Shown here one piece after another: positions 1 to 64,000 of a DNA stretch of 64,000 nt. Location: assembly GCA_018266355.1 (NCBI GenBank), contig JAFEAP010000027.1, positions 1 through 64,000 on the forward strand. The letters are read 5' to 3'. Below the pieces are notes generated by a model, which saw nothing but the letters and a program-made list of their open reading frames with translations, did no database searches and had not been told where the DNA came from. Within the stretch, counting starts at the first letter, position 1. The number at the start of each line of letters is the position of its first letter. The position numbers and the translations under genes are program-made. Origin of the DNA: Bdellovibrionales bacterium. Lineage in GTDB: Bacteria; Bdellovibrionota; UBA1018.

Positions 1-1740
1 ATCGAGGGAGCGGAGCATCCGGTGGCGGTCGCGGTTCCGGAGTTCGTGAGCGTGAAGGTTTGGGTCGAGGAGTTCGAACCGGCGTTCACGTTCCCGAAGT
101 CCTTCGTCATCGGGGTCCACGCGAGGGTCGGCGCGATTCCGCTCGTCACGATCTGGTTCGCGGTCGTCGAGGCGGACCCTCCGAAAGTACAACTCCGGGA
201 AAGCGTCGTCGCCTTCGCCCCGGACGAAGTGGGATTTGCGCGGACGTCGACGGTGCAGGTCGCGTTCGATCCGGCGAGGTTCGCGGTACCGCAGTTATCG
301 GTGACGATCGTGAAGTCGGTCGAGTTCGAGAGCGCGGGAGCGGAGCACCCGGTAGCGGTCGCGCCGCCCGTGTTCGTGAGGGTGAACGACTGGGTGGAGG
401 AGTTCGATCCGACGTTGACGTTCCCGAAATCGTGGGTCAGCGGCGACCAGACGAGCGATGCGGAAACGCCGTTCACGACGATTTGGTTCGCGGTCGTCGT
501 CGGAGTGCCGCCGAAAGTGCAGGCACGCGAGAGCGTCGCGGACTTCGCGCCGGTCGCCGCCGGATTCGCGCGGACGTCGACGGTGCAGGTCGCGCCGGAG
601 CCGGCGAGGGTGTTCGTACCGCAGTTATCGGTGACGATCGTGAAGTCGGTCGAGTTCGAGAGCGCGGGAGCGGAACATCCGGTGGCGGTCGCAGTGCCGG
701 AGTTCGTCAGCGTGAAGGTTTGGGTCGAGGAGTTCGAACCGACGTTCACGTTTCCGAAGTCCTTCGTGAGCGGGGTCCACGCGAGCGCCGGCGCCGCCCC
801 GGTCACGACGATTTGGTTCGTGGTCGTGGAGACCGTGCCGCCGAACGAACACACCCGGGAAAGCGTGGTGGCCTTCGCCCCGGTCGAGCCCGGGTTCGCG
901 CGAACGGTGACGGAGCACGTGCCGGTGACCGCGGCGAGATCGCTCGTGCCGCAGCCGTCGGCGGTGATCGAGAAGTTCGTGGTGTCGGTGATCGTCGGAG
1001 CGGAGCATCCGGTCGCGGCCGCGCCGCCGGTGTTCGAGAGCGTGAAGGCCTGGCCGGCTGAGTTCGTCCCGACGTTCACGCTGCCGAAGTCGTGGGTGAG
1101 CGGCGACCAAGCGAGCGACGTCGTCGCGCCGGTCGCGACGATGAGGTTCGTCGTCGTGGAGACGGTGCCGCCGACGGTGCACGTGCGCGAGAGCGTGGTC
1201 GCGACGCCGCCGGGGCTCGTCGGATTCGCGCGGATGCTGGCGATGCAGCTCCCTCCGCCGACGAGATCGTTCGTCCCGCAGGTGGTCGCGACCAGCGAGA
1301 AGTTCGTGGTGTCGGTGATCGTCGGAACGGAGCATCCGGTCGCGGGGATGTTCCCCGAATTCGAGAACGTGAAGTCCGAGGTGGCGGAGTTTCCGCCGAC
1401 GGTGACGGTGCCGAAATCGAGGCTCATCGGGGAGACGGCGAGCACGATCTCGACGCCGTTCACGCGCACGAGGGTCGAAATCAGCTGGCTCGTTCCTAGG
1501 CTGTCCGTGCAGGTCATCGCGAGCGTGGTTTGGGAAACTCCGCGCGCCGCAGGCTCGGCGTCGACGGTGATCGAACAGCTCGAGCCTTGGGCGATGCTCC
1601 CGCAGTCGGCCGAAACGATCGAGAAATCCAGCGGATCGCCGAGGACCGGCGCCCCGCACGTCACTGCGCCGGCGCCTTGGCCGCCGACGAGTTCGTTTGT
1701 GAAGGTCACCGTCGTCGGGGCGGAGGTCGCATGAACGTTC
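1..1740 (-). repeat. Tandem ~330-bp intragenic repeats
   Basis: The lipoprotein gene contains about five full units with a period near 330 bp. Recognisable repeats of the same block begin near plus-strand positions 33, 365, 697, 1027 and 1350. Units at 33, 365 and 697 are more alike than the later ones, which suggests recent duplication at the distal end of the gene. Confidence 0.8.
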
Positions 1741-1931
1741 ACGTTTCCGAAGTCGAGGAGGTTCGAACTCACGGTGAGCGTCGAGAACCCGACGGAGGAG
1801 CGGAAGCCGTTGAGCTTTTGGATTTGGGTGGTGCATCCCGCGAGCGCGAACGCCGTCGCGAGCGCGACGAACCGAAGTGCGTGCGCGAGCGCGTGCCGAG
1901 TTTTGATCGCAGAAACGAATCCGGAGCTCAC
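1..1931 (-). CDS. Repeat lipoprotein with choice-of-anchor D domains (3' end cut by window)
   Basis: Reading the minus strand from a GTG at 1931 gives an open frame to the window edge (643 codons, no stop). A GAGG ribosome site lies about 8 nt upstream. The N-terminus has a basic/hydrophobic signal ending in LAGC (Cys33), a lipobox. The rest is a tandem array of about 110-residue units. Each carries a DFGNVNVG-like strand, then TLTNSG, GCSAPxLSNSxDFTIVTDNCG, a cysteine-containing CTVDVRANP stretch and LSRxCTFGG. This is the choice-of-anchor D / HYDIN-like immunoglobulin fold, so the likely role is a surface-anchored adhesive or structural protein. It is the second repeat lipoprotein in the window besides the giant one at 43-53 kb. 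The opposite-strand frames here are shadows. Confidence 0.85.
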   Translation of the reverse strand, partial: MSSGFVSAIKTRHALAHALRFVALATAFALAGCTTQIQKLNGFRSSVGFSTLTVSSNLLDFGNVNVHATSAPTTVTFTNELVGGQGAGAVTCGAPVLGDPLDFSIVSADCGSIAQGSSCSITVDAEPAARGVSQTTLAMTCTDSLGTSQLISTLVRVNGVEIVLAVSPMSLDFGTVTVGGNSATSDFTFSNSGNIPATGCSVPTITDTTNFSLVATTCGTNDLVGGGSCIASIRANPTSPGGVATTLSRTCTVGGTVSTTTNLIVATGATTSLAWSPLTHDFGSVNVGTNSAGQAFTLSNTGGAAATGCSAPTITDTTNFSITADGCGTSDLAAVTGTCSVTVRANPGSTGAKATTLSRVCSFGGTVSTTTNQIVVTGAAPALAWTPLTKDFGNVNVGSNSSTQTFTLTNSGTATATGCSAPALSNSTDFTIVTDNCGTNTLAGSGATCTVDVRANPAATGAKSATLSRACTFGGTPTTTANQIVVNGVSASLVWSPLTHDFGNVNVGSNSSTQSFTLTNTGGATATGCSAPALSNSTDFTIVTDNCGTANLAGSNATCTVDVRANPTSSGAKATTLSRSCTFGGSASTTANQIVTSGIAPTLAWTPMTKDFGNVNAGSNSSTQTFTLTNSGTATATGCSAPS

Positions 1932-1957
1932 GAACGTACCTCAAGGCCCTGGAAAGG

Positions 1958-2092
1958 TTAGGTTTTCTTAATATTTATAATATCTGAGTATTTTGCTTTT
2001 TTGAACAAAGTTTTTACTTTAAAAGGGGATAAACTATAGTTTATTTATTTATTTTAAATATTTGAAACTACTATATTTTTTTGAATCGTGCG
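1958..2092 (-). promoter_or_regulatory. AT-rich promoter island with 16-bp perfect palindrome
   Basis: This stretch upstream of the GTG-started lipoprotein is overwhelmingly A/T in a GC-rich genome. It contains a perfect 16-bp palindrome, ATAAACTATAGTTTAT, at 2029-2044, a plausible dimer-bound operator. I could not fix one -10/-35 pair because too many A/T hexamers occur. The region 2093-2174 upstream of it shows nothing recognisable. Confidence 0.45.
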
Positions 2093-2174
2093 CGAGTGTC
2101 GGCGAATAGGGAAGGACTCCCTTCGGCCACCGGAGTGAACGCCCCCTTACGGTCCGTAAACTTCGGGCTAATAC

Positions 2175-2573
2175 TCAGTCCGCCGACTGGGCAATGCAAA
2201 TGAACGAGAAAGCGCGTCCGTCGGAAGACATCGCCGAGGCTTGGGTGCCGACGAAGGCACCGTAACTCTGGGCGGTCGAACGGAGGATCGTCACGTCGTT
2301 CACGAGAACGGCGATTTGGAGTTCGCTGCGGGCGACGACGGCGTTCGCGCGTTGGATCCGAAGTTTCACCGTGCCGTCGTTCGAAACCCATAGGCGGTCG
2401 CCGCGAACCGAGCCAGAAACGTCGAGGTGATCGGCGAGGATCAGCACTTCTTTCGTCCGGTTCGAATCGAGGGATTCGATTTGGGAGAGGATGCAGCGGC
2501 CCTCCGCGCGGGCAGCGGCGGAGCCGAGGAGAGCGATCATCAGGACGAGAATCATCGGGAAACGCGAAGACAT
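2175..2573 (-). CDS. Exported protein of unknown function
   Basis: This encodes 132 residues. The first 23 form a Sec signal peptide with a hydrophobic core and an AxA-type cleavage region (AAARAEG). The mature part is about 109 residues with two cysteines (one just after cleavage, one near the C-terminus) that could form a disulfide. It reads as a small beta-rich domain. I do not recognise a family. The gene sits between the repeat lipoprotein and a DUF4421-like protein on the same strand; the 56-bp gap upstream makes co-transcription with the latter possible. Confidence 0.7.
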   Translation of the reverse strand: MSSRFPMILVLMIALLGSAAARAEGRCILSQIESLDSNRTKEVLILADHLDVSGSVRGDRLWVSNDGTVKLRIQRANAVVARSELQIAVLVNDVTILRSTAQSYGAFVGTQASAMSSDGRAFSFICIAQSAD

Positions 2574-2629
2574 GCCGCACTCCTACGGGAGCACCGCGGC
2601 GAGGTCAAGCGAAAGAGCCGTTTTTGGCT

Positions 2630-3580
2630 CTAAAATCGAACTCCACCCGCGATCGATCCGGCGAAGTCGCTGTTCCCAATCTTGATCGATTCGGTCGAAT
2701 AGTTGAAGTAGTCCATGAGGAAAGACGCCTTCAGGAATCCGTGTCCGCCGTTCAGCCCGAACGAAACCCGGAAGTGACCGTTGAACTGGCCGGTATTCCG
2801 CGCCTCGTTCGTCGCGATCAGATCGTAGGCGAGGTGATTGATGCCGAAGGTGAGTCCGAAGAACGCGGAGGCGAAAACCGCGGCGGGCCCGTCCCAAAGG
2901 ACGCCGTATCCGCCCCCGACGCCGACGTTCGTCGTCTTCGCGCCCTTGATCGATCCGTCGCTGCCGAAGGTCGCGACCTTTTCCGCCGGGATCAAACCGG
3001 CGTCGTTCCGGAAATACTGGTGGCGGATCGAAGTGAGCAGCATGAACGAACCGGCGGTGGTGTTCTGGGGCTCGCTCTGGTCGAACGCCGCGGGCATCGA
3101 GTACCCTTTCGGGCTCAGCACGTAAAAGAAGTTCAATCCGTAACCCGTGGACTGCATCTCCGGCAGGCGATAGTACTGCGCGCCGTTCAAGGTCGCCGCC
3201 GAAAGCCGACTGCTGTTCTCGATGAGGTACCCGGTATAGTGATTGTAGCCGAGTTCGATTCCCCAATTCCGAACGTAGTAGGTGACCATCGTCGAAGTGT
3301 ACTTACTCTGACCTTCTTGGTCGCGGATCTCGCGGCTCGCGGGGACGGCGAAGGCGAGCGTGCCGGCGAGCCACCGGTATCCGAGGATCACGCCGGCGTA
3401 ATTCGACTGCGAAGGCCGGAAGGTGAGCTTCTCGCTCTCCGCGATCTTCGGGGAGAGGTCGATTCCGAGCGAGTCGGCTTCGAAGCTGAGTCCGATTTTC
3501 CACGGGCGATAGCCGCCTTCGGCCGCGCGGGCCGCCGGGATAAATCCGAATGCGAGGAGAAACAGGGCGAGGAGTCGCAT
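2630..3580 (-). CDS. DUF4421-like outer-membrane barrel protein
   Basis: This encodes 316 residues with a clean signal peptide (residues 1-19, ending AARAAEGG). Next come alternating strands rich in aromatic residues and glycine, ending in GGVRF; a C-terminal phenylalanine is the usual outer-membrane beta-barrel signature. Segments such as YYVRNWGIELGYNHYTGYL and the LDYFNYS-type C-terminal strand resemble the DUF4421 family, whose function is unknown. It probably sits in the outer membrane. Family assignment is by recollection of pattern only. Confidence 0.65.
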   Translation of the reverse strand: MRLLALFLLAFGFIPAARAAEGGYRPWKIGLSFEADSLGIDLSPKIAESEKLTFRPSQSNYAGVILGYRWLAGTLAFAVPASREIRDQEGQSKYTSTMVTYYVRNWGIELGYNHYTGYLIENSSRLSAATLNGAQYYRLPEMQSTGYGLNFFYVLSPKGYSMPAAFDQSEPQNTTAGSFMLLTSIRHQYFRNDAGLIPAEKVATFGSDGSIKGAKTTNVGVGGGYGVLWDGPAAVFASAFFGLTFGINHLAYDLIATNEARNTGQFNGHFRVSFGLNGGHGFLKASFLMDYFNYSTESIKIGNSDFAGSIAGGVRF

Positions 3581-3634
3581 CTCTATACAACCGAAGTGTA
3601 GAGAGAGAATCCCGCTTCCGCGAGAAATGATCTC

Positions 3635-4249
3635 CTAAGCGGCCTTCTTCGTCTCGGTCTCGGCGACGTAGTTCTTCGACTCGAGGTAGATCGCCGCCCA
3701 TTTCGGATCGAACTGGGTGCCGGAGCAGCGGGCGATTTCCGCGTAAGCGACTTCGAGCGGAAGGCCTTTGCGGTAGGCGCGGTTCTGGGTCATGGCGTCG
3801 ACCGTATCGACGATCGCGATGATGCGGCCGAGGAGGGGAATGTTTTCGCCCGCGAGTCCGTCGGGATACCCGGCGCCGTCGTAGCGCTCGTGGTGACTGC
3901 GAACGGCGGGGAGGATCGCCGCGATCAGCGGGAGGTGCGCGAACGGGCGGAGGATGTGCTCGCCCCAGGCGGGATGGCCCATCATGCGCTTCGCTTCGAA
4001 CGGATCGAGCTTCGCGGGCTTGTTCAAGATCGCTTCCGGGATCCCGATTTTCCCGAGGTCGTGCATGAGTCCGGCGTATTTCGCCTCGATCGCCTCGGCT
4101 TCGGAGAGGCCGCCCGCTTTCGCGAGCAGGTACGAGGCTTCGGAAACGCGTTTGCAGTGATCAGCCGTCAGCCGATCATGGGCGGCGAGGGCCTCCCAGA
4201 GGGACTGAAAAACGCGTTGTTCGGTAACCCGGACGGATTCGATCAGCAT
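3635..4249 (-). CDS. HD-GYP domain cyclic-di-GMP phosphodiesterase
   Basis: This encodes 204 residues, almost entirely one HD-GYP domain. Visible metal and signature residues are His31, the HD pair His63-Asp64 in MHDLGKIGIP, His92, HHE at 119-121, and the D-x-G-x-GYP segment at 124-129. All positions expected of an active c-di-GMP phosphodiesterase are present. There is no receiver, PAS or membrane segment, so it is a stand-alone cytoplasmic enzyme. It is divergent from rpmG across an AT-rich gap. It likely lowers c-di-GMP in motility, biofilm or life-cycle switching. Confidence 0.92.
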   Translation of the reverse strand: MLIESVRVTEQRVFQSLWEALAAHDRLTADHCKRVSEASYLLAKAGGLSEAEAIEAKYAGLMHDLGKIGIPEAILNKPAKLDPFEAKRMMGHPAWGEHILRPFAHLPLIAAILPAVRSHHERYDGAGYPDGLAGENIPLLGRIIAIVDTVDAMTQNRAYRKGLPLEVAYAEIARCSGTQFDPKWAAIYLESKNYVAETETKKAA

Positions 4250-4289
4250 GCCTTCTTACGTTTCGGCCGGGCCGGAAAAATCATGAATG

Positions 4290-4345
4290 CTTTTTAGAAA
4301 ATAGAAGTGGTATAACTATATGAAATTAAAAGAAAATTATGATTC
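4290..4345. promoter_or_regulatory. AT-rich divergent promoter region
   Basis: The 205-bp gap between the HD-GYP gene (minus) and rpmG (plus) has an AT-rich stretch with a TATAAC hexamer near 4312, a reasonable -10 for rpmG. No convincing -35 was found. The remaining 110 bp before rpmG would be a long 5' leader. Confidence 0.3.
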
Positions 4346-4454
4346 CGAAATCCGCGCTCGATCGAAAACCGGGTGCCGAGCGCGCGACTCGGGGATTTTG
4401 ACGGCGGAAAACTCCCTTGAAACGGTCGGTCGTCGCTGATAACCGAAGGACCTT

Positions 4455-4631
4455 ATGGCAAAAGGTAACCGCGTTATTGTGACTCTGGAATGTACGGAAG
4501 CTCGTAAAGAGGGCGTTCCGCCGTCGCGCTACGGCACGACGAAGAATAAGACGAAGACCACCGAGAAGCTCGAGAAGATGAAGTACAACAAGCACCTTCG
4601 TCGTCACACGCTTCATCGCGAAGTGAAGTAA
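4455..4631 (+). CDS. rpmG: 50S ribosomal protein L33, zinc-free form
   Basis: This 58-residue protein starts [20 protein letters not shown] and ends [11 protein letters not shown]. The VTLECTE start and the RRHTLHxExK end are characteristic of bacterial L33. Only one cysteine remains of the two CxxC pairs seen in zinc-binding L33 (the first pair is CTEA, the second is lost), so this is a C-minus paralogue that does not need zinc. It also carries an insertion, [10 protein letters not shown], after the first motif. It is followed by two short hairpins and a stronger terminator. Confidence 0.9.
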
Positions 4632-4729
4632 ACTCCGCGAGGAGTTTACACGCGCGAAGCGCGTCGGTGATCCATCCGCCGCGACCGCGAGGGAGCGGAT
4701 CCCGACCGAAAACTTCGAACTGATTTCTG

Positions 4730-4762
4730 AAAAGCTCCGGTCGCCCAGCGATCGGGGCTTTT
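4730..4762 (+). terminator. Intrinsic terminator after rpmG
   Basis: A 10-bp stem (4730-4739 with 4753-4762, one G.T pair) is A-rich on its left side and ends in a run of T on its right, followed by a T-rich stretch. This is the expected layout of a rho-independent terminator, possibly usable in both directions. Confidence 0.7.
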
Positions 4763-4797
4763 CGATTTTCCGCTCGCGAAAAATCCCGAGGGAACCG

Positions 4798-5517
4798 ATG
4801 TCCCGTTTCCGCCTCCTCTACGAATCGCCGGAGTTCGTCGCCGTAGATAAACCCTACGGTATCCACGTGCATCCGCCCGAGGACGAACGGTTCGGCATCT
4901 CGAAATCGACGAACGGCCTCGCCCTCCTCCGCGATCAGCTCGGGAAGTACGTCTATCCCGTGCATCGCCTCGACCGCTCGACGAGCGGGGTAGTGCTTTA
5001 CGCGCTCGATCCCGAGTCGGCGGGCAAACTCGCCGGCCTTTTCGCGAGCCGGGCCGTCGAGAAGACTTATTTCGCTCTCGTTCGCGGCGAAGCGCGCGCG
5101 AGCGGAGAGATCGATTCCCCGCTCGCCGAGGAAGGGAAGGCCGCCGTCGACGCGCGCACGCGCTACGAACGGATCGGCGCGCGCGAACTCCCGTGGGCGA
5201 ACGATCGTTTCGCGACCTCGCGTTACTCGCTCCTCCGCGTGCGGCCCGAGACGGGGCGATACCACCAGATCCGCCGTCATCTTCGACGCGAGAACCACCC
5301 GATCGTCGGCGATACGGTCCACGGGGACGGCGTGCACAATCGCCACTGGCGGACGGAAATCGGACGCTCCTATCTTTTCCTGAAGGCGTATTCGCTCGCG
5401 TTCACGAGTCCGTTCGACGGGCGCCGGATCGAGCTCGCCTCGTACTGGAACTCGGAGTGGCTTCGCGTGTTCGAGCGCCTCGGCGTCTGTCCGCGCGAGG
5501 CGATCAGACCGGCGTAA
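4798..5517 (+). CDS. truC: RluA-family pseudouridine synthase, TruC-like
   Basis: This encodes 239 residues. The RluA-family catalytic motif HRLDRSTSG places the nucleophilic aspartate at residue 59. VAVDKPYGIHVHP near the N-terminus and RPETGRYHQIRRHLRRENHPIVGD near residues 160-180 are the other family blocks. No S4 domain precedes the catalytic core. That, the short length and the wording of the blocks fit TruC (tRNA U65) better than RluC/D (23S rRNA); substrate is inferred. A strong hairpin follows the stop. Confidence 0.85.
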   Translation: MSRFRLLYESPEFVAVDKPYGIHVHPPEDERFGISKSTNGLALLRDQLGKYVYPVHRLDRSTSGVVLYALDPESAGKLAGLFASRAVEKTYFALVRGEARASGEIDSPLAEEGKAAVDARTRYERIGARELPWANDRFATSRYSLLRVRPETGRYHQIRRHLRRENHPIVGDTVHGDGVHNRHWRTEIGRSYLFLKAYSLAFTSPFDGRRIELASYWNSEWLRVFERLGVCPREAIRPA

Positions 5518-5569
5518 AACACACAAAGCCGGCATCTTCTTCCGAAGATACCGACTTTGGTGTGTGTGT
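5517..5569. terminator. Long imperfect hairpin, terminator candidate after truC
   Basis: A stem of about 20 paired positions with two mismatches and a TTCC loop begins right after the truC stop codon. Its outer arms are ACACACAAAG and CTTTGGTGTGTGT. The right side runs into a GT-rich stretch rather than a clean U tract. It is the first of three hairpins in the 326-bp gap 5518-5843 between convergent genes. Confidence 0.55.
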
Positions 5570-5592
5570 TTGTGTTTGTGGAGGATCACCCT

Positions 5593-5611
5593 CCCGTCCG
5601 AATCGGACGGG
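5593..5611. other. Short perfect hairpin in convergent gap
   Basis: An 8-bp perfect GC-rich stem (5593-5600 with 5604-5611) closes a three-base loop and is followed about 10 nt later by a T run on the plus strand. It may be a second terminator reading plus. Outside the three hairpins, 5612-5789 shows no gene or recognised element apart from two G7 runs. Confidence 0.4.
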
Positions 5612-5789
5612 AACGTGAACTTTTTCTTCTCCGACCCGCGGGCTTCGGCGAGTTCCACATCTCGCGCGCGCGGGGGGATAAGCGCCCCGGGTTCAGGGGG
5701 GGCGAAAACTTCAACGAGGGACGGATCGAGTTTAAGGGAGAGGTTCGGGGGAGGATCGAAGGGTTTCGATCTTTCGGGTCTTCTTCAGC

Positions 5790-5817
5790 GTTCCCCCTCG
5801 GCGAACCGAGGGGGAAC
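5790..5817 (-). terminator. 12-bp perfect hairpin with CGAA/TTCG loop after the lipoprotein gene
   Basis: Perfect 12-bp inverted repeat (5790-5801 with 5806-5817) around a four-base loop. On the minus strand the loop is TTCG, a very stable tetraloop. It lies 26 nt beyond the stop of the minus-strand lipoprotein gene, so it is probably a terminator or 3'-end stabiliser of that transcript. No long U tract follows. Confidence 0.55.
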
Positions 5818-5843
5818 CGGTGAAGAGAGTCGGGACAAAGCGA

Positions 5844-6596
5844 TTACTCGCTCAGGTCGGCACGGAATCCGGAGATGTCCTTCCGGGAGGCGTCGACCGC
5901 GGCCGAGCCGGCCGCCACGTCGGAGAGCGAGCCGCCGATGGAGACGTTCGCTTGGGTGTTCGGGTCCGTGAGCACGTCCTTGGCCGAGAGGCCGGCCGCG
6001 CTGAGGGCCTTATCGTCGTACTTCGCGCCGAGCTTGTTCATGCGGCTGATCGAGAGGTCGATCCGCGCCTTCATGACGTCGAGGGCTTTGTCGGAGTCGG
6101 AGTCCTTCGCGAGGCGATTGAACTCGAGTTGGGCCGGGCCCGTCGCCGAGGTATCGATCGACCACTGGCGGTCGGCGTTTTCGGTGTCTTTCGTGCAGTC
6201 GGCGCCGGCTTTGTCCTTACAGACGAAGACGAGGCCCGCTTTCGCCATACAACCGTCTCGGAAGTCCTTGATGAGTTTCAGGTCGCCGAGGAAGCTGTCC
6301 TTCGTGCCCGCGACCTTCAGGTCGATCGCCGCGATTTTACAATCGGTCATTTGGGCCGCCGCGAGGAGCTTCGCGTCTACAGCCGCCGCGTCGTCCGCGA
6401 CCGGCGTCGAAGACGGGGTGCCCGACGGTTGGGAGTTCGGGACGATCGGGTTCGTCGGGTTCGTCGGGTTCGAGAGACCTCCGCCGGCGGCGACGGCGCC
6501 TTTCGCAGGAGCGCGACCGCGGCGTTCGCAGCCGACGAAGGCGACGAGAGCGGACATCGAGAGGATCAGGATTTTCGAGTTCAGGGACGTTTTCAT
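5844..6596 (-). CDS. Putative lipoprotein of unknown function
   Basis: This encodes 250 residues. The signal peptide ends in the lipobox-like AFVGC, lipidating Cys23. Residues 24-70 are low-complexity, rich in Gly, Pro, Asn, Ser and Thr and including an NPTNPTNP repeat; this is probably a flexible tether. The remaining 180 residues are helical and charged, with four cysteines clustered between about 86 and 134. I do not recognise the family. The gene stands alone, facing truC and divergent from tatA. Confidence 0.7.
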   Translation of the reverse strand: MKTSLNSKILILSMSALVAFVGCERRGRAPAKGAVAAGGGLSNPTNPTNPIVPNSQPSGTPSSTPVADDAAAVDAKLLAAAQMTDCKIAAIDLKVAGTKDSFLGDLKLIKDFRDGCMAKAGLVFVCKDKAGADCTKDTENADRQWSIDTSATGPAQLEFNRLAKDSDSDKALDVMKARIDLSISRMNKLGAKYDDKALSAAGLSAKDVLTDPNTQANVSIGGSLSDVAAGSAAVDASRKDISGFRADLSE

Positions 6597-6737
6597 GGGA
6601 TGACTCCTTCACTTTCACTTCAGTTACACACACAGCTTCCGCACCGGCTTGGGGGTGGGTCACCATTTACACAGGCAGGGTTATACCAAAGCCTGATCGA
6701 AATGGTCAACTTTAAATCGACGAAAACCCTATCTTTT

Positions 6738-6813
6738 TTTCACGGTGAAAGAAAAACCTATATTTTCAACAAGTTAATATTGAAACGGCTCTCAAAACCG
6801 GGCATTTTATATA
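6738..6813 (+). promoter_or_regulatory. Candidate tatA promoter/operator region
   Basis: Within the AT-rich gap 6690-6830 there are two inverted repeats, TTTCACGGTGAAA at 6738-6750 and TTTCAA-N10-TTGAAA near 6764-6785, plus TATATA at 6808-6813. These are plausible operator and -10 sites for tatA-dedA. Spacing to a -35 is not ideal, so the assignment is weak. Confidence 0.3.
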
Positions 6814-6838
6814 GAACGACATTCGTTTGGGGGTCTCT

Positions 6839-7024
6839 ATGTTCGGCTTAAGCCTCGGGCACATGCTCATCATCCTCGTCATCGTGCTTCTGCTGAACGC
6901 GAAGCGCCTTCCCGAACTCGGATCCGCGCTCGGCAAGGGAATGCATGCCTTCAAGAAGGGCATCGAGGGAAAATCCCACGAGAACGAGAAAGACCCGAAC
7001 GATCCGGATTCGAAGGACACTTGA
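6839..7024 (+). CDS. tatA: Twin-arginine translocase subunit TatA
   Basis: This encodes 61 residues starting at the ATG at 6839; an in-frame TTG at 6827 is possible, but the ATG has a GGGGG ribosome site 5 nt ahead. A single membrane helix (HMLIILVIVLLLN) is followed by the hinge and amphipathic helix KRLPELGSALGKGMHAFKKG, then an acidic tail, the standard TatA layout. Asn-Ala replaces the usual Phe-Gly at the hinge. No tatB or tatC is nearby. dedA begins 3 nt after the stop, so the two are probably co-transcribed. Confidence 0.9.
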   Translation: MFGLSLGHMLIILVIVLLLNAKRLPELGSALGKGMHAFKKGIEGKSHENEKDPNDPDSKDT

Positions 7025-7027
7025 TCG

Positions 7028-7684
7028 GTGCTTCATTCCGCGCTCCATGGTTGGCTCGTCACCTGGTTCGCGTGGGTCGAGCATTGGGGATACGCGGGCG
7101 TTTTCTTCCTGATGGCGATGGAAAGTTCGATCTTTCCGGTGCCGTCCGAAATCGTGATGGCGCCGGCCGCGTTCTGGGCCGCGCAGGGAAAAATGGATTT
7201 CTGGGGCGTGGTCGTCGTCGGCACGCTCGGTAGCTACTTCGGCTCGCTCGCGACCTATCTCGTTTCGCGCAGCCTCGGCCTCCCCATGATCCATCACCTG
7301 AGTAAGCGCTACGGAAAGCTGCTCTTCCTCTCCGGCGAGAAACTCCGCCAGGGCGAAGCGTGGGTCGAAAGACACGGCATCGTCGGGATCTTCGTCGCAC
7401 GCCTTCTCCCCGTCATTCGCCACCTGATCGGAATTCCGGCGGGCGTGTTCCGAATGCCGCTCGGACCTTTCTCGGCGGCGACGCTCGTCGGTGCCGGGCT
7501 CTGGTGCTTCGTGCTCTCTTGGTTCGGCCGCGAGGTCATCGGGAATTCCCCCGAGCTCCTTCAGTCGCCCGAGCAGCTCATCGCCGTGATGAAGGCGAAA
7601 GTGATCTGGATCGTCGCCGGCGTCGCGGTATTCGGGGCACTTTACGGAATCATGGCTTGGATGCGGAAATCCCCAGTTTCGTGA
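7028..7684 (+). CDS. DedA family membrane protein (SNARE-associated/VTT domain)
   Basis: This encodes 218 residues starting with GTG, 3 nt after tatA. Four to five hydrophobic segments are present. Family signatures are the glutamate-containing MESSIFPVPSE near residue 31 and the re-entrant-loop motif FVARLLPVIRHLIGIPAG near residue 121. DedA proteins support envelope integrity, and some recycle undecaprenyl phosphate or flip phospholipids. Loss of DedA proteins is known to affect Tat export, which makes the tatA neighbour meaningful. The last 35 nt overlap the convergent glycosyltransferase gene. Confidence 0.9.
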   Translation: MLHSALHGWLVTWFAWVEHWGYAGVFFLMAMESSIFPVPSEIVMAPAAFWAAQGKMDFWGVVVVGTLGSYFGSLATYLVSRSLGLPMIHHLSKRYGKLLFLSGEKLRQGEAWVERHGIVGIFVARLLPVIRHLIGIPAGVFRMPLGPFSAATLVGAGLWCFVLSWFGREVIGNSPELLQSPEQLIAVMKAKVIWIVAGVAVFGALYGIMAWMRKSPVS

Positions 7685-8864
7685 AGATCGAGTCCATCGC
7701 CGATCCCGATTGGGCCCAGTCGTAGCGGGATTGGACCATGCGGCGCCCGTTCTCCGAGAGCGAAGCGCGAAAGCCCGGTTCGCGAGCGATTCGCAGAACG
7801 AGCGACGCGAACTCGTCCGGCTTTTCGGCGATGCAGACGTCGACGAGCGGTTTCAGGAAGAGCCCGTCCGCGCCGCGGCCGGTGGTGACGACCGGCACTC
7901 CGGCCGCCATCGACTCGAGGATGTGGATGCGGTTCCCGCGCCCGTACCGAAGCGGAAAGACGGTTGCCACCGAATCGCGGAGTTGGTCGACGAGTTCTTC
8001 GTTCCGGGAGTAGGCCCTGAAATCGAACTGCGGGAATTTCTCGGCCAGGCCTTCCATCCCGCGCGCTTGGCTGTGGATTTGGATGATGGGCTTCTCGTTT
8101 TTCAGCGCGCTCGAAAGCCGCGGAAGGAGTTCGTCGCGGATCCATTCGACGGCGTGAAGGTTCGGCTGGTAGTCGAGGTCGCCGATGAAGGAGAGACGGA
8201 GGCTGCCGAGCGCCTTCGTGCGATTCGGATCGGAGGCGCCGAGGTAGTTCTTCGTATCGATCGCGAAAGGAACGACCTGGCACTTCGAGTCCGGCGCGAG
8301 TTTTTCCATCCGGGAGGCGTCGATCGGAGAAGCGGTGACGACGAGGTCGGCGGTGGTGCTGAGTTTCTTTTCGTAGAACGCGCACTGCGCGGCGGTCACG
8401 CCCTGGGGCCAATAGCGCATTTTCGTGAAAGCATTGTCGAGGAGCAGGTCGCTCTCGACTTGGTGCTCGTCGAGGATCGAAAAGCACCCGAGCTTTCGCG
8501 CGAGCCCCATGTACTTTCCCATGCGGAGGCGCGAGAGCCAAACGAGGTCGCCCGGCTTCGCGCGCGACTTCAAGGTCGACTCGATCGAATGCGAGTAGCC
8601 CTTCGCGAAATGGGGGCGAACGACGTCGAGCGGGAAAGTGAAGAGGTTCATCCCGTCGAGGGGATGGCAGGAGACGCTGACGTTCGCGCCGAATTGCGCC
8701 TCGGCCGCGGCTTGGATCGCGGGCGTATCGGTTTGGTCCGAGATGCAGAGCACTTCGACGGGCAACCGCTGCGCGAGCAGCGAAATGATCTGGGCGTCGC
8801 GGATACGGCGGGCGCCCACGACGGGCACCGGTCGACCGCTCGTAAGGAAGAAAGCTTTCCTCAT
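7650..8864 (-). CDS. GT4-type glycosyltransferase
   Basis: This encodes 404 residues from the ATG at 8864 (an in-frame TTG precedes it by one codon). The C-terminal half has the GT-B nucleotide-sugar fold: SFIGDLDYQPN at the domain start, and later FPLRYGRGNRIHILESMAAGVPVVTT, the usual E-x7-E type donor-binding region. The N-terminal part resembles the acceptor domain of sugar transferases that act on envelope polysaccharides. It is a lone gene facing dedA with a 35-nt tail-to-tail overlap, so the acceptor cannot be inferred. Confidence 0.85.
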   Translation of the reverse strand: MRKAFFLTSGRPVPVVGARRIRDAQIISLLAQRLPVEVLCISDQTDTPAIQAAAEAQFGANVSVSCHPLDGMNLFTFPLDVVRPHFAKGYSHSIESTLKSRAKPGDLVWLSRLRMGKYMGLARKLGCFSILDEHQVESDLLLDNAFTKMRYWPQGVTAAQCAFYEKKLSTTADLVVTASPIDASRMEKLAPDSKCQVVPFAIDTKNYLGASDPNRTKALGSLRLSFIGDLDYQPNLHAVEWIRDELLPRLSSALKNEKPIIQIHSQARGMEGLAEKFPQFDFRAYSRNEELVDQLRDSVATVFPLRYGRGNRIHILESMAAGVPVVTTGRGADGLFLKPLVDVCIAEKPDEFASLVLRIAREPGFRASLSENGRRMVQSRYDWAQSGSAMDSIFTKLGISASKP

Positions 8865-8901
8865 CAAATGAGTTTAGCGCCAACTTCGGGTCGGGCGCCA
8901 G

Positions 8902-9069
8902 TGTGCGGTGGGGAATACCCCGACGGCGGATCCCGGGCTAAGCCCCGCCAAAAGCCTCAGACAAACCCCCGATCGGCCTGCGGGCCGACGGGGGCAACTC
9001 GTTTTTGGCGGGGCTTAGCCCGGGATCCGCCTTCAGGTAATTCCCACGGCGGTGGCCGAAACTCCGCAC
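8902..9069. repeat. Nested fold-back element A (layered inverted repeats)
   Basis: The arms at 8925-8953 and 9003-9031 are perfectly complementary over 29 bp. Inside is a second stem (8966-8978 with 8983-8994, one bulged A). Between the two stems are unpaired segments CTCAGACA (8956-8963) and CAACTCG (8995-9001). Weaker outer layers extend the structure: GGGAAT 8911-8916 with ATTCCC 9040-9045, and GTGCGG 8903-8908 with CCGCAC 9064-9069. It lies between the transaldolase stop and the glycosyltransferase start. The 365-bp gap 8865-9229 holds this and element B and no gene. Confidence 0.8.
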
Positions 9070-9118
9070 TAGACGCGATTGAAGCGTTCGGAGGATTTCA
9101 AAACGCATCGAGGAGCGC

Positions 9119-9226
9119 GGTGGGGTGGGGGTGCCTTGGCGAGCGCGAAAAACGAGTTGCCCCCGGCGCAGCCGGGGGGGTGTCTGAGTTTTTTCGCGCT
9201 CGCCAAGGCGCCCTCGCCCGACCACC
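9119..9226. repeat. Nested fold-back element B (same core as A, opposite orientation)
   Basis: The outer arms 9133-9152 and 9190-9209 are perfectly complementary over 20 bp. The inner stem is 9160-9167 with 9171-9178 around GCA. Extra pairing GGTGG/CCACC lies at 9119-9123/9222-9226. The unpaired segments ACGAGTTG (9152-9159) and TGTCTGAG (9181-9188) are the reverse complements of the ones in element A, so B is the same element type, inverted. The outer-stem sequence is unrelated to that of A. It starts 4 nt after the transaldolase stop, so it may also act as its 3' end. Confidence 0.8.
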
Positions 9227-9229
9227 GAC

Positions 9230-9973
9230 CTAGAGCTTGAATCCCGCCGCCTCGGAGTCCTTCTTGAAGGTCTGGACGGTGTCGAGGCTCAGCGCTTCGG
9301 CGGTCTTCCCGAAACCGGAGTGGAGTTTCTTGATGATGTCGGCCGGCGCGGTGATGATGTGGCAGCCCATCTGCTCGGCTTGGACGATATTGTACACTTC
9401 GCGCGTGGAGGCCCAGAGGAGCTCGACGTCCGGACCGGCTGCGCGGCAGAGTTCGAGCGACGCTTTCATAAGCGGCATCGGATCGACGCCCGTATCGGCG
9501 AGGCGTCCCGCGAAAACCGAGACGAAAGCCGGCGCGCCGCCCTTCACGGCGTCGCAGGTGCCTTTCACTTGGTCGACGGTGAAGAGGGCGGTGATGTTCA
9601 GCTTCACTCCCGAGTGGGAAAGTTCCTTCACGAGCGGCAGGCAGGATTCGCCCTTCGAGTTCGTGATCGGGATTTTCACGTACACATTCTTTCCCCAAGT
9701 CTTGATCTCGAGGGCCTGACGGCGCATTTCCGCGATCTCGTCGGCGAAGACCTCGAAGGAAATCGGTTTTTCGGTGACGTGGGTGAGGATCTCTTTGCAG
9801 TAGCCGCGGTAATCGGTTACCCCGGCCTTCCGCATGAGCGACGGGTTCGTCGTCATGCCGGCGATCTTCGGGTTTCCGTTCATCTCGAGAAGGGACGCCC
9901 GGTCGGCGCCGTCGGAGAAGATCTTGATCTTGCTTTGAAAGGTGTACGGGGACTGGACAGGCGACGAATTCAT
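9230..9973 (-). CDS. Transaldolase family protein
   Basis: This encodes 247 residues from the ATG at 9973; longer in-frame starts exist but run into the promoter region. IFSDGAD at 18-24, MTTNPSLMRKAG at 40-51 and NVYVKIPIT at 96-104 mark the single-domain TIM-barrel transaldolase/fructose-6-phosphate aldolase family. Lys100 is the expected Schiff-base residue. STREVYNI near 190 and HIITAPADIIKKL near 210 match the C-terminal phosphate-binding blocks. It either exchanges dihydroxyacetone units in the pentose phosphate pathway or acts as an aldolase. The length is between the TalC/Fsa and TalB classes. Confidence 0.87.
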   Translation of the reverse strand: MNSSPVQSPYTFQSKIKIFSDGADRASLLEMNGNPKIAGMTTNPSLMRKAGVTDYRGYCKEILTHVTEKPISFEVFADEIAEMRRQALEIKTWGKNVYVKIPITNSKGESCLPLVKELSHSGVKLNITALFTVDQVKGTCDAVKGGAPAFVSVFAGRLADTGVDPMPLMKASLELCRAAGPDVELLWASTREVYNIVQAEQMGCHIITAPADIIKKLHSGFGKTAEALSLDTVQTFKKDSEAAGFKL

Positions 9974-10077
9974 GTTCAGGGGTTTATGTCTAAGTCGTTG
10001 AAACGTCAAAGAAATATTAATTTCATGACCCATGCGTCTTTGTTGACACATTTAGTCAGGTACTGCAGACTCTTCTT

Positions 10078-10839
10078 ATGGGAGCAATGAAGGCAAACAA
10101 GGTGGGAACGGATCTGATGAAGGCGGCGCTCGTCGCCGTCGTCGCGCTGGTGAGCACCGGCTGCGGCAAGGTCCTGAAACAGAAAGAGTTTGAAGGCCTT
10201 TCCTGCGGCGCTTCCGACCAAGTCAAATCCTTCATGAACCCGATGGACGCGACCATCGTGCAGACCGTCACGATCGACCCGAATTTCAGCGCTTTGGAAA
10301 TCGCGAAGATCCAATCCGCGATCGACACCTGGAACGTCGAAGGCGTCCGTTCGACCGGCCACGAAATTTTCCGCGCCCAGGTCCTCTCCGTTTCGGCCCA
10401 GTCCGTCCCGTCCAACGCCCAGGACTGCGGCTTCCCGGGCGCGTCGGGAGCGTTTTCGATCGTGAAAGTCACGAGCAGCTCGACCTGGACGAACCTCGGC
10501 TTCACGGCGAGCAACCCGGGCGTCACCATCCGTTGCGCCTCCGGCTCGGAATACGCCGAAAAACAGGTCGTCCTCTTGAACACGACGAACATGGCTTCGA
10601 TGCCGAATATCTTCGAGAGCGTGATCCTCCACGAACTCGGCCACGCGATCGGCCTCGATCACTCCTGCGACATGACGAATTCGAAGATTCCGGGCTTCGC
10701 CGGCTGTTCGGCCGCCGGGACCGACCCGTCCTATATCGAAGCCGTGATGTACCCTTACGTGAGCGCGACGAACACTAAGGAAGACCTCCGCCGGAATGAC
10801 GAAGAGCGGGCGACTTGTGCTTTGAATTATCGCCCGTAA
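10078..10839 (+). CDS. Matrixin-like zinc metalloprotease lipoprotein
   Basis: This encodes 253 residues. The signal ends in LVSTGC, lipidating Cys29 in this numbering. The metzincin zinc motif HELGHAIGLDHS has ligands His185, His189 and His195 and catalytic Glu186. VMYPY about 35 residues later supplies the Met-turn, so it should be an active cell-surface endopeptidase. Start codons at 10078, 10087 and 10117 are all in frame; the last would give the tidiest lipoprotein signal. A TTGACA box at 10043-10048 is a candidate -35. The gene is divergent from the transaldolase. Confidence 0.88.
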   Translation: MGAMKANKVGTDLMKAALVAVVALVSTGCGKVLKQKEFEGLSCGASDQVKSFMNPMDATIVQTVTIDPNFSALEIAKIQSAIDTWNVEGVRSTGHEIFRAQVLSVSAQSVPSNAQDCGFPGASGAFSIVKVTSSSTWTNLGFTASNPGVTIRCASGSEYAEKQVVLLNTTNMASMPNIFESVILHELGHAIGLDHSCDMTNSKIPGFAGCSAAGTDPSYIEAVMYPYVSATNTKEDLRRNDEERATCALNYRP

Positions 10840-10859
10840 GGCGCTAAACCCGGGCCTCC

Positions 10860-11504
10860 ATGAACCCGGCCCTGCCCTTGATCTTTTCCGCCGCCTTCGT
10901 CGGCTTCGTGCATTCGCTCTCGCCCGGGCATTGGCTGCCCGTCGTCTTGATGGTGAAGGCGCGAAAGTGGGACCTCGCGGCCGCCGCCTTCGGCGCGCTC
11001 GTCGCGGCGAGCGGGCACATCTTCGTTTCCGTCGGACTCGGGTTCGTCGGACTTTTCGTCGGCAAACAGTTTTTCGGGCCGAACCTCCACGAAGTCGAGG
11101 AGCACGCCGGACTGATCCTGATCGCGTTCGGCCTGATCTACGCGATCTATTCCCGCTACCATCACCGTCACTGCCACGGCCACGAGCACCACGGCCCCGA
11201 CCCGCGCGCGAGCGGGAAAGCGCCCTACGTCTTCCTCTTCAGCCTCGGATTCTCGCCCTGCTTCGCCGTGCTGCCGGTCTTCGGCGCCGCGATCGGCGCG
11301 GGTTCGGCGATCCTGCTCGGATCGATGGCGGCCTTCGCGCTCGGAGTGCTCGCGGCGCTCGTCGGCGGAAGCCTCCTCGTCTCCCGGGGCCTCGTGAAGC
11401 TCGATCATCCGATTTTCGAGCACCACGGGGACCTCATCACGGGGTTAGGCGTGGCGGCGATGGGCTTGCTCCTGGTTTTCTTCCCTCATCACCACACCGG
11501 TTAA
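10860..11504 (+). CDS. NicO/RcnA-like membrane transporter
   Basis: This encodes 214 residues with about six hydrophobic segments. The first helix carries VHSLSPGHW, resembling the H-x-x-x-PGH metal-handling motif of the NicO (RcnA, UreH, HupE-like) families. A histidine-rich cytoplasmic loop, YHHRHCHGHEHHGPD near residue 97, and a terminal PHHHTG are typical of nickel/cobalt exporters. The likely role is efflux or uptake of a divalent metal; the ion is not determined. It is followed at 3 nt by the FmdB-like gene, so the two are co-transcribed. Confidence 0.72.
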   Translation: MNPALPLIFSAAFVGFVHSLSPGHWLPVVLMVKARKWDLAAAAFGALVAASGHIFVSVGLGFVGLFVGKQFFGPNLHEVEEHAGLILIAFGLIYAIYSRYHHRHCHGHEHHGPDPRASGKAPYVFLFSLGFSPCFAVLPVFGAAIGAGSAILLGSMAAFALGVLAALVGGSLLVSRGLVKLDHPIFEHHGDLITGLGVAAMGLLLVFFPHHHTG

Positions 11505-11507
11505 GCG

Positions 11508-11753
11508 ATGCCTGTTTACGAATACCTCTGCGAAGCGTGCGGAAAGTCCCAGGAAGTCATCCAGAAATTCTCGGATGCGCCTCTCGTCGATTGCGAGCTT
11601 TGCGGAAAGAAGGGCGCGCTTAAGAAGCAGATGTCGCTTTCGTCGTTCGCGCTGAAAGGCAGCGGATGGTATTCGACCGATTATAAAAAATCGTCCAAGC
11701 CGGATTCGAGCGGCGGCTCCTCCGGTGGAAGCTCGGGAGGAAAATCCGAATGA
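11508..11753 (+). CDS. FmdB-family zinc ribbon protein
   Basis: This encodes 81 residues. It opens with MPVYEYLCEACG and has a second CxxC (CELCGKKG) about 20 residues later, giving the four-cysteine zinc ribbon of the FmdB regulatory-protein family. The tail is a Ser/Gly-rich low-complexity stretch, also common in this family. No biochemical role is firmly known. The stop overlaps the start of the next gene (ATGA), indicating translational coupling. Confidence 0.9.
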   Translation: MPVYEYLCEACGKSQEVIQKFSDAPLVDCELCGKKGALKKQMSLSSFALKGSGWYSTDYKKSSKPDSSGGSSGGSSGGKSE

Positions 11754-12505
11754 AGTCCCGCTCGCCGTTTCTCGTCGCGTCGCTCGCGCTCCTCGGGCTC
11801 TTCGCCTGCGCCTCGTCCGTTCCGGCGCCGATTCCCGCGCCGGTCCCGTCCTCGGAAAGCCCCCCGGGTTACGTGATCCACCCGGCGCCGAAACCCCCGA
11901 AATACATTTCCGCCGACCTCTTCGAGGAGTTCAAACGGAAGATCGTACACCCGCCGAAACCGGGAAGCCGCGCCCAGAAATCCGACGAAGCCGAGCTTTT
12001 CAAGCTCCAGAAAGAACGCACGGCCGCGGACTGCGAGCGTGCGGCCGACGAGGTGAAGATCGATCTCGAGAGCTTCATGGGCGAGTCCAAACCGATCTTG
12101 AGCGAAGCGGAACTTCGCGAGCTCCGGGTCGCGTTTCGCCAGTTCCTGAACGACGCGGACTATTACGTGCAGAAACTCAAGGTCGCTTTCCCGCGCGATC
12201 GGCCCTTCGTTTACCTGAAGGGAATCGAACCCTGCATCGCGAAGGAAGTGACGAAGTCCTACCCGAGCGGGCACGCCGCGATTTCCCGCCTCTACGCGAG
12301 AATCCTCGGCGAGCTCATCCCCCAGGAAAAACGCCGGTTCCTCGAACTCGCCGATTCCTTCGGACGCGACCGCGTTCTCGGGGGCGTCCATCATCCGACC
12401 GACATCCTCGCCGGAAAACAGCTCGGTGACCTCGTCTATTCGAAGCTTCGGAAGTCGCCCGAATATCGGAAATGGGTGAAAGAGTTTTTTACGCCGAAGC
12501 GCTGA
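11750..12505 (+). CDS. PAP2 class A acid phosphatase lipoprotein
   Basis: This encodes 251 residues. The signal ends LGLFAC (lipidated Cys20), followed by a Pro-rich spacer. The phosphatase motifs are complete: K-x6-RP at Lys144-Arg151-Pro152, PSGH at 172-175, and R-x5-H-x3-D at Arg208, His214, Asp218. This places it with non-specific class A acid phosphatases of the PAP2 superfamily rather than lipid phosphatases with six helices. It should face the periplasm and release phosphate from organic esters. It overlaps fmdB by 4 nt. Confidence 0.88.
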   Translation: MKSRSPFLVASLALLGLFACASSVPAPIPAPVPSSESPPGYVIHPAPKPPKYISADLFEEFKRKIVHPPKPGSRAQKSDEAELFKLQKERTAADCERAADEVKIDLESFMGESKPILSEAELRELRVAFRQFLNDADYYVQKLKVAFPRDRPFVYLKGIEPCIAKEVTKSYPSGHAAISRLYARILGELIPQEKRRFLELADSFGRDRVLGGVHHPTDILAGKQLGDLVYSKLRKSPEYRKWVKEFFTPKR

Positions 12506-12518
12506 TCACTGGAGGCGT

Positions 12519-12860
12519 TCAGCTCAGCGGCAGACCTTTTTCGAGGCAGATCGAATAGAGCAAATCGAAGGGGTACATCCCCGTCGAGTGGGCGTCCGAC
12601 CAGGCGATTTGAAGGGCGTAGCGGCCGACGGCGTTCACGCCGGTCGGACGGACATCGGGTTTCACGTTCTCCCGTTTCAAAGTTCGGACGCCGGTGTGCT
12701 CGTCCACGCAGTTCGCGCACGGGCAGTAGAACCGCAGCTCGAAGTAGGGGACGGCATAGGAAGCGCCGTTCGACCAGGCGAGGAGCATCTCGGTCGGGGA
12801 ATGGGGTTCGACCCGGTTCGGGATCGTCGTTTTATCGTAGGCGCGCGGGTTTTGGAGCAT
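12519..12860 (-). CDS. DUF971 (gamma-butyrobetaine hydroxylase-like N-terminal) protein
   Basis: This encodes 113 residues. The central block FYCPCANCVDEHTGVRTL gives three cysteines in a CxCxxC arrangement, the metal site of the DUF971 family, and YALQIAWSDAHSTGMYPFDLL is the conserved C-terminal block. Members stand alone or are fused to Mrp/ApbC iron-sulfur carriers, so a role in iron-sulfur handling is plausible but unproven. The gene converges on the PAP2 phosphatase gene with a 13-bp gap. Confidence 0.85.
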   Translation of the reverse strand: MLQNPRAYDKTTIPNRVEPHSPTEMLLAWSNGASYAVPYFELRFYCPCANCVDEHTGVRTLKRENVKPDVRPTGVNAVGRYALQIAWSDAHSTGMYPFDLLYSICLEKGLPLS

Positions 12861-12935
12861 GGCCCGACCTTAGCCTCTTTCCCGCCCCGCGAAAAGGGAA
12901 TGAAAAGCGGGGAAAATGGGAGTATTCCTCGGCCC

Positions 12936-14039
12936 ATGAAGAAACTTCGGGGCGCAGTCATCGGTTACGGGTTCATCTCCGGAAAAGGCCACATCCCGGC
13001 CTACCTCCAACGGAAGGACGTCGAAATCGTCGCCGTGGCCGACATTTGCGACGGGCGCCGGACGGAGGCCGCGAAGGTGCTGCCGGGTGTCCGAGTCTAT
13101 GCCGATTTCGAGACGCTGCTCGCGAAGGAAAAGGGCAACCTCGACTTCGTCGACATCTCGACTCCGCCTTGCGACCACGCTCGGATCGCGCACGCGGCGT
13201 TCGACGCCGGTTTGCACGTGCTTTGCGAAAAACCCCTCACGACCACGCTCGAGGAGGCGGCGAGCCTGCTCAAGCACGCGCGCGACGCGAAACGCGTCCT
13301 CTTCCCGTGCCATAACTACAAACACGCCCCGGTCGTGAAAACGATCCGCGAGATCATCGCCTCCGGCAAGATCGGCAAGGTCCGGTCCTTGAACCTTTCA
13401 ACCTACCGGAACACGCACGCGAAAGGCGTGACGGAGTGGAAGACCCACTGGCGCCGAGAGAAGAAGTATTCCGGCGGCGGCATCGCGATGGATCACGGTT
13501 CGCACACGTTCTACCTCACGTTCGACTGGCTCGCGGCTTATCCGACGGCGGTGACGGCGAAGATGACGAACCAGTCTCTGAACGCCCCTGCCGGGGCGAT
13601 GACGCCGAAATACGACACCGAAGATAATTTCACCTGCGTACTCACGTTCCCGACGGGGATCGCGAACGCGAACCTGACTTGGACCGCGGGTGTGCGGAAA
13701 GTGATCTATACCGTCCAGGGTGACCGGGGCGCGATCACGGTCGACGACGACGATCTCCAGCTCGCCACGATGGAGGCGACCGGCGGACCGGACGTCGCTC
13801 AGGGCGCGGTGAAATGGAACGTCGAGAAGCGCGTGATCCAGTCGAACTGGATGGACGCCTCGCACGTGTCCTGGTTCAATTCGATGTTCGATCAGTTCAT
13901 GACCGCGATCGAAACCGGCGACTACGTCGGAAAAGAAGCGAAGGAAGCCTACCTTTGCATCCAGGTCATTACGACCGCCTATCGTTCCGCCGAAGAGGGA
14001 TGCCGCGAGCTTCCTCTCGCGACCGAAGTGAACGTCTGA
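12936..14039 (+). CDS. Gfo/Idh/MocA family oxidoreductase
   Basis: This encodes 367 residues from the ATG at 12936; the frame is open further upstream, but that part is antisense to the DUF971 gene. AVIGYGFISGKGHIPAY is the Rossmann NAD(P) motif. CEKPLTTT near residue 95 is the family EKP signature, and GGGIAMDHGSHTFYL near 180 contains the acidic/histidine catalytic block of the GFO_IDH_MocA C-terminal domain. The family includes myo-inositol dehydrogenases, and inositol-phosphate synthase lies 0.9 kb downstream. The substrate cannot be read from sequence alone. Confidence 0.88.
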   Translation: MKKLRGAVIGYGFISGKGHIPAYLQRKDVEIVAVADICDGRRTEAAKVLPGVRVYADFETLLAKEKGNLDFVDISTPPCDHARIAHAAFDAGLHVLCEKPLTTTLEEAASLLKHARDAKRVLFPCHNYKHAPVVKTIREIIASGKIGKVRSLNLSTYRNTHAKGVTEWKTHWRREKKYSGGGIAMDHGSHTFYLTFDWLAAYPTAVTAKMTNQSLNAPAGAMTPKYDTEDNFTCVLTFPTGIANANLTWTAGVRKVIYTVQGDRGAITVDDDDLQLATMEATGGPDVAQGAVKWNVEKRVIQSNWMDASHVSWFNSMFDQFMTAIETGDYVGKEAKEAYLCIQVITTAYRSAEEGCRELPLATEVNV

Positions 14040-14103
14040 AACATCGCGGGCTCGAGTCAAAACCCTGACGAAAGAATCGCCCGGTTTGTGAAATCAGGTT
14101 CGG

Positions 14104-14140
14104 TCCCTCGGGATTACTCCCTTATGATGGGGGCGAGGGA
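14104..14140 (+). promoter_or_regulatory. Hairpin that pairs the ribosome binding site
   Basis: TCCCTCG at 14104-14110 pairs with CGAGGGA at 14134-14140. Inside, CTCCC at 14117-14121 pairs with the GGGGG at 14129-14133. The right arm contains the GAGGG ribosome site 5 nt before the ATG at 14146. The hairpin would therefore hide the site, as in RNA thermometers or translational switches. Confidence 0.4.
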
Positions 14141-14145
14141 TCTCT

Positions 14146-14736
14146 ATGAACAGGCTCGTCTCGGTCGTCGGTTTCGGTTTGCTGGTCGGCACGGCGGCGT
14201 TCGCCGGTAGCGGTCCGTTCGACGGGCTTACGCTCTCTCCGGGTCCGATGCTCGTCGATCACGTTTTCCAGGGGAGCAGTCCGCTTCTGGGTCGATCGAT
14301 TACGATGGAAAGCAAGGACACGAAGTTCGCGGTCCTTACGCCTTACTGTCGGATCAGTTTGGATCCGGGGGCCGGCGTCTGCTTTCGCGTCGCTGAAAAC
14401 GCGACGATCGTTTTCGAGAACGCATACGGCGATTCGAAAAAAAATCGAAGCGGCGCGACCGCGACCGTGAACGGAAATCAGGTCCCTTGCGGGGAATGGA
14501 ACGCGAATACCCCGTCTGAAAAGAGCAAACGCGGAACTCCCGCGACCGCGAAGTTGACCGTCGTTTGTTCGCGCGGGTCCGCGACGGAGAAAAAGTTCGT
14601 CTATTCGACGCTTTACGGGGTGTCGAGCGACTACCAGGGAAGCTACTCGACGACCGCGGGCGCGTTCCGTCCGCTCCAGACGGGTTCGAACCAGACGACG
14701 ATCGGTCCCGCGAAGACTTCGACGACTCCTCGGTAA
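14146..14736 (+). CDS. Exported protein of unknown function
   Basis: This encodes 196 residues. A signal peptide (1-20, ending AAFAGS) is followed by a Ser/Thr/Gly-rich mature region with four cysteines. It reads as a beta-rich secreted protein, and its C-terminus (PLQTGSNQTTIGPAKTSTTPR) is disordered. I do not recognise a family. A hairpin at 14104-14140 can cover its ribosome site. The next 185 bp, up to ino1, contain no gene that I can support. Confidence 0.65.
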   Translation: MNRLVSVVGFGLLVGTAAFAGSGPFDGLTLSPGPMLVDHVFQGSSPLLGRSITMESKDTKFAVLTPYCRISLDPGAGVCFRVAENATIVFENAYGDSKKNRSGATATVNGNQVPCGEWNANTPSEKSKRGTPATAKLTVVCSRGSATEKKFVYSTLYGVSSDYQGSYSTTAGAFRPLQTGSNQTTIGPAKTSTTPR

Positions 14737-14921
14737 AGACCTCGAAGGTACGGGAGAGCGATTAAAATAACGCTTCGCCCCATTTCTTGGGGATAGGCTC
14801 TGGTGGCGCATCTCGGGGGAATGGCCGCGAGCGTCGAATCGGTCTTGCGCGCCGAACGCCCGAGCAGTAAGACCAGTTATTCCGTATTTTCCGCCGAAAT
14901 CGGCACATGAAGGAGCCAATC

Positions 14922-16277
14922 ATGGCTAACACCACGTCCACGTCCCCGAAGAAAGTCACCATCGCCCCGGCGAAAGGCAAACTCGCGATCCTCACGCCCG
15001 GCATGGGCGCCGTCGCCACCACGCTCTACGCCGGCGTGCTCGCGGTGAACAAAGGCATCGCCAAGCCGATCGGCTCGCACACCCAAATGGGTAAGGTGCG
15101 CCTCGGTAAGCGCACCGAAAACCGTTACGCGACGGTGAAAGATTTCGTTCCGACGGCGAACCTGAAAGACGTCGTCTTCGGCGGCTGGGACATCTTCCCG
15201 GAAAACGCCTACGAAGCCGCCTCTCACGCGAAGGTCCTCGAGAAGGACCTCCTCGAGCAAGTGAAGGACGAACTCTCGAAAATTAAGCCGATGAAGGCCG
15301 TCTTCGACCAAAACTTCGTGAAGCGCCTCGAAGGCAAGCACGTGAAGACCGGTAAGACGAAGATGGATCTCGCGGAACAACTCCGCCAGGACATCCGCGA
15401 CTTCCTGAAGACGAACGGATGCGACCGCGCCGTGATGGTGTGGTGCGCGTCCACGGAAGTCTACACTCCGGCCACCGCCGTTCATCAATCGGTGAAGGCG
15501 TTCGAAGAAGGCCTCCGCAACAACGACCCGTCGATCTCCCCGTCGCAGATCTACACCTACGCCGCGATCAAGGAACGCGTCCCGTACGCGAACGGTTCGC
15601 CGTCGTTGTCGGTCGAAATGCCCGCGCTCCAGGAACTCGCCAACGAAATGGGCTGCCCGATCGCGGGTTCCGATTTCAAGACCGGCCAAACGCTGATCAA
15701 GACCGTGCTCGCTCCGGGCCTCCGCAATCGCCAGCTCGGCGTCGCCGGGTGGTACTCGACGAACATCCTCGGCAACCGCGACGGCGAAGTGCTCGACGAT
15801 CCGGGTTCCTTCAAGGCGAAGGAAGTCTCGAAGTCGGGCGTGCTCGAAGACATCTTCTCGAAAGAGCAGTATCCGGACCTCTATTCGAACATCTCCCACG
15901 TCGTGCGGATCAACTACTACCCGCCGCGCGGAGATAACAAAGAAGGCTGGGACAACATCGACATCTTCGGCTGGCTCGGTTACCCGATGCAGATCAAGGT
16001 GAACTTCCTCTGCCGCGACTCCATCCTCGCCGCGCCGGTCGCCCTCGACCTCGCGCTGTACATGGACCTCGCCGGACGCGCGAACATGCGCGGCATCCAA
16101 GAGTGGCTCTCTTTCTACCTGAAAGCGCCGATCGTGAAGCCGGGTCTGCGCCCGGAGCACGACCTCTCGGTCCAGCTCCTCAAGCTCGAAAACACGCTGC
16201 GCTTTTTCGCGGGCGAAGAGCTCATCAATCACCTCGGTCTGACGTATTACGGCGTCGACGAAGGCGACTCTCTCTAA
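14922..16277 (+). CDS. ino1: Inositol-3-phosphate synthase (MIPS)
   Basis: This encodes 451 residues from the ATG at 14922, which has AAGGAG 6 nt ahead; an earlier in-frame ATG at 14907 overlaps that site. It converts glucose-6-phosphate to 1D-myo-inositol 3-phosphate with NAD. The N-terminal LTPGMGAVATTLYAGV is the NAD-binding loop; PIAGSDFKTGQTLIKTVLAPGL and NFLCRDSILAAPVALDLALY are the most conserved MIPS blocks, with the catalytic lysines in the first. The bacterial 440-460 residue type fits. A hairpin and a strong terminator follow. The enzyme is the committed step for any inositol lipid. Confidence 0.93.
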   Translation: MANTTSTSPKKVTIAPAKGKLAILTPGMGAVATTLYAGVLAVNKGIAKPIGSHTQMGKVRLGKRTENRYATVKDFVPTANLKDVVFGGWDIFPENAYEAASHAKVLEKDLLEQVKDELSKIKPMKAVFDQNFVKRLEGKHVKTGKTKMDLAEQLRQDIRDFLKTNGCDRAVMVWCASTEVYTPATAVHQSVKAFEEGLRNNDPSISPSQIYTYAAIKERVPYANGSPSLSVEMPALQELANEMGCPIAGSDFKTGQTLIKTVLAPGLRNRQLGVAGWYSTNILGNRDGEVLDDPGSFKAKEVSKSGVLEDIFSKEQYPDLYSNISHVVRINYYPPRGDNKEGWDNIDIFGWLGYPMQIKVNFLCRDSILAAPVALDLALYMDLAGRANMRGIQEWLSFYLKAPIVKPGLRPEHDLSVQLLKLENTLRFFAGEELINHLGLTYYGVDEGDSL

Positions 16278-16311
16278 AGAAAGTTTCGCGCGCGGATGGG
16301 CGGGCTTTAAT

Positions 16312-16405
16312 CCGTCAGCGTAAGCTGACGGTGACCCGACCGCAGCGTGCGAACTGGACTTGCGGCGCGGCATCCCTTCTCGGGATCCGCGCCGTTTTCT
16401 TTTTT
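16312..16405 (+). terminator. Hairpin plus intrinsic terminator after ino1
   Basis: A perfect 8-bp hairpin with a GTAA loop lies at 16312-16331. About 30 nt later a 13-bp GC-rich stem with one bulged C (16363-16376 with 16382-16394) leads into a T-rich run ending near 16405. The second is a canonical rho-independent terminator; the first may protect the 3' end. Confidence 0.8.
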
Positions 16406-16492
16406 GGCGAGCCTCACTCGCTTTCCGGGCGGTCGCGGGGTAGTGCTCGAAAGGTCCCGTCCGAAAACCGTAAGATTTTAGGAGAGATTTCG

Positions 16493-17014
16493 ATGAAGAA
16501 GTTCGCTCTGGTCGTGTCCCTGTTCGCCCTCGTTTCCGTCGCCGCTCATGCCTCTGTTGCTGAGGAAATGTCGGCCCTCGAGCGCCTCGCGTTCACCTCG
16601 ATCTCGTCGAACGACCCGCTGCCGGACGACCAAGCGAAGGCCGTTCGCGAAGCGCTCCTGGCCGTGATGAACTCGACCGCGTTCGACTGCACCTCTTCCA
16701 CGTCCACCTACAAAAACAGCACCGAAGGCTTGAATGCGATCAAGACCTTCGTGCCGCAGACCCAAAAGGTCTACGTCGCGGCCTCGAGTGTCCAGCCGGC
16801 GCTGAGCCTCGTTTGGAACGGTTCCTCGATGGAGTCGACGCTGAGGGTGAAAACGACCGCCGATTATAAGTCGATCGTCTCGATGCAAGCCGTTCAGGAG
16901 ACGATCGGTAGCAATCGCGTGAACGTCGGCACGATCGTGAACCCGAAGTGGGAAACGCGCCAAACGCGCAAGACGACGATCGAAGTCTCCTGCCAAGCGA
17001 AGATCTCGATGTAA
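16493..17014 (+). CDS. Exported protein of unknown function
   Basis: This encodes 173 residues from the ATG at 16493 with an AGGAG ribosome site; the frame continues upstream, but that part crosses the ino1 terminator. The signal peptide is MKKFALVVSLFALVSVAAHA. The mature part has two cysteines and mixed helix/strand character. A tight terminator follows at 17041. I do not recognise a family. It is monocistronic by layout. Confidence 0.72.
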   Translation: MKKFALVVSLFALVSVAAHASVAEEMSALERLAFTSISSNDPLPDDQAKAVREALLAVMNSTAFDCTSSTSTYKNSTEGLNAIKTFVPQTQKVYVAASSVQPALSLVWNGSSMESTLRVKTTADYKSIVSMQAVQETIGSNRVNVGTIVNPKWETRQTRKTTIEVSCQAKISM

Positions 17015-17040
17015 GACCCGATTCCCAGAAATCGAAGGAA

Positions 17041-17080
17041 GGCCCGAGGCGAGCGATCGCCTCGGGCCTTTTCTTTTTCG
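17041..17080 (+). terminator. Strong intrinsic terminator
   Basis: Perfect 12-bp stem (17041-17052 with 17057-17068), GCGA loop, then a T-rich tract to about 17079. It sits between convergent genes and separates the + strand exported gene from the - strand gene ending at 17082. Confidence 0.85.
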
Positions 17081-17081
17081 G

Positions 17082-17816
17082 TCAGCGAGAGAGGAGCTTC
17101 GCGAGCTTGTGGAAGCTCAGGAGTCGTTTTCGGAGCCGCTTCGCGTGCGGATGACCGGTGAGCGTGCCGTCGCAGAGCTGGTGGCTCGCGTCGAGTTCGC
17201 GGATCTTCGATTGGAGCTCGCTCACGGTCAGGCGGACGCCGCGCGCTTCGAGTTTTCGGAGGAGCCGCGCGGTCGCTTTTCCGTCGGTTACCGGAGGATT
17301 CGCGGCGACGTCGCGGAGGAGTTCGATCATCCGGCGCGTGTCGATGGAGTGGATCACCTGGATCGTTTCGTGGACGCCGAGGCCGAGGAGAGTCAGCCCG
17401 AATCCCGCGACGACGCCGGTCGAAGACGCGATGATGTTCGCGGTCGCGCTGCCGCTGCTCACGAGCAGTCCGCCGCGGAGGCCGAGGTAAGCCGCCCCCG
17501 GGGCGACCGGAATCGCGATGAGCGGACGTAGGAGCGCGCGGCGCACGATTTGTTTCCGGCGTTCGACGTAGTCGGCGAGGCAAGCCGAATTCGGGGCGTC
17601 CGGCGGGGAATCCTCGGCGATGGTTTCGAGGTCGGCGTCCGATTCGGCCGCTTCGTCGATCGTGTAGTCTTCGTCGAAATCGTAATCCGTCCGGGCCTCG
17701 ACGAGCGAAGATTCGTCGGACTCCGCTTCGTCGGGGAGGCTCGGGCGGACGTGCAGGGCGGTGACGGCGAGCGCGGCGACGACGAGGGTGAGGCGGTGGG
17801 TTCGGATCGAAAGCAT
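17082..17816 (-). CDS. Exported/membrane protein of unknown function
   Basis: This encodes 244 residues. A hydrophobic N-terminal segment (signal or anchor) is followed by a very acidic stretch, residues 28-75, then a Gly/Ala/Val-rich region around 100-150 that looks like a hairpin of two membrane helices. The last 70 residues are basic and helical. Two cysteines are present, near residues 79 and 217. No family is recognised. It lies last in a minus-strand run with the lipoprotein and exported genes at 17823 and 18518. Confidence 0.6.
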   Translation of the reverse strand: MLSIRTHRLTLVVAALAVTALHVRPSLPDEAESDESSLVEARTDYDFDEDYTIDEAAESDADLETIAEDSPPDAPNSACLADYVERRKQIVRRALLRPLIAIPVAPGAAYLGLRGGLLVSSGSATANIIASSTGVVAGFGLTLLGLGVHETIQVIHSIDTRRMIELLRDVAANPPVTDGKATARLLRKLEARGVRLTVSELQSKIRELDASHQLCDGTLTGHPHAKRLRKRLLSFHKLAKLLSR

Positions 17817-17822
17817 AGGTCC

Positions 17823-18521
17823 TCAGATCTGATCGAGCAGGGTGATGTCGATCGTCATCGGGTGCGGAGCGGTTCCGACTCCGCCGAAATACGGGAAGTC
17901 GACGAGCTTCGTCGGATCGTTATCGGTGCAGTGGCGATCGACGGTGATCGAATTCAGGAGTGCGCTGCCGTCGTAGATCGAGAAGACGTAACGGTCGGTC
18001 CCGACCTCGATCTTGTATTGGTAGAACCGATCGAGCTCGATCGAGGCGAGCGGGTTTTTCACGTCGTACTCGTGCGGGGGATCGCCGGCCGCGTGATCGA
18101 CGAACGGGAGCACGTCCATCACGTATTTTTTCCCGTCGATCGCGTGGAGCGGGCGGACGTCGTTCGGGAGTTCCTTCGTTTCGTGGAAGTACCATCCGAC
18201 GCGTGCGCTGTTTTTCTGCGGGTCCCAGGATTTGCAATCGTTAAAGCCGAAGAGTTTGTTCACGCCGTTATAGCGGGTGACCTCTTCCGCGTTCGACGGA
18301 ACCGTATCGGAGTGGAGGTTCGCCGCGAACATCAGGACGGTCGCCGAGCCCATCGCGCCGGTCTTGCGCGGGAGGAAGTAGTGGGCCCCCGTCTGGACCG
18401 TGAAGGTCTCGTGCCGGGACATCGGCGAGAAGACGAAGTCGATTTCCTTGTGGCACGCGGAAAGGAGTGCGGAAATGAACCCGAGGGAAGCGAGCAGACG
18501 GATCGACGCGTTCGTTTTCAT
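17823..18521 (-). CDS. Putative lipoprotein of unknown function
   Basis: This encodes 232 residues from the ATG at 18521, which overlaps the stop of the preceding gene as ATGA. The signal ends ISALLSAC, lipidating Cys23. The mature protein has aromatic- and His-rich beta-like segments such as YFGGVGTAPHPMTIDITLLDQI at the end. Two further cysteines are seen (CKSW and RHCTD). I do not recognise it. Coupling to the 18518-18913 gene suggests that the two exported products work together. Confidence 0.7.
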   Translation of the reverse strand: MKTNASIRLLASLGFISALLSACHKEIDFVFSPMSRHETFTVQTGAHYFLPRKTGAMGSATVLMFAANLHSDTVPSNAEEVTRYNGVNKLFGFNDCKSWDPQKNSARVGWYFHETKELPNDVRPLHAIDGKKYVMDVLPFVDHAAGDPPHEYDVKNPLASIELDRFYQYKIEVGTDRYVFSIYDGSALLNSITVDRHCTDNDPTKLVDFPYFGGVGTAPHPMTIDITLLDQI

Positions 18522-18913
18522 TGGAACACCCACAGGGTAGCGCGGATGAAGGCGAGCTCGGTACGGAGGGTGAAAAACGATTCGGAGTCGACCAGGCCGT
18601 CGTATTCCTTGAGGTGATCGAGGACGCGCGGGTTATCGCGGACGTTTTTCCAGGTGCGCGTCTCGGCGATGGCTTGGCGAAGCAGCTTCTTTTTCAGCGC
18701 CGTCTTCGAACGGGAATCGAGGACGGTGAGCGCGTACCCGATCTGACGGAGGTAAAACGTCGAATTCGCGGCTCGGACATCCGCGAGGGTCGAATCCGCC
18801 TTCGCGCTTTCGGCGATCTCCGTGACGAAGGCTTCGTCCGCGCGAACCGAGGATAGGGCGGCGAGGCTCAGGAGCCCGAGAACGAGTCGGACGGGGACGG
18901 AAAGAGGACGCAT
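18518..18913 (-). CDS. Small exported protein of unknown function
   Basis: This encodes 131 residues. The signal peptide (about 1-25, ending SSVRADEA) precedes an all-helical, charged mature domain of about 105 residues without cysteines. The stop overlaps the start of the downstream lipoprotein gene (ATGA), and 17082 follows, giving a three-gene exported operon. No family recognised. Confidence 0.68.
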   Translation of the reverse strand: MRPLSVPVRLVLGLLSLAALSSVRADEAFVTEIAESAKADSTLADVRAANSTFYLRQIGYALTVLDSRSKTALKKKLLRQAIAETRTWKNVRDNPRVLDHLKEYDGLVDSESFFTLRTELAFIRATLWVFQ

Positions 18914-19046
18914 GGGGAAGTCTCCTTCTCGAGGTGGGGGCCTCGATGGGCGGCAAACGCCGGGAAAAAGGAGACACTCTTCCTGCCGGTCCGGGACCTC
19001 TAGAGCAGGTTGGGTGCCAGCTCCCGAAGCGCTACGAGGGCCGGCG

Positions 19047-19154
19047 ATGAACGACGACTGTTTAAAGTGTGGACAGGTGGCCAGGCACGACGCAGCAAGT
19101 CATTATGATTCGGTCGTTTTTTGCCGGCGATTTTTCCATCTCTGCGCGTTATAG
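19047..19154 (+). CDS. Candidate 35-residue CxxC mini-protein
   Basis: A short frame starts at an ATG with GAGGG about 8 nt upstream and encodes a peptide beginning MNDDCLKCGQVARHD and ending FCRRFFHLCAL. CxxCG plus two later cysteines and two histidines could bind zinc. The stop codon lies only 7 nt before the next gene's ATG, so it could be translationally coupled to it. It may instead be non-coding leader. The rest of the gap 18914-19161 shows nothing else. Confidence 0.3.
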   Translation: MNDDCLKCGQVARHDAASHYDSVVFCRRFFHLCAL

Positions 19155-19161
19155 TCGGTCA

Positions 19162-20058
19162 ATGATGGGCGAGTTTCGGGACATGCTGTTTTCGACGTCT
19201 TACAATTTGAAGTCGACGCTGTTTTTGCTCGGTGCCGTCGCGGTCTTGACCGTGGCGTACGCCTTCCGTCTCCTTTTGAAGGGCCGCGCGAATTTCGCGC
19301 GCGTCGACAAGCAGGGCGGTAGCGCGCTGCTCTCGAAGGGCGTCATGGAGATGGCCTACTGGTGGCTCCAGCCGATGGCCCGTGCGCTCGTCGCCCTCGG
19401 AGTCACGCCGAACATGATCTCTTGGGCCTCCCTCGTCTTCGGGTTGCTCGCCGGGATCTGCCTCGCCTTCGGGCACTTCGGGTTCGGCGGCGGTTTCGCC
19501 CTCGTTTCCGGATTCCTCGACTCCCTCGACGGCATGGTCGCGCGCCTCACCGGCGCCTCGAGCGACGCCGGCGAAGTGCTCGACGCTACCGTCGACCGTT
19601 ACGCGGAAGGCTTCTTCATCTCCGGTCTCGTCGTTTACTACCGCGACATCCCGGTGCTCCAGATCCTCGCGCTCCTCGCGCTGATGGGGTCTTTCATGGT
19701 GAGTTATTCCTCCGCGAAGGCCGAGGCGTTGCACGTCGATCCGCCGAAAGGATCGATGCGACGTCCGGAACGCGCGCTTTACCTCACGCTCGGCGCGATC
19801 CTTTCGCCGATCACGATCTCCGAGTACGAGTACGTGCGGGACTACCCGATCGCGATCGGGTTTCCGATGGTCATCGCGTTAGGGCTCATCGCCGTTCTCG
19901 CGAACGCGTCCGCGATCGAGCGCATGGCCGCCATCGCGAAAGAGATGCGCCGCCGCGAAAGCGACGCCCTCGCGCGTAAGACCCTCGAAGCGGCCGCGAA
20001 AAACGCTGCCGAGGAAGCGGCGAACGACGCCGCACCGGACCCGGCGCGGACGCGGTAG
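19162..20058 (+). CDS. CDP-alcohol phosphatidyltransferase
   Basis: This encodes 298 residues from the ATG at 19162. The family catalytic signature D-x2-DG-x2-AR-x8-G-x3-D-x3-D is perfect: Asp120, Asp123, Gly124, Ala127, Arg128, Gly137, Asp141, Asp145. Several membrane helices surround it. The long Ala/Glu/Lys-rich C-terminal tail is unusual. The enzyme joins a CDP-activated lipid or alcohol to an acceptor such as inositol (phosphate), glycerol phosphate or serine. The window also encodes inositol-phosphate synthase, so phosphatidylinositol(-phosphate) synthase is one option. It leads the operon running to 24679. Confidence 0.88.
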   Translation: MMGEFRDMLFSTSYNLKSTLFLLGAVAVLTVAYAFRLLLKGRANFARVDKQGGSALLSKGVMEMAYWWLQPMARALVALGVTPNMISWASLVFGLLAGICLAFGHFGFGGGFALVSGFLDSLDGMVARLTGASSDAGEVLDATVDRYAEGFFISGLVVYYRDIPVLQILALLALMGSFMVSYSSAKAEALHVDPPKGSMRRPERALYLTLGAILSPITISEYEYVRDYPIAIGFPMVIALGLIAVLANASAIERMAAIAKEMRRRESDALARKTLEAAAKNAAEEAANDAAPDPARTR

Positions 20059-20064
20059 TCTCGT

Positions 20065-20490
20065 TTGGACTCGAAGGCGGGGGTCGCCAAGGACGACGTG
20101 CGCGGGAAAGTGCCGTTCTGGCATTCGCTCGGTCGCGCCCAAATCGCCTCGTTCGCGGCCACGGCGATCGATTTCGGAACCCTCTTCTTCGCGACCGAGA
20201 TCCTGCACGTCTGGTACGTGCTTTCGACGGGGCTCGGCGCCGCCCTCGGAGCGGTGACGAATTTCGCGTTGAACCGATTTTGGAGCTTCGAGGCGACCCA
20301 CGTCGCCTGGGGGCCGCAGGCGGTCCGCTACGCGCTCGTTTCGGGCGGGAGCCTCGGCTTGAACATGATCGGGGTCTACGCGTTTACCGACGGTTTAGGG
20401 CTGAAATACGGCCTTTCTAAGATCATCACCGCCGTGCTCGTCGGGCTCCTTTTTAACTTCCCACTGCACCGCCGATATGTTTTTAAATAG
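20065..20490 (+). CDS. GtrA family membrane protein
   Basis: This encodes 141 residues if it starts at TTG 20065; GTG at 20098 has a better ribosome site (AAGGA) and would give 130. Four membrane helices, FAATAIDFGTLFF near the first, and NFALNRFWSFEATH and NFPLHRRYVFK are characteristic of GtrA-like proteins. These are thought to flip or deliver polyprenyl-phosphate-linked sugars. It is 6 nt from the CDP-alcohol transferase and 9 nt from the next gene, so it is part of the envelope-lipid operon. Confidence 0.88.
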   Translation: MDSKAGVAKDDVRGKVPFWHSLGRAQIASFAATAIDFGTLFFATEILHVWYVLSTGLGAALGAVTNFALNRFWSFEATHVAWGPQAVRYALVSGGSLGLNMIGVYAFTDGLGLKYGLSKIITAVLVGLLFNFPLHRRYVFK

Positions 20491-20499
20491 GCCATCGCC

Positions 20500-21897
20500 A
20501 TGGCCAAAACTGAGCAAATTCCCGCGCGCGCGAGCGCGCAACCGTCGAATCAGCGGGCGGTCCTGAAGACCGCCGTTCCGGGACCGAAGTCGCGCGAACT
20601 GCGTGCGCGCGAAGACGCCCACCTCGCGCCCGGACTCCAGGGCTTCGCCCTCATGGCCGGCATCGTCGTCGAAGAGGCGCGCGGATCCGCCGTCACCGAC
20701 GTCGACGGGAACACGTTCCTCGACATCATCGGCGGAATCGGCGTGAACGGACTCGGTCACTCGCATCCGCGCTTCGTGCGCGCGGTGAAGGAGCAGGTCG
20801 AACGCGCGTCGGTCGGTTCGTTCACGAGCGCGCCGCGCGTGGAGCTCCTCGACCGTCTCGCGAAGAACCGTCCGTCCGAGAAGGTCCACCGCACGCAGCT
20901 CTACTCTTCGGGCGCCGAAGCCGTCGAGAGCGCGCTCCGCCTCGCGAAGAACGCCACCGGCCGCACCGAGTTCGTGAGTTTCTGGGGCGGCTTCCACGGG
21001 AAGACGATGGGCGCCCTTTCGCTGATGGGATCCGATTTCAAGGACACCTTCGGTCCGTTCGTGCCGGGTTCGCACTCGGCGCCGTACCCGCATCCGTATC
21101 GCCTGCCCACGGGGATGACCGCCGACACTTACGCGATCGCCTGCGTGGAAGAGCTCCGTGCGCGGCTGAAGCGCGACGGTTCGGCGTCGAAAGTCGCCGC
21201 GATCATCGTCGAGCCGATGCAAGGGACCGCCGGTAACGTGATCCCGTCGGACCTGTTCCTGCCCGCCGTTCGCCAGCTAGCGACCGAGATCGGCGCGCTC
21301 CTGATCGTCGACGAGATGATCACGGGTTTCGGCCGGACCGGGAAGTACTGGGGTATGCATCACGCCGGCGTCGAGGCCGACATCGTCACCCTCGGGAAGC
21401 AGTTCGGCGGCGGATTCCCGATCTCCGCGCTCATGTCGACCGACGCGATCACGGCGGCGAAGCCGTGGTCGAATCCGTCCGGCTCCTCCTCGTCCTACGG
21501 CGGGAACCCGCTCGGCGCGGCCGCCGCGCTCGAATCGCTGAAGATCATCGAAGAGGAAGGCCTCGTCGAGAACTCCCGCGTCGTCGGCGCGTACATGCTC
21601 GAAAAACTCCGTACGCTCGTCGAGAAGTACCCTTTCGTCGGCGAGGCCCGCGGGCGCGGACTTTTCCTCGCGCTCGAACTCGTGAAAGACAAGAAGACGA
21701 AAGAGCCGATGACGAAGCTCGCGACGAACCGGGTGTTCGACGAGTGCCTGAAGCGCGGACTGCTCACGATGTCGTACGCGGCCTCATTCCGTATCCAACC
21801 CTCGATGACGATCGACGCCTCGACGGTCGATCACGTCGTCGCGATCCTCGACGAGGCGTTCGCCGCGATCGAGAAAGAAAAAGTTTACCAAGCCTGA
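20500..21897 (+). CDS. Class III PLP-dependent aminotransferase
   Basis: This encodes 465 residues. VTDVDGNTFLDIIGGIGVNGLGH, LYSSGAEAVESALRLAK, WGGFHGKTMGALSLMG and LIVDEMITGFGRTGKYWGMHH are class III blocks. The PLP lysine is in TLGKQFGGGFPIS near residue 304. The closest wording is to 4-aminobutyrate/acetylornithine-type omega-aminotransferases. The 45-residue N-terminal extension is Ala/Gln/Arg-rich. In this operon it may make an amine donor for a lipid or sugar; that is an inference from position only. Confidence 0.87.
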   Translation: MAKTEQIPARASAQPSNQRAVLKTAVPGPKSRELRAREDAHLAPGLQGFALMAGIVVEEARGSAVTDVDGNTFLDIIGGIGVNGLGHSHPRFVRAVKEQVERASVGSFTSAPRVELLDRLAKNRPSEKVHRTQLYSSGAEAVESALRLAKNATGRTEFVSFWGGFHGKTMGALSLMGSDFKDTFGPFVPGSHSAPYPHPYRLPTGMTADTYAIACVEELRARLKRDGSASKVAAIIVEPMQGTAGNVIPSDLFLPAVRQLATEIGALLIVDEMITGFGRTGKYWGMHHAGVEADIVTLGKQFGGGFPISALMSTDAITAAKPWSNPSGSSSSYGGNPLGAAAALESLKIIEEEGLVENSRVVGAYMLEKLRTLVEKYPFVGEARGRGLFLALELVKDKKTKEPMTKLATNRVFDECLKRGLLTMSYAASFRIQPSMTIDASTVDHVVAILDEAFAAIEKEKVYQA

Positions 21898-21948
21898 TCC
21901 GTTTTCCAGACCGATTCCCGAATCCTCAACCTCACAGAAAGACTCCCC

Positions 21949-22572
21949 ATGCGTACCATCACTGAATTCTTCGGCATGAACCTGAAATCCGCGGCGGAAA
22001 AAATCCCGGCCCTCGCCGACGAGGCGACGAAAGCCGCCCAAGAGGCGATGAAGGCCGAAGGCAAGACCGACGAAGAAATCACCGCCGGACTGCCGACCGC
22101 CGCGAAGGCCGCGCTCGACGCGAAGATCGGCGAGACTTTCAAACTCGAAGGCGAAAAGCTCGCGATGTTCGCGGCCGCGCTCGAGGTGATGAAGGACGCG
22201 CGCGGAACCGTGAAGCGGATCCTCGTCCAAGCGAAAGCGAAGGACGACGAGACCCCTCCGTCCGGCGCGAAGGAGATCGACGGGAAATTCTACATCGTCG
22301 AAGGCTTCCCGGAAGCCCAGAAAGCCCCGGCCCGCGAAGAGCGCGGCGGGAAGTTCGGCGGTAAGGGCGGCAAAGGCGGACGTGGCGATAAGCGCGGCGG
22401 GCGCGGCGGCGATCGCGGCGGACGTCCTCCGCGCGGCGCGGCCGGTGAAGGCTCCTCCGAAGGTCGGGCTCCTCGCGCCCCGCGCGCTCCGGTCGAACCG
22501 TACAAGGGACCGAACCGCATCGCATTGAAGGGCTCGGCCCCGGCTTCCGGCGGCGAAACGCCGACGACCTGA
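21949..22572 (+). CDS. Protein with RGG-type Gly/Arg-rich tail
   Basis: This encodes 207 residues. Residues 1-100 are helical, rich in Ala/Lys/Glu, with no cysteine. Then FYIVEGFP ends the ordered part. From about residue 125 to 165 the sequence is Gly/Arg/Lys repeats (GGKFGGKGGKGGRGDKRGG and RGGRGGDRGGRPPRG), followed by a Pro/Ala/Gly-rich tail. RGG regions usually bind RNA or drive condensates and are uncommon in bacteria. The stop shares a base with the next start (TGATG), so it is coupled to the flippase gene. No family recognised. Confidence 0.75.
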   Translation: MRTITEFFGMNLKSAAEKIPALADEATKAAQEAMKAEGKTDEEITAGLPTAAKAALDAKIGETFKLEGEKLAMFAAALEVMKDARGTVKRILVQAKAKDDETPPSGAKEIDGKFYIVEGFPEAQKAPAREERGGKFGGKGGKGGRGDKRGGRGGDRGGRPPRGAAGEGSSEGRAPRAPRAPVEPYKGPNRIALKGSAPASGGETPTT

Positions 22573-23561
22573 TGGCCGATTCGACGGCCGGTAAAGGCGA
22601 AACCGCCTCTCTGGGGAAGAACTTCGCGAAAACGATCGTCGGGCTGGCGATCGGCGTGGGGATCGCGACCTTCGCGATCCGCGCGACGGGTGTCGCTTGG
22701 TCCGGCATCGTCGCGAACGCGAAACTCGCCGATCCGACCCGGATCTTCTTCGGAGCGCTCGGCGGATTCGTGCTCTCGGCCTCCCAGGCCGTTCGGTGGC
22801 GCGCGATCCTCGAGGGAATCCACCCGGTCCGGTTTTGGACCGTGTTCCAGTCGAAGCTCGTCGGTTACGCGGCGAACTCGCTCTTGCCCGCGCGCCTCGG
22901 CGACCTCGTTCGCATCGAGTTCGTCTCGGCGGTGACCGAGATCCCGCGTTCGAAGGTGCTCGCCACGGGAATCACCGACCTCTGGTTCGACAAGATCGGG
23001 TGGATTCTCACGTTCGGGATCGCTTATTTCGTCGCGCCGATGCCGGAGTGGGTGCTGAAGGCGATGACGGTGATGGGGGCGATCATCCTCGTCGTCGGCT
23101 CGCTGCTCTTTTTCCTTTCGCGGGGCAAGTCGGGCGACTCCGTCCTCGGCCGTTTCCGGGAGGGCCTCGATCAACCGCAACTCGGCCGTCTTTGTTTGAA
23201 GCAGCTCTGGCTTTCGCCGCTTTCGTGGTGCTGGGAGACGCTGCTGATCGTCTTCATCGCCGGGGCGTTCGGGATCTCTCTGAATTTCGCCCAGGCTTTC
23301 GCCGTATTGACCGCATTCAATCTATCGATGGTCGTTCCGATCCCGGCGAACGCGGGCGCGTTCGAGGTCGCCGCGACTTACGCGCTGACCGCGTTCGGCG
23401 TCGCCCCCGATCGGGCGGTCGCGTTCGCGCTCATCTACCATCTCGTATTGCTCGTTCCGGGGGTGACCGCCGGGGCGATTTTCTTCAGTGCGCAGAGCGG
23501 CCGATTCGGCTTTTCGCGCGCCCTCCGCCGGATGGCGGAGCCGAAAGGAGCGAATCCGTGA
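22572..23561 (+). CDS. LPG-synthase-type flippase domain membrane protein
   Basis: This encodes 329 residues with about eight hydrophobic helices. QAVRWRAILEGI, GYAANSLLPARLGDLVRIEF, and the late block FNLSMVVPIPANAGAFEVAATYAL followed by LIYHLVLLVPGVTAGAIFF are the conserved segments of the lysylphosphatidylglycerol-synthase TM family (PF03706), which is the flippase half of MprF. There is no attached synthase domain. Its stop overlaps the GTG of the FemAB-like gene by 4 nt. Together the two would reproduce the two activities of MprF in separate chains. Confidence 0.87.
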   Translation: MADSTAGKGETASLGKNFAKTIVGLAIGVGIATFAIRATGVAWSGIVANAKLADPTRIFFGALGGFVLSASQAVRWRAILEGIHPVRFWTVFQSKLVGYAANSLLPARLGDLVRIEFVSAVTEIPRSKVLATGITDLWFDKIGWILTFGIAYFVAPMPEWVLKAMTVMGAIILVVGSLLFFLSRGKSGDSVLGRFREGLDQPQLGRLCLKQLWLSPLSWCWETLLIVFIAGAFGISLNFAQAFAVLTAFNLSMVVPIPANAGAFEVAATYALTAFGVAPDRAVAFALIYHLVLLVPGVTAGAIFFSAQSGRFGFSRALRRMAEPKGANP

Positions 23562-24679
23562 GCGCCGAATTCCTGAAACCCGGGCAGTACGCGGAATGGG
23601 ACGCGTTCGTGAACGCGCATCCCCTTTCGACGGTCTTCCACCTGAGCGCGTGGAACCGGATCGCGAAGAAGGTCTACGGCATCGAGAACACGATCGCGGT
23701 TTCGCGCGGCCCGAGCGGCCAGATTCGCGGCGGAACGACGCTCTTCTTCGCGAAGCGTCCGGGCAGCTGGTACGTGACGAGCGGAATTTTCGGCGCTTAC
23801 GGGCCGATTCTGGGCGACCGCGAAGCCCTTCGCGAGGTGCTCGACGCCGCGAAGGATTACGCGCGCGGGCGGAAGGCGAAATACCTCCACTTGAAGGCCC
23901 TCGAAGGTCCGAAAGGGAAGAACGATTTCACCCACCCGAGCTACGATCGCCAGGACATCTGGGTGACGGCGTTCATGGCGGTCGGGGGGACGGCGGAAGA
24001 ACTTTGGAAGTCGCTCCCCGGACCGATGCGCACGAAAGTGCGGAAGGCGGAGAAGAGCGAGCTCGGAATCCGCTGGGCGAGCGCTTCGGGAGCGGGCGGC
24101 GCCGGAATCGACGAACGCGAGCTCAAGGAATTCTACGACGTCCTCGCGGACAACATGCACCGCAAGGGTTCCCCGATTTACGGTTACGCGTTCATGCAGG
24201 AGATCATGCGCGAATTCGCCGACGGGAAAGCCGAAGTCGAGGCGGACACGCTGATCCTCGAACTCAAGTCGGGCGAAGCGGGCGCCGACGGGAGCGGTAA
24301 GGCCGAAGTGGTGTCGGGCGCGATGGTCCTTCGTCACAAAGGGGTCGTTTACGTCCCGTTCGTCAGCTCGCGCTCGAAATTCTTCCCGCTGCGGCCGAAT
24401 AACCTGCTTTATTGGGAAATCATCCGCGATGCGAATCGGCGCGGCAACGCCTGGCTCGATTTCGGAACTTCGATCCGAGGCGCCTCCACTTTGCAGTTCA
24501 AAGAGAGCTGGGGCGCGGCCACCTATCCCGTGGTTTCGTACGTTTATTCCGAGTCGGGCGAGAAGATCCGGCTCGATGCCGGCGCGAAATCCGTCCAGTT
24601 CGGCGTCGAGCTCTGGAAGAAGCTCCCGCGCGGAGTCGCGGATCGGCTCGGACCGGTCCTCTCGAAACTGATGGTCTAG
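23558..24679 (+). CDS. FemAB/GNAT-like aminoacyl- or acyl-transferase
   Basis: This encodes 373 residues starting at GTG 23558 with AAAGGAG upstream, overlapping the flippase stop (GTGA). STVFHLSAWNRIAKKVYG near residue 22, MRTKVRKAEKSELG near 155 and the C-terminal LYWEIIRDANRRGNAWLDFGTS...TLQFKESWGA are the usual blocks of FemAB-like proteins with duplicated GNAT folds. Such enzymes add amino acids from tRNA to cell-wall precursors or lipids. Position next to an MprF-type flippase suggests a lipid or polyprenol acceptor. It is the last gene of the operon. Confidence 0.83.
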   Translation: MSAEFLKPGQYAEWDAFVNAHPLSTVFHLSAWNRIAKKVYGIENTIAVSRGPSGQIRGGTTLFFAKRPGSWYVTSGIFGAYGPILGDREALREVLDAAKDYARGRKAKYLHLKALEGPKGKNDFTHPSYDRQDIWVTAFMAVGGTAEELWKSLPGPMRTKVRKAEKSELGIRWASASGAGGAGIDERELKEFYDVLADNMHRKGSPIYGYAFMQEIMREFADGKAEVEADTLILELKSGEAGADGSGKAEVVSGAMVLRHKGVVYVPFVSSRSKFFPLRPNNLLYWEIIRDANRRGNAWLDFGTSIRGASTLQFKESWGAATYPVVSYVYSESGEKIRLDAGAKSVQFGVELWKKLPRGVADRLGPVLSKLMV

Positions 24680-24724
24680 GGCCGGCCTCGACGCTTGCGG
24701 ATCGAAGGTCCGTTCACGACGTCA

Positions 24725-25126
24725 TTACATCACGTCGCAGTTCACGAACACGTGCTTGCCGGCGGCGTCCAGCGAAAGGTGCTGGCGCGTGTATTTCGGC
24801 GTATTCGAGTCGAGGTCGGAAGACGTATAGGCGCTCGAGTCGCCGATCGTGAGCGTCGTAGAAAGGTGATAGCCGTCGGAGCACGGACCGCCGTCGGAAG
24901 CGCAGACTTGTTCGAGGCGGGTAGTGAGGATCGCTTTTCCGACCGGGGTATGTTCGCCCTTCGTCGTGACCGTCGCTTGGGCGTGCTCGACGTTACCCAT
25001 GTTTCCTCCGCCCGCTTCGTCTTCCGAATACATCGCGTCGCACTGGACGATCGGAGGAGCGGCGAAAACGGAGGAGGTCGTGAGCGCGATCGCGAGCAGG
25101 GGCATGAGGGCGGCGAGTTTGGTCAT
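24725..25126 (-). CDS. Small exported protein of unknown function
   Basis: This encodes 133 residues from the ATG at 25126 with GAGG 6 nt upstream; a longer in-frame start at 25165 lies before the ribosome site. The signal peptide is MTKLAALMPLLAIALTTSSVFA. The mature part of about 110 residues has four cysteines, consistent with two disulfides, and is beta-like. It converges with the FemAB-like gene 45 bp away. No family recognised. Confidence 0.68.
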   Translation of the reverse strand: MTKLAALMPLLAIALTTSSVFAAPPIVQCDAMYSEDEAGGGNMGNVEHAQATVTTKGEHTPVGKAILTTRLEQVCASDGGPCSDGYHLSTTLTIGDSSAYTSSDLDSNTPKYTRQHLSLDAAGKHVFVNCDVM

Positions 25127-25219
25127 AGGATCCTCGGCTTTAATATTCGGGGTTTTGTTGCGCACGGGCGGCCGGCGAAATGCCGACCGCCCGTCGCGGT
25201 GTGAGGGACTTTGCGAGGC

Positions 25220-26416
25220 TTACTGCGCGGCCGTGATGGCCATGCAGGCGCTCGCGGCGTTATAGTAGTTCCCGTAAGAGAGCGAAAACGTCTTTCCGTT
25301 CACGCTAATCGAAGCGACGTAATCCGGAGTCACTTGTTGCCAGTAGTCGAGGCATTGGGACTGGATTTCCGAGGCGCGGAATCCGGTGAAGACGAACGGG
25401 CGACCTTGGATGGTGCCCTTCTTCGTGATCGAAGCCGGGTGGGCGATGTTGTAGCGAAGCACGGCTTTTTGGGCCGCCGCCGAGTAGTAGTTACCGAAAG
25501 ACAGCGGGTAGACCTGGCCGTTGACGGTCACCTTCGAGGCGTAGTCGATCGAGAAATTCGCGACGTTGATCAATTCGGCGACTTCGGCGTCGGAGAGCGA
25601 ATTGCTGATCGCGAAATGCACGTCGTTGATGGCGAGTTCGGTCTTACCGAGCCGCGGGTTCCCGCGGGAGTCCGCGTTCAGGAGCGCGATCGCGCACATT
25701 TGGGTCGACGAGAGGTAGTTCCCGAACGAGAGGCTCGCGATCGATTGGCCGGATGAATTCGACATTTTGTTCACGTACGAGAGGTTAGCCGACTGAAGGT
25801 ATGCCGAGCAGCTCGAAATGAACTCTTGGGCCGTGCGACCGGTGAAGAGAACCGGGTTCCCTTGGATCGCTCCGCTGAATTCGTAGCCCGGGCGTCCACC
25901 GTCCGGAATCGGGTGATTCGGCATCGGCTCGATCACGACGACCGGACCGTTACCGCCCTTGTGGCGCGGACCGTTCGCGGCTTGGATGAGGGCGCCGGTA
26001 TCCATCACCATTTGGTACCAGTCCTTTTGCGTATTCAACGCGAGGACGGTGAGGTTGATGTCGGTCGCCATCGTGAGGAGGCTGTTCTTCAAGTCTTCGA
26101 GCGAGGATTGGATCTGATAGTTCGAGGCGTTTTGATTCACGAGGTTCCGGATGTGCGAGACCGAGTTCTCGAAGTTCTGAAGGCGGCCGTTCAGCTTTTG
26201 GTTCACGCCGATGCGGGTGCTGATGCGGATCGACTGGCGAACTTGTTGGACCGACGCGAGGAGATCGTAAACGGCGTCGAGGATTTCACGGTCCGACGCG
26301 ATCGCGCGGGATTGGACGGCGGTTTGGGCGTGTACGGTCGGAACGTTCACGGTCGGCGAAAGCGTGCCGACGGCGGTCGTGAGGGAGAGCAGGGCGAAAA
26401 TGGACTTCTTCAACAT
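25220..26416 (-). CDS. Secreted protein with coiled coil and repeated FGNYY modules
   Basis: This encodes 398 residues. The signal peptide (about 1-30) is followed by a helical region, residues 35-130, with heptad-like spacing (RLQNFENSVSHIRNLVNQN), then a Gly/Pro linker. The rest has three related modules, each with LSFGNYL/LSFGNYY/LSYGNYY plus an alanine- or cysteine-containing helix. Two are preceded by IQG-x-P-x-x-FTG and a Cys-x3-Y/W segment. The modules look like internal duplications. The function is unknown; secretion and repeats suggest a surface or cargo role. Confidence 0.68.
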   Translation of the reverse strand: MLKKSIFALLSLTTAVGTLSPTVNVPTVHAQTAVQSRAIASDREILDAVYDLLASVQQVRQSIRISTRIGVNQKLNGRLQNFENSVSHIRNLVNQNASNYQIQSSLEDLKNSLLTMATDINLTVLALNTQKDWYQMVMDTGALIQAANGPRHKGGNGPVVVIEPMPNHPIPDGGRPGYEFSGAIQGNPVLFTGRTAQEFISSCSAYLQSANLSYVNKMSNSSGQSIASLSFGNYLSSTQMCAIALLNADSRGNPRLGKTELAINDVHFAISNSLSDAEVAELINVANFSIDYASKVTVNGQVYPLSFGNYYSAAAQKAVLRYNIAHPASITKKGTIQGRPFVFTGFRASEIQSQCLDYWQQVTPDYVASISVNGKTFSLSYGNYYNAASACMAITAAQ

Positions 26417-26523
26417 GGGGGAACCTCGGGGTTAAGGTTGGGGGTTGAGCGGTGGCGACTTTTAACATGGAAGGAATCCGCACTCTACAAAAAAATGACC
26501 AAATTAGTCAGGAATTAGAGTTT

Positions 26524-26551
26524 TGAAAAATATCGATTAAAATCGGATATT
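26524..26551 (-). terminator. Terminator after the caspase-like gene
   Basis: On the minus strand the stop codon of the 26551-27783 gene begins a stem of 9-10 bp with one bulge and a TTTA loop, followed by TTTTTC. It is weak in GC but correctly placed. Confidence 0.45.
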
Positions 26552-27783
26552 TAACGAGATTCGTAGGGCCGATAGAGCGGAGAATCGGCGGAGACCCGGA
26601 TATTGAAGACCCCGTTTCGATCGAGTTTCGGGAGTGCCGGTGTGATCGATCCGCTCGGGCGGAATCCGTTCAGACGATACGTCTCGCGCGTCCAATTCCG
26701 GCGCACGCTTTCGATCACGCGCTCGCGAAGGAGGGAGGGGGTTTCGTCGGCGACGATCGTTTGGATCGGATTCAGGATCCGAACCGGCGCTCCGCCGTCC
26801 CTGCCCGTTTCGAGCTCGCGACGCGTGTCGGCCAGCGTATCGGCGAAGATTTTCGCGCGGACCTCTTCCGGCGGCGACGCCGAGGAGAAACCGAGGACCA
26901 GGTACGCGTTCGGGAAAAGGAGCTTCATGCGCGCCGGCTCGTTCGCGAGGTGTTCCCCGTCGTAGAGCATCGTTTCGGGAAGGATGCGTTCGAGATTCGT
27001 GATCTTGCAGTTCTCGTAGCGTCCCGGGCCGAGGCATTTTTCCGCCGAGGCGCGGCGGGTGTATTCGTATTGCTTCGTCTCGGGGCCGTATTCGCGCGCG
27101 AGCCGAGCTTTGTAGAACTCGAAAGAATTCACGATCGACGCGGATCCGATCATCCGGGACCGGCCCGCTCCTCCGGAACGGTAAATCCGCTCGATTTCCG
27201 AGGGGCGCAGGTAACTTCCGTCCGCCGCGTGCGGTTCGAGATTCGTCATCGTGTTGCATCCGCCGAGGAACGCGAAGCGAATCGAGGCGAAGGCGGCGCG
27301 CGCGGCCCTCGAATTCGCGATCGTGTCGAGCAGCGTCGGCATGAAGAGGAATCCGCTTTCCTCGTTGTTGTGCCATCCTTCGCTGATCACGTGGTGGCCG
27401 CCGATCAGGAACAAGCGCGGCGCCGGTCCCCGGAGCACGGATCGATCGAACCATTTCGTGCCGTCGAGGTTCGCGGAGGGAACCGCGCCGACGCGGCCGC
27501 CGGAGTCGGGGCGGGATTCTCCCAATTCGAAATCGTAATTCGAGATCGCGAATGGATTATCCTCGGGCTTGCGCCAGTCGATCGGGGCGACCAAGGTCGT
27601 GAGTTTCGGGCCGCCGTCGGTTTTCCCTTCACGGTAGGCGTTTCGGATCACCTCGAAGGTCGCCGTTCGATTCAGGGGTACCCAAAGGAGGCGCTCGGCC
27701 GGACGCGCGCGCGCCGCTTCGTCGGCGAAGGCCGCCGAGGCGATGAGCGACAAAAACGCGCAAACTCCGATCCAAAAACGCAT
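26551..27783 (-). CDS. Exported protein with caspase/CHAT-like His-Cys pattern
   Basis: This encodes 410 residues with a signal peptide (1-20, ending ASAAFADE). Residues 122-136 read PRLFLIGGHHVISEG, a hydrophobic strand ending in Gly-His-His. Residues 168-177 read IRFAFLGGCN, a second strand ending in Cys176. This strand-His / 45 residues / strand-Cys order is the catalytic arrangement of clan CD peptidases (caspase, CHAT, gingipain). No other family is recognised, and the similarity is by pattern only. The C-terminal 200 residues are helical and charged. It could be an exported protease or an inactive homologue. Confidence 0.6.
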   Translation of the reverse strand: MRFWIGVCAFLSLIASAAFADEAARARPAERLLWVPLNRTATFEVIRNAYREGKTDGGPKLTTLVAPIDWRKPEDNPFAISNYDFELGESRPDSGGRVGAVPSANLDGTKWFDRSVLRGPAPRLFLIGGHHVISEGWHNNEESGFLFMPTLLDTIANSRAARAAFASIRFAFLGGCNTMTNLEPHAADGSYLRPSEIERIYRSGGAGRSRMIGSASIVNSFEFYKARLAREYGPETKQYEYTRRASAEKCLGPGRYENCKITNLERILPETMLYDGEHLANEPARMKLLFPNAYLVLGFSSASPPEEVRAKIFADTLADTRRELETGRDGGAPVRILNPIQTIVADETPSLLRERVIESVRRNWTRETYRLNGFRPSGSITPALPKLDRNGVFNIRVSADSPLYRPYESR

Positions 27784-27849
27784 AAAGGAGGTTCCGCGCG
27801 ACTCTTTAGCAGAAAATAACGCAAAGAGTCATTAGTCTTTTATAAACGA

Positions 27850-28836
27850 CTACCGGTTTTTTGCCCTTCGGTTCGCGACCGCTCGCAGAACGAGGAAAGT
27901 GATCACCGCGTAAGTCGATCCCCAAAGGATATCGAGCAGATAGTGGTGGTTCAGATACACCGCCGAGAAACACATGATCAGATAGAAGAGTACGGCGAAC
28001 GTCCGAAGCGATCCGATCGAAAACGCGAAGAGGACCGAGAGGAGCGGGTAGGCGACGTGGAGCGAGGGAATCGCGCCGAAGACGTCGGCCGCGCGGCCGT
28101 ACATCCCCGTGAAAAAATGCGTCCCGAGGAGCTGGTCGAATCGGATCGCACCCGCCGCGCTCGCCGGCGTGTCCATGCGCGCGGGGCCGAGGCCGTACTC
28201 GGCGACGTACCAGGGCGGCGCCGCCGGGAACCAATAATAGGTCGAATACCCGAGCATGTTCACCATGAAGAACGCCCACGTGACGAACGGACCGAGGATC
28301 TCCGCCTTCCGGCGCACGACGGGGTCCTTCGCGAAATAGGGCAGTACGAACGCGTGATAGGCCGAGATTCCGACGTAGATCGCGATGAAGAAAAGGTAGA
28401 AGAAGCCCGTGATCAGGTCGAGGATCGGCAGCGTGTGTTTCTGGCACCACTCGTTCGGGGTAAGTCGTCCTTCCGGCGTGTCGATGCCGAAGAAACGCTT
28501 GTCGAATTCGTAGGGGAACGAGACGTGCACTTCGCCGCGGAGGTAGTCCGCGTAATAGCGCATGCTATCGTAGACGATCCCCGTGAGGAGCACCGGAAAG
28601 AGGAATCGAAGCACGACCGCCGCCGTCGGGCCGCCGAGGGAGAGCACGACGATCACGGCGCCGATGAGGAAATGATCGGGTCGGAGTCCGCCGAGCGCGT
28701 GGAGCGCGAGCCAATAGACGAGGACGAACGCCGAAGGTCCGAACTTCCGGAGCGGAGAAAGCGAGTTCCACCACGCCGGCCAGCGGGATTTTTCTCGGGC
28801 GATGAATCGAGAGGGCATTTCGAGGAGCGTGCTCAT
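27850..28836 (-). CDS. AUR1-like PAP2 inositolphosphotransferase candidate
   Basis: This encodes 328 residues with about six helices. Motifs GYSTYYWFPAAPPWYV at 196-211, FGAIPSLHVAYP at 253-264 (His260) and LNHHYLLDILWG at 295-306 (His298, Asp302) match the AUR1/IPC-synthase branch of the PAP2 superfamily rather than plain lipid phosphatases. AUR1 moves phosphoinositol from phosphatidylinositol to ceramide. With inositol-phosphate synthase and a CDP-alcohol transferase in the same window, an inositol-lipid product is a reasonable inference. It is the last gene of a minus-strand run with the MFS and MMPL genes. Confidence 0.8.
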   Translation of the reverse strand: MSTLLEMPSRFIAREKSRWPAWWNSLSPLRKFGPSAFVLVYWLALHALGGLRPDHFLIGAVIVVLSLGGPTAAVVLRFLFPVLLTGIVYDSMRYYADYLRGEVHVSFPYEFDKRFFGIDTPEGRLTPNEWCQKHTLPILDLITGFFYLFFIAIYVGISAYHAFVLPYFAKDPVVRRKAEILGPFVTWAFFMVNMLGYSTYYWFPAAPPWYVAEYGLGPARMDTPASAAGAIRFDQLLGTHFFTGMYGRAADVFGAIPSLHVAYPLLSVLFAFSIGSLRTFAVLFYLIMCFSAVYLNHHYLLDILWGSTYAVITFLVLRAVANRRAKNR

Positions 28837-28851
28837 GGTCGGGTTCCGTTC

Positions 28852-30114
28852 TCAGTCCGTTTCGAGGTAATTCAAATCGCGGCCGAAGGTTTCGTCGAGG
28901 CGCGAGAGCGCGAAGAACGCGATCGCGAGGCAAACCGCTCCGACCGTCATCGCCGCCGGGATCAATCCGAGCGAAGGCGAGAGCGCCCGGAAACCGAGGG
29001 TCAGCGGCACGACGGCGCCGCGCACGAAGTTCGGCGTCGAGATCGTCACCGTCGCGCGCAGGTTCGTCCCGAATTGTTCGGCCGCGACCGTGCAGAAGAG
29101 CGCCCAGTAACCGGTGCCCAAGCCGAGCAGGAAGCAGATCGTATAGAACGCCTCGGGCGAGACTCCCGCCGAGCGTCCGTAGACCGCGACAAAGAACGCC
29201 GTTACGGCGAGGAAAATCCCGATCGCGCGCTTCCGCGAACCGAGGAACTGCGAAAGCAGGCCGGCGAAGACGTCGCCGAGCACGATGCCCGCGTATCCGT
29301 AGAGGATCGACTTCGCGCCGGTGACCGGCCCGCTCACGCCGAGCGAGACCGCGAGCTCGGGCGCGAACGTCATCAGGATGCCGACCGCGTACCAAAGCGG
29401 CACGCCGACGAGGATGCAGAGCAGGTAGCGGATGACGCGATGACGGTTCCGAAGCAGCATGCCGAGGTCGCCGCGCACGACTTTCGTGTCCGAAACGACG
29501 CCGTGGAAAAGCCCGGACTCGCGCAGCCGGATCCGCAGCACGAGGAGCACGACGCCGAGGATTCCGCCGATCGCGTAGCACGCGCGCCAATCGAAGAATT
29601 CCGAGATCGATCCGCCGAAGACCGCGCCGCAGATCCCGATCGAGGCGACGACCGTCGTCCCGAGCCCACGGATCTCGCGCGGGAGCGACTCCGCGACGAG
29701 CGTGATCGCGGCGCCGAGTTCTCCCGCGAGGCCGACGCCGGCGAGGAAGCGGAGGATCCCGTACTGGGTCGTGTTCGTCACCATCGCGTTCAGCAGGTTC
29801 GCGACCGAATAGAGCGCGATCGATCCGAAAAGGACCGAGATGCGGCCCCTCTTGTCGCCGAGGATCCCCCAGATGATCCCGCCGACGAGCATGCCGAACA
29901 TCTGGAGGTTGATCAGCGTCACGCCCGTGTTCAGGACGTCCTCACCCGAGAGGCCGAGTCCCTTGAGCGAAGGCACGCGCACGATCGAGAAGAGCGTGAG
30001 GTCGTAGATGTCGACGAAGTATCCGAGCGCGCCGACGATCACCGGCGGGATCAGGACGTCCTTCAGAGCGTATTTTCGGGCCGGCGCGAGTCCGGACTCA
30101 ACTCGGGTTTCCAT
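28852..30114 (-). CDS. MFS transporter
   Basis: This encodes 420 residues from the ATG at 30114 with GGAAG upstream. Twelve hydrophobic segments are present. The loop 2-3 motif reads GDKRGRISVL, and FDIYDLT-like text (YFVDIYDLTLF) in helix 1 resembles metabolite:H+ symporters for organic acids, betaine or sugars. The start lies inside the end of the MMPL gene (52-nt overlap), and the AUR1-like gene follows 15 bp after its stop, so all three are one operon. The substrate is unknown. Confidence 0.85.
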   Translation of the reverse strand: METRVESGLAPARKYALKDVLIPPVIVGALGYFVDIYDLTLFSIVRVPSLKGLGLSGEDVLNTGVTLINLQMFGMLVGGIIWGILGDKRGRISVLFGSIALYSVANLLNAMVTNTTQYGILRFLAGVGLAGELGAAITLVAESLPREIRGLGTTVVASIGICGAVFGGSISEFFDWRACYAIGGILGVVLLVLRIRLRESGLFHGVVSDTKVVRGDLGMLLRNRHRVIRYLLCILVGVPLWYAVGILMTFAPELAVSLGVSGPVTGAKSILYGYAGIVLGDVFAGLLSQFLGSRKRAIGIFLAVTAFFVAVYGRSAGVSPEAFYTICFLLGLGTGYWALFCTVAAEQFGTNLRATVTISTPNFVRGAVVPLTLGFRALSPSLGLIPAAMTVGAVCLAIAFFALSRLDETFGRDLNYLETD

Positions 30115-32549
30115 GCGGGATTCTTCCGTTCTTTTCGATTTTTCATCACGATCAGGATCGCGGGCAGGGCGAACATCGCCGCCGCCACGCAAGTCATCTC
30201 GCCGAGCACGGCGAGCAGGCCGAAGCTCACGAAGGCCTGGTTCGAGGCGATGAGGAGCGATCCGTAGCCGACGGTCGTCGTGAACGAGCAGAGGACGACC
30301 GCGCCGCCGGTATCGCGGATGACTTTCAGGATGTCCGCGCCGCGCTCCTCGCGGTAGCGCGAGAAGACGTTCACCCCGTAATCGACGCCGATTCCGAACG
30401 TGATCGGGAGCGCGATGAAATTCAGGAAGTTGATCTTGAACCAGTAAGCGAGCACCGCGCCGACGAGCCAGAGCACGCCGAGGAAGAGCGCGAGCAACAC
30501 CGGCGCGAAGACGCGCGGACGGCGGAAGAGCACGATCACGAGGAGCACGACCGCGGAGAAAGCGAAGAGGGTCGCGCGCGGACCGTCGCGGTTGATCGAC
30601 TCGATCATGTCGGAAGAGATCGGCAGCGAGCCCGCGACCGGCGTTCCCGGGGCGACCGAATCGGCGATCTCGCGCAGGCTGTGCACGAAGGAGATGAGGT
30701 TATCGCCGTCGTTCGTCACCGTGTTCAGCGGCGGCTCGATCAGGACGAGCTTGCCGATCGAACCGTCCTTTTCGGTGAACTTGCCGAGGACGAGCGCGGG
30801 CAGATCGGTGACCGCGATCGGCTTGAAGGTCTCCGGTCGGATGAAGTCCGAGACGAGCTTCGCCTCCTTCGGATCGAGCTGCGCGCGGATCGACGGCGGG
30901 AGGAGACGGCTGATCTCGCGGAGAATCTTGATCTTCTCCGGCTGATCCTTCGGCACGAAATCGTCGAGGATCGAGACGTTATGGATCAGGCTCGTCGGCC
31001 CGTCCGCCTTCATCTTCGCCTTGTACTTCTCGGCCAGGATCGCGGCGTGCGCGCGGTCGTGAGGAAGGGCGACCATCGGAGAGAGGTAGCGCCCGAAGAT
31101 CTCGTCGACGTACTTCGAGTAATAGCCGGAGCCGTGCTCGATCGAGTATTTGTTCCGCAGCTTCGAGAGGTCGGTCTCGATGATCGAGGAGTTATAGCGG
31201 AAGAGCATCGCGCCGGAAAAGAGCGTGAGGGCGACGCTGATCCAAGCGATCGTGCCCGGGAATTTCGAGACGAGGTGGGCGATCGATCCCGCGACCCACG
31301 ATTTCGGCTTCGCGCGCTTCGGCTCGAGCGTGCGGAATCTATCGAAGATCGTGAGGAGCGCGGGCATCACCGTGAAAGTCGAGATCCAGCAAAGCACCAT
31401 CCCGATGAGGCCGATGATGCCGAATTGCTTGAAGCCCCGGAACCCGGTGAGGGCGAGCGAGCCGTAGGAGAGGCCGGCCGCGAGCGCCGCCGTCCAGGTC
31501 GCCGAAGCCGTGTGGGTGATCGAAACGTCGAGGGCGGTCTCGTGGTCGAGGTGGTTACGGCGTTCCTCGAGGTAGCGCGCGAGGAGGATGATCGGGAAGT
31601 TGATCCCGTTCCCGAGGACGATCGAGCCGAGGAAGGCCGAATTCGCGTTCAGGTAACCGACGGCGAAATACGCCGCGCCGAACGTCCAGAAAGTGCCGTA
31701 AAAGAGCGCGATCAGGAGCGCCGTCGACGCGCGCACCGCGCGGTAGAAGACGACCATCGCCGCCGCGACGAGGATCGCGACGAGCACGGTCGAGAGTTCG
31801 AGGTCCTCGACGAGCGCGGCCTGTTCCTCGATCGTGTTTTGGACGCCGCCCGCGTACTCGATTTCGAGGTCCTTCGCGTAATTCTTCTTCGGATCGAGTT
31901 CGGCGATCGCCTTCACGACGGCCTTCTTCAGTTTGTCGCCCGAGCCGTTCGAGGGCTTATAGACGAGGAGCACGCGCTTCTTCTCGTCGGGCGTCGCGTA
32001 GTAGCCGTCGGGGAACTTGTCGTAGTTCGAGGTTTGGCCGGCGTACTTCTTCTCGATCGCGTGGAAGTCGAGCGAGGGCTCGTCGACGTTTACGCCCGCG
32101 AAGATGGTGAGGGGATTCCGGATGATCTTCTCGTACTCGAGCCGGTTCCTCACGTAATCGCGGATCCGTTTCAAGTCCGGCAGGTCGATGTAGAGCGCGC
32201 GCCGGGCTTTGAAGAAATCGAGCTCCTTCGCGATGTTGTACTCGACGCTCGCGATGACGTCCTTCGGCTCGGCGTTCAGTTTCGCGGCGAGGTCCTCGAC
32301 GAACCGCCGAGAGTTCGCGGCGTCGTCCGAGAAAACGAGGACGGAAAGGTTATCGATCGACTCGAGCCGGGAACGGACTTCGTTCAAGTCGAGGACCGAG
32401 CGGGCGCTCGTCGGCAGAAGTTCCTCGAGGTCGGTGCGGAGGTTTTTGTAGAGCTTCGCGGAATAGTAGAACCCGCCGACCGAAAAAACGGAGGCTGCGA
32501 GAAAAATTGGAACTGCGAGTCGAGTCAGCAGTCGGGTCGTACGGTGCAT
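30063..32549 (-). CDS. RND superfamily MMPL-type exporter (HpnN-like)
   Basis: This encodes 828 residues. It has the duplicated RND layout: one N-terminal helix, a periplasmic loop (about 35-245), a six-helix bundle (about 250-430), a second loop and a second bundle (about 645-805). GNGINFPIILLARYLEERR and TFGIGVDYGVNVFSRYREE are equivalent helix-4 segments, with Asp-Tyr-Gly only in the second. The length matches hopanoid/MMPL lipid exporters rather than AcrB-type pumps. It probably moves a lipid from the inner membrane outward. It leads the operon with MFS and AUR1-like genes and is divergent from mlaE. Confidence 0.87.
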   Translation of the reverse strand: MHRTTRLLTRLAVPIFLAASVFSVGGFYYSAKLYKNLRTDLEELLPTSARSVLDLNEVRSRLESIDNLSVLVFSDDAANSRRFVEDLAAKLNAEPKDVIASVEYNIAKELDFFKARRALYIDLPDLKRIRDYVRNRLEYEKIIRNPLTIFAGVNVDEPSLDFHAIEKKYAGQTSNYDKFPDGYYATPDEKKRVLLVYKPSNGSGDKLKKAVVKAIAELDPKKNYAKDLEIEYAGGVQNTIEEQAALVEDLELSTVLVAILVAAAMVVFYRAVRASTALLIALFYGTFWTFGAAYFAVGYLNANSAFLGSIVLGNGINFPIILLARYLEERRNHLDHETALDVSITHTASATWTAALAAGLSYGSLALTGFRGFKQFGIIGLIGMVLCWISTFTVMPALLTIFDRFRTLEPKRAKPKSWVAGSIAHLVSKFPGTIAWISVALTLFSGAMLFRYNSSIIETDLSKLRNKYSIEHGSGYYSKYVDEIFGRYLSPMVALPHDRAHAAILAEKYKAKMKADGPTSLIHNVSILDDFVPKDQPEKIKILREISRLLPPSIRAQLDPKEAKLVSDFIRPETFKPIAVTDLPALVLGKFTEKDGSIGKLVLIEPPLNTVTNDGDNLISFVHSLREIADSVAPGTPVAGSLPISSDMIESINRDGPRATLFAFSAVVLLVIVLFRRPRVFAPVLLALFLGVLWLVGAVLAYWFKINFLNFIALPITFGIGVDYGVNVFSRYREERGADILKVIRDTGGAVVLCSFTTTVGYGSLLIASNQAFVSFGLLAVLGEMTCVAAAMFALPAILIVMKNRKERKNPAWKPELSPDSRRPENTL

Positions 32550-32657
32550 GGCGAAGTCGGGGTCCTAAAACTGGGGCTCGGTGTCTCTTTGCTATCCCGC
32601 GGAGTCGGGTTTGGAAAGTTTCCGTTCGGGAAAAGTTTCGCAGAGAGTCGATCATGA

Positions 32658-33521
32658 GTGCGTCGCGTTAAATGGATGAAAAATCAGATGAAGCGTTTGT
32701 TATTCTCCCCGGTCTGCGAAATACTTCACTTTATCGTGCGTCTTCCCAGTGTCTTAGAACGAGCGGCCGTCCTTGCCGGCGACTTCAGCATTTTTGTCGG
32801 AGATACCTTCTCCTCCTTTCCGCGCATGTGGCGTCGCCGCGGCCTGGTCCTGAAACAGTGCGAATCCATCGGGGTGAGCTCGGGCGGGATCATCGTCGTC
32901 GCCGCGTCGTTTATGGGCGCCGTGCTCGGGTATCAGTTTTACGTGGCGTTTCGCCTCTTTAACGCCGAGGCCCTTCTCGGCGGGACCGTCGGCGTCGCCC
33001 TCTTCCGCGAACTCGCCCCGGTCATGACCGCGATCATGGTCACCGGTCGGGCGGGCGCCGCGATGGCCGCCGAAATCGGTTCGATGCGGATTTCCGAACA
33101 AGTCGACGCGCTCGACGTCATGGCCGTCGACCCGATCGAGTTCCTCGTCACTCCGCGGATCATCGCGGGTACGATCATGCTCCCGATCCTCGCGATCTTC
33201 TTCACCGCGGTCGCCTCCGTCGCCGGCGCCGCCGTCGCGTGCGGCGTGCTCGACCTCGACTCGACGATTTACTGGACCCAGTACGCGAAGGTCGTCGACA
33301 CGATCGACCTCGTTCACTGCACGACGAAAGGGGCGGCCTTCGGGATGATCCTGACTTGGGTCGGCTGCTTCAACGGATACCGCGCCCAGGGCGGAGCGAG
33401 CGCGGTGGGTCTCGCGACTCGGAATACCGTGGTCGCCTCCTGCCTCGCGATCCTCCTCGTCGACTACATCCTCACGAGTTTCCTGCCCTTCGGGTACCTC
33501 AGGTTAAAGGTGGAATCATGA
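32658..33521 (+). CDS. mlaE: MlaE family ABC permease
   Basis: This encodes 287 residues if GTG 32658 is used; ATG codons at 32676 and 32688 are alternatives. FRELAPVMTAIMVTGRAGAAMAAEIGSM near residue 115 and the EQVDALDVMAVDPIEFLVTPRIIAG block are the family signatures of the membrane subunit of the Mla/MCE phospholipid transporter. Five or so helices are seen. The MCE gene starts within its stop codon (ATGA). No MlaF-type ATPase is encoded anywhere in the window, so the energising subunit must lie elsewhere. Confidence 0.92.
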   Translation: MRRVKWMKNQMKRLLFSPVCEILHFIVRLPSVLERAAVLAGDFSIFVGDTFSSFPRMWRRRGLVLKQCESIGVSSGGIIVVAASFMGAVLGYQFYVAFRLFNAEALLGGTVGVALFRELAPVMTAIMVTGRAGAAMAAEIGSMRISEQVDALDVMAVDPIEFLVTPRIIAGTIMLPILAIFFTAVASVAGAAVACGVLDLDSTIYWTQYAKVVDTIDLVHCTTKGAAFGMILTWVGCFNGYRAQGGASAVGLATRNTVVASCLAILLVDYILTSFLPFGYLRLKVES

Positions 33522-35185
33522 ATCCTACGGAAGCCAGCAAAGCCACGACCGTCCGGGTCGGCCTTTTCACTCTCTTCGGGCTCGCGCTCGTCGGCGCGTT
33601 CACCGTCTTCGTGAACGACAAACCCTACTGGTGGCGGAAGTGCGAACCCGTCTACATCAGCGTCGAAGACGCCACGGGTTTGAAGACGAAGTCCCCGATC
33701 CGCTCCCTCGGCCTCCAAGTCGGTTACCTCCACTCGGTAGAACTCACCGAAACGCGCGTGAAGCTCGGCGTCTGTATCACCGCGCCGATCGAAATCCTTC
33801 CGGACACCCGCGCCTACATCCGCGGCGAAGGGTTCCTCGGCGATAAGTTCGTCGAGTTGAAACCGGTCCGTTACGTCGGCGAAGTCCGCGTCGGTCCGCG
33901 CGAGCACCACGAAGTCGCTCCGCCGGCTCCGGCGGCTTCGGCCTCGCCGTCCGCGACGACTTCCGCCTCGACGACGTCGGCGAACGAGAATCGCCGTCCG
34001 GGCTCGGTGGCGAAGGGAGCGAAGAAGGGAAACTCGCTCCTTCGAAACGAGCTCTCTCGCGAAGAAAACCTCGATCCGAAAAAGGCCCTCGAAGCGAAGC
34101 CGGTCGAGATCGAGAAGGAAGTCCAGCCGGACACCTCCGAACTCGAAAAGGGTTCGGAAGGTTACCCGTTCCATACCTCGATGGTCCGTTTCCTCGATCT
34201 CCTCGTACCGTCCGCGCGCGCCGAAGACGTCTCGAACGCGAAAGAAGTCCCGGTCGGTTCGAGTAACCGCGACATGGATAAGCTCATCGAGCAATCGAAC
34301 AAGCTCATGATCGAGATGACGGACCTCACGAAGAACCTGAAGGAGGGTCTCCAGCCCAAGGAACTTCGCGAGACGATCCAACAACTCAATAAGACGCTCC
34401 AAAGCGCCGGTAAGGCGCTTTCGCCGGAAGGCGGCCTGAACTCGACCGCTCGCCGCGCCCTCGAGAAGCTCGAGAAGGCTTTCGAAGCGATGCAGGCCCA
34501 AATGGAACGGATCAACCGCGGCGAAGGCTCGGTCGGCCGGATCCTGAACGATCCCGTCTACGCCGACGAAGCGCTCAAGGCGATGAAGAATCTGAACAAG
34601 CTGCTGAACAAGGCGGCCGATATCCTCTTCATGGTCCGTCTCGGCGCCGAACAGCTGCCGGCTTATGACGGCGGCCGGGGCTACTTCCAACTTCAGATCT
34701 TCCCGAACCCGACCCGCTATTACCTGATCGGCGTCACGATCGACCCGCGAGGTCGCCGGACGGTCTTGAACACGACGACGACTTCGAACGGCCAGAGCAC
34801 GGCGGTTTCGAGCGAGCAGATCGAAGAGGGGGGACTCCTCCTCACGGGGATGTTCGGTAAGGTGTTCTGGAACCGTTTCGACGTCGCGGCCGGCGCGCTT
34901 CACAGCGACGGCGCGGTTTCGATCGGCCTCCACCTCGGACCGGTCGGTTCGGAGCGGATGTTCACCGTCCGAAACGACATCTACGTCCGCGGTCAAGGCG
35001 TCGGACTGAACGATCGCCTTTCGGTGATCGCCCAGCCGTTCCTCCATAACGATTTCCTCGGCTCGCTCTTCGTCGAGGGCGGACTCGAATCGTTCCGGAA
35101 ATACAACGGAAAGACCTCGGCCTTCTTCGGCGGCGGCGTGACCTTCAGCGACGACGACATCAAGCTCCTCTTCGCCTTCAAGTGA
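33518..35185 (+). CDS. MCE/MlaD-family protein with long linker and barrel-like C-terminus
   Basis: This encodes 555 residues from the ATG at 33518 with AAGGTGG upstream. An N-terminal membrane anchor (about 12-32) is followed by one MCE domain (about 40-125; VEDATGLKTKSPIRSLGLQVGYL and GEGFLGDKFVELKP). Next come a Ser/Ala/Thr-rich linker, a helical region (about 245-370) with NRGEGSVGRILNDP, and about 180 beta-rich residues ending LLFAFK. This last part looks like outer-membrane strands. Such a chain could span from the inner to the outer membrane and conduct lipids with MlaE. Confidence 0.87.
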   Translation: MNPTEASKATTVRVGLFTLFGLALVGAFTVFVNDKPYWWRKCEPVYISVEDATGLKTKSPIRSLGLQVGYLHSVELTETRVKLGVCITAPIEILPDTRAYIRGEGFLGDKFVELKPVRYVGEVRVGPREHHEVAPPAPAASASPSATTSASTTSANENRRPGSVAKGAKKGNSLLRNELSREENLDPKKALEAKPVEIEKEVQPDTSELEKGSEGYPFHTSMVRFLDLLVPSARAEDVSNAKEVPVGSSNRDMDKLIEQSNKLMIEMTDLTKNLKEGLQPKELRETIQQLNKTLQSAGKALSPEGGLNSTARRALEKLEKAFEAMQAQMERINRGEGSVGRILNDPVYADEALKAMKNLNKLLNKAADILFMVRLGAEQLPAYDGGRGYFQLQIFPNPTRYYLIGVTIDPRGRRTVLNTTTTSNGQSTAVSSEQIEEGGLLLTGMFGKVFWNRFDVAAGALHSDGAVSIGLHLGPVGSERMFTVRNDIYVRGQGVGLNDRLSVIAQPFLHNDFLGSLFVEGGLESFRKYNGKTSAFFGGGVTFSDDDIKLLFAFK

Positions 35186-36102
35186 TGAGACGGCTCGGGT
35201 TTGCCCTCCTTCTGATCGCGGCCGGTGCGGCGTACGCCGACGACGCCGCTTGGGAAGCGGGGGCGCTTTGGGCGGACGGGAATCCGAAGTTCACCGAAAA
35301 AGGATCGCGCGATTTCCAGTCGAACGGGCCGATGCTCCGGTCGATCCGGGTGTCTAAGCGCGAGCTTCCGGCGGGGGAAACCTGCGCGTCGACGCTCGCT
35401 CGGGTGCGCGGCCACTCGAGCGGTCCGGCGTTCGAACTCGATTCGCCGGGGCGCTTCGCGGGGTGGGACGATTTCTCCGACGATCGGGACGCGGTCGACG
35501 GGTGCGACGGCTTTCCGTGTAAGATCAAGTTCAACGAACCCGAATCGCTCGCGATCGCGGCAAAACCGAAGGCCGAGCGTCTCGCGGAAGTCCTCCGCCA
35601 AGTCGAGAATCGCGTGCGCGATTACGCGAAGACCTTCCGCCGGAAGGGCTACGACCTGCCCGAGGACGCGATCGATCCCTGGAAGGAATTCCCGAAGCAC
35701 GGCCACGAGATCCCGCCCGCGCTCTTGAAGGAAAAGCCGAAGTTCTTCGCGCGCAAGCTCAAGTTCGGCGAGGGGAACTACCGTCCGCTCCGCCAGGTTT
35801 TCGACGAGCGGACGCTCGTCACGAAGGATCGCCTCGTGCGCATCTCGCGCGACGTTTACACCGCCCACTATTTCGACGGGTGGGGGGAGTGGCTCGAAGT
35901 CCGGTGCGCGAAGGACGGAAAGAGCGTCCTCGTGCTCCAAGACCTCCTCATGGAGTTCGACCTCCTGAAGAACACCGATTTCTTTTCCCGCATCGCGCGA
36001 CCGAAGATGCGTCAGGGCGTCGACCAGGAGAGCCTGCGCTACCAAAAGGAGCAAGCGGAACGCCTTTTTTCGAAGACCGCGGTCCTGTCCGCCGGCCAAT
36101 AG
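35185..36102 (+). CDS. Exported protein of unknown function, Mla-linked
   Basis: This encodes 305 residues from the ATG at 35185, which shares a base with the MCE stop (an in-frame GTG lies 3 nt earlier). The signal peptide MRRLGFALLLIAAGAAYADD precedes a charged, mixed-fold mature region with four or five cysteines, three of them near residues 72 and 112-117. The coupling to mlaE and mce suggests that it is a periplasmic partner of the transporter, but it does not look like MlaC and no family is recognised. Confidence 0.72.
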   Translation: MRRLGFALLLIAAGAAYADDAAWEAGALWADGNPKFTEKGSRDFQSNGPMLRSIRVSKRELPAGETCASTLARVRGHSSGPAFELDSPGRFAGWDDFSDDRDAVDGCDGFPCKIKFNEPESLAIAAKPKAERLAEVLRQVENRVRDYAKTFRRKGYDLPEDAIDPWKEFPKHGHEIPPALLKEKPKFFARKLKFGEGNYRPLRQVFDERTLVTKDRLVRISRDVYTAHYFDGWGEWLEVRCAKDGKSVLVLQDLLMEFDLLKNTDFFSRIARPKMRQGVDQESLRYQKEQAERLFSKTAVLSAGQ

Positions 36103-36126
36103 CGGTGGCCGATCGAAAGGAAAAAG

Positions 36127-36160
36127 GAAAAGCCCGGAGACGTGCGGCCCCCGGGCTTTT
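36127..36160. terminator. Bidirectional intrinsic terminator
   Basis: A 10-bp stem (AAAAGCCCGG with CCGGGCTTTT) around a 13-14-nt loop lies between the convergent genes ending at 36102 and 36181. The A-rich left and T-rich right sides allow use in both directions. Confidence 0.75.
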
Positions 36161-36180
36161 CGACGGTCGGTAATCGGAGG

Positions 36181-36771
36181 TCAGGCGACTTTCTTCGTCG
36201 ATCCCCGCCGCTCGGTCTTGAGGACGGGCAGGATCAGGTTCCCGTAGGCGTTGACGAACTCCCCGAAGACGCGCGCGCCCTTTTCGGCGATGTCGAAGTC
36301 CTTTTTCGAGAAGTGACAGAAGTTCACGTGGAATTGGTGGATGGTCCGGAGGATCGCCGAGACGCGGTCGTGCGGCGAGTAGTCCTTCGACTCAACGTAG
36401 AGGTACGTCAGCTGGCGAATGGCCGCGATTTCGTCGGATTCGACTTGGGTATTCGTGCGGCGGTCGAGGAATTTCACGCCTTCGCCGAGTTCCTTCACGA
36501 TGAAATCGCGCGCGTTCGCGAATTCTTTCGTGTCCACGAGGTCGTTCATCGTCCGCGGATTCTTCGCGTAGAGGTACTCGACGCAGGCGGAGACGCCGTC
36601 GTATTCGCCGCGCACGTCGTTCTCGCGGAAGAGCCAGGTGAGGCAACGAAGGCCCGTATAGAGGAATTGGAAGCGGCCGAACGGAGTCTCTTCGCCGCGG
36701 GAGAGAGTGACCCACTGTTCGTAGGTTTCGATTTGGGACGGAACGAAGTCGGTTTTCTTGCGATAGATCAT
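36181..36771 (-). CDS. Cytoplasmic protein of unknown function
   Basis: This encodes 196 residues, with no signal or membrane segment. It is helical, rich in aromatics and charged residues, with three cysteines. Segments such as RFQFLYTGLRCLTWLFREND and TIHQFHVNFCHFSKKDFD look like packed helices. I do not recognise a family. It is flanked by terminators on both sides, so it is a single-gene unit. The 228-bp gap on its upstream side (36772-36999) shows only the next gene's terminator. Confidence 0.65.
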   Translation of the reverse strand: MIYRKKTDFVPSQIETYEQWVTLSRGEETPFGRFQFLYTGLRCLTWLFRENDVRGEYDGVSACVEYLYAKNPRTMNDLVDTKEFANARDFIVKELGEGVKFLDRRTNTQVESDEIAAIRQLTYLYVESKDYSPHDRVSAILRTIHQFHVNFCHFSKKDFDIAEKGARVFGEFVNAYGNLILPVLKTERRGSTKKVA

Positions 36772-36942
36772 TTCGATTCCCCTCCTGAGGGGTTTGGTTT
36801 TCGTGAGTGATCATGATCGGAAGAAAGCGACACGCGCGGTACCGGGGGTTTTTCGACGGCGGAGTTTCGATTGGAGTTTCGGGCGACTAGCTTTCCCAAG
36901 CCGTTCTACCCGGGGAGTCGAGCGGGGTGAGTCATCCGGGAC

Positions 36943-36971
36943 CAAAAAAAAGAGACGCGGTTTCCCGCGTC
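36943..36971 (-). terminator. Intrinsic terminator
   Basis: On the minus strand a 7-8 bp GC-rich stem (36954-36960 with 36965-36971) is followed by a run of U residues (36944-36950). It lies 29 nt after the stop of the membrane protein gene at 37000. Confidence 0.85.
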
Positions 36972-36999
36972 CCCGTTTCAATACGATTTAAGCCGTCGA

Positions 37000-37695
37000 C
37001 TAGAGCGTGATTTCGATCACGGCGTAAAGCACGACCGCGAGCGCGAATCCGCAGTGGATCACGCCCTTGATGCTCGTCATCGGACCGGTCTTCCCCTTCA
37101 CGCCGTTGAAGGTGAGGACCGCGATGATCGCGCCGACGATCGCGGCGCAGAGGCCGAACTTCGAGTTCTCGTCCGGAACGATCGTGAGGTGATTCGACGC
37201 CGCCATGAAGAAGAGCATCGGGATCGAAAAGAGCGTGTTCGTCCGCGAGGCGAGGCCCGCCTTCGCTCCGGCCGCCGCGGCTTCCGGAAGGGCCTTCCCG
37301 CCGGTGGCCGCCGCCGTCGCCGAAGCGATGACGATCTTCTGGTTCGGCCAGATGATCAGCCAGACGTTTAGGAACATGATCGTTCCGAGGGTCATCCCGG
37401 TGAGGATGCAGACGCCCCAGGACGTCGCGAAGTTGAAGCCCATATGCAGGCGGCCCGTGATGAGGCAGACGCCGGTGAGGAACGTGAAGAGCGCGGCGTA
37501 GCGGAACCACCAGAGGGCGCGCGGGACGAGTTTTTGGACCGCGCCCGACTTCGTCGCGGCGTCGGTTTCGGCGAAGAACGCGCCTTGGACGAAGTTGAAG
37601 TAGTAGAGGAGGCCGATCCAGGTCACGCCGAAGAAAATGTGCAGCCAACGAAAGAGGAACAGAATGCCGTCCATCGTAAAGAGGGCGATGTTCAT
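37000..37695 (-). CDS. Urate-oxidase-N-like (PuuD-type) membrane protein
   Basis: This encodes 231 residues with six or more helices. The first half, with FRWLHIFFGVTWIGLLYYFNFVQ and KLVPRALWWFRYAALFTFLTGV, matches the membrane domain found at the N-terminus of PuuD urate oxidases (PF06181). The cytochrome c part of PuuD is missing. An Ala/Gly-rich loop lies near residues 125-148. Conserved histidines (His19, His84, His168) could hold heme. The biochemical role is unknown; urate oxidation cannot be claimed without the electron-transfer domain. Confidence 0.75.
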   Translation of the reverse strand: MNIALFTMDGILFLFRWLHIFFGVTWIGLLYYFNFVQGAFFAETDAATKSGAVQKLVPRALWWFRYAALFTFLTGVCLITGRLHMGFNFATSWGVCILTGMTLGTIMFLNVWLIIWPNQKIVIASATAAATGGKALPEAAAAGAKAGLASRTNTLFSIPMLFFMAASNHLTIVPDENSKFGLCAAIVGAIIAVLTFNGVKGKTGPMTSIKGVIHCGFALAVVLYAVIEITL

Positions 37696-37752
37696 GAGGA
37701 CTTCTCCTTGAAAGAGTGGGAATTCGCTATGACTCAGATTGTTACTAAGTCG

Positions 37753-38427
37753 CTAGAGCAGCTCAAGCACTTTCTTCAGATTCTTTTCGTCGATGCACGC
37801 CTTCGCGACTTCGCGGAGCTTCGGTTTTCCTCGGAAAGCGATGCCGAATCCCGCCCGGGAGAGCATCGGGACGTCGTTCGCGCCGTCGCCGATCGCGACC
37901 GTGTGGGAAAGCGGGATCTCGAGCTCGGCCGCGACGAGGACGAGGGCTTTCGCCTTCTCCTCGGCGTTCACGATCGGCGGGACGACATGGCCGGTGGCGA
38001 CCCCGTCGACCATTTCGAGCTGGTTCATCACGAGGGCGTCCGCGCCGCCGATATCCCGCGCGTACCGCTCGGCGAGCAGGTCGAAGCCGCCCGAGATGAT
38101 CCCGATCGCGTGCCCCATGAGTTTTAATTCGCCGATCAAGTCGAGCGCGCCGACCATGAGCGGGATTCGGTCGTAGACGCGGTCGACGTCCGCGAGGGTG
38201 AGGCCCTTCAGCTTCGCGATTCTGCGCCGGAGGGATTCGTCGAAGTCCATCTCGCCGCGCATCGCCGCCTCGGTGATCTTCGCGACCTCGTCGTAGATCC
38301 CGCGTTCGCGGGCGAATTCGTCGACGCCCTCGCCGTCGATCAGAGTCGAGTCCATGTCGAAGACGAAGAGGCCCCGTTCGCGGCGGAGGAAGTTCAGCGG
38401 TTTCGTCGGGTCGACTTTCGCGGTCAT
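37753..38427 (-). CDS. serB: Phosphoserine phosphatase
   Basis: This encodes 224 residues. HAD-superfamily motifs are complete: the nucleophile in VFDMDSTLI (Asp24, Asp26), Ser112-Gly-Gly in IISGGFD, Lys160, and GDGANDVPML (Asp181, Asp185). The EGVDEFARERG cap segment is typical of SerB. It has no ACT domain, unlike many proteobacterial forms. It catalyses the last step of serine synthesis. The nitrilase gene lies 12 bp upstream, so they share a transcript. Confidence 0.93.
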   Translation of the reverse strand: MTAKVDPTKPLNFLRRERGLFVFDMDSTLIDGEGVDEFARERGIYDEVAKITEAAMRGEMDFDESLRRRIAKLKGLTLADVDRVYDRIPLMVGALDLIGELKLMGHAIGIISGGFDLLAERYARDIGGADALVMNQLEMVDGVATGHVVPPIVNAEEKAKALVLVAAELEIPLSHTVAIGDGANDVPMLSRAGFGIAFRGKPKLREVAKACIDEKNLKKVLELL

Positions 38428-38439
38428 GCTCGGATGATC

Positions 38440-39297
38440 CTACTTCAATCGGCGATGGGCAAGCGCCGGGAGCTTCGCGCGGATCTCGAAAAGCGATCCG
38501 TAGTCGAGGTCGGCGATGACGACTCCGATCCCCGCCGGGCGCTCGGCGATGATGCGGCCCCAGGGATCGACGATTCGGGTGTGGCCGTGGCACTCGCGGC
38601 CCGGAAACGGCTTTCCGGTCTGGCCGGGGGCAACGAGGAAGCACTGGTTCTCGATCGCGCGTGCGCGAGTGAGAACGTCCCAGTGGGCTTTCCCGGTGAC
38701 CGCCGTGAAAGCGGCCGGGACGAAGAGGGTGTGGGCCGCGGCATCCGCGTGCCGGCGATAGAGCTCGGGAAAGCGGACATCGTAACAAATCGAGAGCCCG
38801 AGGTTTCCCCACGGCGTGACGGCGGTCACCGCCTTCTTTCCGGGCGCGACGTCGTCCGATTCCTTGTAGGAGCGGTCTCCCGGGACGTTCACGTCGAAGA
38901 GGTGGATCTTGTCGTAACGGGCGAAGAGGTCGCCCTCGGGCGAGAAGAGAATCGAGGTATTGAACACCTTTCCGGCGGTCGCGCGGAAAGGAAGGCTGCC
39001 GGCGAGGAGCCAGACGTCGGCCTCGGCGGCCCATTCCTGGAGGATGCCGACGAGGTTTCCGCGCGGGGCTTGGGCATGTTTCAGGTAATCGCCTGTCGAG
39101 TCGGAGAAGAGGAGCATGTTCTCGGGGAACGCGACGATGTTCGGATCCGAACGAAGCGCCTCGTCGAGGAGTTCGCGGGCTTGGCCGAGGTTCCGGTCGA
39201 TATCCGGGCCGGAGGACATCTGGATGGCCGCGACGCGCGGATTCGCGGGGGGGAGGGTGAATTTCGGCTTGGGAGACGCCTTTTTTCCGGGGCTCAT
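38440..39297 (-). CDS. Carbon-nitrogen hydrolase (Nit1/deaminated glutathione amidase type)
   Basis: This encodes 285 residues. The nitrilase triad is visible: Glu59 in VAFPENM, Lys130 in YDKIHLFDV and Cys171 in SICYDVRFPELYR. These blocks are closest in wording to the Nit1/Nit2 branch that repairs deaminated glutathione or alpha-ketoglutaramate. The N-terminal extension is Lys/Pro-rich. It is cytoplasmic and co-transcribed with serB. Confidence 0.87.
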   Translation of the reverse strand: MSPGKKASPKPKFTLPPANPRVAAIQMSSGPDIDRNLGQARELLDEALRSDPNIVAFPENMLLFSDSTGDYLKHAQAPRGNLVGILQEWAAEADVWLLAGSLPFRATAGKVFNTSILFSPEGDLFARYDKIHLFDVNVPGDRSYKESDDVAPGKKAVTAVTPWGNLGLSICYDVRFPELYRRHADAAAHTLFVPAAFTAVTGKAHWDVLTRARAIENQCFLVAPGQTGKPFPGRECHGHTRIVDPWGRIIAERPAGIGVVIADLDYGSLFEIRAKLPALAHRRLK

Positions 39298-39355
39298 GAC
39301 CCGACCCTACCTCGGCGCGAGTGTTTTTTCGCCGGCTTTCCGCTAGAGTGACGCC

Positions 39356-40669
39356 ATGTGCGCCTTCCTTTCGACGCAGCCCTATAAGGGTACCCGCGAC
39401 TTTTATCCCGACGAAATGAAGATCCGGTCTTGGATCTTCGATCGCATGCGCAAGGCTTGCCGGAGCTTCGGATACCAGGAATACGACGGGCCGATGCTCG
39501 AGCCGTTCGAACTCTACGCCGCGAAGTCGGGCGAGGAGATCGTGAATCAGCAGCTATACTGGATGATCGACCGGGGCGAGCGGAAGATGGCCGTGCGGCC
39601 CGAGATGACGCCGACTCTCGCGCGGATGGTTGCGGGCAAGGTGAGCGAGCTTCCGAAACCGGTCCGCTGGTTCTCGATCCCGAACCTCTGGCGTTACGAG
39701 CGGCCGCAGCGCGGACGCTTGCGCGAGCATTGGCAGCTGAACGTCGACGTACTCGGGGGGGATTCGCTCCTCGCGGACGCCGAACTCCTCACGCTCGCGC
39801 TCGACATGATGAAATCGTTCGGCGGCGAGAAACACGTTTCGATCCGCGTGAACAATCGCCGGCTGATGGACGAGTTCTTCGCGAAGAAACTCGGTCTCGC
39901 GCCCGAGCAAACCCTGCGCGTGGTGAAACTCATCGACGCGCGGGCGAAGATCGGCGAGGAAAAGTTCGCCGCCGGACTCGCGGAAGCGGGCGTCGCGCCG
40001 ACCGTGAAGCAGGAACTCGAGAAGTTTTTCGCGTCCTCGCTCGCGAATCTCGCGAATGCGATGCCGTGCGCGGGCGTCGACGAGCTGACGAAGCTCTTCG
40101 GGTTCCTCTCCGAGTCGGGCATCACGGTGAGCGGAAATCCGACCGACGGGACCTCGCAGGTCGTTTTCGATCCGATGATCATGCGCGGACTCGATTACTA
40201 CACCGGGACGGTCTTCGAGATGTTCGACACGAGTCCCGAGAATCGCCGGGCGATGTTCGGCGGCGGCCGCTACGACAACCTCGTCGGCCTCTTCGGTAAG
40301 GATAAGCTCTCGGGCGTCGGCTTCGGGATGGGGGACGTCACGCTTCGGGATTTCCTCGAGACCCACGGCTTGCTGCCGAAGATGGAGTCTTCGGTCGACG
40401 TCTACGTTTCGCTGCCGAAACCGGAGCTTCGCGGTCGCGCGGAATCGATCGCGCGCGAACTGCGCGCGGCCGGACTGCGCGTGATTACTCCGCTCGAAGT
40501 GGGCGGATTCGGCGCGCAACTCAAGCAAGCCGTGAAACACTCCGCGCGGTTCGCCGTGCTCTTCGGCGATACGGAATACGCCGCCGGAAAGGTCATCGTG
40601 AAGGACCTCGAGAAGAACGCGCAGTCGGAAGTCCCGTTCGCGGGCGTGGTCGAGGCGTGCCGAGCCTAA
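39356..40669 (+). CDS. hisS: Histidyl-tRNA synthetase
   Basis: This encodes 437 residues. Class II motifs are present: PYKGTRDFYPDE at the start, motif 2 in WRYERPQRGRLREHWQLNVDVLG, the histidine-binding block MIMRGLDYYTGTVFE near residue 279, and motif 3 in SGVGFGMGDVTL. An anticodon-binding domain follows from about residue 340. Length is normal. It faces the YgiQ-type gene tail to tail with 19 bp between, containing overlapping short inverted repeats of the GCCGAGCCT type. Confidence 0.95.
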   Translation: MCAFLSTQPYKGTRDFYPDEMKIRSWIFDRMRKACRSFGYQEYDGPMLEPFELYAAKSGEEIVNQQLYWMIDRGERKMAVRPEMTPTLARMVAGKVSELPKPVRWFSIPNLWRYERPQRGRLREHWQLNVDVLGGDSLLADAELLTLALDMMKSFGGEKHVSIRVNNRRLMDEFFAKKLGLAPEQTLRVVKLIDARAKIGEEKFAAGLAEAGVAPTVKQELEKFFASSLANLANAMPCAGVDELTKLFGFLSESGITVSGNPTDGTSQVVFDPMIMRGLDYYTGTVFEMFDTSPENRRAMFGGGRYDNLVGLFGKDKLSGVGFGMGDVTLRDFLETHGLLPKMESSVDVYVSLPKPELRGRAESIARELRAAGLRVITPLEVGGFGAQLKQAVKHSARFAVLFGDTEYAAGKVIVKDLEKNAQSEVPFAGVVEACRA

Positions 40670-40688
40670 GGCTCGAGGCTTGCCGAGC

Positions 40689-42755
40689 CTAGCGCGTATC
40701 GAGCAGGAGCTTCGGCCCGAGTTTTTCCTTCGGAACGTCGACCACCGAGCGCACGGGGGATTTCCGGCCCGGGAGGCGCGCGATCAGCTGCTCGGGTGTG
40801 AGCGGGGCGGAGCGCGCTTTCGCGGGGGCGGGCTTCGCGGTCACCGGCCGGCCCGCGAGCGCCGCCGGCGTTCGCGGATCGTTCGTGCCGAAGTCCTTGC
40901 CGTTTTCGATTTTCGCGCGCAGGTAGCGGCGCACGACGCCGACGTTTTCTTTTTTCTTCGGCTGGAGAAGCGCGGCTTGGATTTGGCGATCCTTCCGATC
41001 CTTCGCGACGAAGAGTTCGCGCTTCGTCATCGGGTCGATGCCGGTCCAGTACATCGCCGTCGCGAGCGTCATCGGCGTCGGGATGAAGGCCTGGACCTGC
41101 TGGAGGTTCCATCCCTTCTCGCGGAGGTAACCATGGACTTTCTCCATCGCTTCGTGGGTCGTACCCGGGAAGCCGGAGATGAAATACGGGACGAGGTATT
41201 GTTCCTTGCCCGCCGCCTTCGAGACGTCGTCGAAGTACGAGACGAACTCGTCGAAGTTACGGAGGCCCGGTTTCTTCATCAGGTGGAGGACGTCGTCGTC
41301 CATGTGCTCGGGAGCGACCTTCAGGTGCCCGCCGACATGGTGGGTGATGAGCTCTTTCATGTACTCGTGGCCGGCCTTCTTGTCGGAGAGCGAGAGGTCG
41401 TAGCGGAGGCCGGAGGCGATGTGGATCTTCTTGATGCCCGGGATCGCGCGCGCCTTGCGGAGCAGGTTTACCTGCGGCGTATGGTCGTGTTGGAGCTGCG
41501 GGCAGACCTTCGGATGCACGCACGAGAGCTTCCGGCACATCGACTGAATCTCGGTCGACTTGCAGCGCGTTTGGTACATGTTCGCCGTCGGGCCGCCGAT
41601 GTCGGAGATGGTGCCCTTGAAGCCCGGAACCTTCGGAAGCTCGGCGAGTTCGTTCAGGATCGACTCCTCGGAGCGCGATTGGACGATCCGGCCCTGGTGG
41701 AGCGTGATCGCGCAGAACGAACAGCCGCCGTAGCACCCGCGGGTCGACGCGACGGAGAAGCGGATCATGTCGGCGGCCGGCACGCGCGATTTGTACATCG
41801 GGTGCTGGTCCTTCGCGAACGGAAGGGTATAGATCGAGTCCATCTCCGCTTGGGAGAGCGGGAGCGCGGGCGGGTTCACGACGACCGCGGAACCGCCGTG
41901 GTACTGGACGAGGCGCTTTCCGTTATAAGGCGAGGCTTCGTATTCGATCGCGTAGGCGGCCTTCGCGAACTTTTTCTTGTCGGCGACGACTTCGTCGAAG
42001 GAAGGAATCGTCAATCGCGGCTCGATCGTGCGCGCGATCTCCTTCGTCGTGCGAAACGCGACGCCGCGCTGAGTGCGCATATAAGCGAGTGCCGCTTCGG
42101 TCTCCGGCTGCGCTAGCGAGAGCGGTCCCCCGACCGCGTCCGCGGCGGCGGTGAACTGCTCGACGAGCGCGTCGACCGTGCGTTCGCCCATCCCGAAGAC
42201 GAGGAGTTCGGCTTTCAAGTCGGAGAGGATCGAAGGACGCACGCGGTTCTGCCAGTAGTCGTAGTGGGCGAGCCGACGGAGCGAGGCCTCGACGCCGCCG
42301 ACGATCACCGGCGTTTCCGGCCAGGCTTCTTTCGCGAGCCGCGCATAGACGCTCGAGGCGTAATCGGGACGCTTTCCGCCGACGCCGCCCTCGGAATACT
42401 GGTCGTCCGAACGCGGTTTCTTGTTCGCGGTGTAGTTATTGATCATCGAGTCGACGGTGCCCGACGAAACGCCGACGAAGAGGCGAGGACGGCCGAAGCG
42501 TTTGAATTCGGCCGGGGAATCCCATTTCGGCTGTGAGAGGATCGCGACGCGGAGTCCGCGCCGTTCGAGCCAACGGCCGAGCAGCGAGATGCCGAACGTC
42601 GGGTGATCGACGTACGCGTCGCCGTTCACGAGCAGGACGTCGATCCCGTCCCATCCGCGGTCGCGCACGTCCTCGGGCGACACCGGAAGGAACTTCCGGC
42701 GCGCTTCACGGGTGACCGTGGCGTTGTCGATGCGGACCGAGGACGCGGGTTTCAC
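40689..42755 (-). CDS. YgiQ family radical SAM protein
   Basis: This encodes 688 residues starting with GTG directly after the stop of the next upstream gene. The radical SAM cluster motif STRGCYGGCSFCAIT (Cx3Cx2C) lies near residue 340. It is preceded by a B12-binding-like N-terminal domain with LLVNGDAYVDHPTFG, and followed by DIGGPTANMYQTRC, LLRKARAIPGIKKIHIASGLRYDL and YFISGFPGTTHEAMEKV. These are YgiQ blocks and the length is typical. The reaction is not known for this family. Confidence 0.9.
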   Translation of the reverse strand: MKPASSVRIDNATVTREARRKFLPVSPEDVRDRGWDGIDVLLVNGDAYVDHPTFGISLLGRWLERRGLRVAILSQPKWDSPAEFKRFGRPRLFVGVSSGTVDSMINNYTANKKPRSDDQYSEGGVGGKRPDYASSVYARLAKEAWPETPVIVGGVEASLRRLAHYDYWQNRVRPSILSDLKAELLVFGMGERTVDALVEQFTAAADAVGGPLSLAQPETEAALAYMRTQRGVAFRTTKEIARTIEPRLTIPSFDEVVADKKKFAKAAYAIEYEASPYNGKRLVQYHGGSAVVVNPPALPLSQAEMDSIYTLPFAKDQHPMYKSRVPAADMIRFSVASTRGCYGGCSFCAITLHQGRIVQSRSEESILNELAELPKVPGFKGTISDIGGPTANMYQTRCKSTEIQSMCRKLSCVHPKVCPQLQHDHTPQVNLLRKARAIPGIKKIHIASGLRYDLSLSDKKAGHEYMKELITHHVGGHLKVAPEHMDDDVLHLMKKPGLRNFDEFVSYFDDVSKAAGKEQYLVPYFISGFPGTTHEAMEKVHGYLREKGWNLQQVQAFIPTPMTLATAMYWTGIDPMTKRELFVAKDRKDRQIQAALLQPKKKENVGVVRRYLRAKIENGKDFGTNDPRTPAALAGRPVTAKPAPAKARSAPLTPEQLIARLPGRKSPVRSVVDVPKEKLGPKLLLDTR

Positions 42756-43142
42756 TTAGCTCCGTTCGTCGATCTGCGAGGTCTTGCAGGTCGTCGTGAA
42801 AGTACCGCCGCCGCAATCCATCACGCCCTTCGGGCAGTTCGTCGGGACGAAGCGGCGCTCGACGACGAGTTGGCGGGTTTTCCGCACGCCGATCATCGGG
42901 TGCGCGTAGCCGAATTTAAGCCGGAAGGTTTGGTCGAACTCGTGATGGCCGCCTTCGACGAGGGTCGCTTCCTTCAGTCCCGGGTTCGGGCCGGCGGCTT
43001 CCTTCGACATCTGCGCGAAATCTTGCGCGCATTCGGTAGCGGCGGTGACGAGGTCGAGCGAGTCGTAGTCGAATTTCTTCGGTTCGGCGGCGAAAGACGA
43101 AGACGCGGCGAGCGCGAAAACGGCGACGAGGGCGTATTTCAT
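42756..43142 (-). CDS. Small exported protein of unknown function
   Basis: This encodes 128 residues from the ATG at 43142 with GGGAG upstream; an in-frame extension to 43196 is less likely. The signal peptide is MKYALVAVFALAASSSFAAE. The mature protein of about 108 residues has four cysteines (one early, three near the C-terminus), suggesting disulfides. The stop codon abuts the GTG of the radical SAM gene. No family recognised. Confidence 0.7.
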   Translation of the reverse strand: MKYALVAVFALAASSSFAAEPKKFDYDSLDLVTAATECAQDFAQMSKEAAGPNPGLKEATLVEGGHHEFDQTFRLKFGYAHPMIGVRKTRQLVVERRFVPTNCPKGVMDCGGGTFTTTCKTSQIDERS

Positions 43143-43226
43143 GGGGGCTCCCTTCAAGAGTAGGGAGCTTATATGCGAGGCGTTAAAGGGGCGCAAGCCG
43201 AAAGCCGGCTCTTTAACTCTTTAAAA

Positions 43227-46200
43227 TTAAGGGACAATATTTCGAGCGTTCGTCGCGAAATTGTCGAGCTTACACGTCGGGCTGCCCGAGGGGCCGTCGG
43301 CACCGTTCGCACCGTAGCCATAAATCGTGAAGTGCATATTCGTGATCGGGAAGGCGCGCGCCATCGATCGACGGGAAGTCCAGGTGACTCCATCCGGAGA
43401 GGTCTCGAAATTCATCGTGTCCGCGTTCACGTCGTGCCGGATCCGGATATATTTGTGGTTCGTCGTATCGAGGGCGATCGAAACATCGTCCGCGACGAAG
43501 CCGCTCGAGAAACTGAGCATGTGGAGCGAGTAGGTGCCGCTCGCGAACATTTCCCAACCGTCGCCCGAACTGTTCGCGATCCAGAGGCCCGCTTCTCGGT
43601 AGCGAGTACCGGTATAAGCCGGAAAAGTGTCGATTTTGACCGAGGTAAACGCGCCGGTCAGATCGAGGGCCTGGTTCGTTTCGTATCCGTTCAAACGGCT
43701 TTCGTTCACCGGTTCGCCGACCGAAAGGACGCCCGAAGCCTCGGTCACCGTGATCGCCGGATCCGGATCGCCGCCGGGGAGGTAGGTTCCCGCGTCCGAG
43801 ATGAGCTTCCATCCACCCCCGCGCGTGGCGTCTCCGAAGTCGTCCAACCGGACCGCGTTCGTAGAGAAGTTGTCGAACTTCGCGTTCGTCGCGGAAGCGG
43901 GACCGGTCGGATCGTATTCGCCGACGAGCGTGAAGACCGCCTGTTTCAAGTCCCACGCCGCGTTCGGCGTGAAGCTCGACTGCGTGACCCAGGTGCTTCC
44001 GTCGGTGGAAGTTTCGAAATAGATTTTATTCGGATAACTCGCGTGGCGAACCCGCAACCAACGGTGGTTCGTCGAGTTATAGGTGAAGTCGGCATTGCTG
44101 CTATAACTTCCCGTGTGGGCCCACTCGGACGAGACGACGGTGTTGAACTTGTAGAACAAGATCCCGTCGCCGAGGTTGATACCGAAATCGATCAGGAGAC
44201 CGGCACCGAAGTGGCCGTTTCCGTTCGGCGGGGCGCTCGGCATTTCGACTTGGACGTAGGAATCCGTGAAGTCGAACATCGTGGAAGTCGCGTAGCCATT
44301 GTGTTCCCAGGCCCCGGTTCCCCCGGCGGCCATGTTGACGACGGCTTGGCCGCCGGATTCCGAGATCGTGATTTTCGCTTTGCCCGCGGCGGTGCAGTTG
44401 TAAAGCATGTCGACCCACGTGCCGGAAGTGCTGCAAGTCGTCCAGTCCGAGCCGACGGTGTTGTCGGTGAAGCCGTCCGAGAAGGTCGCCGGCTGGAGAT
44501 TGCGACCGCTCGTCGCGAAGTCGTCGAAATCCGTCGTCTGGACGGCTCCTTCGGTCGAATTGTTCCGCTGGCCCATCACGGAGAGGCGAGCGTTCGTCAA
44601 ATCGTACCCGCCCGGCTTCGCGCCGCTGTAAGCGACCGTCCAGGTCAATGCGTCCGCCGAGTATTCGTAATAGATGTTGCCGCTCGAAGCGTCGTGCCGG
44701 AAGCGGAAGTATTTGTGGTTGGTCGCATTGTAGGTACCGATCAACTGGTAGAGCCCGGTGCTTTCGATGTAGAAGCCGCTGCCTTCCTTGCAGATACCGA
44801 CGTAGCTTCCGCCGTTGAAGTCGAGGTAAAGGCAGGCTTCCGTATTCCCCGTCGTGGAGGCGAACGCGCTCGTCATCGCGACCTGAACGTAGGAGTCGGT
44901 GAGGTCGTAACGACCGATCGTCGTGAATCCGTTCCAAACCCATCCGCCTTGCGCCGCAGTCGGCATCGTGATCCGCGCTTTTCCGCCGGTCTCGGAGATC
45001 GTGATGTTCGAAGTGCAAGAGGCGGTCGGTTTCATGCCCGAGACGCTGCACACGTCCCAAACGCCGGCGTTGATTTGGTTATCGTCGAAGTTGTCGGTAA
45101 ACGTCGGGAATTGGACGCGCATCGCGGCCGAACAGGCGCTGACCGTCGAAAGTCCCGCATTATCGATGCTCGTGACTTTATAAGTGTAGTAACCGCTTCC
45201 TGGTGCGGTCCAAGCCTTCGTTTGGAGCGACGCCGAACTCAGATCGATCGAAGATCCGCTGGTCGTCGTGCAGGTCGAGTCGGAGTAGAACTGGAGCGTT
45301 TGGTTCGCGAGGTCGGCCGAGTTCGACTTCGTCCACGCGGCGTTCAGCGCAGTCCCGATCCGCGGCGAAGTCTCGACCCATCCGATCCCGGTCGCCGCGT
45401 TCGGCGGAGTGGAATCGACGACCATCGCCGAGGAACAACCGGAATTCATGGCGTTTCCGGCGGCGTCGAGGCTCGAGATCTTGTACGTGAAGGTGCCGTC
45501 GCCCGGGGCCGTCCACGCGTACGCTTGGCCGGTGCCCGGCGAGACCGCGATCGCGCTTCCGCTCGCCGTCGTGCAGGTGCCGTCGGCGTAGAACTGGATG
45601 TTCTGATTCGCGAGGTCGGCCGAGACCGACTTCGTCCAGCTCGCCGTCACCGACGTCGAAGTATGCGGGTTCGAAGAGCTCCATCCGAGCGACGTGGCCG
45701 CGGCCGGGGCGGTCGAATCGATCGTGAACACGGAGTCCGAGCCGTCCATGGAGCCGTTGCCGGCGGGATCGTTAACGCCGATCGCTTTGACCAGAACGGT
45801 CGCGCTATTGATCGAGGGTACGGTCCAAGCGTAAGTTCCGGTGTTCGAGAGGCCGGAAGCGATCGCGGTGAAAGTCGAGAAGCCGTCGGTCGAATAGCGG
45901 AGACCGACATTCACGACTCCGTTCGCGTCGCTCGCGTTCCAAGTGATGTTATAGGTCGCGCCGCCCCGAAGCGTTTCACCGCCGTTCGGAGTGAGGATGG
46001 CCACGGTCGGGGAGACGACGTCTTTGTTGAAGTTCCGGGAGTCCGCGGTGGCGGCATTTCCGGCGGCGTCCGAGTGGTTCGCCGTGATCGTGATCGAACC
46101 GTCCGCCGCCGCCGAAACGTCGAGGGCTTTCGACCACGTGCCGCCCGAGCAGGCGACGGTGCCCGAACCCGCGCCGGAAAGCACGACGTTCAGACCGTTC

Positions 46201-49200
46201 TCCGAGCAGGTGCCGCTGACCGTGAACGCGGCCTTCGCGGCGTTGTTCACCCAAGAACCCGCCGACGGCAATGTAATCGCGACGGTCGGCACGCCGACGT
46301 CCTTCACGAAGGCGCGCACGTCGCTCGTCGAGTTCCCGCCGGCGTCCGTCGCGACGATCGTGTACGATACCGCGCCGTCCGGTGCGCCGGAAACGTCCAT
46401 CGTCGCGGTCCACGAACCGCTCGAACACGTCGGATTCGAACCGGCGTAGCCGGTTCCCGAGAGCGCGAGGCTCGCGGTATCGGCGGAGCACGTGCCCGAG
46501 ATGACGAAAGCCGATTTCGTCGCGTTCGTCACGTAGCTGCCGGCGGCCGGGGAAGTGATCGCGACGGTCGGCGCGACGTAGTCTCGCACGAACGTGCGCG
46601 AGTCGGTCGGCGCGCGATTTCCGGCGGCATCCGCATGGTCGGCGAGGACGGTGAAATTTCCTTCGTTCAGGGCCGCCCCCGCGTAGATCGCTTGGGCGTC
46701 GGCGAGGCTCGCGACCGTGTTCGTGATGACGACGTCGTCGATCGCGCCGTCGAACGGAGATTCTACCGCGTTGAACACGTCGTGGTTCGAGCCGATCCAA
46801 ATCGGAACGTTGCTGTAGCCGGAAATATCGGCAGAGCTCGTGGTGGACGCATAACTCGCGCCGTCGACGTAAACCGCTACGTTCGAACTACCGTCTCGCG
46901 TGTAGATCACGTGGTGCCATTCGCCGGTCGAAAGGGCGGCGCCGGTAATAGCCCCTCCGCCGGCTACGAACACGGTGAGGATGTTCCCGTCCATGAAGAT
47001 GCCGGTATCGTGGCTCGCGTCTTTCCAAGTGAAGAGATCACCTCGAGAAACGCTCGAGATCTTGTTGAACCAGAGGCTGATCGTGAAAGCGCCGGTGCCG
47101 AAATTATAGTTATGACCGTTGATCTCGAGGTGGTCGTCGACACCGTCGAGCGAAAGCGCGGTACCGATCGGACTCGCGACGTAAGCCATGCCGGTGCCGT
47201 TCGCGTTCTTCGCGACCGCGTTCTGGCCGAAAGTCGCCGGGACGATCGCGTCATTCGGAATCGAGGCGACCGGCGCGTTCAGTTTCCATTGGCCCCGGAG
47301 ATTCGCGAAGTCCGGAGATCCGGACCCGTACTCGTATCCGCGGCGCGAGTAGAGGTTCGCGACGTCGTGAGCGGAAAGGGCCGCGTTCCAAACCATCGTC
47401 TCGTCGATCGAACCGCGGAAGTTGAATCCGTAGTCGTAGTCCCGACCGAGCGAAGTGTAGTTCGTGCCCGAGAGGTTAGGCCAGGTACCGGCGACGTTAT
47501 CCATCGTGACGGCGACCGAGGCGCCGTCGATATAGATCGCGTTCGTATTCGCGGTCGCGTTCGCGACCCATACGACGTGATGCCAGTTTCCGTCGATCAC
47601 GTCGGCCGTCGCGTAGCCGCCGCGGTAGTGGGAGCCGTCCTTATAGGCCAGGAAGGTGATTTTCTTTCCGGAGGTCGGGTTGAACGAATCGCCTTGCGAG
47701 GTCGAGAGACTGAGAATCGAGGCGCCGCGCACGTTAAAGATCGATCCGAGCTGCGCCGAACTGTCCGTCTTGATCCAAGTCGAAATCGTGAACGACCCCG
47801 TACCGAAATTCATCGCGGCGATCGAGCCGAAGTCGGCGTAATCGTCGACTCCGTCGAAGGAGGCCGCATGCGATCCGATCCGGGAATTCGTCGTGAAGGT
47901 CGCTCCGTTCACGGAGGAGCCATTGTAGGTGTTTTTCGAGTCGGTCCACGCGTTATTCAGCTTCCAGTAGGCGATCATATTCGACCACTTCGGCGCGGTG
48001 ACGGAGTCGAATTCCGGATTGAAGTTCAGGTTCGTCGACCAGTTACCGGCCGCGCAGGTCGCGGTGCCGAGAGCGAGTCCCCCGGCGCCGGAAGCGACGA
48101 CGGGGAAACCGTTTTCGGAGCAAGTGCCTCCGACGGCGAAAGACGCGATGTTCGATCGAGTGAGGTAACTATTCGCCGCCGGGGACGTGATCGCGACGGA
48201 AGGCGGAGCGGTATCGACCACCATGGGCGTCGAGCAGGCTGCGGCCGTCGAATTTCCGGCCGCGTCGAAGGAGGTCAGAATATAGGCGTAAGTCCCGTCC
48301 GACGGAGCCGTGAACGAAGCGGTTTGGGCCGAGGCGGAGGTCAGATCGACGAGTCCGCCGGAAGGCGTAGCGCAGCCGGCGTCGGAATAGAACTGGATCT
48401 TTTGGTTCGCGAGGTCGCCCGCCGCCGACTTCGTCCAACTCGCGGTGAGCGCGGTCGTGCCCGAGGGGGACGTGGCGCTCCAGCCGAGAGCGGTGGCGGC
48501 GGAAGGAGCGACCGTGTCTTTATTGAACGTCCGCGAGTCCTGGGGCGCGGCGTTCCCGGCCGCGTCCGAGTGGTCGGCGAGTACGCTGATCGTCCCGTCC
48601 GAAACGACGGCGCCGGACTGCGAAGCATAAAGCGTAGAGACTTCTCCGGCCGTTAACGCCCGATTCCACACGGCGACTTCGTCGAGGGATCCCGGCCAGA
48701 AGTCACCGAACGAGCCGCCGTCGTCGAACGCGCCGATCGCGAAGTGCCGGGAGTTCGCCGCGAGATTTCCGGAAAACGCGCAAGTCGCCTCCGGGACTCC
48801 GTTCAAGTAGAGTTTGGCGTCCGTGCCGTCGTAGGTGCCGACGACGTGGTACCAAACGCCGGGCGTGGTAACCGTTCCGCCGTCGGCGTGGCAGTCCCAA
48901 TTGGTCCCGTTCGTGCTGATGTGGAAGCTATATTTATGGGCGTTCAAATTCAGCTTGAACGATCCCTCTTTGCCCGCCACGTCCGCGTAGTCGGGATCAT
49001 TATCGTGCTTGACCCAAGCCGCCACGGTCACGCGCGTGAGTCCGGTGAGAGCCGCGGGAGTACCGACGTCGACGTAGTTCTGAGATACGTAGCCGTCCAT
49101 CACCAGGCCGTTACCGAGGCGAGCGGACCCGTAGGTCATCGCCGATCCGACGGCGCTCCCGTTCGGACCGATTTGGGCGGGTACGCTCGCGCCGTTACTC

Positions 49201-52200
49201 ACGGATCCGGTTCCGTTCAGCTTCCAATAGGCGACGATGCTCGAATACTGCGGAGTCCAGCTCGATTGGATTTCATTGGCGAAAGCGAGCGACGTAGCCC
49301 ACGTGTTCCCGCCCGCACATACGGGTGCCGCGGTGACGGCTCCGGCGGCGGCGGATACGGAGACCGTTCGGCCCGGCTCGGAGCACGTGCCGGACACGGA
49401 GAACGAAGAGAAGTTGGCGAGGTTGATATAGCTGTTCGCCGCGGGAGCCGTGATCGCGACCGAGGGAGCGGTGGTATCGAGTACGTAAGCCACCGTAGCC
49501 GTAGAGCAGCTCGAGATATTTCCGGCCGCATCGGTCGAGTTCGCGTAGAACGTGTAAGATCCGTCGGCGAGAGAACTAGAAACGAGGTTCAAGTTCACGC
49601 CGGCCGCGGTTCCGCTCGCGACCTGGGTCGTGCAGGCGTCGGAGAAGAGTTTGATCGTATCGCCCGAGACGAGACCCCCGATTCGAATCGTCGGCGTGGC
49701 GTTCGTGCCTGGCGAGGTCGCCGGCGTGACGAGGGCGATCGCGTTCGGCGCCGTCGGCGCGACGACGTCCTTGATGAAAGTGCGCGAGGCTTGGGGAGCG
49801 GCGTTCCCGGCCGCGTCCGCGAGATCGGCGTAGAGGGTGATCGAGCCGTCGGCGGCTCCGGAGACGTCGACCGCTTTCGACCAGTTCCCCGCAGTACAGG
49901 TCGTGGTTCCTGAGCCGGCTCCGGAAATCGTGACGGTTTGGCCGTTTTCGGAGCAGGTCCCGCCGATCGTGAAGGAAGTCTTCGAGGCGTTATTCACGTA
50001 GGAGTTCACCGCCGGCGAGTTGATCGTGATCGACGGCGCGGTCGAGTCGATGGTGAAATCGTTGTTCGAATCGTAGTCGGTGTTGCCGGCGACGTCGTAG
50101 ACCCGTACGCGAATCCGCATCGTCGTGTTGTCGAGACTCGGGACGGTCCAAGCGAAAGTCCCGGAATTGGGGAGCCCGGATTGGAACTGGGTCCAGTTCG
50201 AACCGCTGTTCGTCGAATAATAGAGGGAGATCGAAGCGACGGCGTTCGTGTCGGTCGCCGTCCAGGTGATGTTATACGTCGAACCGCCCGCGATCACCGT
50301 TCCGGCGGCGGGGTTGCCCTCGCTCACGACGGGGTTGACGGTGTCCTTCGCAAACGCCCGCGTTTGGGGATTCGCGGCGTTGCCGGCGGTATCGGAATGG
50401 TTCGCGGTGACGGAGATCGCGCCGTCCGCGACTCCGGAGTAGTCGAACGCCTTCGACCAGGCGCCGCCCGAGCAAGCGACGGAAGCCGAGACGCTGCCGG
50501 TGAGCACGACGTTCTGACCGTTTTCCGAGCACGTCCCCGAAACGGTGAAGGAGGTTTGGTTCGCGAGATTCACGTAAGAACCCGCCACGGGCGAATCGAT
50601 CGTGAGCGTCGGAACGCCGGTGTCTTTATTGAAGGAGCGCGAAGCCTGGGTCGCCGGGTTTCCGGCCGCGTCCGCCATATCGGCGTAGAGCGTGACCGCG
50701 CCGTCGGACGCGCCGGAGAAGTCGAGGTTCGCCGACCAGCTGCCGCCCGAGCAAGTCGTCGTCCCCGTCGCGCCGCCCGAGAAGGTGATCGTCTGGCCGT
50801 TTTCCGAGCAGCTGCCCGAAACCGCGAACGTCGTCATGTTCACGGTGTAGATCGACGAACCGGCGACCGGCGAGGTGATCAGCAGCGACGGAGCGACGGT
50901 ATCTTTCGTGAAGGAACGCGAGGCCTGGGGCGCGGCGTTCCCTCCGGCGTCGGAGTGATCCGCATAAAGCGTGATCGCGCCGTCGGCCGCGGCGGTCAGG
51001 TTCAAGTTCGCCGACCATCCGCCCGCCGTGCAGGTCACCGTCGCCGACGCCGCACCCGAGAGGACGACGTTCTGGCCGCTATCCGAGCAGGTACCGGAGA
51101 CCGCGAAACTCGCCCGATTCGCGAGATTCACGTAGGCGCCGGCGGCCGGGAGGGTGAACGCGACGGCGGCCGGGGTGGCGTCCTTCTGGAAGGAACGCGT
51201 GTCCGGCGAGGCCGCGTTTCCGGCGGCGTCGGAGTGGTTCACGGTGATCGAAACCGGGCCGTCGGCCGCGGCGGAAAAGTCGAGATTCGCCGTCCATGCG
51301 CCGCCGCTGCACGCGACCGTCGCGGTGGCGGAACCGGAGATGGCGACGTTCAATCCGTTCTCCGAGCAAGCGCCCGAAACGGCGAACGACGTGACGTTCG
51401 CACCGCTGACGAGGGTGCCGGCCGCCGGATTCACGACGGTGACCGTCGGGACGACGGTGTCCTTCACGAAGGCGCGGGAGGCCTGGGTCGCGGCGTTTCC
51501 GGCCGCGTCGCTATGGTCGGCCGTGAAGGCGACCGCGCCTTGGGCCGCCGCCGTTAGGTCGAACGTCTTCGTCCAAGAGCCGCTCGAGCAGACGACGGTC
51601 GCGGAAGCGGCGCCGCCGATGACGACGTTCTGGCCGTCCTCGGAGCAGGTTCCCGAAAGGACGAAAGCGGCCTGGTTCGCGAGATTCACGTAGGAGCCGG
51701 CGCCCGGCGAATTGATCGTGACGATCGGAGCGGTGGCGTCTTTCACGAAGGCGCGGGAGGCTTGGGCCGCCGAGTTTCCGGCGACGTCCCCGAGGTCGGC
51801 GTAGACGGTGACGGGACCGTCGGCGGCGGCGGTGAAGTCGAGCGTCGTCGACCAAGCCCCGGCCGTGCAGGTCGCCGAGCCCGTCGCCGAACCCGAGAGC
51901 GAAACCGACCGGCCGTTTTCGGAGCAGCTCCCGGAGATCGCGAAACTCGCTTGGGTCGCGGAGCCGATCAGCGTGCCCGCGACCGGCGAGCTGATCGTGA
52001 CCGACGGATTCACCGTATCTTTATTGAAGGCGCGCGAAGCCTGGGTAGCCGGGTTCCCCGAGGCGTCCGCGTGGTCGGCGTAGACGGTGATCGTGCCGTC
52101 GGCGGCGCCCGAGACGTCGAGGTTCGTCGACCACGTACCGCCCACGCAAGCGACGGTCGCGGAACCCGCGCCGGAGAGGACGACGTTCTGGCCGTTTTCG

Positions 52201-53555
52201 GAGCAGGTGCCCGAGACGGCGAAGGCGGTCTTGTTCGCGTTGTTCACGTAGGCGCCGGCGGCGGGCGAAGTGATCGCGACGGTCGGCGGCGTGGCGTCCT
52301 TGTTGAAGGTACGCGAGGCTTGGGCGGCGTTGTTCCCGGCGGCGTCGGAGTGGTCCGCGTAGAGAGTGACCGACCCGTCGGCGGCCGCGGAGAAATTCAA
52401 GTTCGCCGACCAAGTCCCGCCGGAGCAAGTCACCGTTCCGGAGGCGGCGCCGGAGAGGACGACGTTTCGGCCGTTTTCCGAGCAGGTGCCCGAGACGGCG
52501 AAGCTCGCCTGATTTCCGGCGTTGATCGTCGTTCCGGCGGCCGGCGAAGTGATCGCCACCGTCGGGGCGACCGTATCTTTCGTGAAGGAGCGCGAGACGG
52601 TGGGCGCCGAATTCCCCGCCGCGTCGGCGTGGTCGACGGAGATCGAGATCGCGCCCTGGGGAGCGGCGCTGAAGTCGAGCGTCGCGGTCCACGCGCCGCC
52701 CGTGCAGGTGACGATCGCCGAAGCGTCGCCGGTGATCGCGACGCCGCGTCCGTTCTCGGAACATCCGCCGCTCACGACGAACGCCGACGCGTTCGCACCG
52801 TTCATCGTCGAACCGGGCGCCGGCGAGGCGATCGAGAGGGTCGGAGCCGCGGTATCGAGGACGACGGGAGCGGTGTCGACCGGCGCCGAAACGTTTCCCG
52901 CGGCGTCGCGGAGCCAAACCGTAAGCACCTTCGATCCGTCGGCGCCGATCATGAGCTTCGAGCTCGGCAGGGCGCCCGCGATCCAGGAGCAGCCGACGAC
53001 GGCGGAGTTGTTTTCGTTGATGCAGTAACTCGCGTAGGTGCCGGTAACCGCGCCGTAAGAAAGCGCGAAGTTCGGGTCGTGCGAGGGGGAGGCGTTCGTC
53101 ACCGCGGCCGACGCTATGACCGGCGGCGTGTGGTCGATGTCGACGGAGTTCGAGTCGACGCGGTCGGAGATGCCGTACGTATTCTTCACGTAAGCGCTCA
53201 GGACGAACGGGCCGTCGGAGGCGGAGTCGAGATAAGTCGTCGGAAGCGCGCCCGAGTGCCAGATGCAGGCGTTCACGTCGGTCGAGTTTTCAAGGAGGCA
53301 GTACTCGGAGACGTCGCCGACGGCGAGCCCCCAATGCAGGGCGAGCGGGCGGTGATTCGTCGGCGTCGAATCGGTGATGGTGAGCGAAGTGATGCCGGGA
53401 GGAACGCCGGCGGCGCCGAAACCGGCCTTGCCGACCTTGGAGAGGGTGTTGATCTGGGTACCGCACGAGGAAAGCGCGACCGCCGACGCGATCCCGACGA
53501 GGGCGCGCGCGCACGCGAAAAATTTTCCGAAGCGAGGGGCGGTAGACGAATTCAA
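43227..53555 (-). CDS. Giant Ig-like/LamG repeat lipoprotein, 3442 residues
   Basis: It starts at TTG 53555 with GGAG 8 nt ahead. The signal ends AVALSSC (lipidated Cys31). After about 200 residues come roughly 14 bacterial Ig-like modules of about 92 residues: SPAAGxYVNxANxxxFxVSG, CSENGxxVxxSG, a CxGGxW strand, YADxxDAAGN. Two NITWxATD modules and several ASWTKSxxxDLANQxIQFYxD modules are interspersed. Three LamG/concanavalin-like domains (each beginning xYWKLN or QWKLN) are inserted near the middle, and three related DNFxDNxIN...W beta-sandwich modules end the chain. Such proteins are adhesins or surface fibres. Regularly spaced Cys pairs in each module suggest disulfides. Confidence 0.88.
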   Translation of the reverse strand: MNSSTAPRFGKFFACARALVGIASAVALSSCGTQINTLSKVGKAGFGAAGVPPGITSLTITDSTPTNHRPLALHWGLAVGDVSEYCLLENSTDVNACIWHSGALPTTYLDSASDGPFVLSAYVKNTYGISDRVDSNSVDIDHTPPVIASAAVTNASPSHDPNFALSYGAVTGTYASYCINENNSAVVGCSWIAGALPSSKLMIGADGSKVLTVWLRDAAGNVSAPVDTAPVVLDTAAPTLSIASPAPGSTMNGANASAFVVSGGCSENGRGVAITGDASAIVTCTGGAWTATLDFSAAPQGAISISVDHADAAGNSAPTVSRSFTKDTVAPTVAITSPAAGTTINAGNQASFAVSGTCSENGRNVVLSGAASGTVTCSGGTWSANLNFSAAADGSVTLYADHSDAAGNNAAQASRTFNKDATPPTVAITSPAAGAYVNNANKTAFAVSGTCSENGQNVVLSGAGSATVACVGGTWSTNLDVSGAADGTITVYADHADASGNPATQASRAFNKDTVNPSVTISSPVAGTLIGSATQASFAISGSCSENGRSVSLSGSATGSATCTAGAWSTTLDFTAAADGPVTVYADLGDVAGNSAAQASRAFVKDATAPIVTINSPGAGSYVNLANQAAFVLSGTCSEDGQNVVIGGAASATVVCSSGSWTKTFDLTAAAQGAVAFTADHSDAAGNAATQASRAFVKDTVVPTVTVVNPAAGTLVSGANVTSFAVSGACSENGLNVAISGSATATVACSGGAWTANLDFSAAADGPVSITVNHSDAAGNAASPDTRSFQKDATPAAVAFTLPAAGAYVNLANRASFAVSGTCSDSGQNVVLSGAASATVTCTAGGWSANLNLTAAADGAITLYADHSDAGGNAAPQASRSFTKDTVAPSLLITSPVAGSSIYTVNMTTFAVSGSCSENGQTITFSGGATGTTTCSGGSWSANLDFSGASDGAVTLYADMADAAGNPATQASRSFNKDTGVPTLTIDSPVAGSYVNLANQTSFTVSGTCSENGQNVVLTGSVSASVACSGGAWSKAFDYSGVADGAISVTANHSDTAGNAANPQTRAFAKDTVNPVVSEGNPAAGTVIAGGSTYNITWTATDTNAVASISLYYSTNSGSNWTQFQSGLPNSGTFAWTVPSLDNTTMRIRVRVYDVAGNTDYDSNNDFTIDSTAPSITINSPAVNSYVNNASKTSFTIGGTCSENGQTVTISGAGSGTTTCTAGNWSKAVDVSGAADGSITLYADLADAAGNAAPQASRTFIKDVVAPTAPNAIALVTPATSPGTNATPTIRIGGLVSGDTIKLFSDACTTQVASGTAAGVNLNLVSSSLADGSYTFYANSTDAAGNISSCSTATVAYVLDTTAPSVAITAPAANSYINLANFSSFSVSGTCSEPGRTVSVSAAAGAVTAAPVCAGGNTWATSLAFANEIQSSWTPQYSSIVAYWKLNGTGSVSNGASVPAQIGPNGSAVGSAMTYGSARLGNGLVMDGYVSQNYVDVGTPAALTGLTRVTVAAWVKHDNDPDYADVAGKEGSFKLNLNAHKYSFHISTNGTNWDCHADGGTVTTPGVWYHVVGTYDGTDAKLYLNGVPEATCAFSGNLAANSRHFAIGAFDDGGSFGDFWPGSLDEVAVWNRALTAGEVSTLYASQSGAVVSDGTISVLADHSDAAGNAAPQDSRTFNKDTVAPSAATALGWSATSPSGTTALTASWTKSAAGDLANQKIQFYSDAGCATPSGGLVDLTSASAQTASFTAPSDGTYAYILTSFDAAGNSTAAACSTPMVVDTAPPSVAITSPAANSYLTRSNIASFAVGGTCSENGFPVVASGAGGLALGTATCAAGNWSTNLNFNPEFDSVTAPKWSNMIAYWKLNNAWTDSKNTYNGSSVNGATFTTNSRIGSHAASFDGVDDYADFGSIAAMNFGTGSFTISTWIKTDSSAQLGSIFNVRGASILSLSTSQGDSFNPTSGKKITFLAYKDGSHYRGGYATADVIDGNWHHVVWVANATANTNAIYIDGASVAVTMDNVAGTWPNLSGTNYTSLGRDYDYGFNFRGSIDETMVWNAALSAHDVANLYSRRGYEYGSGSPDFANLRGQWKLNAPVASIPNDAIVPATFGQNAVAKNANGTGMAYVASPIGTALSLDGVDDHLEINGHNYNFGTGAFTISLWFNKISSVSRGDLFTWKDASHDTGIFMDGNILTVFVAGGGAITGAALSTGEWHHVIYTRDGSSNVAVYVDGASYASTTSSADISGYSNVPIWIGSNHDVFNAVESPFDGAIDDVVITNTVASLADAQAIYAGAALNEGNFTVLADHADAAGNRAPTDSRTFVRDYVAPTVAITSPAAGSYVTNATKSAFVISGTCSADTASLALSGTGYAGSNPTCSSGSWTATMDVSGAPDGAVSYTIVATDAGGNSTSDVRAFVKDVGVPTVAITLPSAGSWVNNAAKAAFTVSGTCSENGLNVVLSGAGSGTVACSGGTWSKALDVSAAADGSITITANHSDAAGNAATADSRNFNKDVVSPTVAILTPNGGETLRGGATYNITWNASDANGVVNVGLRYSTDGFSTFTAIASGLSNTGTYAWTVPSINSATVLVKAIGVNDPAGNGSMDGSDSVFTIDSTAPAAATSLGWSSSNPHTSTSVTASWTKSVSADLANQNIQFYADGTCTTASGSAIAVSPGTGQAYAWTAPGDGTFTYKISSLDAAGNAMNSGCSSAMVVDSTPPNAATGIGWVETSPRIGTALNAAWTKSNSADLANQTLQFYSDSTCTTTSGSSIDLSSASLQTKAWTAPGSGYYTYKVTSIDNAGLSTVSACSAAMRVQFPTFTDNFDDNQINAGVWDVCSVSGMKPTASCTSNITISETGGKARITMPTAAQGGWVWNGFTTIGRYDLTDSYVQVAMTSAFASTTGNTEACLYLDFNGGSYVGICKEGSGFYIESTGLYQLIGTYNATNHKYFRFRHDASSGNIYYEYSADALTWTVAYSGAKPGGYDLTNARLSVMGQRNNSTEGAVQTTDFDDFATSGRNLQPATFSDGFTDNTVGSDWTTCSTSGTWVDMLYNCTAAGKAKITISESGGQAVVNMAAGGTGAWEHNGYATSTMFDFTDSYVQVEMPSAPPNGNGHFGAGLLIDFGINLGDGILFYKFNTVVSSEWAHTGSYSSNADFTYNSTNHRWLRVRHASYPNKIYFETSTDGSTWVTQSSFTPNAAWDLKQAVFTLVGEYDPTGPASATNAKFDNFSTNAVRLDDFGDATRGGGWKLISDAGTYLPGGDPDPAITVTEASGVLSVGEPVNESRLNGYETNQALDLTGAFTSVKIDTFPAYTGTRYREAGLWIANSSGDGWEMFASGTYSLHMLSFSSGFVADDVSIALDTTNHKYIRIRHDVNADTMNFETSPDGVTWTSRRSMARAFPITNMHFTIYGYGANGADGPSGSPTCKLDNFATNARNIVP
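46100..52860 (-). repeat. Array of ~276-bp Ig-module repeats inside the giant gene
   Basis: Blocks about 276-290 bp long recur across this span, most densely at 50.3-52.9 kb, with spacer modules and LamG inserts from 46.6 to 50.3 kb. Neighbouring units are similar but not identical, so they are older duplications than a fresh tandem expansion. Confidence 0.8.
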
Positions 53556-53589
53556 CTTACGTACTCCAGCTCGTCTAAATTCGAACGTA

Positions 53590-53740
53590 GGGCATTTACC
53601 CGGGCGAAGGGTCCTTACAAAGTGAAGAACCCTTAATAAATATAGTAATTGACTAAAATAGACTGGTAAAGGGTTTTTACGCGAGTTAGCAAAAAAGGGA
53701 CTTAAAAAACCTTTTTACATTAAACAGTTAGTTTCTCTTT
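53590..53740 (-). promoter_or_regulatory. AT-rich promoter island of the giant lipoprotein gene
   Basis: A sharp drop in GC occurs upstream of the TTG start, as at the other repeat lipoprotein. It holds AACCCTT near 53672-53678 and AAGGGTT near 53627-53633 on the minus strand, a possible widely spaced hairpin or operator pair. No specific -10/-35 pair is assigned. Confidence 0.35.
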
Positions 53741-53747
53741 GTCTGGG

Positions 53748-54458
53748 TCAGCGCGGAGGCAGGGTGCGGATCCACTCGAAGAACGCTTCCATCGTCTCCC
53801 CGACCCATACCGGACGGAGATCGGGGCGGCCGGGAATCGGAAGCTCGAGTGCCGACCGATCGTAATTCGTCGTCACGCTGACCGTCGTGCAGCCGGCGAG
53901 GAGCGCGCCTTCGAGCCCGGTGGGCGAATCGTCGATCGCGACGCATTCGGAGGGTTTCACGCCGAGAGAGAGGGCGGCGAATTCGAAAGGGCCCGGATCG
54001 GGTTTCGGTTTCACGACGTCGTCGCGCGAGAGGACGACTTTGAAATAGGGCTCGATTTTGAGCATCGTGAGCGAGGCGAGGAGTTCCCGGCGTTTCGCAT
54101 TCGAGACGACTCCGCAGAGGACGCCTTCCGCACGGGTCCATTCGAGCCCCTCGCGGACGCCCGGATAAAGGCCGAGCTGGGTTTGGGCGTACTGAAGGTA
54201 GTAGTCGTTCTTCTTCAGCGCGAGCGCGTCGACGTCGTGATCGGCTTCCGACCACCCGGGTTTGAATTGATCGAGGAGCGTCCGCAGGATCACCGGTGCG
54301 GGTCGCCCGACCATCCCGTCGAAACGGATCTCGTTCCAAGGCAGGCCCATATCCTTCAGGAGTTGCTGCCACGCGAGAAAATGCAGCTGTTCGCTCGTGA
54401 CGAGCACGCCGTCGTGGTCGAAGAGAATCGCTTTCGGGCGGTAAAGGGGTTTGCTCAT
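53748..54458 (-). CDS. HAD-family hydrolase (beta-phosphoglucomutase-like)
   Basis: This encodes 236 residues from the ATG at 54458 (an in-frame ATG at 54476 would add six). HAD motifs: nucleophile in LFDHDGVL, where His replaces the usual Met/Leu; Ser in VVSNAKR; Lys in KPKPDPGPFE; and AIDDSPTGLEGALLAGC. The helical cap after the first motif is of the beta-PGM/phosphatase type. The substrate is a small phosphoester that cannot be assigned. It is divergent from dut. Confidence 0.85.
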   Translation of the reverse strand: MSKPLYRPKAILFDHDGVLVTSEQLHFLAWQQLLKDMGLPWNEIRFDGMVGRPAPVILRTLLDQFKPGWSEADHDVDALALKKNDYYLQYAQTQLGLYPGVREGLEWTRAEGVLCGVVSNAKRRELLASLTMLKIEPYFKVVLSRDDVVKPKPDPGPFEFAALSLGVKPSECVAIDDSPTGLEGALLAGCTTVSVTTNYDRSALELPIPGRPDLRPVWVGETMEAFFEWIRTLPPR

Positions 54459-54485
54459 TGGTCGGGTCCCGGTCATAAAGGTGCT

Positions 54486-54932
54486 ATGAATTTATCCATG
54501 AAATCGAGTGCCGACCAGATTTTCGTGAAAAAGATGACCCCCGAAGCGATCCTGCCGACGCGAGCGCATCCGGACGACGCCGGTCTCGACCTCTACGCTT
54601 TCGAAAACGGATCGATCGCCCCGGGTGGCGGCCTCGTCGCGCGCACCGGCATCGCGCTCGCGCTTCCGGCAGGCACCGTCGGTCTCGTCGCGGACCGTTC
54701 TTCGATGGCGAAGCGGGGCGTGAAGACCTCGGGCGGCGTGATCGACGCCGGCTATCGCGGCGAAATCCATATCGTCTTCCGGAACATCACCACCGAGGAA
54801 GTGCGTTTCGAGCGCGGCGAGCGCATCGCCCAGCTCCTGATTCTCCCATGCCTCACGCCGGCGGTCGTCGAATCGGCCGAACTCGACGAGACCCGTCGCG
54901 GGACGAAGGGGTTCGGCAGCAGCGGACGCTGA
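54486..54932 (+). CDS. dut: Deoxyuridine 5'-triphosphate nucleotidohydrolase
   Basis: This encodes 148 residues from the ATG at 54486 with AAGGTG upstream. All five trimeric dUTPase motifs are seen: DDAGLDLYA, DRSSMAKRG, GGVIDAGYRGEI, GERIAQLLI and the C-terminal RGTKGFGSSG that closes over the nucleotide. It removes dUTP and supplies dUMP for thymidylate. It ends one base before the convergent GNAT gene. Confidence 0.95.
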   Translation: MNLSMKSSADQIFVKKMTPEAILPTRAHPDDAGLDLYAFENGSIAPGGGLVARTGIALALPAGTVGLVADRSSMAKRGVKTSGGVIDAGYRGEIHIVFRNITTEEVRFERGERIAQLLILPCLTPAVVESAELDETRRGTKGFGSSGR

Positions 54933-54933
54933 T

Positions 54934-55401
54934 TCAGAGGAGTTTTCGCAGGTTCACGCGCGCGACCGCGTAGCCGAGTCGTTCGTTCATCGCGAGCATC
55001 GGCGCGTTCCGCACGTCGACCGTCGTGTCCATGAACGCGCACCCCTTCGATTTCGCCCAGAGTTCTCCGCGCGCCTTCAGTTCGCGCGCGATCCCGCGGT
55101 GGCGGAATTCCGGAAGCACGAAAAGGCCGTGGACGTGACAAGCCGGCCGACGGTCGACCTCTTTCCGCGCGAGGAAATGCGAGCCGACCATCTTTCCGTC
55201 GACGAAGGCCGCGAGGCAGAAGTATTTCCCTTCGCCTTTCCGGATCGTCTCGACGATGTTGCGCGTTTTCTCCGCGCGGCCCTCCGGCGTGTCCGGCGGC
55301 AGGGTGCCCTCCGGATCGAAGAACGCGTACTCGTGGAAGAGGTTGAACTGGTACGCCTCGTCCCCGTGGTCCGGATCGATCTCCCGGTAAACGACGTTCA
55401 T
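54934..55401 (-). CDS. GNAT family N-acetyltransferase
   Basis: This encodes 155 residues from the ATG at 55401, overlapping the upstream stop (ATGA). VHGLFVLPEFRHRGIARELKARGELWAKSKGC is the acetyl-CoA binding motif A (x-x-RHRGIA), followed by MDTTVDVRNAPMLAMNERLGY, the motif B region. The N-terminus YREIDPDHGDEAYQFNLFHEY is family-variable. It is cytoplasmic. It is the third gene of a coupled trio with a ferritin-like and an EVE-domain protein. Confidence 0.87.
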   Translation of the reverse strand: MNVVYREIDPDHGDEAYQFNLFHEYAFFDPEGTLPPDTPEGRAEKTRNIVETIRKGEGKYFCLAAFVDGKMVGSHFLARKEVDRRPACHVHGLFVLPEFRHRGIARELKARGELWAKSKGCAFMDTTVDVRNAPMLAMNERLGYAVARVNLRKLL

Positions 55402-55970
55402 AAAACGGGCGAGACGACCGCGGCGTCGGGGTAGAATTTCGTCGCGAGGCGGATGTGCTCGACTTCTTCCTCGGCGATCTTCCCGAAGATTTTCGCCGTC
55501 GTCGGGTCGACGGCCATCATCGCCTCGCAGAACCGCGCGCCGGCGAGGCGTCCGCGCTCCTCGGAGTTCGCGATGTAAACGGCGAATTCGCGGGCGTTCG
55601 CGCATTTCACGAGCGAAGTCCAAAGCCAGTCGGAGACTCCGCGCTCGTCGACCGCGATCCCGAGCTCTTTCATTCGATTCAAGAGCCAGTTCAAGTGCCG
55701 CTCCTCCGCGAGCGCGAGCCCGCGCCAGTTCACCCGCAGCGCCTCCGGCGCGTCGTCGAATTTCTCGGCCGCCCAGAGGAATCCGTAATAAGCCTGGATT
55801 TCGGCGAAAGCCGCGGCCCGTAGCCGGTCGCCGATTCCCTCGCGGGAGGTCATCGCGCGCGGCCCTTTCGGGCGCTCGTTCGGCGGCAGCACCGCGAACG
55901 GCCCCCAGTCGGGCGCGTAGTTCGCGAGCGTCCGCACGCCGGCGGGTAGGGGATCGAGGCGGACCGTCAT
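55398..55970 (-). CDS. Ferritin-like diiron protein (DUF455/MiaE-like)
   Basis: This encodes 190 residues from the ATG at 55970, overlapping the EVE gene stop (ATGA). A four-helix bundle is suggested, with carboxylate ligands: Glu in FAEIQAYYG, then EERH (ExxH), Glu in NSEERGRLAG, and EEEVEH (second ExxH). This is the diiron pattern of ferritin-like oxidases. The wording of the helices resembles DUF455; MiaE-type tRNA hydroxylases share the fold. The start region (30-40 residues) is Pro-rich. Confidence 0.78.
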   Translation of the reverse strand: MTVRLDPLPAGVRTLANYAPDWGPFAVLPPNERPKGPRAMTSREGIGDRLRAAAFAEIQAYYGFLWAAEKFDDAPEALRVNWRGLALAEERHLNWLLNRMKELGIAVDERGVSDWLWTSLVKCANAREFAVYIANSEERGRLAGARFCEAMMAVDPTTAKIFGKIAEEEVEHIRLATKFYPDAAVVSPVL

Positions 55971-56437
55971 TGTTTCCGGGCCCTCTTTTTCGCGGCGGGA
56001 TTCGCTAGGGTCGCGCTCGGCGCCGCCTTCGAAAGCGCGACGAGCGTTTCGAAGTGCGCCTTCGTGATCGGCATCACGGAAAGCCGGGACTGTCGAATGA
56101 GCGGCAGGTCCTTCAGGGCGCCGGTCGATTTGATCGTCGCGAGGGGGACCGGGTGCGCGAGCGCCTTCACGGGCGCGATGTCGATCTGCACCCATTCCTT
56201 CCCGTCGTCGGCGTCGATGTCGGGATAGCCTTCGCGCACGCACTCGGCGATGCCGACGACGGCCTTGTCGTCGCCCGAGTGATAGATCACGGCGGAGTCG
56301 CCCTTCTTGATCGCTTTCAGGAAGTTCCGCGCCTGGAAATTGCGGACGTCGTTCCAGTTCGTGCGGCGATCCTTTTCGAGCCGGGCGAAGCTATAGGTTT
56401 CGGGTTCGGTCTTCAGCAGCCAGTACGCGATTGCCAT
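55967..56437 (-). CDS. EVE domain protein
   Basis: This encodes 156 residues. YWLLKTEPETYSFARLEKD at the N-terminus, WNDVRNFQARNFLKAIKKGD and VIYHSGDDKAVVGIAECVREGYPD are typical of the EVE domain (PUA-like fold; thymocyte nuclear protein 1 family). EVE domains bind modified bases in DNA or RNA. The C-terminal AKKRARKQ tail is basic. Its stop overlaps the start of the ferritin-like gene, the first of two ATGA couplings in the trio. Confidence 0.92.
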   Translation of the reverse strand: MAIAYWLLKTEPETYSFARLEKDRRTNWNDVRNFQARNFLKAIKKGDSAVIYHSGDDKAVVGIAECVREGYPDIDADDGKEWVQIDIAPVKALAHPVPLATIKSTGALKDLPLIRQSRLSVMPITKAHFETLVALSKAAPSATLANPAAKKRARKQ

Positions 56438-56468
56438 GCCCGATCGGGTCTAGCACAGTCTGACGAGC

Positions 56469-56774
56469 TCAAGAACCGTTTAAGGAGGAGTTCGCCGTCG
56501 TCTCGAAACGGATCTGGGCCGGAGCCCGATCCTGCTCCATGAGGGCGTTCTTCGGGGCCGTCCACTGGAGGAGGGCGGCGAGGATGAGGCAAATCGCGAC
56601 CGCGAAGCTCCAGAGGAGCTGGCCGGCGTGGCCGCGGTCGGAGGCCCGACGTTCGGGGTTTTTTCGGGGAGAGATTCGCGAACCGTATTCGTTCGACACC
56701 GCCTTTACCGCGGCTTTCGTTTCGCCGTTTTTAGCGGCGTCTCGTTCTTCCCGTTTTAATGCATGCTTCGCCAT
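56469..56774 (-). CDS. Small single-pass membrane protein of unknown function
   Basis: This encodes 101 residues. A charged, basic cytoplasmic-like part (1-50) precedes one helix at about residues 51-70 (LLWSFAVAICLILAALLQW), then 30 polar residues. There is no recognisable domain. It sits 31 bp upstream of the EVE gene and may be the first gene of that operon. Confidence 0.6.
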   Translation of the reverse strand: MAKHALKREERDAAKNGETKAAVKAVSNEYGSRISPRKNPERRASDRGHAGQLLWSFAVAICLILAALLQWTAPKNALMEQDRAPAQIRFETTANSSLNGS

Positions 56775-56902
56775 GAATTCTCGCGAGCCCCCGTCGTCCT
56801 CTCACGAGTGTATCGGAATCCCGAAAGCGGCGGCAACTGTGTCACCCCTGACTTTTGCGATTTTTCCGGGGGTTTTTAAAAATTTCCGCTTACGATGAGT
56901 CT

Positions 56903-57892
56903 ATGGGGTTCGGACACCACCATCACCATTCCGACGGCCACGATCACGACCATGGGCACGACCACGGTTACGGCGCGGATAGGGCGCCCTCGGAAGACGC
57001 TTCGGCGACGGCCTTGAAACGCGCTTTCGTCGTGACGGTCGGGTTCATGGGGATCGAACTCGTCGGTGGTTACTTGGCGAACTCCCTCGCCCTCGTTTCC
57101 GACGGCATCCATATGCTGCTGGACGGCGGCGCGCTCGCGCTGAGTCTCTTCGCCGCGTGGGCCTCGAAGCGTCGCGCGCCCCGCGGGTATACCTACGGAT
57201 ATCAACGGGTTGAGATCCTCGGCGCGCTCCTGAACGGCCTTCTGGTTTGGCTGATTTCCGGCTTCCTCATTTTCGAATCGATCGACCGCTTCCGGGCGCC
57301 CCCCGACGTGAAAGGCGGGATCGTGTTCTGGATCGCGACGATCGGATTGATCTCGAACCTCGCGTCGCTCTTTTTCCTTCATCGCTCCGCGAAGGAGAAC
57401 CTGAACGTGAAGTCGGCCTACCTCCACGTGATCACCGATTCGCTCGGTTCGGTGGGGGCGATGATCGCCGGGGCCGTCATCAGTTTGACGGGCTGGCAGC
57501 TCGCCGATCCGATCATCACCGTCGCGCTCGCGCTGCTCATGCTGTGGAGTTCGTGGAGTCTCGTGCGCGAGGCGGTGGGGATCCTGCTCGAGCGTTCGCC
57601 CGCGCACTTGCGCCTGGAGGAAATCGAACAGGCCCTGGTCGCGCTCGAAGGCGTGCGCGGGATCCACGACCTGCACGTCTGGACGTTATCGAGCGGAAGC
57701 GTGGCGCTCAGCGTGCACCTCGTCGGTACCGCGCAGGGCGATCAGGGAGAACTCCTGCATAACCTCTTAACCGCGGCCGCGCACGTCCTCGAGGAACGAT
57801 TTTCGATCACGCATACAACGATTCAGGTCGAGCCGGAGGGGTCGGAGCTGACGAATCATTGTGGGGACTGCGATCCGGCGACGCCGACTTAG
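56903..57892 (+). CDS. Cation diffusion facilitator (Zn/Co/Cd efflux)
   Basis: This encodes 329 residues from the ATG at 56903. The N-terminal GFGHHHHHSDGHDHDHGHDHG is a His/Asp metal loop. The helices carry the CDF metal sites: SLALVSDGIHMLLDGGALALSLFA (HxxxD) and SAYLHVITDSLGSVGAM (HxxxD). A C-terminal cytoplasmic domain with IHDLHVWTLSSG follows. It is a ZitB/CzcD-type zinc exporter. The final 86 nt overlap the convergent desaturase gene. Confidence 0.92.
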   Translation: MGFGHHHHHSDGHDHDHGHDHGYGADRAPSEDASATALKRAFVVTVGFMGIELVGGYLANSLALVSDGIHMLLDGGALALSLFAAWASKRRAPRGYTYGYQRVEILGALLNGLLVWLISGFLIFESIDRFRAPPDVKGGIVFWIATIGLISNLASLFFLHRSAKENLNVKSAYLHVITDSLGSVGAMIAGAVISLTGWQLADPIITVALALLMLWSSWSLVREAVGILLERSPAHLRLEEIEQALVALEGVRGIHDLHVWTLSSGSVALSVHLVGTAQGDQGELLHNLLTAAAHVLEERFSITHTTIQVEPEGSELTNHCGDCDPATPT

Positions 57893-58769
57893 CCGCGGCC
57901 TTCTTGAGCGAGTGCGCGGTCTTGATCTGCGCGAGGCCCACCGCCGATAGCGCGCGGATATAGAAGTAACCGATGTCGAATTCGTACCAGCGGTGACGGA
58001 ATGAGCACGAGCGCGGGTGGGCGTGGTGGTTGTTGTGGTCGAGTTCGCCGCAGATCATCCAGTTCAGCGGGAAGAGGAAGCCGATGTTCCGGCTCTCGTC
58101 CGTCGTCTGATAATTCCGGTAACCGATCGCGTGCGCGAGCGCGTTCACGCCGCCGACCGCGAAAAGCGGGGAAATCGCGAAGGTCATCACCGAGAGGAAT
58201 CCGCCCCAAACCGGGCCGAACGCGATGGTGAGGGCCGAAGCCGTGAAGATCGGTCCGATGACCGGGTTGTCGTTCAGGACCTTCTCGTAACGGTCTTCCG
58301 GGATCTTTTTCCGGAGTTTCACGACGTCGGGCCAGCTCTTCGCGACGACGTAATCGTAAACGCCGAGGAAGAAGATGCGCGCGAGGCCTTTGTGCTTCGG
58401 GCTGTGCGGATCGAGATCCTGGTCGGAATGAGCGTGGTGGTAGATGTGCACGGAAACCCAGTCGCGTTTCGACATTCCGGTCGTGAGCGCGAGCCATGCT
58501 TGCATCGGCCGGTCGACCCATTTCGAGAAGACGACGCCCTGGTGCGTGTACTGCCGATGGAAGGAGAGACTCATCGCGGTGATCGTCACGTGGGTCATGA
58601 GCGCGAGGTAGATCGCGATCTTCCACCAGGCGCCGGTCGCGAGCGCGTTCGGGAAGAGGCCGCCCGAGCCGAAGGCGACGGTGACCAGGAAACCGAGGAG
58701 GGCGAAGGCGAGCAGCGGCTCGGCGACGGCCCACAGGATCCGGAAGGACTTGGTCAGGTTCTGGCGCAT
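57807..58769 (-). CDS. Acyl-CoA/phospholipid delta-9 fatty acid desaturase
   Basis: This encodes 320 residues. Three histidine boxes are seen: HRQYTH near residue 71, HIYHHAH (HxxHH) near 109 and DHNNHH (HxxHH) near 245, with four membrane helices. These are the diiron ligands of the membrane desaturase family. The C-terminal 30 residues are Ser/Pro-rich and are encoded within the overlap with the CDF gene. It introduces a double bond into membrane acyl chains, probably position 9. Confidence 0.9.
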   Translation of the reverse strand: MRQNLTKSFRILWAVAEPLLAFALLGFLVTVAFGSGGLFPNALATGAWWKIAIYLALMTHVTITAMSLSFHRQYTHQGVVFSKWVDRPMQAWLALTTGMSKRDWVSVHIYHHAHSDQDLDPHSPKHKGLARIFFLGVYDYVVAKSWPDVVKLRKKIPEDRYEKVLNDNPVIGPIFTASALTIAFGPVWGGFLSVMTFAISPLFAVGGVNALAHAIGYRNYQTTDESRNIGFLFPLNWMICGELDHNNHHAHPRSCSFRHRWYEFDIGYFYIRALSAVGLAQIKTAHSLKKAAAKSASPDRSPHNDSSAPTPPARPESLYA

Positions 58770-59022
58770 AGGATTCTCCCCTTAGGAAAAGGATAAGCGG
58801 CGGGGCGCCGTGACCGGTGTAAGAGATCTGTAAGGGGGCGCGGGCGCCAATATAGAGGGGGGCAGGGGAGGTCCGCTCCAACCCGGGTTTGGGATTCATT
58901 GCCGCGCCGAAAAGATGACGCACCGCGCATTTTCCTAAGCAATCCGAATCCTTAGCTTTAATAAAAGCATGAGGGGGGCTTGCCACCGGGATGACGCATT
59001 GGTACATGAATCGCGCCTCAAA

Positions 59023-59029
59023 GGGGGGG
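59023..59029 (+). promoter_or_regulatory. G7 ribosome-binding tract of the first paralogue
   Basis: Seven G residues lie 7 nt before the ATG at 59037 and serve as its only Shine-Dalgarno-like sequence. The second paralogue has the same length tract. The gap 58770-59036 holds no gene. Confidence 0.6.
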
Positions 59030-59036
59030 CTCGTCC

Positions 59037-60836
59037 ATGTTGAAAACTCTCACTCGTCTCAGCCTGAATGCCGGCGCAGTGGTTATCGCTCAGTCGCTTG
59101 TTGTGAGCGCTGCTTTCGCGGTTCCGACCGATCAGGAAGCCTGGAGCAACCTCGAACAGAAAATCACCGTCTATCGCGACTCCGTCGACTCGAACATCTA
59201 CTGGTTCGTGCCGAAGATCAGTTTCGAAGCGTCCGCGGGCAAAACGCTCCTGAAGCGCGCCACCGGCGCCGACGGGAAGATCCAGTACACCACGCGGATC
59301 ATCCCGTACTTCTCCGCGGATCTCCGCGAAGAAGTCGCGCAAAACATCTCGAACATCCGTCAGCAGTCCCAGCTGAAGCCGGTCGTCGCCCGCTCCATCG
59401 GCGTCGCCCTTCCGGACTTCAATTACAAGTTCATGTCCCCGAGCGTGACGAACTACGATTACCTCGACGTTCCTCGCCTCGTGCGCTTCTCGCTCGACGC
59501 GGCGGAAGCGAAGGAATTCGACGAACTTTACAGCGAACCGAACGGCGTGCCGGTCGAGTTCTCCGTCACGTACGACAGCGTGATGAACGACAAGATGCTC
59601 AACATCGACGTCAACTGTAAGGAAATGGACCGCGAGCTCGCGAACAAGAAGTCGCTCAGCCTCGGCGGCAGCGCGAAAGTGAAGGGCGTGAAGGCCTACC
59701 TCGGCGCGGACATCGAATCCGCGTTCCTGAACAGCGTCCAAAACAAGACGAACGGCGTGAACATCTCCTCGAAGGGCGATATCGCCGGCATGCAGGAAAT
59801 GATTCGTCGGGTGATGAACCTCTGCTTCGATCCGGTCGACGGATACGGCGGATACTACGACGACTACTATAACGACGACCGTTACCCGACCCGCCGAACC
59901 GACGACGGCACGACGGATCCGGATACGGATTTCCCGACTCGCACCGGTTCGAACACCGGCCGGGGCGACGTGATCGACGATAACTTCTCTCCGAAGAACC
60001 AGCTCGCCTCGGTCGGCATGGTGAATCGGAGCGGAACGTCGAACGCCGCGCTCGCGGCGGCCGAGCGGGCCCAGTTCACGAAGTTCCTGAACAACCTCTC
60101 GCTCGACAAGAAGCTCGTCGGCGAAGATTGCGACCCGAAAAAAGACCGCAACTGCCCGGATGATCCGTTCCCGAGCCGTGGCGACGACAACACCGATACC
60201 GACAACACGAACACGTCGGGCGGCGGACTCCTTCCGTCGGCGACGTTGAAGGCCGGGTTCAAGTTCAAGAGCACCGCGCTCACGAAGAACAATCAGGCCG
60301 TCGTGAAGCAGATCTCGTGGAAGGATGCGACCGCGACGAAGACCGTCGTCGACATCTTCACCGCGAACGCCAAGTCGATCGAGAAGGTGCAAGTCACCCC
60401 GCTCGCCGACAAGAACTTCACCGTCACGGTGAAGAACCCGGCGTCGACTCCGCTTTCGACCGGTATCCGCATCAATCAAGGCGAACAGTACTCGATCAAC
60501 GCGGCTTTCGTCTTCAAGTCCACGTCCGCGTACTCCGGTTGGGGTTCGAACAAGGCCTACGCCTGGGACGCGGCTTGGGATAAGCCGGACGGCGATCTCT
60601 ATTATCGTCTCGGTAGCGGCGATTGGACGCCGGTGAACGCTCGCGCGATCATCACGTCCGACGTCACCCGCGGCGGCGGCGAGCTCCAGTTCTACCTGGA
60701 TCGTTCGGCGATCTTTAACCACATCCCGGAAAAGCTCCGTAAGGGAGGCTTCCTCTCCGGGCCGGTGTTCACGATCGACGGAATCGCCCCGGAATTCTCG
60801 GTCCAAGTCACGGGCCGCCGGATTTCGGTAAAGTGA
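59037..60836 (+). CDS. Large secreted protein, tandem paralogue 1
   Basis: This encodes 599 residues. The signal peptide (about 1-28, ending SAAFAVPTD) is followed by a conserved N-terminal domain (about 30-275) with DSNIYWFVPKISFE, TTRIIPYFSADL, LDVPRLVRFSLD and VNCKEMDRE. Next comes a long Asp/Asn/Thr/Gly-rich linker (about 275-400), then a C-terminal beta domain with RGGGELQFYLDRS and PEFSVQVTGRR. The neighbour at 61124 shares both domains. I do not recognise a family. The acidic Asp-rich linker might bind calcium. A terminator follows. Confidence 0.75.
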   Translation: MLKTLTRLSLNAGAVVIAQSLVVSAAFAVPTDQEAWSNLEQKITVYRDSVDSNIYWFVPKISFEASAGKTLLKRATGADGKIQYTTRIIPYFSADLREEVAQNISNIRQQSQLKPVVARSIGVALPDFNYKFMSPSVTNYDYLDVPRLVRFSLDAAEAKEFDELYSEPNGVPVEFSVTYDSVMNDKMLNIDVNCKEMDRELANKKSLSLGGSAKVKGVKAYLGADIESAFLNSVQNKTNGVNISSKGDIAGMQEMIRRVMNLCFDPVDGYGGYYDDYYNDDRYPTRRTDDGTTDPDTDFPTRTGSNTGRGDVIDDNFSPKNQLASVGMVNRSGTSNAALAAAERAQFTKFLNNLSLDKKLVGEDCDPKKDRNCPDDPFPSRGDDNTDTDNTNTSGGGLLPSATLKAGFKFKSTALTKNNQAVVKQISWKDATATKTVVDIFTANAKSIEKVQVTPLADKNFTVTVKNPASTPLSTGIRINQGEQYSINAAFVFKSTSAYSGWGSNKAYAWDAAWDKPDGDLYYRLGSGDWTPVNARAIITSDVTRGGGELQFYLDRSAIFNHIPEKLRKGGFLSGPVFTIDGIAPEFSVQVTGRRISVK

Positions 60837-60909
60837 TCCGCGAAACGATCTAACCGTTTCCTAAAATAGACCGCGGCCCCTTCGTCAGGGAAGGGACCTC
60901 GGTAAAAGC

Positions 60910-60953
60910 GAAAGGGCCGCCGCTCGAATGAGTGTCGGCCCTTTCCATTTTTT
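60910..60953 (+). terminator. Intrinsic terminator between the paralogues
   Basis: A 10-bp stem (60910-60919 with 60936-60945) is followed by a T run at 60948-60953. The two paralogues are therefore separate transcripts with separate promoters. Confidence 0.8.
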
Positions 60954-61110
60954 GCCGGATGGCTCGATTTTTAGGCGATTTCCGCCTCGTTTTCGATACT
61001 GGACGGAAACCGTGCGAATTGCAGCCGTTTTAGGCTTCCTTTTGAAGCGATCGTGCCGCTGCGTGCCTTGTCGATTTATTTCGAGACTGCTACTCGAATC
61101 CTGCCCATTT

Positions 61111-61117
61111 GGGGGGG
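61111..61117 (+). promoter_or_regulatory. G7 ribosome-binding tract of the second paralogue
   Basis: Seven G residues lie 6 nt before the ATG at 61124. This matches the tract at 59023 in length and place. Little else is alike in the two 5' regions, so the G7 tract is either selected or chance. Confidence 0.6.
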
Positions 61118-61123
61118 CACAAA

Positions 61124-62593
61124 ATGAAAGCGATTCTCACTCGTTCCCGGGTGAGTGCTTTAGGCGTCGTGGTTGTCGCTCAAGCACTCTCCCTCGGTTC
61201 TGCGTTCGCCGTTCCGTCCGACCGTCAAGCCTGGAGCAGCCAGGAGTACGGGATCACCGTCTATGCCGACGAGCTCGATTCCGACGTCTACTGGTTCGTT
61301 CCGAAGATCCGTTTCGAAACTTCCGCCGGAAAGACGGTGCTTCGCCCGCACCAACTCGCCGACGGGAAGACCGAATACATCACGCGGATCATCCCGTATT
61401 TCCCGAACGACATGCGGGAGCTGATCACCGAGAATATCCCGGGTATCCGGATGGACTCGCAGCTGAAGCCGATCGTCGCGAAGAGCATCGGCGTCTCGCT
61501 GCCGGATTTCTCGTACAAGACGACGTCCGAGAGCGTGACGAGCATCGAGTACCTGAACGTCCCGCGGCTCGTCCGCTTCTCGCTCGACAAGGACGAAGCC
61601 GAACTCTTCGATTCGTTGATCCAGGACGATTACGGCGTTTCGGTCGCGTACACGTTCTCCTACGACGGCGTGACGAAGGACAAGTACTACCAGATCGGCG
61701 TGAGTTGTAAGGACATGTACCGCGCGATGACGAACTCGGGCGGCGTGGGCGCGGGCGTCGATATCGGAAAGTCCGTCCACCTCGGAGCCGAAGTCGAAGC
61801 CGCGTTCAAGAAAGCCGTGCAGGCGAATCTGAACGGCATCGACATCGTCTCGAAGGGCGATAATCCGGATATGACGGATCTCCTTCGGCAGACGATGGAC
61901 TTCTGTTTCCAAACCGACGACGGATACGGCGGTTACGGCGGCGGCCGCGGCGTAAGCGGGAACGACGACGATAACGGAGACGTCTGCAAGAACCAGGACG
62001 ACTGCCTCGACCCGGATGCGAACGGGAACGGTAGCCTGCTTCCGAAGGTGAAGCTGAAGGCGAAATACCGGTTCAAACAGTCGACGATGAACAGCGATCG
62101 TCAGGCGAGCGTGAAGCAGGTCGGACTCAAGGATGCCGTGAACACGTCGGTGATCTTCGGCGCGCTCACGTTGAAGGCGCCCGCCGAGAACCCGGTCGAA
62201 TCGGCCCTCGTCTCGAAGAAGACGATCAAGGTCGGTTCGACGGCCGCGGCGGCCGCGCCGTTCACCGCGGGCATCCAGATCGTCCCGGGGAACCAGTACA
62301 CGATCAACGCCGAGTACACGGTGAAGGTCCGCGGGAAAGCGATCCCGATCGACGCGAGCTGGCCGCGGGGCGACGGAGACCTCTATTTCCGGATCGGCAG
62401 CGGAGCATGGGAACCCGTCGGACGCCACCTCACGATCGGTTCGGACGTCGCGCGCGGGGGCGGGGAGCTCCAGTTCTACGTCGACGCCTCGGCCTTCCGG
62501 AACCGGTTGCCGAAGTCGGCGAGCTCCTGGGGATCCACTCCGGAGCCCGAGTTCGCAGTCGAAATCAGCACGCGTCGGCTCGCCCGGAAGTAA
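61124..62593 (+). CDS. Large secreted protein, tandem paralogue 2
   Basis: This encodes 489 residues from the ATG at 61124. The signal peptide ends GSAFAVPSD. The N-terminal domain repeats the pattern of the upstream paralogue (DSDVYWFVPKIRFE, TRIIPYFPNDM, LNVPRLVRFSLD, VSCKDMYRA), as does the C-terminal domain (GDLYFRIGSGAWEPV, RGGGELQFYVDAS). The linker is much shorter, with CKNQDDCLDPDANGNG, a thrombospondin type 3-like calcium motif. It arose by duplication. The function is unknown; it is probably periplasmic or secreted. Confidence 0.75.
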   Translation: MKAILTRSRVSALGVVVVAQALSLGSAFAVPSDRQAWSSQEYGITVYADELDSDVYWFVPKIRFETSAGKTVLRPHQLADGKTEYITRIIPYFPNDMRELITENIPGIRMDSQLKPIVAKSIGVSLPDFSYKTTSESVTSIEYLNVPRLVRFSLDKDEAELFDSLIQDDYGVSVAYTFSYDGVTKDKYYQIGVSCKDMYRAMTNSGGVGAGVDIGKSVHLGAEVEAAFKKAVQANLNGIDIVSKGDNPDMTDLLRQTMDFCFQTDDGYGGYGGGRGVSGNDDDNGDVCKNQDDCLDPDANGNGSLLPKVKLKAKYRFKQSTMNSDRQASVKQVGLKDAVNTSVIFGALTLKAPAENPVESALVSKKTIKVGSTAAAAAPFTAGIQIVPGNQYTINAEYTVKVRGKAIPIDASWPRGDGDLYFRIGSGAWEPVGRHLTIGSDVARGGGELQFYVDASAFRNRLPKSASSWGSTPEPEFAVEISTRRLARK

Positions 62594-62719
62594 ACGAGGG
62601 CGGTCGTCGACGAAAAGAATGGCGCGGAGGACGGCCTCGGGCCCGTTCTCCGCGCCCGTTCTCACGGATGACGAGGCCTACTTTCAGTCCTTTTCATCGT
62701 CTAAAGTTTGGACGATTCT

Positions 62720-62745
62720 GAAGCCCTTTAAGGCTTCTTTTCTTT
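62720..62745 (+). terminator. Intrinsic terminator after paralogue 2
   Basis: A 6-bp stem GAAGCC/GGCTTC (62720-62725 with 62732-62737) with a CTTTAA loop is followed by TTTTCTTT. It is short but well formed. Confidence 0.65.
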
Positions 62746-62793
62746 CGCCCGATGACGAAGGTAGGGGATTTGCGCATTCCCCGACAGGCTGAA

Positions 62794-63243
62794 ATGAAAT
62801 TCGCTTACGTCCTCACCGCACTCTTAGCGTGCCTCGCGATCGCTTCCTCCCTTCGGGCGGAGGATCGGGTCGAGTGCGCGACCGGTCGGGCCGTTTTCGG
62901 CAAGCTCGCTTGCGCGAGCACCGCGGGCGGCGAACCGCTGCTCGACGCGTATTTCTTCGGAGCGACTTCGCTTTCCGAGATTCGCGCGTCGTTTCCGGAG
63001 CGAGCGGCGAAGATCGGCGATCGCTGCCGAAAGAAGCTCGAGGCGCGAAAACCCGCGTCGAACGGATCTCCGGGCGACGGCGAAGGCGTCGAGTTCCGGG
63101 TGGAAACCGTCGAAGTCTGCCTCGGAAAACGCGGTTATCAGCAACCCTGCGTGACCGACGACGACTGCATCGAGCACTATTGTCATCCCGAGCGCGGGAC
63201 CTGCAGCGCGGTCTTCACGGTACCGATCTCGGCCGCGCAGTAG
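62794..63243 (+). CDS. Small cysteine-rich exported protein
   Basis: This encodes 149 residues from the ATG at 62794; a longer in-frame start at 62752 would bury the signal. The signal peptide is about 1-22 (ending SSLRAED). The mature part has eight cysteines, the last ones in PCVTDDDCIEHYCHPERGTC, a knot-like disulfide module reminiscent of small EGF/Dickkopf-like modules. No bacterial family recognised. It converges with the VanX-like gene. Confidence 0.65.
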   Translation: MKFAYVLTALLACLAIASSLRAEDRVECATGRAVFGKLACASTAGGEPLLDAYFFGATSLSEIRASFPERAAKIGDRCRKKLEARKPASNGSPGDGEGVEFRVETVEVCLGKRGYQQPCVTDDDCIEHYCHPERGTCSAVFTVPISAAQ

Positions 63244-63265
63244 GGCGCGATCGCGCGGAGCGGCT

Positions 63266-63874
63266 CTAGCCTCCGAGCGCTTTCGAGATCGCTTCGAACG
63301 ACCAGTCGTAGACGGGGTAGTCGCCCGCGGACGGGTGGTTGAAATGCCACCATTCGCGTTTGAGGACCTTATAGCCTTCGGCGTGCATCGCGCCGATCAG
63401 GAGGTCGCGGTGTTTCCGCTCTTCGGGGGTGCCGCCCTTGTAGTCCGACCACGCGCTCTCGTTCATCTCGTCGAATTCGGAGGTCATCCGAACCTCGCGG
63501 CCGTCCTTCAACCGGTAGAGCGAGCAATCGATCGCGCAGCCGCGGTTGTGGACCGAGCCGCGTTCGGGGTTCGCGAGGAACTCCTTCTGGTGATCGTCGG
63601 CTTCGTCGTAAAAGAGCTTCGTCACCGACCACGGACGGTAGCCGTCGAAGACGAGGATTCCGTATCCTTGGGCCTCGAGGCGCCGGTGGGCGCGGAGGAG
63701 GGCGTCGGCGGCGGGCTTTTGGAGGAACGCCTTTTCCGCGGGATAAACGGGCCGCCCGAGGAAATTGTCTTCGCGCGCGTAACGGATATCGAGTCCGAAA
63801 GGAAGGTCGGCGAGGTCGACGAAATCGTGCCGAACGGTCGACGGATCGCCGGTGACGTAGTCGCTCGGTTTCAT
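63266..63874 (-). CDS. D-alanyl-D-alanine dipeptidase, VanX/DdpX type
   Basis: This encodes 202 residues from the ATG at 63874 with GGAG 9 nt ahead. VanX-family residues are in place: Arg80 in DGYRPWS, the zinc ligands His109 and Asp116 in GSVHNRGCAIDCSL, and catalytic Glu174 with zinc ligand His177 in REWWHFN. No signal peptide is seen, so it is a cytoplasmic dipeptidase of peptidase family M15D. It overlaps the upstream gene's stop (ATGA), so it is co-transcribed with an alpha/beta hydrolase. Confidence 0.9.
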   Translation of the reverse strand: MKPSDYVTGDPSTVRHDFVDLADLPFGLDIRYAREDNFLGRPVYPAEKAFLQKPAADALLRAHRRLEAQGYGILVFDGYRPWSVTKLFYDEADDHQKEFLANPERGSVHNRGCAIDCSLYRLKDGREVRMTSEFDEMNESAWSDYKGGTPEERKHRDLLIGAMHAEGYKVLKREWWHFNHPSAGDYPVYDWSFEAISKALGG

Positions 63875-64000
63875 GCCGGTCGCTCCATCCAGTCGGAGAC
63901 TTCCCGCGCGAGCCATTCGGGATCGTCGGTCGGGATGTCGTGGCCGGCCCACGGATGCACGAGTCGGGGCGCGCCGAGACGCTCGGCGAGCCGGAGCGAG
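63871..64000 (-). CDS. Alpha/beta hydrolase-like C-terminus (5' end beyond window)
   Basis: The minus frame from the window edge to the TGA at 63871-63873 encodes 42 codons before the stop, reading LAERLGAPRLVHPWAGHDI and ending EVSDWMERPA. The LVHPWAGHDIP segment matches the catalytic-histidine loop (GHD) near the end of alpha/beta hydrolases, followed by the usual final helix. The stop overlaps the ATG of the VanX-like gene. Confidence 0.6.
   Translation of the reverse strand, partial: SLRLAERLGAPRLVHPWAGHDIPTDDPEWLAREVSDWMERPA

Follow-up and report, generated by a model that had tools for sequence, protein, structure and literature searches.

The window, i.e. the whole 64-kb stretch of DNA analysed here, contains a transaldolase gene (9230-9973, minus strand; TIGR02134 above cut-off, PF00923) and downstream of it a glycosyltransferase group 1 gene (7650-8864, minus strand; PF13692 above cut-off). 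Between these genes lies a putatively inserted unit of about 342 bp (8888-9229), which comprises an inverted pair of hairpins termed elements A and B. As stated in the preliminary description, both are nested fold-backs that are inverted relative to each other and have outer stems that are perfect over 29 and 20 bp.

Element A (8911-9045) has its CGAG strand on the minus strand. Read on this strand, a 5' arm (9003-9045) is followed by loop strand 1 (CGAGTTG, 8995-9001), an inner G/C hairpin (8966-8994), loop strand 2 (TGTCTGAG, 8956-8963) and a 3' arm (8911-8953) that is the partner of the 5' arm, in the register arm-A/CGAG...TGAG-GC/arm' (slashes mark the arm borders). The perfect stem of 29 bp (8925-8953 with 9003-9031) holds as described, but beyond a short internal mismatch the pairing extends as far as 8911/9045. 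The arms measure 43 nt with 39 Watson-Crick pairs (91% complementary), and a weak GTGCGG/CCGCAC pairing follows further out. Element B (9119-9223) has its CGAG strand on the plus strand, and only 6 bp separate its end from the stop codon of the transaldolase gene. Its arms (9119-9152 and 9190-9223) are 34 nt long with four mismatches, have 30 Watson-Crick pairs and 3 G.T pairs, and include the perfect stem of 20 bp (9133-9152 with 9190-9209). They enclose loop strand 1 (CGAGTTG, 9153-9159), an inner G/C hairpin (9160-9178) and loop strand 2 (TGTCTGAG, 9181-9188), all on the plus strand. A and B are separated by a spacer (9046-9118), which was not found to resemble the corresponding spacer in the second unit described below.

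The loop strands ACGAGTTG and TGTCTGAG match exactly between A on the minus strand and B on the plus strand. The outer stems of A and B are indeed unrelated, with the exception of an AAAA/TTTT step adjoining the junction. From shuffled sequences, 0.02 occurrences of the two-part loop pattern would be expected, and the 64-kb window has two. In RNA folding, z-scores of -11.6 (A) and -8.6 (B) were obtained and none of 200 shuffles equalled either fold. No further nested fold-back with similarly long arms was detected in the window. The 10-mer GGTCGGTGGT (9221-9230, minus strand), situated where the unit borders on the transaldolase gene, also opens the second unit (C5:102523-102532). As a general end mark it was rejected, since it has 16 copies in the genome, mostly in coding sequence, and is weak evidence only.

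Copies across the phylum and a second core type

The loop pattern retrieved another inverted pair from the same genome, consisting of elements C and D (contig C5:102,552-102,790). They share the loops of A and B but not the arms, and lie in a unit of about 318 bp between two convergent genes. Loop strand 1 is CGAGTTG in A, B and D and CGAGCTG in C. No others were found in the 3.9 Mb of this genome, which thus holds four copies of this core type, F1, in two inverted pairs. A covariance model built from A, B, C and D was used to search related genomes and the phylum. In 57 related genomes, ranging from the genus to the class, it gave no convincing match, and the two weak ones (E 0.006 and 0.06) both lacked the loops. 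The search of the phylum revealed copies in 11 other genomes from three families. The best E-value outside the genus was 4.6e-8, and several of these genomes contain more than one copy. Twenty additional copies were inspected and showed the same architecture as A to D.

The resulting comparison set of 24 F1 copies confirmed that the loops are fixed and the arms are free. Loop strand 1 reads ACGAGTT (20 copies), GCGAGTT (3) or ACGAGCT (1), and loop strand 2 is TGTCTGAG in 17 copies and TGTTTGAG in seven. Mean pairwise identity was 0.95 in the loops versus 0.30 at arm positions 5-20, and at the same positions pairing with the own partner reached 0.967 as compared to 0.328 with a swapped partner. 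A lack of further copies, or loops as variable as the stems, had been named as grounds for abandoning the first reading. Both are contradicted by the additional copies with their conserved loops, and the structure is therefore real. We conclude that A and B are members of a previously unlisted family that is scattered across the phylum and is probably mobile.

The exact-core pattern gave only chance matches in coding sequence among 85k genomes and viral contigs, blastn found no match in plasmids and a single 24-base chance match in a phage gene, and a loose pattern produced scattered matches across the class with the fold present in the own genome alone. Rfam yielded nothing at the gathering threshold for the whole window, and no family reached its cut-off with F1. 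Weak miRNA-like matches on the elements were discarded because any long hairpin yields them. Variants were observed as well: at L198:1475-1800 and L208 (G299) a complete F1 has one or two incomplete copies of its right half in tandem behind it. At L199 and L202 (G248 and G247), a second, similar pair of unpaired strands of the TTCTGGGTTTATCGAGGG/CCGAGCTTGAATTGG type lies farther out in the stem, which suggests that this genus has a further conserved internal loop.

When long inverted repeats were surveyed over about 2.4 Mb of the own genome, a second nested family, F2, was revealed. Three copies were found, two of which form an inverted pair; a fourth adjoins a tRNA-Thr gene and one more is present in a same-genus genome, adding up to five. 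The own-genome copies are the inverted pair at L140:2864-2997 and 3089-3225 (C26) and those at L074:4475-4592 (C2) and L194 near 1462-1600 (C15); the same-genus copy is L190:1460-1600 (G001). The family has a fixed core of its own, and in the four own-genome copies the arms are perfect over 31-40 bp. The core is unrelated to that of F1, yet the junction is identical, arm/CGAG...YGAG/N/arm'. F2 uses the register arm/CGAG...CGAG/C/arm', and F1 either arm/CGAG...TGAG/N/arm' or the register given above for element A. When 2.68 Mb were scanned for arm/CGAG...YGAG/arm', only F1, F2 and one chance match were retrieved, and four scrambled control tetranucleotides gave 0 or 1 match. Judged from the sequence, tandem G.A pairs next to a small bulge are possible where CGAG and YGAG face each other.

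Repeats of the opposite design also occur, with conserved inverted arms (TAGCCATTTGTGCGCTTYGG) and variable loops of 49-85 nt. At least five copies are present (L086:4782-4904, L121:3187-3291, L121:19787-19893, L125:16879-17005 and L176:16306-16431, with a variant at L177:5759-5862), and they are possibly REPIN- or MITE-like. A further inverted repeat at L138:15624-15782, with 34 perfect bp and a 91-nt loop, has no CGAG junction.

Probable insertion sites and folding strand, and upkeep of the arms

Both F1 units are absent from the orthologous sites of the same-genus genomes G001 and G002. There, the gap between the transaldolase and glycosyltransferase genes is 27 bp or the genes abut, and the genes bordering C/D overlap, or come close to it, at the stop codons. 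One edge of the A/B site retains the flank GAAGTTsGCGCTArACTCA (G001), and at the opposite edge the stop codon is preserved. The two units may be insertions here or losses there. As both relatives agree, insertion is the simpler explanation and is favoured for A/B as well as for C/D. The C/D unit is bordered on both sides by GCTTAG, a 6 bp candidate target-site duplication; over all loci, flanking repeats were no longer than random.

Inverted pairs are formed by A/B, C/D, the F2 pair (F2a/F2b), L197 and L207. Many copies are located near gene 3' ends, some of them 0-20 bp from a stop codon or tRNA end, and the orientation of the CGAG strand relative to the nearest gene 3' end is mixed. Moreover, an inverted F1 pair with a distance of 1.4 kb (L196, G302:C24) brackets the genes for mobile mystery proteins A and B, of which TIGR02613 scored above and TIGR02612 just below the cut-off.

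Fixed loops with fully compensated stems had been taken as the mark of a structure conserved in RNA or single-stranded DNA. The nested structure is conserved with exactly these features, but perfect compensation is in itself no proof of selection on RNA or single-stranded DNA, since template switching in the course of replication can also generate perfectly matched arms and homogenise them (PMC8794818, PMC8604942). That one strand folds is better supported by the uneven distribution of mismatches between the strands. The CGAG strand shows 19 G.T versus 5 A.C internal mismatches (one-sided p = 0.003) in 29 arms with 1,084 Watson-Crick pairs, a set in which the copies are partly non-independent and a few mismatches stem from the weak outer extension of D. 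Neutral transitions should produce G.T and A.C in equal numbers. The excess of G.T therefore indicates that the CGAG strand, as RNA or as single-stranded DNA, is probably the one that folds. The overall wobble fraction in the arms is about 2%.

In related copies within a genus (L198/L208 and L199/L202) the arms can be aligned yet have diverged, which shows that they change fast and jointly. Searched against about 2.4 Mb of the genome, the arms gave short chance matches only. The final 8 nt of a tRNA-Arg gene are part of one arm of L195, and an inverted copy of them lies on the far side. Since the end of the tRNA is constrained, the tRNA side most likely served as the source, and the pattern points to templated copying. 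The longest F1 arms, 101 and 78 bp at L203 and L210 (G295), extend into contig ends and may in part be assembly fold-backs or genuine giant palindromes.

Comparison with known elements

REPs have been described as inverted dimers that adjoin convergent 3' ends and carry an unpaired tag (PMC3733652). REP/REPIN elements (BIME), which are mobilised by RAYT (TnpA_REP) Y1 transposases, resemble F1 as dispersed extragenic hairpins in inverted dimers with one strand recognised. They occur close to convergent 3' ends, frequently no more than 20 bp from both genes, and have a short unpaired foot tag (PMC3733652, PMC6006769). Intergenic inverted dimers near convergent 3' ends were likewise found for F1, several of them at most 20 bp from stop codons. 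Unlike in REPs, the F1 tag CGAG has a conserved 3' partner, YGAG, and is situated within a long outer helix of 20-45 bp. The REPs known so far have short stems and lack long outer arms, and their families usually comprise many copies. The low copy number of F1, four in 3.9 Mb, counts against a REP-like nature. Membership in the GTAG/CGTC super-families was rejected on account of the tag, the long arms and the transposase. CGAG opposite YGAG was found where a GTAG/GTGG or CGTC tag at one foot of a short hairpin is expected, no cognate Y1 was found in the window genome, and none of 30 Y1 loci sampled elsewhere was flanked by the element. In REPs the transposase also processes the tagged strand as single-stranded DNA, a point on which the mismatch bias of the CGAG strand bears only indirectly.

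Long or double-palindromic repeats, sometimes repeated in the genome, are also a feature of TIRtrons and of the atypical secondary structures of TnpA_Y1 subclass 2.6 and class 3 (PMC3733652, PMC6006769), and the CnGA foot of the latter fits CTGA within TGTCTGAG. Those structures, compared here by description only, are linked to Y1 proteins, whereas F1 has no adjacent Y1 gene. MITEs and other small palindromic elements are, like F1, small, non-autonomous, intergenic and missing from orthologous sites, and empty orthologous sites were observed for both F1 units (G001 and G002). In Correia, RPE and YPAL elements the terminal repeats are conserved; F1 is built in reverse, with variable arms around a fixed interior. 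An assignment to DNA-transposon MITEs failed because conserved terminal inverted repeats are lacking (the arms are 30% identical) and a target-site duplication is not general. Integron attC sites, k-turns and self-cleaving ribozymes were set aside since conserved bases or geometry do not fit their descriptions.

Among the RNA families, TwoAYGGAY (RF01731) resembles F2, which aligns with it over the full length on the CGAG strand and shares a poorly conserved long external stem and tandem GA (PMC4333381). Four of the five F2 copies scored 28.7, 29.4, 31.1 and 42.0 bits against this family, with a cut-off of 43; for F2a there was no match among those listed. The window elements A and B gave no match to it. 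F2 differs in having one AUGGAU loop and one CCGGAG-type loop instead of two AYGGAY loops, and F1 has neither. Membership was therefore rejected, as the scores remain below the 43-bit gathering cut-off and the layout with two AYGGAY loops is missing. TwoAYGGAY itself was judged to be probably RNA and was proposed to act as a CsrA sponge (PMC2864571, PMC4333381).

Interpretation

The preliminary description left open whether A and B are an RNA, a protein-bound DNA hairpin or a REP/MITE-like element. The insertion pattern, the inverted dimers, the location at 3' ends and the mobile cargo favour REP-like mobile DNA, with RNA as the main rival. Our tentative preference is that A and B are dispersed, non-autonomous and probably mobile palindromic elements of the REP/REPIN type in an inverted-dimer arrangement, with a new junction and with arms kept by template switching. 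The recognised part would be a junction on one strand, which leads from the outer arm through CGAG, the inner hairpin, TGTYTGAG and one or two unpaired bases into the partner arm. The folding strand would be single-stranded DNA exposed in replication or repair. The junction may be bound by a single-strand nuclease-recombinase, the best candidate being a Y1/HUH protein supplied in trans. Template switching across the hairpin, and not selection base by base, may keep the long arms perfect. No Y1_Tnp gene (PF01797) was found in the window genome (G000) or in G001, and Y1 genes are present in all 11 other positive genomes. However, none of 30 Y1 loci retrieved from positive genomes had a long inverted repeat or F1 within about 1.5 kb, and a RAYT/REPtron-like adjacency was thus not observed in this sample.

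A structured RNA transcribed from the CGAG strand, either a small RNA or a 3'-UTR element in which the junction binds a protein and the long stem does no more than stabilise the fold, is possible, though we consider it less probable than the REP-like reading. The wobble bias on the CGAG strand is consistent with it, as are the matches of four of the five F2 copies, which share the junction, to TwoAYGGAY on this strand, albeit below the cut-off. Besides, when RNA energies are used, most of the 24 F1 copies give a better fold for the CGAG strand than for the complementary one. On the other hand, an RNA with arms of 20-45 bp and so few wobble pairs (about 2%) would be unusual, the orientation of the CGAG strand to the neighbouring gene is not fixed, and F1 has no AYGGAY loop and matches no Rfam family at its cut-off.

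A bolder reading, to which we give little credence, assumes a superfamily that is defined by the junction and has varied cores (F1 and F2) and cargo. Movement or processing through a single-stranded hairpin would copy local sequence into both arms, which would be rewritten at or near each new site with the junction kept intact.

Ordinary bidirectional intrinsic terminators or 3'-end stabilisers, with a core shared by chance or local duplication, are an unlikely explanation. In their favour are the many copies situated at gene 3' ends, in some cases 0-20 bp from a stop codon or the end of a tRNA, and the T runs that come after the inner stem on both strands. Nevertheless, several conserved loop nucleotides separate the stem from the T run, and the loop strands are about 95% identical over three families of the phylum. 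Plain long-stem terminators of the same genome have loops of 3-4 nt and lack the CGAG...YGAG junction. Furthermore, orientation is mixed and the relatives do without the element between the same genes.

It is more doubtful still that the hairpins are purely mutational palindromes produced by template switching, neither element nor function, with the core as an inert ancestral repeat. The perfect arms and the arm that enters the tRNA gene fit template switching (PMC8794818), but the fixed loops, the junction shared by two cores, the strand bias and the absence from orthologous sites would be left unexplained. Fold-back artefacts of assembly or amplification are hardly conceivable: although the two longest arms (L203 and L210) extend into contig ends, the loops are conserved across unrelated assemblies, and copies within long contigs and in the single-contig, near-complete genomes G231 (L197 and L207) and G232 (L201) refute such an origin for the family.

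If the REP-like reading is true, the phylum has its own REP-like elements, which would be recognised via an internal tandem-G.A junction and not via a foot tag. The shared junction would moreover tie the proposed RNA family TwoAYGGAY to apparently mobile DNA and reopen the question of whether it is RNA or DNA. The 29 hairpins are, finally, a natural record of template switching, in which stems are rewritten and remain near-perfect, and they offer a test of compensation without selection on each pair.
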